In this document: positions 1 to 34,946 of the stretch, piece by piece
Position numbering within the stretch: the stretch's first letter is position 1
How the letters are laid out: each line of letters opens with the position of its first letter
NCBI GenBank assembly: GCA_029977665.1
Contig: JAPOKK010000010.1
Span: 1 to 34,946, forward strand
DNA from: Pseudomonadota bacterium
Lineage (GTDB): Bacteria; Pseudomonadota; Gammaproteobacteria; Ga0077536
DNA length: 34,946 nucleotides
Direction: 5' to 3'
Notes under the pieces: generated by a model
What the model saw: only the letters and a program-made list of their open reading frames with translations
Told to the model about the DNA's origin: nothing
Database searches by the model: none
Position numbers and translations under genes: made by a program

Positions 1-1197
1 CTCAAGCGGCATCCGCTGGCCACTTTCGGCGTCGTCGACGGCTTCGGATTACTCTCGGTCTGGCCGCTGCTGCGCGACGCGGTGCGTCCGCCCGCGCCAC
101 AGCCACGCGTGCCACACCTCCATGTACCGGCGCTCGGTGGCAAGGATCCCGACGTGCTGCCGGCCCTGGACGACGACGAGCAGCTCGCGGTCGCGCGCAG
201 CTTCTTCGAGACGACGGGTCTCGCCGCACCGTTCGCGCGGCTCATCGTGCTGTGCGGCCACGCCGCCTCGACGACCAACAACGCCTACGCCGCGGCGCTC
301 GATTGCGGTGCCTGCGGCGGTCACGAGGGAGGCACCAACGCGCGCCTGCTCGCACGCATCCTCGAGCGGTCGAGCGTGCGCCGGCGGCTCGCCGCGCACG
401 GCATTGCGCTGCCCGACGACACGCGCGTGGTAGCCGCGCTGCACGACACGACGACCGACCGCGTGACCTTGTTCGACGACACCCTGCCGGCCAGCCACGC
501 TCGCGATGCGGCCGCGCTCAAACGCGCGCTGGAAACCGCCGGACAGGCGAACCGGGCGCGCCGTGCCCCGCGTCTCGGCACGACGGCAGCGGCGCTGGCC
601 TGGCGCGCCGCCGATGGCGCCGAGACGCGGCCCGAATGGGGTCTTGCCGGCAACGCGGCGTTCATCTGCGCGCCGCGCTCGACGACCCGGGGATGCGATC
701 TCGACGGCCGCACGTTCCTGCATTCCTACGACTGGAGGCGCGATGACGACGGCCAGATTCTCAGCGCGATCATGAGTGCCCCGCTGATCGTCGCACAGTG
801 GATCAATGCGCAGTACTACTTTTCGAGCGTCGACAACGCGACCTGGGGCAGTGGCAGCAAGGTCACGCAGAACATCATCGGCGGATGCGCAGTGATCCAG
901 GGCGAGGGCGGCGACCTGCGCCTCGGCCTGCCCGAGCAGTCCGTGCGTGGCGACGACGGGCGGCTGTATCACCAGCCGCTGCGCCTGCTCGCGGTGATCG
1001 AGGCGCCCGTCGCGCGCATCGACGAAGTGCTTGCCGCACAACCCGGGCTGCGCGAGCTGTTCGACCACCGCTGGCTGCGACTCGTCGCACTCGATCGCGA
1101 ACGCGACGCCTGGTTCGCCTACCTGCCGGGGGGTCGCTGGGAAGCGATTCCCGCGCCCGTACCCGCAACACGTCCCAACCTGGAGGGAGCCGCATGA
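1..1197 (+). CDS. dabA: Inorganic carbon transporter subunit DabA (DUF2309/UPF0753), C-terminal part; 5' end lies outside the window
   Basis: Frame open from base 1; motifs LCGHAASTTNNAYAAALDCGACGGHEGGTNARLLA, RPEWGLAGNAAFICAPR, GRTFLHSYDW, WINAQYYFSSVDNATWGSGSKVTQNIIGG and GLPEQSV are typical of the DabA C-terminal half. Confidence 0.88.
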   Translation, partial: LKRHPLATFGVVDGFGLLSVWPLLRDAVRPPAPQPRVPHLHVPALGGKDPDVLPALDDDEQLAVARSFFETTGLAAPFARLIVLCGHAASTTNNAYAAALDCGACGGHEGGTNARLLARILERSSVRRRLAAHGIALPDDTRVVAALHDTTTDRVTLFDDTLPASHARDAAALKRALETAGQANRARRAPRLGTTAAALAWRAADGAETRPEWGLAGNAAFICAPRSTTRGCDLDGRTFLHSYDWRRDDDGQILSAIMSAPLIVAQWINAQYYFSSVDNATWGSGSKVTQNIIGGCAVIQGEGGDLRLGLPEQSVRGDDGRLYHQPLRLLAVIEAPVARIDEVLAAQPGLRELFDHRWLRLVALDRERDAWFAYLPGGRWEAIPAPVPATRPNLEGAA

Positions 1198-2234
1198 ACG
1201 ACAACCTGCATCCGCAGAACCCGCCGCTCGGCTATCGCAAGGTCCTGGTGCTCATCGATACACGCCTGGTCGCGAGCGCGGAAGGCGCCTGGCACTGCCT
1301 CGATCGCATCGCCCGCCTGGCCGTCGAGCAAGGCGCGGAACTGACCCTGTGCGACGTTATCGAACCGCCGCCGGCCGAGCTCGCCGTCGACCCGGTCGCA
1401 CAGGAACTGATCGCGGTACGGCGCGCGCTCGCGCGCGAGCGGCTCGAGGCGATCGCCGAACCGCTGCGCGCCCTCGTACCGCTTTCGGTCGAACTCAGCG
1501 AAGGCACGACGTTCCTCGCCATCACCCGACTCGTGCTCGAACGGCGCTTCGACCTCGTCGTCCACGTGACCAACTCCGCCGCACACGGCGGCCTCGCGCC
1601 GACCGACATGCACCTGGCGCGGAAGTGCCCGTGCGCATTGTGGGTGATGGACACCAACGGACCAGCGCGCTACCAGAACGTGCTGGTAGCCGTCGACCGC
1701 GAGCTCTACACGGAGCCTGAAACGATGTCCCGGTTCAGCCTGCAGCTCGCGCTGACGGCGCTCTTGTTCGCACGCCTCGACGCGGCGCAGGTGCATCTCG
1801 TGCACGCCTGGCAGCCCTACGCCGCGGACCTGCTCACCCATCCACGCACGACGCTCGCCCACGCCTCGGTCGACCGCTACATCGGCAACCAGCGCATGCT
1901 CCACGCGCGCTGGCTGGCCGACCTGGAAGCCGGGGTGAGAGAAGCCGATGGCGGCGTCGCGCTCAACACCCAGCTGATCGAAGGCGAGGCCTCGGCAGTG
2001 GTCGCGGCCAGCGCCGGTCGGCACCGCGCCGACCTGCTGGTCATGGGCACCCTGGCAAGCGGCGCGGCGCCCGGCCAGTTCATCGGTCACACCGCAGAGC
2101 GGATCCTCGCCCGCGTCGGCATTCCGGTCCTGACGCTCAAGCCGCCGGGCTTCCTCACGCCGGTGCGGGCGGTGCCGGACGACCTGACCGTCGCGCGCGC
2201 GACCGCGGGTGCACGGCAGGGGGCGTCGTCATGA
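1194..2234 (+). CDS. Universal stress protein, two tandem Usp domains (346 aa)
   Basis: ATGA overlap with dabA stop; YRKVLVLIDTRL and YQNVLVAVDRE starts of two Usp-like domains; C-terminal LLVMGTLASGAAPGQFIGHTAERILARVGIPVLTLKP. Confidence 0.85.
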   Translation: MNDNLHPQNPPLGYRKVLVLIDTRLVASAEGAWHCLDRIARLAVEQGAELTLCDVIEPPPAELAVDPVAQELIAVRRALARERLEAIAEPLRALVPLSVELSEGTTFLAITRLVLERRFDLVVHVTNSAAHGGLAPTDMHLARKCPCALWVMDTNGPARYQNVLVAVDRELYTEPETMSRFSLQLALTALLFARLDAAQVHLVHAWQPYAADLLTHPRTTLAHASVDRYIGNQRMLHARWLADLEAGVREADGGVALNTQLIEGEASAVVAASAGRHRADLLVMGTLASGAAPGQFIGHTAERILARVGIPVLTLKPPGFLTPVRAVPDDLTVARATAGARQGASS

Positions 2235-2719
2235 GCGCGCCGCCGGTATTGCAACTGGTCGCGACGGCGCCGCCCGCTTCGCCGGCCGCCGTGGTGGAAC
2301 CTGCCGCGGACACCCGGCGACGGGCCCTCGGCGCGCTCGTCACGCGCACCATGGACGCGCTGCGGGCCGCGGCGCGCGCCGGCCTGTCGCGCTCGGTGTG
2401 CGCGTGCGAGACGTTGTGCGAACAGATCGAGAGCGCGCTCGAGGAAGACGACACCGCTACCGCCTGCCTGCTGCTCGAATGCGTCGCCAAGGAGCCTGCT
2501 GCCCGCATCCTCTTGCCGCGCCTGTTCACCGCGGCGGGACGCCTCGCGCGCAGCGACAACCCGTTCATCGTCTACCGCGCGTGCGCACAGGCGCTCACGC
2601 TCGGACGCCGTGACCTGCGCCTCGACAACCACGCGGGACTGCTCGTCGGCACGCTGCGCGCCGAAGCCGCTCCGGCACTCGCGCGCCGCCTCGGACGCCT
2701 GCTCGAGGACGCACGATGA
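2231..2719 (+). CDS. Hypothetical protein (162 aa)
   Basis: ATGA overlap with the preceding Usp gene; full-length ORF with alpha-helical, Ala/Leu-rich composition; no family recognised. Confidence 0.6.
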   Translation: MSAPPVLQLVATAPPASPAAVVEPAADTRRRALGALVTRTMDALRAAARAGLSRSVCACETLCEQIESALEEDDTATACLLLECVAKEPAARILLPRLFTAAGRLARSDNPFIVYRACAQALTLGRRDLRLDNHAGLLVGTLRAEAAPALARRLGRLLEDAR

Positions 2720-2924
2720 GGTGCCTGCGGACCGGGCGCTCGCGGCCGTCGCGGCGGCTGCCACGCGGCGGCCGGGCAAGCGTTGCACAGCTTGCCAGCG
2801 CGGCGCCGGGCCGCGTCGATGCGCAGGTTTGGCCGCAGTCTCGCTGCGTCATTTCCTGCGCGTCGCCGCATCGGCCTGATGCTAACCTGACTTCGTTGGT
2901 CAGGAATTAGCAAGGAGCAAAACC

Positions 2925-3080
2925 ATGTTCGAGACATTAATGATGATGCTCGTGATGCAGCCGCTGCCGGGGCAGGACCTGGCAACCCCCGTGGTGCCAC
3001 GCGCAGCACCATCGGCGAGCGTTCGCCAGGTGGACGACCCGGCCGACGATGGCATCGCCGACGACGCAACGCCCCGATGA
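2925..3080 (+). CDS. Small ORF (51 aa), MFETLMMMLVMQPLPGQDLATPVVPRAAPSASVRQVDDPADDGIADDATPR
   Basis: Strong Shine-Dalgarno (CAAGGAGCAAAACC-ATG); ATGA overlap with the next ORF; below the size cutoff of the supplied ORF track. Confidence 0.6.
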   Translation: MFETLMMMLVMQPLPGQDLATPVVPRAAPSASVRQVDDPADDGIADDATPR

Positions 3081-3268
3081 CCCTCATTGCCGAGAACGAT
3101 GCCGCGATGCCGCGCGACCGCGCCGTCGAGCACGAGGAGGCATCGGCTGCCGATGACGAGGCCTATGCCGATCCGGCGCGTCAGTGGGGCTGGCTGTTCG
3201 AACACGGTTCGCGCCATCACGGGCCCGCTGCGCCGCGCTTCGACCACGACGCCCGACACGTATTCTGA
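3077..3268 (+). CDS. Small acidic ORF (63 aa)
   Basis: Start overlaps the stop of the 51-aa ORF (ATGA); followed about 40 bp downstream by an intrinsic terminator. Confidence 0.55.
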   Translation: MTLIAENDAAMPRDRAVEHEEASAADDEAYADPARQWGWLFEHGSRHHGPAAPRFDHDARHVF

Positions 3269-3309
3269 GCCGCGCAGGACCGCGCGGCCCCACCGCTCCC
3301 CCTCCGTTC

Positions 3310-3335
3310 GTCCCGGCCCGGCCGGGACTTTTTTT
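3310..3335 (+). terminator. Rho-independent terminator
   Basis: Perfect 8-bp stem GTCCCGGC-CCG-GCCGGGAC followed immediately by T7. Confidence 0.9.
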
Positions 3336-3385
3336 ACTTTCTTCCAGCTGCGGCGTGGCGTGCCGCGGCAGCGGCCAGTGGCCGC

Positions 3386-3865
3386 TCAGGGCGCATCGAG
3401 CGCCGCAGCGAACTCGCTCAGCAGCTCATAAAGCGTGGCCAGCCGTTCGGCACCGAAAGCCCGCGTGATGTCGCTGTAGAGGCGTTCGGAATCGGGGGCG
3501 ACCGCGTCGAAGCGCGCGCGGCCGCGCGCGGTCAGCGCGAACACCGCGCGGCGCTGGTCGCCCGCCGGCGTGCGACGCGCGACCAGGCCCGCGCCCTCTA
3601 GATGCTGCAGGATGCGCGACAGGCTCGGCGCCAGCAGCAGGCTGCGCCGCGCGACCGCCGACGCGTCGATGTCTGGCCAGGCGGCGAGCACGCGCAGCAC
3701 GCGCCACTGCTGTTCGGTCAGCCGGTGCGCGCGCAGCATCGGGCGAAAGCGCGCCATCGCCGCTTCGCGCGCCTTGAGCAGTTGCATCGGCAACGAGCGC
3801 TCGAAGTCGCGCAGCGTGCCGGCCGCGGCGGGCTCGATGTCGCGCTCGGCGCCGGCCGGGTCCAT
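3386..3865 (-). CDS. hpaR: MarR family regulator, HpaR/HpcR-like
   Basis: SLPMQLLKAREAAMARFRPMLRAHRLTEQQWRVLRVL matches the HpaR-type N-terminus; winged-helix RRTPAGDQRRAVFALTARG; next to aromatic meta-cleavage genes. Confidence 0.75.
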   Translation of the reverse strand: MDPAGAERDIEPAAAGTLRDFERSLPMQLLKAREAAMARFRPMLRAHRLTEQQWRVLRVLAAWPDIDASAVARRSLLLAPSLSRILQHLEGAGLVARRTPAGDQRRAVFALTARGRARFDAVAPDSERLYSDITRAFGAERLATLYELLSEFAAALDAP

Positions 3866-3868
3866 CGC

Positions 3869-4729
3869 TCAGAGCACCTCGTCCTCGACCTCGTTGCGCA
3901 GCACCCCGACGCCGGGCACTTCGACCTCGACGACGTCGCCGGCGCGCAGGTAGCGGGGCGGATCGAAGCGCGCGCCGGCGCCGTTCGGTGTTCCCGTGGC
4001 GATGACGTCGCCGGGCTGCAGACGATAGAACGTCGACAGGTAGCTCAGCAGGTAGCGGAACGGAAACATCAGGTTGTCAGTGACATCGTTCTGGCGCTCT
4101 TCGCCGTTGACCCGCGTGATCACGCGCAGGCTGCCCATCGGATCGAGTTCGTCGGGCGTGACCAGCCACGGTCCCAGTGCGCCGGAACGCTCGAAGTTCT
4201 TGCCCTGGGTGACGTTGAACTTGGCGTGGCGCAACCAGTCGCGCACCGAGCCTTCGTTCATGATGGTGATCCCGGCAACGTGTTCGTGCGCTTCGGCCTC
4301 GCGGATACGGCGCCCCGCACGTCCGATGACGAGCACGATCTCGCCTTCGTAATCGAGCTGCTCCGACTCGGGCGACCGCAGCAACGGTGCCTCGTGCCCG
4401 GTCAGCGATTCGCGTGCGCGCATGAACACGCTCGGATAGCGCGGCGCTGCCGAGCCGTCCTTGTACTCGGCGTTGCGGTCGGCGTAGTTGACGCCGATGC
4501 AGATGATTTTCTGTGGGTTGGGAATCGTCGGCAGGTAGAGCACTTCGTCCATGCCGAAATCGGCGAACGTGGTCGCCGCGCTCGCGGCGAGTTCTGCGAG
4601 GCGGCCGGCGCTGATTGCGGCGCGCAGGTCGGGCAGCTCCGGATAGCGCGCCGAAAGATCGACCACGCCTCCGTCGACCAGCGCGCCGAAACCGGCCTGT
4701 CCGTTGCGGCTGAAACTCAGGAATCTCAT
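3869..4729 (-). CDS. Fumarylacetoacetate hydrolase family protein (2-hydroxyhepta-2,4-diene-1,7-dioate isomerase-like)
   Basis: IICIGVNYADRNAEYKDG, LDYEGEIVLVIGRAGRRI and GDVIATGTPNGAG motifs of the FAH fold. Confidence 0.85.
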   Translation of the reverse strand: MRFLSFSRNGQAGFGALVDGGVVDLSARYPELPDLRAAISAGRLAELAASAATTFADFGMDEVLYLPTIPNPQKIICIGVNYADRNAEYKDGSAAPRYPSVFMRARESLTGHEAPLLRSPESEQLDYEGEIVLVIGRAGRRIREAEAHEHVAGITIMNEGSVRDWLRHAKFNVTQGKNFERSGALGPWLVTPDELDPMGSLRVITRVNGEERQNDVTDNLMFPFRYLLSYLSTFYRLQPGDVIATGTPNGAGARFDPPRYLRAGDVVEVEVPGVGVLRNEVEDEVL

Positions 4730-4750
4730 GCGGCCCTCCGCGCGCGTGGC

Positions 4751-4790
4751 TTGAATTGACGACGACAGGACATAAACTTAACATGTTAAG
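4751..4790 (+). promoter_or_regulatory. Candidate sigma70 promoter with overlapping palindromic operator (CTTAACATGTTAAG) in the divergent intergenic region
   Basis: TTGACG (4756-4761), 17-nt spacer, TAACAT (4779-4784); perfect 14-bp palindrome at 4777-4790 covers the -10 box. Confidence 0.55.
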
Positions 4791-4917
4791 CGAATGCTGC
4801 AAGCGGCCTCGGCGTCAGCCTCGCCTGCGGGCGGTGCAAGCCGGGTACGAGAAATCGGCGCCGCAACGCGGGCCGCCGCGCGAGGCCATTCGTCATCCAG
4901 CGCCAGGGGATTCCTCC

Positions 4918-5310
4918 ATGCCGCATCTCACCATCGAATACACCGCCAATCTCGAGCACCGGCTCGACGTGCCGGCACTCATCGACACGCTGCACGCGAC
5001 GGCTGCCTCGATCGAAGCGTTCCCGCTCGCCGGCATCCGCACACGCGCCGTGCGCCTGGCCCATTTCCGCTTCGCCGATGGCCACCCCGACAACGCTTTC
5101 GTACACCTGCGCCTGCGCATCGCGCACGGCCGCAGCCTGGCCGTGCGGCGCGCCGCCGGCGAGACCCTGTTCGCTGCGCTGACCGGCTTTCTGCAGCCGA
5201 TTCTCGATGACTCGCCGCTGGCCATCTCGTTCGAGATCGAGGAGATCGACGCGGAGCTGAATTTCAAGTACGGCAACATTCGCGACTACCTCGCCCGGCG
5301 CGGCAACTGA
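4918..5310 (+). CDS. hpaF: 5-carboxymethyl-2-hydroxymuconate delta-isomerase-like (HpaF/HpcD)
   Basis: MPHLTIEYTANLE N-terminus with Pro2 after Met; 130 aa; tautomerase-like family. Confidence 0.8.
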   Translation: MPHLTIEYTANLEHRLDVPALIDTLHATAASIEAFPLAGIRTRAVRLAHFRFADGHPDNAFVHLRLRIAHGRSLAVRRAAGETLFAALTGFLQPILDDSPLAISFEIEEIDAELNFKYGNIRDYLARRGN

Positions 5311-5323
5311 GGAGCTCCCGCCC

Positions 5324-6853
5324 ATGACGGTGACCAAACTCGACAACAACCTGACCGAGCTCGCACAACATCTCGCGCGCTTTCGCGACCATCCCCTTGG
5401 TCACTTCATCGACGGCCGCGCCGATGCCGGGCGCAGCGGGCGCGATTTCGACAATCTCACGCCGATCGACAACAGCGTGATCGGGCGGGTCGCGGCCGGC
5501 GACGCGGCCGACATCGATGCCGCGGCGCAGGCCGCCGCGGCGGCGTTCCCGGCCTGGCGCGCGTTCGGCGGCGACGCGCGCCGCGCGCTGCTGCACCGTA
5601 TCGCCGATGGCATCGAGGCGCGCGGCCGCGAAATCGCGCTCATCGAGAGCTACGACACCGGCCAGCCGCTGCGCTTCATGAGCAAGGCCGCGCTACGCGC
5701 CGCGGAAAACTTCCGCTTCTTCGCCGATCGCGCACCGACCGCCTGCGAGGGCCGCTCGATGCCGGCCGGCGACCATGTCAACTACTCGCTGCGGCAACCG
5801 ATCGGGCCGGTCGGTGTGATCACGCCGTGGAACACGCCGTTCATGCTCTCGACGTGGAAGATCGCCCCGGCACTCGCCGCCGGCTGCACGGTCGTGCACA
5901 AGCCGGCCGAATGGTCCCCGCTGAGCGCAATGCTGCTGGCCGAGATTTGCCACGACGCGGGGCTGCCGCCCGGCGTGCTCAACACCGTCAACGGTATCGG
6001 CGAGCAGGCCGGGCGCGCCCTCACCGAGCACCCGGCGATCAAGGCCATTGCCTTCGTCGGCGAATCGAGCACCGGCAGCCACATCATGCGCCAGGGCGCG
6101 GCGACGCTGAAGCGGGTCCACTTCGAACTCGGCGGCAAGAATCCGGTGATCGTGTTCGCCGACGCCGATCTCGAACGCGCGCTCGACGCGGTCACGTTCA
6201 TGATCTACAGCCTGAACGGCGAGCGCTGTACCTCGTCGAGCCGATTGCTCGTCGAGCAATCGATCTACGACGCGTTCGTCGCGCGCGTTGCCGAGCGCGC
6301 CGGACGCATCCGCGTCGGGCACCCGCTCGACCCGGCAACCGAGGTCGGACCGCTGATCCACCCGCGCCACTTCGACAAGGTGTGCGGCTACTTCGACGCC
6401 GCGCGCGAGGAAGGCGCCCGCATCGCCGCCGGTGGCGTGCCCTGCGCGCTAGACGGCAAGGGCAATTTCGTCGCGCCGACGCTATTCGCCGATGCCGACA
6501 ACAGCATGCGCGTTGCGCGCGAGGAGATCTTCGGCCCGGTGCTCACGGCCATCCCCTTCGCCGACGAAGCCGAAGCGGTGGCGCTCGCCAACGATACCGA
6601 GTACGGCCTGACGGGCTACGTCTGGACGCGCGACGGCGGCCGCGGACAGCGCATCGCGTTGGCGCTGGAGGCCGGCATGATCTGGGTCAACTCGGAGAAC
6701 AACCGCCATCTGCCGGCGCCGTTCGGCGGCATGAAAATGAGCGGCATCGGGCGCGACGGCGGAGACTACAGCTTCGAGTTCTACATGGAAACGAAGAACG
6801 TTTGCGTGGCGCTCGACACCCACGGCGTACCGTCGCTGGGCAAACACGAATGA
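5324..6853 (+). CDS. hpaE: Aldehyde dehydrogenase, 5-carboxymethyl-2-hydroxymuconic-semialdehyde dehydrogenase-like
   Basis: ALDH motifs FELGGKNPVIVFADADLERALD, NGERCTSSSRLLVE and EEIFGPVLT; adjacent to hpaF-like gene. Confidence 0.8.
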   Translation: MTVTKLDNNLTELAQHLARFRDHPLGHFIDGRADAGRSGRDFDNLTPIDNSVIGRVAAGDAADIDAAAQAAAAAFPAWRAFGGDARRALLHRIADGIEARGREIALIESYDTGQPLRFMSKAALRAAENFRFFADRAPTACEGRSMPAGDHVNYSLRQPIGPVGVITPWNTPFMLSTWKIAPALAAGCTVVHKPAEWSPLSAMLLAEICHDAGLPPGVLNTVNGIGEQAGRALTEHPAIKAIAFVGESSTGSHIMRQGAATLKRVHFELGGKNPVIVFADADLERALDAVTFMIYSLNGERCTSSSRLLVEQSIYDAFVARVAERAGRIRVGHPLDPATEVGPLIHPRHFDKVCGYFDAAREEGARIAAGGVPCALDGKGNFVAPTLFADADNSMRVAREEIFGPVLTAIPFADEAEAVALANDTEYGLTGYVWTRDGGRGQRIALALEAGMIWVNSENNRHLPAPFGGMKMSGIGRDGGDYSFEFYMETKNVCVALDTHGVPSLGKHE

Positions 6854-6962
6854 CCCCCGAATCGCGCCGCTTCGAATGCCGCGAACGGGTATTTCCACCA
6901 CGCGCCGCCGCGCGCGGCCGCCCAACTCGGAACACGGCCAGCCACTCGGAGGTCCGAGCATC

Positions 6963-7298
6963 ATGAGCCTCTACCAGCTGCAGAAGTTTCTCTACGTGCT
7001 CAATCGCGAACCGGCCGCGCAGCGGCGCTACCGCGACGACCTCGACGGACTCATCGCCGACTACGAGCTGACTGACGAGGAGGCCCGTGCCCTGCGCGAT
7101 GGCGACATCGGCCTGCTTTACGTGCTCGGCGTCAACGGTCAGATCCTGATGCACTACGCCGCCTTTCTCGGCATCGCCTGGTTCGATTATCTCGATTTCA
7201 TGCGCGAAGGCATCGAACGCCACGGACCCGTGCGGGCCGGGGTCTATGCCATGACCGGCGGCGGTGCGAGCTTCACCGAAGAGGAGGGCGCCCGATGA
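6963..7298 (+). CDS. LigA-like small subunit of a class III extradiol dioxygenase
   Basis: YQLQKFLYVLNREPAAQRRYRDD...LTDEEARALRDGDIGLLYVLGVNGQILMHYAAFLGI resembles the protocatechuate 4,5-dioxygenase alpha subunit; overlaps a LigB-like gene by 4 nt. Confidence 0.8.
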   Translation: MSLYQLQKFLYVLNREPAAQRRYRDDLDGLIADYELTDEEARALRDGDIGLLYVLGVNGQILMHYAAFLGIAWFDYLDFMREGIERHGPVRAGVYAMTGGGASFTEEEGAR

Positions 7299-8122
7299 GC
7301 CTCGTCTATGCGGGCGTGCTCAGCCACGCCCCCGGCATCACCGGCCGCGCCGACCTGGTCAAGAACGTCGCCCGGCGCGACGAGTTCTACCGCATGCTCG
7401 ACCACCAGCGCGAGGAGATCGAAGCAAGCGGTGCCGAGGCGCTGGTGGTCATCGCGGCAGAACATTTCGCGAACTTCTTCATGAACAACATGCCGGCCTT
7501 CTGCATCGGCATGAGCGATGCCTACGAAGGGCCGATCGAGGATCCGGGCTGGCTCAAGATCGCGCGCACGCGGGTGCCCGGCAACGCCGACCTCAGCAAG
7601 CGCGTGATTACCGCGGTCATGCAGACCGTCGACTGTGCCTATGCCGAGGAATGGAAGTTCGACCACGGCATCATGGTGCCGCTGCACTTCCTCACCCCGC
7701 GCTACGACATGGCCGTGATCCCGGCCAACATCAACTGCCAGGGTCCACCGCTGACGCCGCTCGCGCGCGCCTGGGCGTTCGGCGAAGCGCTGCGCCGCGC
7801 GTGTGACGCGCAACCCGAGAAGATCGCTCTCGTCGGCACCGGCGGCATCTCGCACTGGCCGGCGACGCCCGACTCCGGGAAGATCAACGAGGCCTGGGAC
7901 CGCGAGTTTCTCGACCACCTCATGGCCCAGGACCGCGACGCGCTGATGCGCTACGACGACGACGTGCAGACCTATCGCGATGCCGGCCAGGGCGGCTTCG
8001 AGATCCGTACCTACCTCGCGGCCGCGGCCGCGGCCGGCGGTCCTGGTGAACTGCAGTATTACACTGCGGAGCTGCCGATCTTCGCCGTCGGCTGCACGGT
8101 CGCGCGCTTCGCTATCGACTGA
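7295..8122 (+). CDS. LigB-like catalytic subunit of a class III extradiol dioxygenase
   Basis: SHAPGI N-terminal His motif; AEHFANFFMNNMPAFCIG; FDHGIMVPLHFL; VGTGGISHWP. Confidence 0.85.
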   Translation: MSLVYAGVLSHAPGITGRADLVKNVARRDEFYRMLDHQREEIEASGAEALVVIAAEHFANFFMNNMPAFCIGMSDAYEGPIEDPGWLKIARTRVPGNADLSKRVITAVMQTVDCAYAEEWKFDHGIMVPLHFLTPRYDMAVIPANINCQGPPLTPLARAWAFGEALRRACDAQPEKIALVGTGGISHWPATPDSGKINEAWDREFLDHLMAQDRDALMRYDDDVQTYRDAGQGGFEIRTYLAAAAAAGGPGELQYYTAELPIFAVGCTVARFAID

Positions 8123-8147
8123 AGCCCGCGCCGGCGCGCGGTGCAAC

Positions 8148-8423
8148 TCAGCCGTCGAGCAGCTCGCGCACGCCGTACAGCTCGGCCAGCGCATCGAGCG
8201 CCGCCGGCAGGTTGGCGTGCCGCACCGGGTGACCGGCGTCGCCGGCCAGGCGGCGCGCATGGAGAATCAGCGACAGCGCGCTCGAGTCGAGTTCGTCCAC
8301 CGCGGCCCAGTCGATGGTGCCGGCGCCGCCGGCGACGAACTCGGCGATACGGGCACGCAGCGCCGTGTGCGTGGCCAGCGTGACCGGCCCGGCAAGCGCA
8401 CAGATACCCGGCTCCGTGCTCAC
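8148..8423 (-). CDS. mlaB: STAS-domain protein MlaB
   Basis: IDWAAVDELDSSALSLILHARRLA STAS motif; last gene of the mla operon. Confidence 0.8.
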   Translation of the reverse strand: MSTEPGICALAGPVTLATHTALRARIAEFVAGGAGTIDWAAVDELDSSALSLILHARRLAGDAGHPVRHANLPAALDALAELYGVRELLDG

Positions 8424-9040
8424 CCCGTGCTGCCGTCGGCGTTCTTGTCGTGCAGCAGACGGATGAGACCGTCGATGCCGGAGCGGTTGACAGTCGAGTC
8501 GAACAGGCTGCGGTAGTTGACGACCAGGCTGACGCCGTCGACGAGCACATCGTAGACCTTCCAGCCGGAGTCTCGCGCGATCATGCGATAGTCCATGCGA
8601 ATCGGCTTGCCGCCGCTGTCCTTGGTCACGCTCGTCTGCACCACCGCCTGCTTCGCATCCGGTTCGAGCCGCAGTGGGCGGTAGTCAATGTGGTAGTCGA
8701 CGAACTGCTGCAGCGCCACCGAGTAAGTACGCACGAGCAGCATGCGGAACTCGTCGACCAGCGCCGTGCGCTGGCTGTCGTCGGCCGTGCGCCAGTGCTT
8801 GCCGACGGCAAGGCGCGTCATCGCCCCGAAATCGAAATGCTGGACGACCTTGGTATCGACCAGTTCGGCGAGCGTCTTCATGTCGGTACCGGCATCGGCG
8901 CGCAGCACCGCGAGCACCTCGTCGGCCGTACGGTGGACGAGCTCGTCCGGCGGCATCGGGTCGGCCAGCGCCGGGGCGAGCGCGAGCAGCAGCCACAGGC
9001 CGGCGAACAGTGCCGGCAGACTCTTCGTTGCACGCGTCAT
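8420..9040 (-). CDS. mlaC: Phospholipid-binding protein MlaC
   Basis: Signal peptide; ...FGAMTRLAVGKHWRTADDSQRTALVDEFRMLLVRTYSVAL; WKVYDVLVDGVSLVVNYRSLFDS. Confidence 0.9.
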   Translation of the reverse strand: MTRATKSLPALFAGLWLLLALAPALADPMPPDELVHRTADEVLAVLRADAGTDMKTLAELVDTKVVQHFDFGAMTRLAVGKHWRTADDSQRTALVDEFRMLLVRTYSVALQQFVDYHIDYRPLRLEPDAKQAVVQTSVTKDSGGKPIRMDYRMIARDSGWKVYDVLVDGVSLVVNYRSLFDSTVNRSGIDGLIRLLHDKNADGSTG

Positions 9041-9042
9041 GA

Positions 9043-9510
9043 TCAGGGGGAGGCCTCCTGTGCCTTGTCGTAGAGAAACTGGCCGATGACGTGCTCGAGC
9101 ACGACGGCCGACTGGGTGATGGTGATTCGACCGCCGTCCTCGAGGTGGGTTTCCTCGGCGCCGGCATCGAGGCCGATGTAGTTCTCGCCGAGCACGCCCG
9201 AAGTCAGGATGGAAGCGCTGGTGTCGAGCGGGAAGCGGTAGGCGCTGTCGATGGCCATGGTGACCTCGGCCTCGTAGCGCGTGGCGTCGAAATCGACCGC
9301 GAGCACGCGGCCCACCGTGACGCCGGCGGCGCGCACCGGGGCCCGTGCCTTGAGGCTGCCGATGTTGCTGAAGCTCGCGCGCACTTCGTAGCTGGTGGCC
9401 CCGGTCCCGAGGCCGAGATTGCCGACCTTGAGCGCGAGGAACAGCAGCGCGGCGAACCCGGCGAGCACGAACACGCCGACCCAGAACTGCAGCATGCGAG
9501 AGTTCATCAT
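9043..9510 (-). CDS. mlaD: MCE-domain lipid transport protein MlaD
   Basis: FWVGVFVLAGFAALLFLALKVGN; VRASFSNIGSLKARAPVRAAGVTVGRV; LGENYIGLDAGAEE. Confidence 0.92.
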   Translation of the reverse strand: MMNSRMLQFWVGVFVLAGFAALLFLALKVGNLGLGTGATSYEVRASFSNIGSLKARAPVRAAGVTVGRVLAVDFDATRYEAEVTMAIDSAYRFPLDTSASILTSGVLGENYIGLDAGAEETHLEDGGRITITQSAVVLEHVIGQFLYDKAQEASP

Positions 9511-9538
9511 CGTTACTGTCTCCTACGGCGGGGCGCGG

Positions 9539-10360
9539 TCAATTGCCCCACATCTGCATCATGAAAACGGTCAGCACGAGGGCGAGGGCGAGCACGAGCA
9601 GCGAAGAATGTACAACCGTGCGCGTGGTCGCGCGCGACACGCCCTCCGCCGTCGGCGGCGCGTCGAAGCCTTCGAATGTCGCCACCGCGGCGATACCGAT
9701 GCCGAACACGATGCTCTTGACGACGCCGTTGAGGATGTCCTGGCGGAAATCCACCGCCGCCTGCATCTGCGACCAGAATGCGCCGTCGTCGACGCCGAGC
9801 AGGCGCACGCCGACGACATAGGCGCCGAAGATGCCGAGCGCGGAGAACAAGGCCGCCAGCAGGGGCATCGACAGCACTGCCCCCCAGAAGCGCGGCGCGA
9901 CGACGCGTGCGACCGGGTCGACCGCCATCATCTCCATCGCGACGATCTGGTCGGTCGCTTTCATCAGGCCGATCTCGGCGGTGATCGCGGAGCCTGCGCG
10001 GCTCGCAAACAGCAGCGCAGCCACGACCGGGCCCAGCTCGCGCACCAGCGACAGCGCCACCAGGACCCCGAGCTTCTCTTCCGACCCGTAGGTCTGAAGG
10101 GTGTCGTAACCCTGCAGGCCGAGCACCATGCCGACGAAGAGCCCCGAGACCATGATGATCACGAGCGACAGCGCGCCGGCGAAATAGACCTCGCGCACCG
10201 TCAGCGCGGGTCGCGCGATGCTCGTGCCCGATGCGAACAGCACGCGCAGCATGAACAGGGTCGCCGCGCCGATGCGGCGCACCGCGTCGATCGCCCAGGC
10301 GCCGACCCGCGCGACGAGATCGATCGGCCCGCCGCCGTTCAAGCCGCGCTCCCCTGCCAT
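9539..10360 (-). CDS. mlaE: Lipid ABC transporter permease MlaE
   Basis: GLFVGMVLGLQGYDTL, RELGPVVAALLFASRAGSAITAEIGLMKATDQIVAMEMMAVDP. Confidence 0.93.
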   Translation of the reverse strand: MAGERGLNGGGPIDLVARVGAWAIDAVRRIGAATLFMLRVLFASGTSIARPALTVREVYFAGALSLVIIMVSGLFVGMVLGLQGYDTLQTYGSEEKLGVLVALSLVRELGPVVAALLFASRAGSAITAEIGLMKATDQIVAMEMMAVDPVARVVAPRFWGAVLSMPLLAALFSALGIFGAYVVGVRLLGVDDGAFWSQMQAAVDFRQDILNGVVKSIVFGIGIAAVATFEGFDAPPTAEGVSRATTRTVVHSSLLVLALALVLTVFMMQMWGN

Positions 10361-10370
10361 GCTGCACCGC

Positions 10371-10391
10371 CAAAAGTGTCTGACACTTTTG
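10371..10391. repeat. Short perfect palindrome (REP-like) CAAAAGTGTC-T-GACACTTTTG between mlaF and mlaE
   Basis: 10-bp arms with 1-nt centre read directly from sequence. Confidence 0.7.
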
Positions 10392-10427
10392 CTCCTGCGC
10401 TTGGCCGCTGGCGTCCGTGTGGCGATG

Positions 10428-11246
10428 TCATGCGTCCGCCGCCAGACCGAGATCGGTGCGGTAGTCGGGTGCCGGGTAATGAAAACCGACCGGGCCGTCG
10501 ACTTCGCCCTGCACGAACTGCCGCACCATCGGCACGTCCGATTCGCGCATCTCCTCGGCGGTTCCTTCGGCGACGATGCGGCCGTCGGCCATGAGATACA
10601 CGTAATCGACGATTTTCAATGACTCCTGCACGTCGTGCGTGACCACGATCGAGGTCGCACCAAGGGCGTCGTTGGAACGCCGGATGAGCTGCCCGATCAC
10701 GCCGAGCGAGATGGGGTCCAGGCCGGCGAACGGCTCGTCGTACATCACGAGCATCGGATCGAGCGCGACGGCGCGCGCGAGCGCCACGCGGCGCGCCATG
10801 CCGCCGGACAGCTCGGAGGGCATCAGGTTCGCCGCGCCGCGCAGGCCGACCGCGTGCAGCTTGAGCAGCACCAGGTCGCGGATCGCGTCCTCGGGCAGGT
10901 CGGTGTGCTCGCGCATCTGGAAGGCGATGTTCTCGAACACCGTCATGTCGGTGAACAACGCGCCGCCCTGGAACAACATGCCCATGCGTCGGCGCATACG
11001 GTAGAGGCCGTCGGCATCGAGCGTGCCCATGTTCTCGCCGGCGACTTCCACGCTGCCGGTCTGCGCGCGCGCCTGCCCGCCGATCAGGCGCAGCAACGTG
11101 GTCTTGCCGCAACCGCTGCCACCCATCAGGGCGACGACCTTGCCGCGCGGCACGACGAGGTCGACGTCGTGCAGGATGCGACGGGCCGGGGTGTAGCCGA
11201 AGTTGCAGTTGCGGATGGCAACGAGGGGAGCGTCGGTCACGGACAA
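10428..11246 (-). CDS. mlaF: Lipid ABC transporter ATP-binding protein MlaF (non-ATG start: TTG 11246 or GTG 11240)
   Basis: Walker A GGSGCGKTTLLRLI; signature ELSGGMARRVALARA; Walker B MLVMYDEPFAGLDP. Confidence 0.93.
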   Translation of the reverse strand: MSVTDAPLVAIRNCNFGYTPARRILHDVDLVVPRGKVVALMGGSGCGKTTLLRLIGGQARAQTGSVEVAGENMGTLDADGLYRMRRRMGMLFQGGALFTDMTVFENIAFQMREHTDLPEDAIRDLVLLKLHAVGLRGAANLMPSELSGGMARRVALARAVALDPMLVMYDEPFAGLDPISLGVIGQLIRRSNDALGATSIVVTHDVQESLKIVDYVYLMADGRIVAEGTAEEMRESDVPMVRQFVQGEVDGPVGFHYPAPDYRTDLGLAADA

Positions 11247-11534
11247 TCACGAACGGCGTCGGGCGCCGGCGGGCATGGAGGAATCGCGATCATCGCATGA
11301 CGCACGGTCCCGCGGCGAGATGCCGGACACGGCTCGTGGAGCCTGGACGGCGTTCCCGGCAGGCGCCTGTCGCGCGCGCGGCGACAGACTGCTTGCCGCA
11401 GGCCGAGGCTGCGCGGACGGACGACGGCCGCCTTTCCGAGGCCCCGACTGCGCATACCGGGCATCACTGCCGACGCGCGGCGACACCGGCCTCGCGCCTA
11501 TACTGTCGCCCTGCGCATACCGAGGAGAGCCGCC

Positions 11535-12323
11535 ATTTCCGCCGCCACCATCAAGACCCGGACCGCCGATGGGGTCCTCCACGTGCTCATCGACCGCGCG
11601 GCCAAGCGCAATGCCCTCGCCCAGGCCGTACTCGGGGAACTCGGCGATGCCTTTCGCGCGCACGCCGGGGACGCCGACCTGCGCCTTGCCGTGATCCGCG
11701 GCGCGGGCGAACGCTGTTTCGCCGCCGGCGGCGACCTGCACGAGTTCGAGGGTCTGCGCGAACCCGACGCCGTGCGCGAGATGAACCGCTTCTCGACGGC
11801 GGCGCTCGACACCATCCGCGATTTCCCGGTGCCGGTCGTCGCCGCCATGAACGGCGACGCCATCGGTGGTGGCGGCGAGCTCGCGCTGGCCTGCGACATG
11901 CGCGTGTTCGCGCGCCACGCGCGCATCGGCTTCGTGCAGGGCCAGATGTGCATCTCGACCGCCTGGGGCGGCGGCGCCGACCTCATGCGCGTGGCCGGCC
12001 CGGCCACCGCGCTGCGCATGCTCACTCGCGCCGAGTTCATCGCCGCCGAGGAAGCGCGAGTGCTCGGGCTGGCCGACGCGGTGCAGGATGCGGACGAAGA
12101 TTTCGAACAGGCGCTCGAGCGCTACCTCGCGCCGATGCGCGAGCGCAAGCCGCAGATCATGCGCGCCTACAAGACGCTCGCCCGCGCCGCGCGACAGGAC
12201 GACGCGTGGCGCGCGGTGCGCGCCGCGGAACCCGCCCTGCTGGAAGCGACCTGGCTGCACGAGGATCACTGGACGGCCTCGGCCGCGGCGATCGCGCGCA
12301 TCGCGGCAAAGAAGCAGGCCTGA
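11535..12323 (+). CDS. Enoyl-CoA hydratase/isomerase family protein; probable ATT start at 11535
   Basis: LIDRAAKRNALAQAVLGEL; GERCFAAGGDLHEF; ALACDMRVFARHARIGF. The N-terminal family residues (TIKTRTADGVLHVLIDR) need a start upstream of GTG 11583; GAGGAGAG sits 5-6 nt before ATT 11535. Confidence 0.82.
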   Translation: MSAATIKTRTADGVLHVLIDRAAKRNALAQAVLGELGDAFRAHAGDADLRLAVIRGAGERCFAAGGDLHEFEGLREPDAVREMNRFSTAALDTIRDFPVPVVAAMNGDAIGGGGELALACDMRVFARHARIGFVQGQMCISTAWGGGADLMRVAGPATALRMLTRAEFIAAEEARVLGLADAVQDADEDFEQALERYLAPMRERKPQIMRAYKTLARAARQDDAWRAVRAAEPALLEATWLHEDHWTASAAAIARIAAKKQA

Positions 12324-12338
12324 CTCAGCGCGCCTCAC

Positions 12339-13385
12339 TCAGCGCGCCCGGGCGTCGCGCCGGCACGCGCTCGGCGAGCGCCCGGTCCACTGGCGAAAGG
12401 CCCGCGCGAAGCTCTTCTCGTTGTCGAAACCCACCGCGCGCGCAACCTGCGCGACGGGACGCTGGGTCCGCTGCAACAGCGCGATAGCGCGCGCGCAGCG
12501 CGCTTCGTTCTTGAGCGTCTGCAAAGACACGCCGGCCTCGCGCAGATGACGGAACAGCGTGCGCGTGGACACATTCAGGCGATGCGCGAGCGCGGCCGCG
12601 TCGCGCACCTCGTCCGGGCGCGCGGCGATGATCTCGCGCGCGCGGCGCACGAGCAGCCGGTCGCGGCGGTACTGCAACACCGTCAACGGCAGCGCGCGGC
12701 GCAGCATCTGGCGCAGGGCCGCTTCGTCGCGCACCAGCGGCAGGGCCGCGTAGCGTGCGTCGAACGCGAAGCCCGCCTCTGCTGCGTCGAAACGGACCGG
12801 CCCCGGGAACATCAGCGGGTAGGCCTCAGCATGCGCCGGACGCGGGTAAGGGAAGTGCACTTCGAGCAGCGGAATGCGCGAGTCGACGGCCCAGCAAGCG
12901 TAGCCGTGCACGTAGCGCAGCAGGGTCACGAGGCAGAACTCGCGCGACGCGCGCGGCGCGCGCCGCTCTTCGATGACGAGACTCGCGCGGGTGTCATCGA
13001 GCCGCAACACCAAGTGCACGTCGTCTATCAGCAATGCGTGGTGGCGGCACCAGCGTTTGAGAGCGACGGCGAGATCGGGCGCGCCGAGGGAGGCGCGGCA
13101 CAGCATGCCGTAGCTGCCCCACGGCAGCCGGCGCGAGAACCAGCCGAGCGCTTCGTCGTCGAGCTCGCGCATCGCGGCTTCCGAGACGCGTTCCATCTGA
13201 ACCGCGGTAATGCGCGCGGACGGGTCGCGGACCGTGGCGGGATCGATGCCGGCGGCGGCGAGCGCCGCGGCAGGATCCTGACCATAACGGGCGTACGCGT
13301 CGACGATCGCGCGCACGAAAACCATCGGCGTAGCCGCACGCGAACCACCGCCCCACGGCACGACCCCGGCGGGAGGCGCTTTCAT
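12339..13385 (-). CDS. AraC family transcriptional regulator (Arabinose_bd-type N-terminal domain)
   Basis: C-terminal HTH: AALAHRLNVSTRTLFRHLREAGVSLQTLKNEARCARAIALLQ...VAQVARAVGFDNEKSFARAFRQWTGRSPSACRR; 348 aa from ATG at 13385. Confidence 0.88.
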   Translation of the reverse strand: MKAPPAGVVPWGGGSRAATPMVFVRAIVDAYARYGQDPAAALAAAGIDPATVRDPSARITAVQMERVSEAAMRELDDEALGWFSRRLPWGSYGMLCRASLGAPDLAVALKRWCRHHALLIDDVHLVLRLDDTRASLVIEERRAPRASREFCLVTLLRYVHGYACWAVDSRIPLLEVHFPYPRPAHAEAYPLMFPGPVRFDAAEAGFAFDARYAALPLVRDEAALRQMLRRALPLTVLQYRRDRLLVRRAREIIAARPDEVRDAAALAHRLNVSTRTLFRHLREAGVSLQTLKNEARCARAIALLQRTQRPVAQVARAVGFDNEKSFARAFRQWTGRSPSACRRDARAR

Positions 13386-13404
13386 GCGCTGACTATCGAT
13401 TGAT

Positions 13405-13431
13405 ATGGCACGATTTGCAACCTTCATGGCA
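13405..13431. promoter_or_regulatory. Candidate AraC-family operator: direct repeat ATGGCA-N15-ATGGCA (21-bp period)
   Basis: ATGGCA at 13405-13410 and 13426-13431 in the divergent gap between the AraC gene and liuA-like gene. Confidence 0.4.
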
Positions 13432-13560
13432 GCCCCTGCGGCGTCTACCGCGCTAGGCTGGCGACGCCGCCCGAACCGCGGTGGGCTATCCTGTCGCGCC
13501 CCGCGTGGCGGGCGCGGCGCGCACGCCGTACCGATTGCACAGCACCATGGAGAAACCGAC

Positions 13561-14736
13561 ATGAACAACCTGCCGGGCATCAGCTTCGACCTCGGCGATA
13601 CCGTCGACATGCTGCGCGAGTCCGTGGCGGACTTCGCCGCCAACGAGATCGCGCCGCGCGCGCAGGACATCGAGCAGGCCAACGAGTTTCCCGCCGACCT
13701 GTGGCGCAAGCTCGGCGACCTCGGCGTGCACGGCGTGACCGTTGCCGAAGAATACGGTGGCGCAAATCTCGGCTACCTCGCGCACATCGTCGCGATGGAG
13801 GAGGTCTCGCGTGCCTCGGCCGCCGTCGGCCTGTCCTACGGCGCGCATTCCAACCTGTGCGTGAACCAGATTCACCGCAACGGCAACGCCGCGCAGAAGG
13901 CGCGCTACCTGCCCAAGCTGGTCTCCGGCGAGCACGTCGGCGCACTTGCCATGAGCGAACCCAACGCGGGTTCGGACGTGGTATCGATGAAGCTGCGCGC
14001 CGACCGTCGCGGTGACTGCTACGTACTCAACGGCTCGAAGATGTGGATCACCAATGGCGGCGACGCCGACACCCTCGTCGTCTACGCCAAGACCGATCCC
14101 GATGCCGGCCCGCGCGGCATGACCGCGTTCATCGTCGAGAAGGGCTTCGCCGGCTTCTCCAAGGGCACCAAGCTCGACAAGCTCGGCATGCGCGGCTCGA
14201 ACACCTACCCGATCTTCTTCGACGACTGCGAGGTGCCGGTGGAAAACGTCCTCGGCGCGGTCGGCGACGGCGTGCGCGTGCTGATGTCGGGTCTCGACTA
14301 CGAGCGCGCGGTGCTCGCGGCCGGCCCGCTCGGCATCATGGACGCCTGCATGGACGTGGTGCTGCCCTACGTGCACGAGCGCGAGCAGTTCGGCCAGCCG
14401 ATCGGCGAATTCCAGCTCATGCAGGGCAAGCTCGCCGACATGTACACCACCTGGCAGGCCTGCCGTGCCTATGTCTATGCCGTCGGGCGCGCCTGCGACG
14501 CCGGCGACCACAGCCGCAACCTGCGCAAGGACGCTGCCGGCGCCATCCTCTACGCGGCCGAGAAGGCGACCTGGATGGCGGGCGAGGCCATCCAGACGCT
14601 GGGCGGCAATGGCTACATCAACGAGTATGCGACCGGCCGCCTGTGGCGTGACGCCAAGCTCTACGAGATCGGCGCCGGCACCTCGGAGATCCGCCGCATG
14701 CTGATCGGCCGCGAACTGTTCAGCGACACCAAGTAA
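13561..14736 (+). CDS. liuA: Isovaleryl-CoA dehydrogenase-like acyl-CoA dehydrogenase
   Basis: [43 protein letters not shown]-type [18 protein letters not shown]; directly followed by methylcrotonyl-CoA carboxylase subunits. Confidence 0.88.
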
Positions 14737-14775
14737 CACCGCCGCAGCCGCGGCGCGCAGGGGAGAGAGACGCCC

Positions 14776-16383
14776 ATGCATGCGATCAAATCCGCCATCA
14801 ACCCGCGCGCGGAGGAATTCCGCGCCAACGCCGCGCACATGCGCACCCTGGTCGAGGACCTGCGTGCGAAAGCAGCGGAAGTCGCCGCCGGCGGCGGCGA
14901 ACGCGCACGCGAGAAGCACGTCGCGCGCGGCAAGCTGCTGCCGCGCGAGCGCGTCGACCAGTTGCTCGATCCGGGCACGCCGTTCCTCGAGATCGGTCAG
15001 CTCGCCGCCTACGGCATGTACGACGGCGAGGCGCCGGCAGCCGGCATGATCGCCGGGGTCGGCCGGGTCGAGGGCACCGAGTGCCTGATCATCGCCAACG
15101 ACGCCACCGTCAAGGGCGGCACCTACTACCCGATGACGGTCAAGAAGCACCTGCGCGCGCAGGAAATCGCGCGCGAGAACCACCTGCCCTGCCTCTACCT
15201 GGTGGATTCGGGCGGCGCCTTCCTGCCGCGCCAGGACGAGGTCTTTCCCGACCGTGAGCATTTCGGCCGCATCTTCTACAACCAGGCCAACATGAGCGCC
15301 ATGGGCATTCCGCAGATCGCGGTCGTGATGGGCTCGTGCACGGCCGGCGGCGCCTACGTGCCGGCAATGAGCGACGACACCGTCATCGTCAAGAACCAGG
15401 GCACCATCTTCCTCGGCGGCCCGCCGCTGGTGAAGGCGGCGACGGGCGAAGTGGTGAGCGCCGAGGATCTCGGCGGCGGCGACGTGCACACGCGCCTCTC
15501 GGGCGTAGCCGATCATCTCGCCGAGAACGACAGCCACGCGCTCGCCATCGCGCGCTCGATCGTGCGCAACCTGAATCGGCGCCGGCCACAGTCGGTTCTC
15601 GTGCAGCCGGTCGAGGAGCCACTCTACGACCCCGAGGAGATCTACGGCGTACTGCCGCGGGACACGCGCACGCCCTACGACGTGCGCGAAGTCATCGCGC
15701 GCGTCGTCGACGGCTCGCGCTTCGACGAGTTCAAGGCGCGCTACGGCTCGACGCTGGTAACCGGCTTCGCGCATCTCTACGGCGTGCCGGTCGGCATCAT
15801 CGCCAACAACGGCATCCTGTTCAGCGAATCGGCGCAGAAAGGCGCGCATTTCATCGAGCTGTGCGCGCAGCGCAAGGTGCCGCTGCTGTTCCTGCAGAAC
15901 ATCACCGGCTTCATGGTCGGGCGCAAGTACGAAAACGGCGGTATCGCCAAGGACGGCGCCAAGCTGGTCACCGCGGTGGCGACGGCGCAGGTGCCCAAGA
16001 TCACGCTGATCATCGGCGGCAGCTTCGGCGCCGGCAACTACGGCATGTGCGGCCGCGCCTACTCGCCGCGCTACCTGTGGATGTGGCCCAACGCGCGCAT
16101 CAGCGTGATGGGTGGCGAACAAGCCGCCGCCGTGCTCGCCACCGTGCGCCGCGACGGTATCGAGGCGCGTGGCGGCGCCTGGGCGGCCGAGGAGGAAGAA
16201 GCCTTCAAGGCGCCCATCCGCGACCAGTACGAAGCCCAGGGCCACCCCTACTACGCTACCGCCCGGTTGTGGGACGACGGCGTGGTCGACCCGGCCCAGA
16301 CGCGCCGCATGCTCGGGCTCTCGCTGTGGTCGACGCTCAACGCGCCGATTCCCGAGACCCGCTTCGGCCTGTTCCGCATGTAA
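14776..16383 (+). CDS. liuB: Methylcrotonoyl-CoA carboxylase, carboxyltransferase (beta) subunit
   Basis: [71 protein letters not shown]; 535 aa. Confidence 0.93.
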
Positions 16384-16394
16384 GGAGCCGCACG

Positions 16395-18392
<1,998 letters not shown>

Positions 18393-18483
18393 ACGTGCGC
18401 CCGAGGCGCGGGCACGCGTGCACCGCGCCCACCTTGGCGCTACGCTAGCGCTCCTGAATCCATTCGCCGGAATGTCGTCGACT

Positions 18484-19074
18484 ATGTCATTGCGTCAATT
18501 TCTCGCGCTCGCCATGCTGCTGATCACGCTGCCGGCCGCTGCGGCCCAGCCCAAGGGTGAACAGCTGCTGTTCGCCAAGCCCGAGGGCTGGCACGAGGTC
18601 TTCTCCGAGATCGAGGAGAACCTGACCACCAACGAGTACGTGCCCGAAGGTCAGACCGGCGACGACTGGAAGGAAATGGTCACGGTGCAGATCGTGCTCG
18701 GCATGTCCGAGGCCGATCCGAACGCGCTGCTCGCGCGCATCGCGCACCATCTCGCCGAGGGCTGTCCCGGCTTCAGCTCGCAGCCGATCGAACTTGGCGG
18801 CGTGGGTGAGGAGTACCCCACGCTCGCGGTGATGATGATGTGTCCGAAGAACCCGGAAAGCGGCAAGGGCGATTTCATCCTCGTGCGTGGCATCGCCGGC
18901 AAGGAGAGCTTCTACATCCTGCAGAAAGCCTGGCGCGTGGCGCCCTTCGACGTCGACGACGATCCGCCCGTCGCGCTCGAGGACCGCAAGTTCTGGCTCG
19001 GCTATCTCGCTTACCTCACGGTGTGCGACCCGGCGCTCGACAACTGCCCCCAGAACGTAGAACTCGAGGAATAG
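18484..19074 (+). CDS. Secreted hypothetical protein
   Basis: Signal peptide MSLRQFLALAMLLITLPAAAAQ; full-length ORF ends 2 nt before the next gene. Confidence 0.65.
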   Translation: MSLRQFLALAMLLITLPAAAAQPKGEQLLFAKPEGWHEVFSEIEENLTTNEYVPEGQTGDDWKEMVTVQIVLGMSEADPNALLARIAHHLAEGCPGFSSQPIELGGVGEEYPTLAVMMMCPKNPESGKGDFILVRGIAGKESFYILQKAWRVAPFDVDDDPPVALEDRKFWLGYLAYLTVCDPALDNCPQNVELEE

Positions 19075-19076
19075 CG

Positions 19077-20057
19077 GTGAAACTGGCGAGCCTGCGCGCG
19101 GGCGGCCGCGACGGCACGCTGCTCGTCGTCGACGACACCCTCACACACGGCCTCGTCGTCGAGGAGATCGCGCCCACCCTGCAGGCCGCGCTCGAGAACT
19201 GGGACGCCGTCGAGGCGCCATTGCGCGCGGCCGCGGCGGCGCTCGCCGCCGGCAACACGCAGGACGCCTTCGCGCTCGAGCCCGACGCGCTGGCCAGCCC
19301 GCTCCCGCGCAGCTACCAGTTTCTCGACGGTTCGGTCTACCTGCACCACATGGCACGGGCGCGCCGGGCGCGCGGCGTACCGATGCCGCCCGACTACGAG
19401 ACCGAACCACTGATGTACCAGGGCGTGTCGGACGGCTTTCGCGGTCCGACCGAACCGATGCCGCTGCCGTCGGAAGATCTCGACATCGACTTCGAAGCGG
19501 AGATCGCGGTCATCGTCGACGACGTGCCAATGGGCGTCAGCGTCGAGGCGGCAGCCGGGCACATCCGCCTGCTCATGCTGATGAACGACTTCACCTGCCG
19601 CGCGCTGACCCGCACCGAGTTGCCGAAGGGCTTCGGTTTCCTCCAGTCCAAGCCGACCAGCTCGTTTTCGCCCGCCGCCGTCACACCGGACGCACTGGGC
19701 GCGGCGTGGAACGGCGAGCGCCTCGCCGGCACCCTGCGCTCCTGGGTCAACGGGCGCGCCATCGGCACGCCCGACGCCGCCACCGACATGTTCTTCACCT
19801 ATCCGCGGCTGATCGCCCACGCCGCGCGCACGCGCCGCCTCGGCGCCGGTACCATCATCGCCGCCGGTGCGGTGTCCAACCGCGACCCGGCCACCGGCCA
19901 CGGCTGCCTGGCCGAAGCGCGCGTCGACGAAGAAATGGCGACCGGCCACGCAAGCACGCCCTGGTTACGCTTCGGTGACGTCGTGCGCATCGAGATGCGC
20001 GATGCCGATGGGCGCTCGATTTTCGGCGCCATCGAGCAAGCGGTCGTGGCAGCCTGA
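19077..20057 (+). CDS. Fumarylacetoacetate hydrolase family protein (GTG start)
   Basis: DIDFEAEIAVIVDDVPMGV; LMLMNDFTCRALT; FGFLQSKPTSSFSPAAVTPD; typical of the FAH superfamily. Confidence 0.83.
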   Translation: MKLASLRAGGRDGTLLVVDDTLTHGLVVEEIAPTLQAALENWDAVEAPLRAAAAALAAGNTQDAFALEPDALASPLPRSYQFLDGSVYLHHMARARRARGVPMPPDYETEPLMYQGVSDGFRGPTEPMPLPSEDLDIDFEAEIAVIVDDVPMGVSVEAAAGHIRLLMLMNDFTCRALTRTELPKGFGFLQSKPTSSFSPAAVTPDALGAAWNGERLAGTLRSWVNGRAIGTPDAATDMFFTYPRLIAHAARTRRLGAGTIIAAGAVSNRDPATGHGCLAEARVDEEMATGHASTPWLRFGDVVRIEMRDADGRSIFGAIEQAVVAA

Positions 20058-20076
20058 ACGAAACCGCCGAGCGTCG

Positions 20077-21321
20077 ATGCGTCTCACGCCGGAAACCGCC
20101 GCCGACTTCGTGCTCGCGACGAGCGATCATGCTTTCGCGCGCGATCCTTATGCCGACTATGCGATGCTGCGCGAGCACGCCCCGGTGTGTCGCCAACCCG
20201 ATGGCTCGGTGCTCCTGACGCGCTACGCCGACGTGCTGACAGCATTCGGCGATCCGGCACTGTTCAGCTCCGACAAGCGCGTCGACTTCTACCCGCGCTT
20301 CGGTGATTCACCGCTCTACGAGCATCACACGACCTCGATCGTTTTCAACGACCCGCCCTATCACACCCGCGTGCGGCAGCTGCTCGCGCCGTTCTTCGCT
20401 GCCCGCGTGCTGCGACAGATGGACGCGAGCATCGCGGCGATGGTCGACTCGCTGCTCGATCGCGCCGCCGCGCGCGGCCGCATCGACGTGGTCCGCGATT
20501 TCGCGCTGGTCGTGCCGCTCAACCTCATCGGCGAACTCCTCGGCGTGCCCTACGAGGAACGCGCCCCACTGCGCGGTTGGGCCAATGCCATCCTGGGTGC
20601 CCTCGAACCCGTGCGCTCGCCGGCCGAACTCGCCGCGGGCAACCAGGCCGTCGAGGACTTCAAGGCCTACCTGCGCGCGCTGATCGCGAACAAGCGTGCC
20701 AGGCCGCCGGGCGACGAGGCCATGGACGTGCTGTGGGCGCTGATCGAGGCGGCCGACGAGAGCCGTGCCGACGACGAGCGACTGAGCGAACTGGAAATCC
20801 TGCACAACTCGATCTTCATGCTCAACGCCGGTCACGACACCACCGGCAGCCTGATCGCCAACGGCATCGACCTGTTGTGCCGTTACCCCGAGCAGCGCGA
20901 GCGCCTGATCGATGACCCGGTGCTGATCAAGCCGGCAGTGGAGGAGATGCTGCGTTTCGAGAGTCCGCTCCAGATCGGCAACCGCAAGACCACCGCGGCG
21001 TGCGAGATCGGCGGCGTGGAGATCGCCCCGGGCACCTTCCTGCACCTCGGCATCGCCGCCGCCAACCGCGACCCGGCGCAGTTCCCCGACGCCGAGACCT
21101 TCGACGTCGCGCGCGCCCCCAACAAGCACCTCGCCTTCGCCCACGGCATCCACACCTGTGCCGGCAACTCGGTCGCCCGTATCGAGGCGCGCATCGCGTT
21201 CGCCAAGCTGCTCGAGCGGTTCCCGAACTTCACCCGCGTCGGGGCAGCCGCACGGCCGCACCGCTCGCGCTTCCGCGTCATCGACGAGCTGATTCTCGAC
21301 CTCGGGCCGGAACGCTCCTAG
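20077..21321 (+). CDS. Cytochrome P450
   Basis: I-helix LNAGHDTTGSLI; ExxR (EEMLRFESPLQIGNR); heme-binding FAHGIHTCAGNSVAR. Confidence 0.95.
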   Translation: MRLTPETAADFVLATSDHAFARDPYADYAMLREHAPVCRQPDGSVLLTRYADVLTAFGDPALFSSDKRVDFYPRFGDSPLYEHHTTSIVFNDPPYHTRVRQLLAPFFAARVLRQMDASIAAMVDSLLDRAAARGRIDVVRDFALVVPLNLIGELLGVPYEERAPLRGWANAILGALEPVRSPAELAAGNQAVEDFKAYLRALIANKRARPPGDEAMDVLWALIEAADESRADDERLSELEILHNSIFMLNAGHDTTGSLIANGIDLLCRYPEQRERLIDDPVLIKPAVEEMLRFESPLQIGNRKTTAACEIGGVEIAPGTFLHLGIAAANRDPAQFPDAETFDVARAPNKHLAFAHGIHTCAGNSVARIEARIAFAKLLERFPNFTRVGAAARPHRSRFRVIDELILDLGPERS

Positions 21322-21376
21322 CGGGGACGAGCGGCCGCCGCACAGCCCAGCGCCGGCGCGGGCCGCCGCTAGTCGC

Positions 21377-21811
21377 TCAGTCGGCGGACGCGGGTGCAGG
21401 CGACTCCGCGGCGGCGCGCGGGAACACGCAGTCGTTCTGCTCGCACAGCTCGTCGACGTTGGCGTACTTCGCCTCGCAGCCTTCGCGAAACGGCGCGATC
21501 TGCTCCTCGCTCATCGCCGTCAGCGCATCGGCGTACTGGTTGAGCGCCTCGTTCATCTCGTCGTTGCTCATCCCGCCCCCGGAGAGGTCGGTGTAGAAGC
21601 GCACCGCCAGCATGCCGAAAGCGAACGAGCGGTTGGCCCAGGTCTGCTGCATGTCGCCGAGCGCCTGGTCGGCCTCCATGGCAGTCAGCGCCGAGCAGGT
21701 CATGGCGCCGTCGAACGCGCGCTTGAGCATGGTGCGCGCGTCGGGCTCGGCTTCCTGGGCGGCGAGCGGCAACGCGACGAAGAGCAGCGCGGCGAGGGCG
21801 GGAATTCTCAT
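21377..21811 (-). CDS. Secreted hypothetical protein (144 aa)
   Basis: Signal peptide MRIPALAALLFVALPLAAQ; four Cys in the mature protein. Confidence 0.65.
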   Translation of the reverse strand: MRIPALAALLFVALPLAAQEAEPDARTMLKRAFDGAMTCSALTAMEADQALGDMQQTWANRSFAFGMLAVRFYTDLSGGGMSNDEMNEALNQYADALTAMSEEQIAPFREGCEAKYANVDELCEQNDCVFPRAAAESPAPASAD

Positions 21812-21939
21812 GCGGGACTCCGGTCGGGGAGAAACGGGTGCGGGGCGCCCATTGTGGACGCCGCGCGGCGCCGCGACAACGGGCGGGCGGTTGCAAGCCG
21901 CCAGCCGAATCATCAGGATAGGGCGCCGCAAACGAGAGG

Positions 21940-22404
21940 ATGGATCACCTACCCATGACCGACAGCACCCCCAACGCGGTATTCGTTGGCACCTGGCAGC
22001 TCGTCGAGAGCTATTCGGACAAGCCCTCCGGGCGTGTCGCCTTCCCACTCGGCGAGCACGTCGTCGGGCGTATCAACTACGACGCTGCCGGCAACATGGC
22101 CGCGCAGCTCATGGGCGAGGGACGCAAACCCTTCTCCTCGCGCGATCCCCGCGAGGTGGCCGATGCCGAGTATCGCGAAGCCTTCCAAAGCTATACCGCC
22201 TATTTCGGCACCTACACGGTCGACAGCGAAGCGGGCACGGTGACCCATCACGTGCAGGGTGCGACCGTACCCAACTGGCCCGGGCAGGACCAGGTCCGCT
22301 TCTACGAATTCTCCGGTGATCGCCTGGTCCTCAAGACACCGCCGATGCGCGGCAACGACGGCGAGAAAGCGATCCACACGCTGGTCTGGCAGAAAGTCAT
22401 CTGA
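21940..22404 (+). CDS. Lipocalin-like domain protein
   Basis: VGTWQLVESYSDKPSGRVAFPLGEHVVGRINYDAAGNMAAQLM...YFGTYTVDSEAGTVTHHVQGATVPNWPGQDQVRFYEFSGDRLVLKTPP. Start could be 21955. Confidence 0.78.
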   Translation: MDHLPMTDSTPNAVFVGTWQLVESYSDKPSGRVAFPLGEHVVGRINYDAAGNMAAQLMGEGRKPFSSRDPREVADAEYREAFQSYTAYFGTYTVDSEAGTVTHHVQGATVPNWPGQDQVRFYEFSGDRLVLKTPPMRGNDGEKAIHTLVWQKVI

Positions 22405-22652
22405 CTGTCACGCGCCCTTGCCCCGGCGCCGGCCGCTCGGGGCGCCTGCGGGTCACCGCGCCCCGCCAACGGGTTCCCTGTTCTGCTTCCCCTTTCCGAG
22501 GGCCATGACGCCAAGCGCCATGACACGAACCGGTGGTGGCGATGATGGCGCCGTATCGAAACCCTGATCCGTGTCAGCATGCCACGCGAGGCGACGCGCG
22601 AGATTGGTGCTCGTCACCTATACCGACCCGAAACACGGGAGGAGACCGCGCC

Positions 22653-22964
22653 ATGGCCGACCAGTCATTCGAAGCTTTCATGAAACGCATTCAGGAGGAC
22701 GACGCGCTCGAACAGGAGTTGCGCGCGAAGCTCGGCGATCCGGCCGAGGGCATCGCCGCCGCCGACCTCGAACGCTTTGCCGCCGAGAAAGGGTACGCGT
22801 TCGACCTCGAGGAAATCTCGGGCGAACTCAGCGACGAAGACCTCGAGGCTGTCGCGGGCGGTACCGGCACGTTCAGCTCACTCGTCGGCGACGTCTCGAT
22901 CAAGTTCTACTCGCCGAGCACGCTGGTCTTCCCGAAGATCGAGTCCACCATCATCAAGTGGTGA
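22653..22964 (+). CDS. Nif11-like/NHLP leader RiPP precursor peptide (103 aa)
   Basis: SFEAFMKRIQEDDALEQELRAKLGD...ADLERFAAEKGYAFDLEEISGELSDEDLEAVAGG followed by 33-aa core TGTFSSLVGDVSIKFYSPSTLVFPKIESTIIKW; GGGAGGAG RBS upstream. Confidence 0.88.
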   Translation: MADQSFEAFMKRIQEDDALEQELRAKLGDPAEGIAAADLERFAAEKGYAFDLEEISGELSDEDLEAVAGGTGTFSSLVGDVSIKFYSPSTLVFPKIESTIIKW

Positions 22965-24454
22965 GCGCGCGTTGCGCCGATACTGTCGAGACGCCCCTGC
23001 CGCGTCTCGACGAGCCCGGCCTCGCGAATCGCGTAAGGCGCGTTCTTGGCGACGCCGCCTACCGCGCGGCGAACGTCGACGCCCTGCTCGGCCGAGCGCC
23101 GGCGAACTGGCGTCGCGAAGCGGCGTCACAGGCTCTCCGGGACGAAAACGACACGCCGCTTGCCACGCTGGTCAAGCTGTTCTGCGGCGGGCGGCACGTC
23201 GCCGCCGGCGTGCTGGATGCAGCGATCGGTCACGCCGGGTCGGCGACGCTCGAAGCCGCCGGCCTCATCGTGCGCAACGGCGCCGAAGCGCGCGCGACGG
23301 TGCAGCTCACGCCCCATGGCGAGCACCTCTATGCCCACGACCTGCCCGCGCGACATCATGCGCGCGCCGCGGATTTCGTCGTCGGGCCGTCGCCGGTCGC
23401 ACGCCTGCTCGGCGCACTGACCGTGCCGGCATCCGTCGAGCGCGCGCTCGACCTCGGCTGCGGCGCAGGCGTGCTCGCCCTCGACACGCTGGCAGGCGCA
23501 GGCGAAGTCACGGCCGTCGACATCAATCCGCGGGCCGCGGCCCTGACCCGCTTCAACGCCGCGCTGAACGGCTGCGACAACGTCACCACGCGTACGGGCG
23601 ATCTCTTCGCCCCGCTCGGTGAGGCGCGTTTCGATCTCATCGTCAGCAATCCCCCGTTCGTCATCGCCCCGCGCACCACGTTCATCTATCGCGACGGCGG
23701 CGCGCCGATCTGCGCGCGCATCGTGCGCGAAGCACCGGCCCATCTCGCCACGAACGGCATCCTGCAGATGCTGTGCAACTGGCCCGAGCGCTCCGGGCGC
23801 GACTGGCGCGAGGTACCCCGGAGCTGGTTCGACGGCTGTGAATGCGACGCCTGGGTGCTGCGCCTGCGCTCTCAGTCCGCGCTCGAGTACGCGCTTGCCT
23901 GGCTCGGCCAGGAGCATGCCGGCGCGCCGGTACCGGCCGCGGCACTGGCGGAATGGACCAATCACCTCGCCGGTCACGACATCGCGGCCGTCGGCACCGG
24001 GCTGGTCGTCATGCGCCGCACGAGCGGGCGCCCGCCGTGGCTCGAGCTGCGCGACGCGCCGCCGCTGCGCGGCCCGGCGGGCGCGGCGATCGCACGGGTA
24101 CTCATGGCGCGTGATGCGGCAGCGCGGCTGCGCGACGACGCCGCGCTCCTCGAAGCGCGCCTGCGCCCCGCCCCGGACCTCGAATACCAAACGCGGAAAC
24201 GCCCCGGGGGCAACGGTTGGCTTGCCTCGGGCGCCGAACTGCGCTTTTCCCGCGGCCTCTGTTTCGCCGTCAAAGCAGACCCGGTCGCGACGGCCCTGCT
24301 GGGTCACCTCGACGGCGACCGCAGCGTGTCCGAAGCGCTCGAACGCGTTGCCGCGCAGGGCGGCGTCACGCCGGCCCTGTTGCTGCCGCAGCTGCCCGCC
24401 GCCGTGCGCCGCTTACTCCACCTCGGACTGTTGGTTCCGGCAGGGGCGGGCTGA
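22961..24454 (+). CDS. Class I SAM-dependent methyltransferase (MT-small/HemK-like, NPPF motif) with N- and C-terminal extra domains, putative RiPP tailoring enzyme; GTG start
   Basis: SAM motif ALDLGCGAGVLALDTLAGAGEVTAVDINPRA; catalytic motif FDLIVSNPPFVIAP; GTGA overlap with the precursor gene; C-terminal winged-helix-like tail. Confidence 0.85.
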   Translation: MSARCADTVETPLPRLDEPGLANRVRRVLGDAAYRAANVDALLGRAPANWRREAASQALRDENDTPLATLVKLFCGGRHVAAGVLDAAIGHAGSATLEAAGLIVRNGAEARATVQLTPHGEHLYAHDLPARHHARAADFVVGPSPVARLLGALTVPASVERALDLGCGAGVLALDTLAGAGEVTAVDINPRAAALTRFNAALNGCDNVTTRTGDLFAPLGEARFDLIVSNPPFVIAPRTTFIYRDGGAPICARIVREAPAHLATNGILQMLCNWPERSGRDWREVPRSWFDGCECDAWVLRLRSQSALEYALAWLGQEHAGAPVPAAALAEWTNHLAGHDIAAVGTGLVVMRRTSGRPPWLELRDAPPLRGPAGAAIARVLMARDAAARLRDDAALLEARLRPAPDLEYQTRKRPGGNGWLASGAELRFSRGLCFAVKADPVATALLGHLDGDRSVSEALERVAAQGGVTPALLLPQLPAAVRRLLHLGLLVPAGAG

Positions 24455-24486
24455 ACCGGCCGCGCCGCGACCGTCGATACGGCGCG

Positions 24487-25680
24487 CTAACCGCCCGCTT
24501 CGCGGAGCAGCTCGCCGGCGATGATGACCTGGCGAATCTGGTTGCTGCCGGCGGCAATCTCGCCGACCTTGCCGCTGCGGTAGAGTCGGTTGACCTCGGT
24601 CTCGCGCATGAAGCCCATGCCGCCGTGGATCTGCACGGCCTGATCGAGTACGCGCATCGCGCCGCGCCCGGCGGCGAGCAGCGCGGCGGCAGAGCGCTTG
24701 TGTACCACGCCGCGCCCGCCCTCGCCTTCGGGCAGGTCGACGATCTCGCGTCCTACCTGGTAGGTCAGCGCGCGCATCGCTTCGATCTCGGTGTACATGT
24801 CGGCAAGCATGGCCTGGACCATCTGGAACTCGCCGATGGCGCGCCCGAACTGCTTGCGCTGGCCGGCGTAATCGAGCGCGAGGTCGAACGCGCGCTGGGC
24901 GATGCCGATATCGAAGAACGCGCCGATGACGCGCTCGATGTCGAGCCCGCTCATCATCACGATGTGACCCGCGTTCTCTTCGCCGACCAGGTTGCCGGCG
25001 GGCACCCGGCAGTCGTCGAACACGAGCTCGCCGGTGGGACTGCCGCGCCAGCCCATCTTGTCGAGCTTCTGCGCGACCGAGAAACCGGGGAAGCTTTTTT
25101 CGACGATGAACGCCGAGATGCCTTTCTGTCGCTTCTCCGGCGCGGTCTTGGCGTAGACCAGCAACACGTCGGCGACCGGCCCGTTGGTGATGAACAGCTT
25201 ACGACCGTTCAGCACGTAGTCATCGCCGTCGCGCCGTGCCGTCGTCGCCATCGAGCCGAGCGCGTCCGAGCCCGCGCCGGGCTCGGTCATGCCGAGCGCG
25301 CCAATCACCGAGCCGTCGCAGAAACGCGGCAGGTATTCGCGCTTCTGCGCCTCACTCGCGTTGCGCACAAGGTTGTGCAGACACAGGTTGTCACTGGCCA
25401 GCATGCCGGCCGCGATGGAGTGATTCCAGTAGGCCACTGCCTCGGCGATAAAGCACTGCGCAAGCACGTCCATGCCGCCGCCGCCGAACTCGGTCGGCAC
25501 GGTGACGCCGAGCAGACCCTGTTCGGCGAGACCACGAAACGCGGCCTCGGGGAACCAGTCTTCATTGTCCATGCGCTCGCACAGTTCGTAGAGTTCGTCG
25601 CGCGCGTAGCGGTAGGCGAGATCGTAGACGGCCTGGTAGTCGGCATCGAAACCGAAGGATTCGAGGTTGGGAATGCTCAT
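24487..25680 (-). CDS. Acyl-CoA dehydrogenase
   Basis: GALGMTEPGAGSDALGSMATTA; NGRKLFITNGPVADVLLVYAKT; VQIHGGMGFMRETEVNRLYRSGKVGEIAAGSNQI. Confidence 0.9.
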   Translation of the reverse strand: MSIPNLESFGFDADYQAVYDLAYRYARDELYELCERMDNEDWFPEAAFRGLAEQGLLGVTVPTEFGGGGMDVLAQCFIAEAVAYWNHSIAAGMLASDNLCLHNLVRNASEAQKREYLPRFCDGSVIGALGMTEPGAGSDALGSMATTARRDGDDYVLNGRKLFITNGPVADVLLVYAKTAPEKRQKGISAFIVEKSFPGFSVAQKLDKMGWRGSPTGELVFDDCRVPAGNLVGEENAGHIVMMSGLDIERVIGAFFDIGIAQRAFDLALDYAGQRKQFGRAIGEFQMVQAMLADMYTEIEAMRALTYQVGREIVDLPEGEGGRGVVHKRSAAALLAAGRGAMRVLDQAVQIHGGMGFMRETEVNRLYRSGKVGEIAAGSNQIRQVIIAGELLREAGG

Positions 25681-25782
25681 GGGTGTTGTCCCCGTGCAGG
25701 ACCGGTGCGGCACCGGCATGCTCACGTGCGTGGATGGAGGAATGGCGCCGCGCCCGACCGCTCGAGCCGGCGAGGCGGCCGG

Positions 25783-27330
25783 CTACGGCGTACCGACGCC
25801 AAAGTAGTTGATGCCCTCGGCGTGACGCACCTGCACCGGCATGCCGATCGGCTGTTCGCCGAACAGCAGCGCACGCGCCGCCTCGCTGTCCGGTTCCATC
25901 ACGGCAAGAAAGCGCCGCTCGTCGGCTGCGAGCCGCCCGACGATGTAGCCGCCCGAAGGCTCGCCGCGCGCATACACCGCGGCGTAGGATTCGATGCGTC
26001 CGGCACCCTCGGCGACCTCGGCGACGACGATGTCGCTGGCGGCCTTCGCCGCGCGGCGCTCGGCGGCGCTGGAGCGCGGCTGCCAAGCCGCGCCCGGCTG
26101 CGCGGCGTAGATACCGACCGAATGCTTGGACAGGTAACCGCCGTTGGCGGCGATGAGCGCGTGTTCGGCGCCATCGCCACGCAGGCGTGCCACGACCTCG
26201 GCAATGGCGTGCAGGCTGTAGTTGTTGCCGGGTCCGCCGAAGTAGGGCAGTCCACCGGTCAGGGTGAGCGCGCGGCCGCCTTCGGGATCGATACCGAGAT
26301 GCTCGCAGGCACTGGTCACGGCAACCGGGAAACAGCTGTAGAGGTCGATGTGCGCGATGTCGTCGATCTCGATGCCGGCGTCGGCCAGCGCGCGCCCGAG
26401 CGCGAGGCCCTGGGCATGGGATCCGGCGAGGCGCGGGCGCCGCACCACCGGCAGCTCGTCGACGTCGGCGTACGCGCGCAGGTAGACCCAGTGGCTCTCG
26501 GGAATGCCGAGTTCGCGCGCCTGGCCGACCGAGGTCATGACCACCGCCGCGGCCTGGTTGACCGCGTCCTGCGCGACCATCCACTTCGTGTAGGGTTCGC
26601 ACAGCAGGAAATTCTCCGCCGAGGGCGTGGCGATGAACGCGGCACTACGTGCGTCCGGAAACTGCGCGTAGGGATTGGCCGCGGCGACCGCGCTGAACGG
26701 CGCAAAAATGCGCCCGATGCGTTCCCGGTAGGCACCCTGCGACAGGCCGAGCTCGGCGCGCAGCGCCTGCTCGAACAGGCAGTAGACCTGGATCGGAAAC
26801 GTGATGCCATGCGCCGTCTCGTAGGCGCTCGCCATCGGGTCGTCGGGCCACAAGTCCTCGAATTCGCCGTCGACTTCTTCGTGCCAATCGAGCTCGACGC
26901 CGGCGCGCCGGGCGTTGCGGATCGTCGCCAGCGCCTCGGCACCGGTCAGCACTGCGGCGCGCACCGTGCCGGCGTGGATGTCCTCGGCCAGCTGGTTGAC
27001 CAGGCGCTGCGGCGTCTCGCCGCCGACCTCGGCATAGACCGCGCGGCGCGGACGGATGCCGAGACGCCTGGCCACCGACCACGGCATGTTGTTCGAACAG
27101 CCGAAAGGATTCGGCCACATCACGGTATCGCGCACGGAATGCTCGAACAGGCGCGCCACCGCGAGCACGTCGACCCGGGCGGCGAGATCACCGCTGGCAC
27201 CGGCATCGGCCAGCGCACGGCGCGCGACCTCCGCCGCCATGTCGGCCGGCGACAGGCTGGTCGCGGGCGAAGGCGCGTTGCGATCGACGTACTGCGCGCC
27301 GCCGACCAGAATGGGAGTGGAGTCCTGCAT
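25783..27330 (-). CDS. Thiolase-superfamily protein (acetyl-CoA acetyltransferase-like, thiolase-like type 1 with extra C-terminal domain)
   Basis: TPILVGGAQYVDR; LAEDIHAGTVRAAVLTGAEAL; DIAHIDLYSCFPVAV; TLTGGLPYFGGPGNNYSLHAIAEVVARLR. Confidence 0.8.
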   Translation of the reverse strand: MQDSTPILVGGAQYVDRNAPSPATSLSPADMAAEVARRALADAGASGDLAARVDVLAVARLFEHSVRDTVMWPNPFGCSNNMPWSVARRLGIRPRRAVYAEVGGETPQRLVNQLAEDIHAGTVRAAVLTGAEALATIRNARRAGVELDWHEEVDGEFEDLWPDDPMASAYETAHGITFPIQVYCLFEQALRAELGLSQGAYRERIGRIFAPFSAVAAANPYAQFPDARSAAFIATPSAENFLLCEPYTKWMVAQDAVNQAAAVVMTSVGQARELGIPESHWVYLRAYADVDELPVVRRPRLAGSHAQGLALGRALADAGIEIDDIAHIDLYSCFPVAVTSACEHLGIDPEGGRALTLTGGLPYFGGPGNNYSLHAIAEVVARLRGDGAEHALIAANGGYLSKHSVGIYAAQPGAAWQPRSSAAERRAAKAASDIVVAEVAEGAGRIESYAAVYARGEPSGGYIVGRLAADERRFLAVMEPDSEAARALLFGEQPIGMPVQVRHAEGINYFGVGTP

Positions 27331-27525
27331 GCGCGAAATCCTGGATGTGACCGGAGCCGCGCGAGAGAGCACGGCGCGCAGAAAATAGCACACCGCCGGT
27401 ACGCACGACGGAGCCTGCCAGCGCCATTCACCCGCGCGCGTACGCGGCGGCACTCGCGCGGGCGCCGCGCGATCCGCTAGGCTCTGACTTCCTGACGCAC
27501 GCTGCCCCGGGGAGGGGGACTGCCG

Positions 27526-28338
27526 ATGCGACCCGCACCCTTTGCGCTGCACCGACCCGCCACGCTGGCCGACGCGCTGGCTGCAATCGCTGCCGGCGCA
27601 CTGCCGCTGGCCGGCGGGCAGAGCCTGCTGCCGGCGATGCGCCTGCGCGACACCGAACCCGAAGCGCTCGTCGACCTCAGCGGCATCGATGCCCTCGATG
27701 CCGACATCCGTATCGTTGACGATCGTGTCCACATCGGCGCCCGCGTGACGCATGCCGCGCTCGCCGCCGACACCGCGCTGCAGGCCGGACTGCCCTGGCT
27801 GACCGACGCGGCAGCGCAGATCGGCGACGTGCAGGTCCGCAACCTCGGCACCGTGCTCGGCAACGTGTGCTGGGCCGATCCACGTGCCAACCTGGCCGTC
27901 GCGCTGCTCGCGAGCGATGCCGCGGTGATCGCCGCCGGCGCGGACGAGACGCACAGCGCGATTCCGCTCGACGCGTTCTTCACCGGCTTCCGCCGTCATG
28001 CCCTGGACGGGCGCCTTGCCGTCGCGCTCGAGCTGCCTCGCGCGCCTGGCGCACGCGGCTGCTATCTCGAGTTCTCGCGCCAACGGCAGGACCTCGCGCT
28101 GGTCAACGTGTGCGCGGTGACGGACGCGAACGGCCTGCGTATCGCGGTGGGCGGCATCGATCCGACGCCGGTCCGCCTGCATGCCGTCGAGCGCGACGGA
28201 GCCGGCGCGTTGGAGACCGCACTCGCCCCCGCCCGGCACCGTCCGATCGCCGACCAGCACGGTGACGCCGCCTACAAGCTGCACCTGGCGGACGTGCTCG
28301 TGCGCCGCGCGCTCACGGCCATCGGGATCGCGGCATGA
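27526..28338 (+). CDS. FAD-binding (CoxM-type) subunit of molybdenum hydroxylase
   Basis: LPLAGGQSLLPAMRLR; LPWLTDAAAQIGDVQVRNLGTVLGNVCWADPRAN. Confidence 0.9.
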   Translation: MRPAPFALHRPATLADALAAIAAGALPLAGGQSLLPAMRLRDTEPEALVDLSGIDALDADIRIVDDRVHIGARVTHAALAADTALQAGLPWLTDAAAQIGDVQVRNLGTVLGNVCWADPRANLAVALLASDAAVIAAGADETHSAIPLDAFFTGFRRHALDGRLAVALELPRAPGARGCYLEFSRQRQDLALVNVCAVTDANGLRIAVGGIDPTPVRLHAVERDGAGALETALAPARHRPIADQHGDAAYKLHLADVLVRRALTAIGIAA

Positions 28339-31220
28339 GCGGCTGTCCGGTCTGCATCGAGGTCAACGGTCGCGCGGTCAGCGCGACGCTGGAACCGCGC
28401 ACCCTGCTGGTCGATTTCCTGCGCGAGCATGCCGGCGCCGAGAGTGTACGCATCGGCTGCGAGGAAGGCGCTTGTGGCGCCTGTACCGTCGAACTCGACG
28501 GGCGCACCGTGAAGGCCTGCCTGGTGCTCGCGGTGCGTGCCGACGGCGGCCGCGTGACGACCGTCGAAGGGCTCGGCGAAGGGCGCGCACTCGACCCCTT
28601 GCAGGAAGCGTTCATCGGCTCGCACGCCCTGCAATGCGGCTACTGCACGGCCGGCATGGTGATGAGCGCGCGCGATTTTCTCGCCCGCCGCGGCGACGAT
28701 GATTTCGATGACGACGACATCCGCCAGGCGCTGTCCGGCAACCTGTGCCGCTGCACCGGCTACAACCACATCATTCACGCGGTGAAGGTCGCGGCCGGAC
28801 GCGCGGCGCCGTATACCAGCCCCGCGCAGGCGACGCCCGACGACGACGACTGGGTCGGCAAACCCATCGCGCGGCGCGAGGATCGCCGTATCGTCGCCGG
28901 CCGCGGACGCTACGCGGACAACGCCGGCAGCGGCACCGACCTGCACGCCTGCGCGGCGCGCGCGACGCGGGCCCACGCGCGCATCGTCGCCATCGACACG
29001 CGGCGCGCGAAGGCCATGCCCGGCGTACACTTGGTCCTCACCGGGGCGGAAGCCAGGACCCACTGGACGCCCATCTCGCCGACCATGGACCTGCTCGACC
29101 TCAAGCTGCCACGGCGCTACGCGCTGGCCACCGACAAGGTCGTGTTCTACGGCGAACCGCTCGCGCTGGTCGTCGCCGACACCCCCTACCAGGCCGAAGA
29201 CGCGGCACGCGCGGTCGAGGTCGAGTATGCCGAGCTGCCGCCCATGGTCGATGCCGCCGAAGCCGCGCAGGCTACCGGCGAAGCGCTGCTCTACCCCGAG
29301 TGGGGCTCCAACCTGCAGGTCGAGTTCGCGCTCGATCACGGCGACGTGGATGGCGCGTTCGCCGCGGCCGACCTGGTCGTCGACGAACACATCGACTCGC
29401 ACCGCTTCGGCGCCATGCCGCTCGAGACACGCGTTGCGCGCGCGGCCTGGGACCCCGCCGAGGAACGCCTCACCGTGCACACTTCCTCGCAGGTTCCACA
29501 CCAGACGCGGCTCTACCTGGCGCGCGTGTTCGGCATCCCCGAGACGCGCATCCAGGTCATCGCCGGCGACGTCGGTGGTGCATTCGGTGCCAAGCTCTCG
29601 GTCGACTGCGAGTTCCTGCCGGTACTCGGCTCGCTGCTGACCGGGCGCGCGGTCAGATGGTTCGAGCCGCGCTCGGCGTGGATGCATGCCGGCTACGCGG
29701 CGCGCGATTACCGCACGCGCTCGCGCGCCGCGTTCGCGCGTGACGGCACCTTGCTCGCGATGGAGACCGACATCCTCGCCGACATGGGCTGTGACGGCGC
29801 CGAACGCGCCTGCGGACTCGGCATGCCGCTGAACGGCGGCACCTATGCGCCCGGTCCCTACCGCCTCCAGCACTACCGCACGCGGGTGCGCTGCGTCGTC
29901 ACCAACAAGGCGCCGTACAACGCCTACCGCGGCTACGGCAAGGATCTCGCCAACATGCTGATGGAGCGCGTGCTCGACCGCGCCGCCGACCGGCTAGAGC
30001 TGGACCCCCTCGCGATTCGCGAGCGCAACCTGCTCACGGGATACCCGCACCAGCTCGTCACCGGACCCGTAATCGAGAACGGCTCGGTGGCCGAGTCCCT
30101 GGCGGAGCTCGCGCGCGTCATGGACCTGCCGCGGCTACGCGCCGAGCAGGCCGCGGCGCTCGCCGAAGGACGTCACCTCGGCATCTGCCTCGTGCCCTAC
30201 ATCGAGCCCTCGGGCCCGGCGTTTCCGGGCTCCGCGTTCCAGAACTACGAGTCAGTCACGCTGCGCATCGCCGCCGACGGCAGCGTGCACGTGCTGACCG
30301 GCATCCAGAGCATCGGCCAGGGCATCGAGACCAGCTACGCGCAGGCCGCGGCCGACCTGCTCGGCGCCGACCTCGCTGACGTCAGCGTGTCCTGGGGTGA
30401 CACCACGGCGACGCCCTGGGGCTCGGGCACGTTCGGCAGCCGCGGTGTGCAGTTCGCGATCGGCGCGCTGCAGGACGCGGCGCAGAAGCTGCGGCGGCGC
30501 CTGCTTATTGCCGCCGCGGTGCTGCTCGAGGCGCGCGAGGACGACATCGTCCTCAAGAACGGCCGCGCCCGCGACCGCGCCAGTGGACGCGAGGTGGGCT
30601 TCGCCGACATCGCCTACGGCGTATACGTCAATCCCGGCGCCGAGGTGCTGCTCGACAGCGCCGATGCGCCGCTGCTCGAAGCGCATGGCACCTACCGCCA
30701 CGCCGCCGTCAACTGGAAGGGCGACGCGGAAGGACGGCCGCAGTTCTATCCCGCGCATGCCAACGGCGCCGAAGGCGCAGTGGTCGAGGTCGATATCGAG
30801 ACCGGCCGCGTCGAAGTGAACAAGATCTGGATCGTGGCCGATCACGGCCGCGTGCTCAATCCGCTGTTGATGAAAGGCCAGATCCGCGGCGGCGTGGTGC
30901 AGCAACTGGGCGGCACGCTCTACGAGCACCTCGCCTACGACGAGCACGGCCTGCCGCTGCAGAAAACACTCAAGGAGTACGGCATGCCGACGGTCTGGGC
31001 GGCGCCCGAGATCGAGGTGCATCACCTCGAGACGCGCTCGCCCGCGACCGCGATCGGCGCCAAGGGCGGCGGCGAGGACGGTTGTATCGCAACCAGCACG
31101 GTACTGCTCGGCGCGGTCGAGGACGCGCTGCGCCCGCTCGGCGTGACGGTGACGTCGAGCCCCTTGTCACCGGCGCGGATCCGCGCCATGGTCGAGGCCG
31201 CCCGCGGCCGCACCGCCTGA
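28335..31220 (+). CDS. Molybdenum hydroxylase: fused 2Fe-2S (CoxS-type) and molybdopterin-binding (CoxL-type) subunit
   Basis: N-terminal [18 protein letters not shown] and [15 protein letters not shown]...[14 protein letters not shown] cluster motifs; then [23 protein letters not shown] and [11 protein letters not shown] of the Moco domain; ATGA overlap with FAD subunit. Confidence 0.93.
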
Positions 31221-31237
31221 AGTCCCGGAGAAGCCCC

Positions 31238-32014
31238 ATGCCCCGCCAACTCATCGACATCTCCATGCACCTCGAGAACGACGTGGTCTCCGACCCGCCG
31301 GGCTATGGACCGCACATCGATTACGTCACGCACCGCGACTCGGCCAGCGACGTCGTGCAGTTCTTCCCCGGCATGCGCGAGCAGGACCTGCCCGAAGGCG
31401 AGGGTTGGGCGATCGAATGGATTCGCCTGATGACGCACAACGGCACGCATCTCGATGCGCCCTACCACTTCCACTCGACGATGAACCACGGCGAACGCGC
31501 CATCACCATCGACGAGGTACCGCTGGACTGGTGTCTGCAGCCCGGGGTGAAGCTCGACTTCCGGCATTTCGACGACGGCTACGTGGTCACCGCGGACGAC
31601 GTCGAGGCCGAACTGGCCCGCATCGGGCACGAACTCCGCCCGCTCGAGATCGTCGTCGTCAACACGCGCGCCGGCAGCCGCTACGGTTGCGATGACTACG
31701 TCTCGTCCGGTTGCGGCATGGGCCGCGAGGCAACGCTCTACCTGCTCGAACGCGGCGTGCGCCTGACCGGCACCGACGGCTGGAGCTGGGACGCGCCGTT
31801 CGTGCATACCAAGGACCGATACGCCGAGAGCCGCGACGCGAGCCTCATCTGGGAAGGTCACAAGGCGGGGCGCGACATCGGCTACTGCCATCTCGAAAAG
31901 TTGCACAACCTCGAGGCGCTGCCGAGCGACGGCTTCACCGTGAGCTGCTTTCCGGTCAAGATTCGCGGCGCTTCGGCCGGCTGGACGCGGGCCGTGGCCA
32001 TCCTCGACGCCTGA
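31238..32014 (+). CDS. Cyclase family protein (kynurenine formamidase-like metal hydrolase)
   Basis: [12 protein letters not shown] metal-binding motif; [31 protein letters not shown]. Confidence 0.88.
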
Positions 32015-32032
32015 ACGCTCGACGCCTGAACG
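32003..32032. repeat. 15-bp perfect tandem duplication (CTCGACGCCTGAACG)x2 spanning the stop codon of the cyclase gene
   Basis: Two identical head-to-tail copies at 32003-32017 and 32018-32032. Confidence 0.9.
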
Positions 32033-32827
32033 ATGGTGAGCGGGAAGCCCGGCTGCCAGCGTGCCCGGTGGCCGCGTCACGCCACGGAACTGTCGTGGAA
32101 GCGACCCGTTCGCGCGCTCGCAGCCGCACGGGTCGCCGCACTCGCGGCGCTGCTTGCGTGCAGCATTGCCGCGCTGGCGAGCGAACCGTGGCTCGGCGCG
32201 AGGGACGGCGACGGCGCGACGCCCCCGCCGGCAGCCACCCACACCTATCGCTGCGGCGACCGCGTCGTCACGGTGAACGTGACCAAGGCGACACTGGAGC
32301 TCACCCTCACCGGCGAACGCCTGGTGCTCGAGCACGTTCCATCGGCCTCGGGTGCGAAGTACCGTGACATGCACGGCAATCTGTTCTGGTCACGTGGCGA
32401 ACACGCCCTGCTCGAGCTGCGCGGACAAGCCTACCCCGAGTGCACGCGCACGGGGTGCGATGGCGTGCGCTGCGACCGCACCCCACGCGCGTCCCTCAGC
32501 GGCATGCCGTGGGAGATCGAAGACATCGGCGGCCGCGGTATCGTCGACCGCTCGCGGGTCACGCTCGAGTTCGACGATGACGGACGCCTGAGCGGACATG
32601 CCTCGTGCAATCGTTTCACCGCGAGCTATACGCGCGACGGCGACAAGCTGGACATCGGCCCCGCGGCGGTGACCCGCATGGCCTGCCCGCCGGCGCTGAT
32701 GAACCAGGAACGGGTGTTTCTCGATGCCCTCGCGCGGGTGCGGCGTTTCGCTATCGATGCCAGCGGCGCGCTCGTGCTGGCCGGCGCGAACGGCGACGAG
32801 CGCCTGGTGAGCGCACGGCGCCCTTGA
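32033..32827 (+). CDS. MliC-like plus META/HslJ-domain envelope protein
   Basis: HTYRCGDRVVTVNVTKATLELTLTGERLVLEHVPSASGAKYRD (MliC-like); PWEIEDIGGRGIVDRSRVTLEFDDDGRLSGHASCNRFTASY...MACPPALMNQERVFLDAL (META); N-terminal hydrophobic segment. Confidence 0.8.
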   Translation: MVSGKPGCQRARWPRHATELSWKRPVRALAAARVAALAALLACSIAALASEPWLGARDGDGATPPPAATHTYRCGDRVVTVNVTKATLELTLTGERLVLEHVPSASGAKYRDMHGNLFWSRGEHALLELRGQAYPECTRTGCDGVRCDRTPRASLSGMPWEIEDIGGRGIVDRSRVTLEFDDDGRLSGHASCNRFTASYTRDGDKLDIGPAAVTRMACPPALMNQERVFLDALARVRRFAIDASGALVLAGANGDERLVSARRP

Positions 32828-32867
32828 GGTTCGCGGCGCCCGCCAGGCCGGTGGAGCAAGCGCCGCG

Positions 32868-33089
32868 TCAGCAGCCGCGGGTGACGACGAACTCGTCCTC
32901 CCCTGCCGACTCGAGCTGGAACTCGATCAGACTCGCGAGATCCTTGCGCGTGCGAGTCGCGAGCATGCCCGCGAGCAGCGTCTGCAGCAGCGCGCTGTCC
33001 ATCACCTCGGGGCTCATCGCCGGGTCCTGTTCGGCCTGCTGCATGGCCTGGCTGATGCACTGGCGAGCGACGTCGAACTCTCCGGCCAC
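32868..33089 (-). CDS. Small hypothetical protein (73 aa)
   Basis: ORF with soluble helical composition; no family recognised. Confidence 0.45.
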   Translation of the reverse strand: MAGEFDVARQCISQAMQQAEQDPAMSPEVMDSALLQTLLAGMLATRTRKDLASLIEFQLESAGEDEFVVTRGC

Positions 33090-33175
33090 GATGAGCTACT
33101 CCTGCTGCTGGATGGGGCGACTGTAGCCCGCTCTGCCCGCGACGCTCTTGACCTGCATCATGCGCGCCGTGCACC

Positions 33176-33721
33176 TCAGCGGCGCCGCGGATCGGGCAGG
33201 TAGTGCAGCCGCACGCCACCCTCGACGCCGACCTCGGCGGCACGCGCAAAGGGCGGCGCGAGGAATGGCTCGATCGCGCCGGAGAACGCGTAACCCTCGC
33301 GCGGCCGCCCCCCCGCACGGTCGAGCTTCTCGTCGTCGTTCTCGTCGTGAAACGCGAACAGCGCGTAGGGGCCGGTGCCGTCCGCGCGCAAGGTGACGTC
33401 GACCGCCCCCTCGCGCGCCGCCGCCGAGCCGAAGCCCACGGCACCGGCGGGATCGAGCGTGCGCCACGCGTCGGCATCGTCGAAGGCCAGCACGCGCACG
33501 CTGCCACGCGCACTGCGTACGCCGTCGATGCGCACCGTGACGATGGCCAGGGCCTCGAGTACGGCCCGCGCCCGTGGGTCATGCACCGGCGCCGGCGCAG
33601 GTGCCGCGGCAGGCGCACTCTCGACGGCCTCGTAAAGATCGAGCAGGTCGTCGGCGGCGCCGGCCCTGGCCGGGCCCGCGAGCAGGGCCAGGACGAGCGC
33701 GAGCCGGCGCGTCACGGGCAC
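33176..33721 (-). CDS. DUF2141-like secreted protein
   Basis: Signal peptide RRLALVLALLAGPARAGA; VRIDGVRSARGSVRVLAF...GPYALFAFHDENDDEKLDRAGGRPREGYAFSG. GTG start at 33721 or 33715. Confidence 0.75.
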   Translation of the reverse strand: MPVTRRLALVLALLAGPARAGAADDLLDLYEAVESAPAAAPAPAPVHDPRARAVLEALAIVTVRIDGVRSARGSVRVLAFDDADAWRTLDPAGAVGFGSAAAREGAVDVTLRADGTGPYALFAFHDENDDEKLDRAGGRPREGYAFSGAIEPFLAPPFARAAEVGVEGGVRLHYLPDPRRR

Positions 33722-33747
33722 ACCGCCAGCCCGGCGAGGACGCGCAT

Positions 33748-34946
33748 TCAGATGCCGAGACGGCGCAGCGCCTGCTGCGTCATGTACTGGTTGACGAGGT
33801 CGAGATCGGGATCGAGGGCAGAATCCCACCCGCCCCGGCATTCCCGCGCATGGTGGAAGCGCGTGACGTTGTTGCGCTTGATGTCGTGGCTGATCGCCCA
33901 CCACCAGCTCCATTCGGGACGCCCGTCGCTGGTGCGCAGTTCGTGGCCGTCGGCCAATGCCTGGCCGCCGCCGCCCTCGAAACCCTTGGCCATTTCACCG
34001 GCGCGATCGTAGCTGACCGCCATGCCCGCGCCCATGTTGCGCACGTCGAGATAGATGCGACGCTTGCTCACCGGCGCAGTGGGGAAGCCGACCGGCTCGC
34101 CCTCGAACACGATGACTTCGGGAATGAGCGACTTGCCGACGTAGAAATAGCTCTGGCCCTGGTTGCCGCCGACCAGCGGCGGCCGCCAGTTCTCGTTGTC
34201 CGGCGTCCACTGGTAGTGCGACGAGCCCAGGAACGGCCCGCGGTAGATGATCTTCCAGTTACCCCAGGTCAGCATCGGGTCGCCGGAGGCCCAGGCATCG
34301 GACAGGTAGAGATTCATGCCGGGCATGTAGGGCTCGAAGCGCTGGTTGGCCGGGAACCGGCGCACGCGCTTGAAATTCGGCAGGTAACCCCATAGTTCCG
34401 GGATCTCGCGCTGGTCGTAGTGCCAGTGACTGAGAAACGCGTGCCCGCGGATCTCGGGCGTCCAGGTGAACCAAATCGCCTGCAGCCGCGCGAGGTCCTC
34501 GTGCCCGGGCAGGTAGGGGCCGGGCGCATCCGGGTGTACCAGGCCCGCGCACTGCTGCTCGGCCCAGACCCAGTCGTACTCGTATTTCTGCGTTCCCTCG
34601 GCGTCGATGGTGACGGCGGGCGTCGCGTAGAGCGCACGATCGTGCCGCCCCCAGGACAACGTGATGTTCGCGATCGCCTGGTTGGCGTCATCGACCTGCG
34701 GGAACGGCAGGCCACCGATCCACGGCCGGCCGTCGCGAGTGCGTACATTGCCGGTCTCGTCGAACGTGGCCTGGCCCTGGTTGGCAAGCGTCGCGTCGAG
34801 GAAGTAGGGCGGGTACATGGTCTCGATCGCCTGCTCGGAAGGCTGGATGAAGATCTTGCGCCGATCCTGGATGATTTCCTGGTAGACGATCGGGTCGAGC
34901 AGGTCCTGCACCAGGATCGCGTTGTCGGCGTCGATCACGTCGCCGA
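33748..34946 (-). CDS. DUF1329 family protein (partial; N-terminus beyond the window)
   Basis: YLPNFKRVRRFPANQRFEPYMPGMNLYLSDAWASGDPMLTWGNWKIIYRGPFLGSSHY resembles DUF1329 proteins; frame remains open to the window end. Confidence 0.82.
   Translation of the reverse strand, partial: GDVIDADNAILVQDLLDPIVYQEIIQDRRKIFIQPSEQAIETMYPPYFLDATLANQGQATFDETGNVRTRDGRPWIGGLPFPQVDDANQAIANITLSWGRHDRALYATPAVTIDAEGTQKYEYDWVWAEQQCAGLVHPDAPGPYLPGHEDLARLQAIWFTWTPEIRGHAFLSHWHYDQREIPELWGYLPNFKRVRRFPANQRFEPYMPGMNLYLSDAWASGDPMLTWGNWKIIYRGPFLGSSHYQWTPDNENWRPPLVGGNQGQSYFYVGKSLIPEVIVFEGEPVGFPTAPVSKRRIYLDVRNMGAGMAVSYDRAGEMAKGFEGGGGQALADGHELRTSDGRPEWSWWWAISHDIKRNNVTRFHHARECRGGWDSALDPDLDLVNQYMTQQALRRLGI

Follow-up and report, generated by a model that had tools for sequence, protein, structure and literature searches.

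A candidate lineage-restricted, RiPP-like locus pairing a Nif11-leader precursor gene with an overlapping gene for a probable class I N-methyltransferase that carries an RRE-like domain

The window, that is, the whole stretch of 34,946 nucleotides that was analysed, contains two overlapping plus-strand genes between a lipocalin-like gene and an acyl-CoA dehydrogenase gene. The first encodes a short peptide with a Nif11 leader, and the second encodes a methyltransferase whose Pfam architecture is DUF7059, MTS and DUF7782. The features of the locus are as follows.

21940..22404, plus strand: lipocalin-like protein, the upstream flank and left edge of a junction at which sister genera lack the pair
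22637..22644, plus strand: Shine-Dalgarno-like GGGAGGAG, 8 nt upstream of the precursor ATG (read directly)
22653..22964, plus strand: Nif11-leader precursor gene, 103 aa and stop (profile matches; orthologue in G016/L012)
22653..22862, plus strand: leader, residues 1-70, with the double-Gly end ELSDEDLEAVAGG (TIGR03798 match over residues 1-70)
22863..22961, plus strand: core of 33 aa, TGTFSSLVGDVSIKFYSPSTLVFPKIESTIIKW (read from the translation)
22961..22964, plus strand: GTGA, in which the GTG start of the enzyme gene overlaps the TGA stop of the precursor gene (read directly; same overlap in L004)
22961..24454, plus strand: methyltransferase gene, 497 aa and stop, GTG start (Pfam; AlphaFold model with mean pLDDT 85.3 and pTM 0.86)
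23054..23299, plus strand: N-terminal helical domain, Pfam DUF7059, residues 32-113 (34.9 bits, cut-off 27)
23420..23779, plus strand: catalytic MTS domain, residues 154-273 (72.2 bits, cut-off 23)
23447-23470, plus strand: SAM motif LDLGCGAG (motif alignment)
23648-23659, plus strand: NPPF motif (motif alignment)
24131..24439, plus strand: RRE-like domain, Pfam DUF7782, residues 391-493 (Pfam, profile, model and Foldseek)
24487..25725, minus strand: acyl-CoA dehydrogenase, the downstream flank, bounding the same junction on the right

As evident from the profile scores, the leader is of the Nif11 type, with 26.6 bits against Pfam Nif11 (PF07862; curated cut-off of 23.8) and 36.8 bits against TIGR03798 (curated cut-off of 32.3). 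An earlier sequence-only reading had described a Nif11/NHLP precursor; the first half of that label was retained, and an NHLP/proteusin leader was ruled out at 13.3 bits against a TIGR03793 cut-off of 50.9. The 103-residue ORF, its leader end and its 33-residue core were found at the positions and with the sequences which that reading had given. The double-Gly leader end followed by a 33-residue core was also found in the orthologue from a second species of the same genus. The core contains no Asn, Gln, Cys, Arg, His or Met and has three Lys residues, all of which are kept in the second species. The absence of Cys excludes thioether or thiazole chemistry on that residue, and a ProcA-like lanthipeptide was ruled out by the Cys-free core and the absence of LanM among the scanned window genes.

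The precursor-enzyme pair recurs in the second species with an identical GTGA overlap, where the peptide is 92% and the enzyme 84% identical; among the 36 genomes of the family examined, this was the only other one with an orthologue of the enzyme, and no instance of the pair was found outside this genus. The translational coupling proposed from the sequence was upheld in two species, and the pairing is not unique to one strain. In the two-species comparison, dN/dS was 0.12 for the precursor overall (0.064 for the leader and 0.40 for the core, a stretch of just 33 codons), whereas the enzyme gave 0.25; these ratios indicate purifying selection on both genes. The recurrence of the pair and its overlap, together with the low dN/dS values, argues against a chance arrangement. 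The core showed four changes and is thus not hypervariable, at least between these two species.

In two sister genera (six genomes, of which one is g10 and five are g9), the two flanking genes were found directly adjacent and convergent, with no pair between them, the aligned coding regions of the flanks lying some 40 to 220 nt apart. Two histories would account for this comparison, joint insertion of the pair in this genus or its joint loss from the others. Each of them takes the two genes as a unit, and the pair looks like a two-gene cassette. The other scanned window genes encode Mla transport, aldehyde dehydrogenase, LigB-type dioxygenase, biotin carboxylase, FAA hydrolase, P450, acyl-CoA dehydrogenase, thiolase-like and molybdopterin dehydrogenase proteins, a set typical of common metabolic and transport functions that includes no RiPP maturase. 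As had been stated from the sequence, no LanM, radical SAM, YcaO, C39 transporter or protease was found in the Pfam scan of the main window genes. Additionally, Rfam gave no match in the window, and the scans for promoters and terminators yielded no hits beyond chance level.

The solved fold nearest to the enzyme model was GenN, the gentamicin N-3'' methyltransferase (Foldseek E 6e-22), followed by AerE (E 5e-18, TM of 0.70-0.72 on AerE length), and past these two the ranking fell clearly to about 1e-10. Sequence profiles pointed to the same two groups, and GenN was also the closest solved protein by sequence (phmmer E 4e-24). GenN N-methylates an amine, but its substrate is a small molecule, it has NSPT in place of NPPF, and it has no C-terminal RRE-like domain. 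The sequence-only reading had taken the enzyme for a HemK/MT-small type; the LDLGCGAG and SNPPF motifs it named are present, but the HemK label proved loose, the models scoring far below their cut-offs. A HemK/PrmC N5-glutamine methyltransferase was ruled out (TIGR03534, 63.5 against 199.1 bits, with GenN and AerE closer). Its separation of the enzyme from the borosin fold held good, since only class I MTS-type families and no tetrapyrrole methylase matched in Pfam, and a borosin enzyme was thus rejected. Borosins, with their backbone alpha-N-methyltransferases, are comparable as methylated RiPPs in which a methyltransferase is the main enzyme, but their enzyme has another fold and the window precursor has no borosin features.

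The closest RiPP comparison, which was absent from the earlier reading, is the proteusin N-methyltransferase AerE. AerE and PoyE, which act on Asn side chains in aeronamide and polytheonamide, have in common with the window enzyme the overall fold, including the N-terminal region, and an NPPF motif with Asn at the catalytic position, and they too belong to a RiPP setting, with a long structured leader. In contrast, the aligned region of AerE contains no RRE-like C-terminal domain, and the leader in the window is Nif11 rather than NHLP. When the positions mutated in the AerE structures were aligned, with the common Gly-Pro and NPPF motifs as anchors, Tyr137, Asp141 and Asn231 of AerE corresponded to Val140, Ser144 and Asn230, so that only the Asn was kept. 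AerE methylates its proteusin independently of the leader (PMC11285071). Methylation of Asn or Gln in the window core was ruled out, as neither residue is present (Asn is also absent from the core of the orthologue), and an AerE-type reaction on this core is therefore unlikely. By its composition, the core has Lys amines as its only side-chain nitrogens besides the Trp indole; alternatively, the methyl group may go to an oxygen, or to the N-terminus that cleavage exposes on the core.

The C-terminal domain, modelled alone as residues 391-497 (pLDDT 81), was predicted to run strand-strand-strand-helix-helix-helix, which agrees with the strict RRE order of three strands and then three helices (PMC12710340). 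Foldseek matches of this domain with a probability >0.6 formed three groups: the carbamoyltransferases GdmN and NovN (11 chains), the mycobacterial lysine methyltransferase Rv2067c (2 chains), and PqqD or RRE-bearing RiPP proteins, leader-bound lasso B1 included (10 chains, best TM 0.69). In particular, PqqD (5sxy) and the leader-bound lasso RREs 6jx3, 5v1v and 5v1u were matched with a probability of 0.99-1.00 and a TM of 0.66-0.69 on target length, yet with E values of only 0.009-0.05. By sequence, the PqqD profile matched five of the seven members of the enzyme family (best E 0.009) but stayed below its cut-off (16.8 against 23.4 bits), and the model of the RiPP protein ApyI matched with E 0.001 at 18.5 bits, against a cut-off of 200 for what is a whole-protein model. 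Winged helices are known to be mistaken for RREs (PMC12710340). On the predicted structure, the RRE-like domain is the strongest pointer to peptide recognition; it is found family-wide and is thus not specific to the Nif11 pair. No RRE-methyltransferase fusion is described in those parts of the two RRE surveys (PMC7470986, PMC12710340) whose text was searched. The match to GdmN may be set beside a separate observation, namely that some relatives are fused to a carbamoyltransferase, with a methyltransferase-like domain behind it (L169:1-2997); long ORFs resembling this fusion are present in L148, L170 and L172.

The same three-domain architecture, RRE-like domain included, was found in Desulfobacterota, Planctomycetota and Actinobacteria, without a Nif11 gene, and the closest of these relatives are 34-40% identical to the window enzyme. 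Matches came from 8 Desulfobacterota and 31 Planctomycetota genomes, of about 350 each; among the matches listed, no Nif11 gene was present in the flanks examined. Nor was one found near any of the roughly three dozen relatives examined or in the whole genomes of ten relatives outside the genus (E 0.001). No Nif11-methyltransferase pair was found in plasmids among the matches listed, and no other small precursor-like ORF was conserved beside the relatives in the flanks examined. The neighbourhood search that the sequence-only reading had proposed thus went against a general pairing: homologues are mostly not beside Nif11 ORFs, and among the matches listed the pair was seen in a single genus, although more distant pairs may have escaped this listing. 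Several close relatives instead have type VI secretion neighbours, namely VipA/VipB (L144, L145), Hcp (L184, L186), ImpE (L153), and VgrG with VasE (L185). Besides L144, L145 and L153, the type VI-linked loci are L182:10488-12074, L183:10894-16818, L184:7111-7647, L185:3317-4783 and 12184-14400, and L186:7236-7790. These neighbourhoods suggest that the Desulfobacterota and Planctomycetota relatives are T6SS-linked protein methyltransferases with an RRE-like domain. Given these settings and the absence of Nif11 genes, the enzymes do not as a whole form a RiPP family; within the genus of the window species, the enzyme was apparently brought together with a Nif11 precursor.

Several side observations were made on this family. 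Tandem methyltransferase copies are present in Planctomycetota (L156 / L187:8174-11184 in G1194; G1169:C92:4641-7718), and one copy in G1169 has an internal stop. A homologue in Alteraurantiacibacter aquimixticola (L020 / L008, with the same sequence in G511) is apparently cut at its 5' end and lies just downstream of a transposase-like gene. In the open-access literature searched, neither DUF7782 nor DUF7059 is mentioned, nor is a Nif11 gene with a lone methyltransferase.

The settings of the relatives bear on an alternative in which the enzyme belongs to a widespread family of general protein methyltransferases, type VI-linked in other phyla, and was acquired or kept beside a Nif11 gene, its main substrate and the ligand of its C-terminal domain being another protein. 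The type VI neighbours, the absence of Nif11 near any relative and the family-wide RRE-like domain all speak for it. However, the start-stop overlap with the precursor gene is kept in two species, and it is the pair, rather than the enzyme alone, that fills the junction empty in sister genera. The enzyme of the genus also lies on a long separate branch of 1.16 changes per site that holds the two genus members only, which is consistent with a shifted role. We consider this alternative unlikely, though somewhat likelier than the two that follow.

A second alternative concerns the remaining steps of maturation. Haft et al. reported that precursors can be far from their modification genes (PMC2887384), and the methyltransferase could be one tailoring step of a multi-enzyme RiPP pathway scattered over the genome, with other maturases, a protease and an exporter acting in trans. 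In the sister species G016, a contig other than that of the pair encodes a complete NHLP-type export system (L139:8025-14737), with TIGR03794, TIGR03796 and TIGR03797 over their cut-offs and the C39 cysteine motif intact, so that other pathway parts may act from elsewhere. In contrast, the sole C39-type match in the window genome (4.2 Mb) has no cysteine motif and no canonical leader-cleaving C39 exporter was found there; the genome has only one Nif11 gene over the cut-off, and the Cys-free core leaves no room for Cys thioether or thiazole chemistry. A scattered pathway is accordingly quite improbable in our view. Least probable of all, and clearly disfavoured, is that the Nif11 protein assists the enzyme as a small regulator or chaperone-like partner (e.g., an activator) and stays uncleaved and whole inside the cell: its overall conservation above that of the enzyme and the absence of an exporter among the scanned window genes fit this, but it has a typical double-glycine leader end and a separate 33-residue tail under weaker constraint than the leader (0.40 versus 0.064, on few codons).

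Two more Nif11-like precursors were observed in G017, a genome from a different genus of the same family (L107:1435-1749 and L110:1483-1743). One overlaps a DUF4135 (LanM-type) gene, and the other precedes a 443-aa gene that carries a CxxxCxxC-like motif, was not matched by Pfam and looks radical-SAM-like by eye. Nif11 leaders habitually serve different enzymes (Haft et al., PMC2887384), and precursors beside different enzymes within one bacterial family fit this habit. The window locus is related to prochlorosin-type Nif11 lanthipeptides and other Nif11 RiPPs through its leader family and through the G017 precursor beside a DUF4135 gene, but differs from the prochlorosin type in having no LanM, no Cys in the core and a methyltransferase as partner.

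Our preferred reading, to which we give a probability of about one half, is that the pair is a two-gene peptide-modification cassette in which an RRE-guided methyltransferase methylates its partner peptide, perhaps on Lys. The first gene would supply the Nif11-leader precursor and the second, translationally coupled, an N-methyltransferase of the GenN/AerE group with an RRE-like domain at its own C-terminus. Binding of the leader, or of its end, to this domain would bring the 33-residue core into the active site for methylation at one or more residues. As Asn and Gln are absent from the core, the three conserved Lys side chains would be the likeliest nitrogen acceptors. An enzyme encoded elsewhere would then remove the leader after Gly-Gly, and export presumably follows.

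For the cassette reading speak the Nif11 cut-offs passed, the recurring overlap, the selection on both genes, the empty junction, the GenN/AerE folds and the RRE-like domain, as do the Nif11 precursors of the same bacterial family whose neighbours encode a LanM-type dehydratase domain and a further enzyme. Against it stand the widespread occurrence of the architecture without Nif11, the RRE sequence matches below their cut-offs, the GdmN and Rv2067c matches, the restriction to one genus, the lack of a canonical C39 exporter in the window genome, and the leader independence of AerE. A clean RiPP reading is further weakened by the core without Asn or Gln and by the difference at two of the three residues mutated in AerE. 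The pair is nonetheless real and unit-like, and the enzyme carries the features expected of a precursor-guided methyltransferase. A narrower version, in which the locus is a self-contained RiPP type whose methyltransferase, drawn from a type VI-linked family, recognises the Nif11 leader through its built-in RRE and methylates the core (probably on Lys amines) as the sole maturation, is tentative and rather unlikely. The methylation-only class put forward by the sequence-only reading is a testable hypothesis, against which the narrow distribution and the non-RiPP settings of the relatives count. On present sequence comparisons, the locus is best read as RiPP-like, with a Nif11 leader and a probable class I N-methyltransferase, and as lineage-restricted.

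If the cassette reading is true, the locus would be a small system of two genes, easy to test, in which an RRE fused to the methyltransferase guides the methylation. It would also hint at a substrate for the DUF7059-MTS-DUF7782 methyltransferases, which are otherwise uncharacterised, including those beside type VI genes, and would mean that Nif11 leaders pass between unrelated enzyme partners within one bacterial family.
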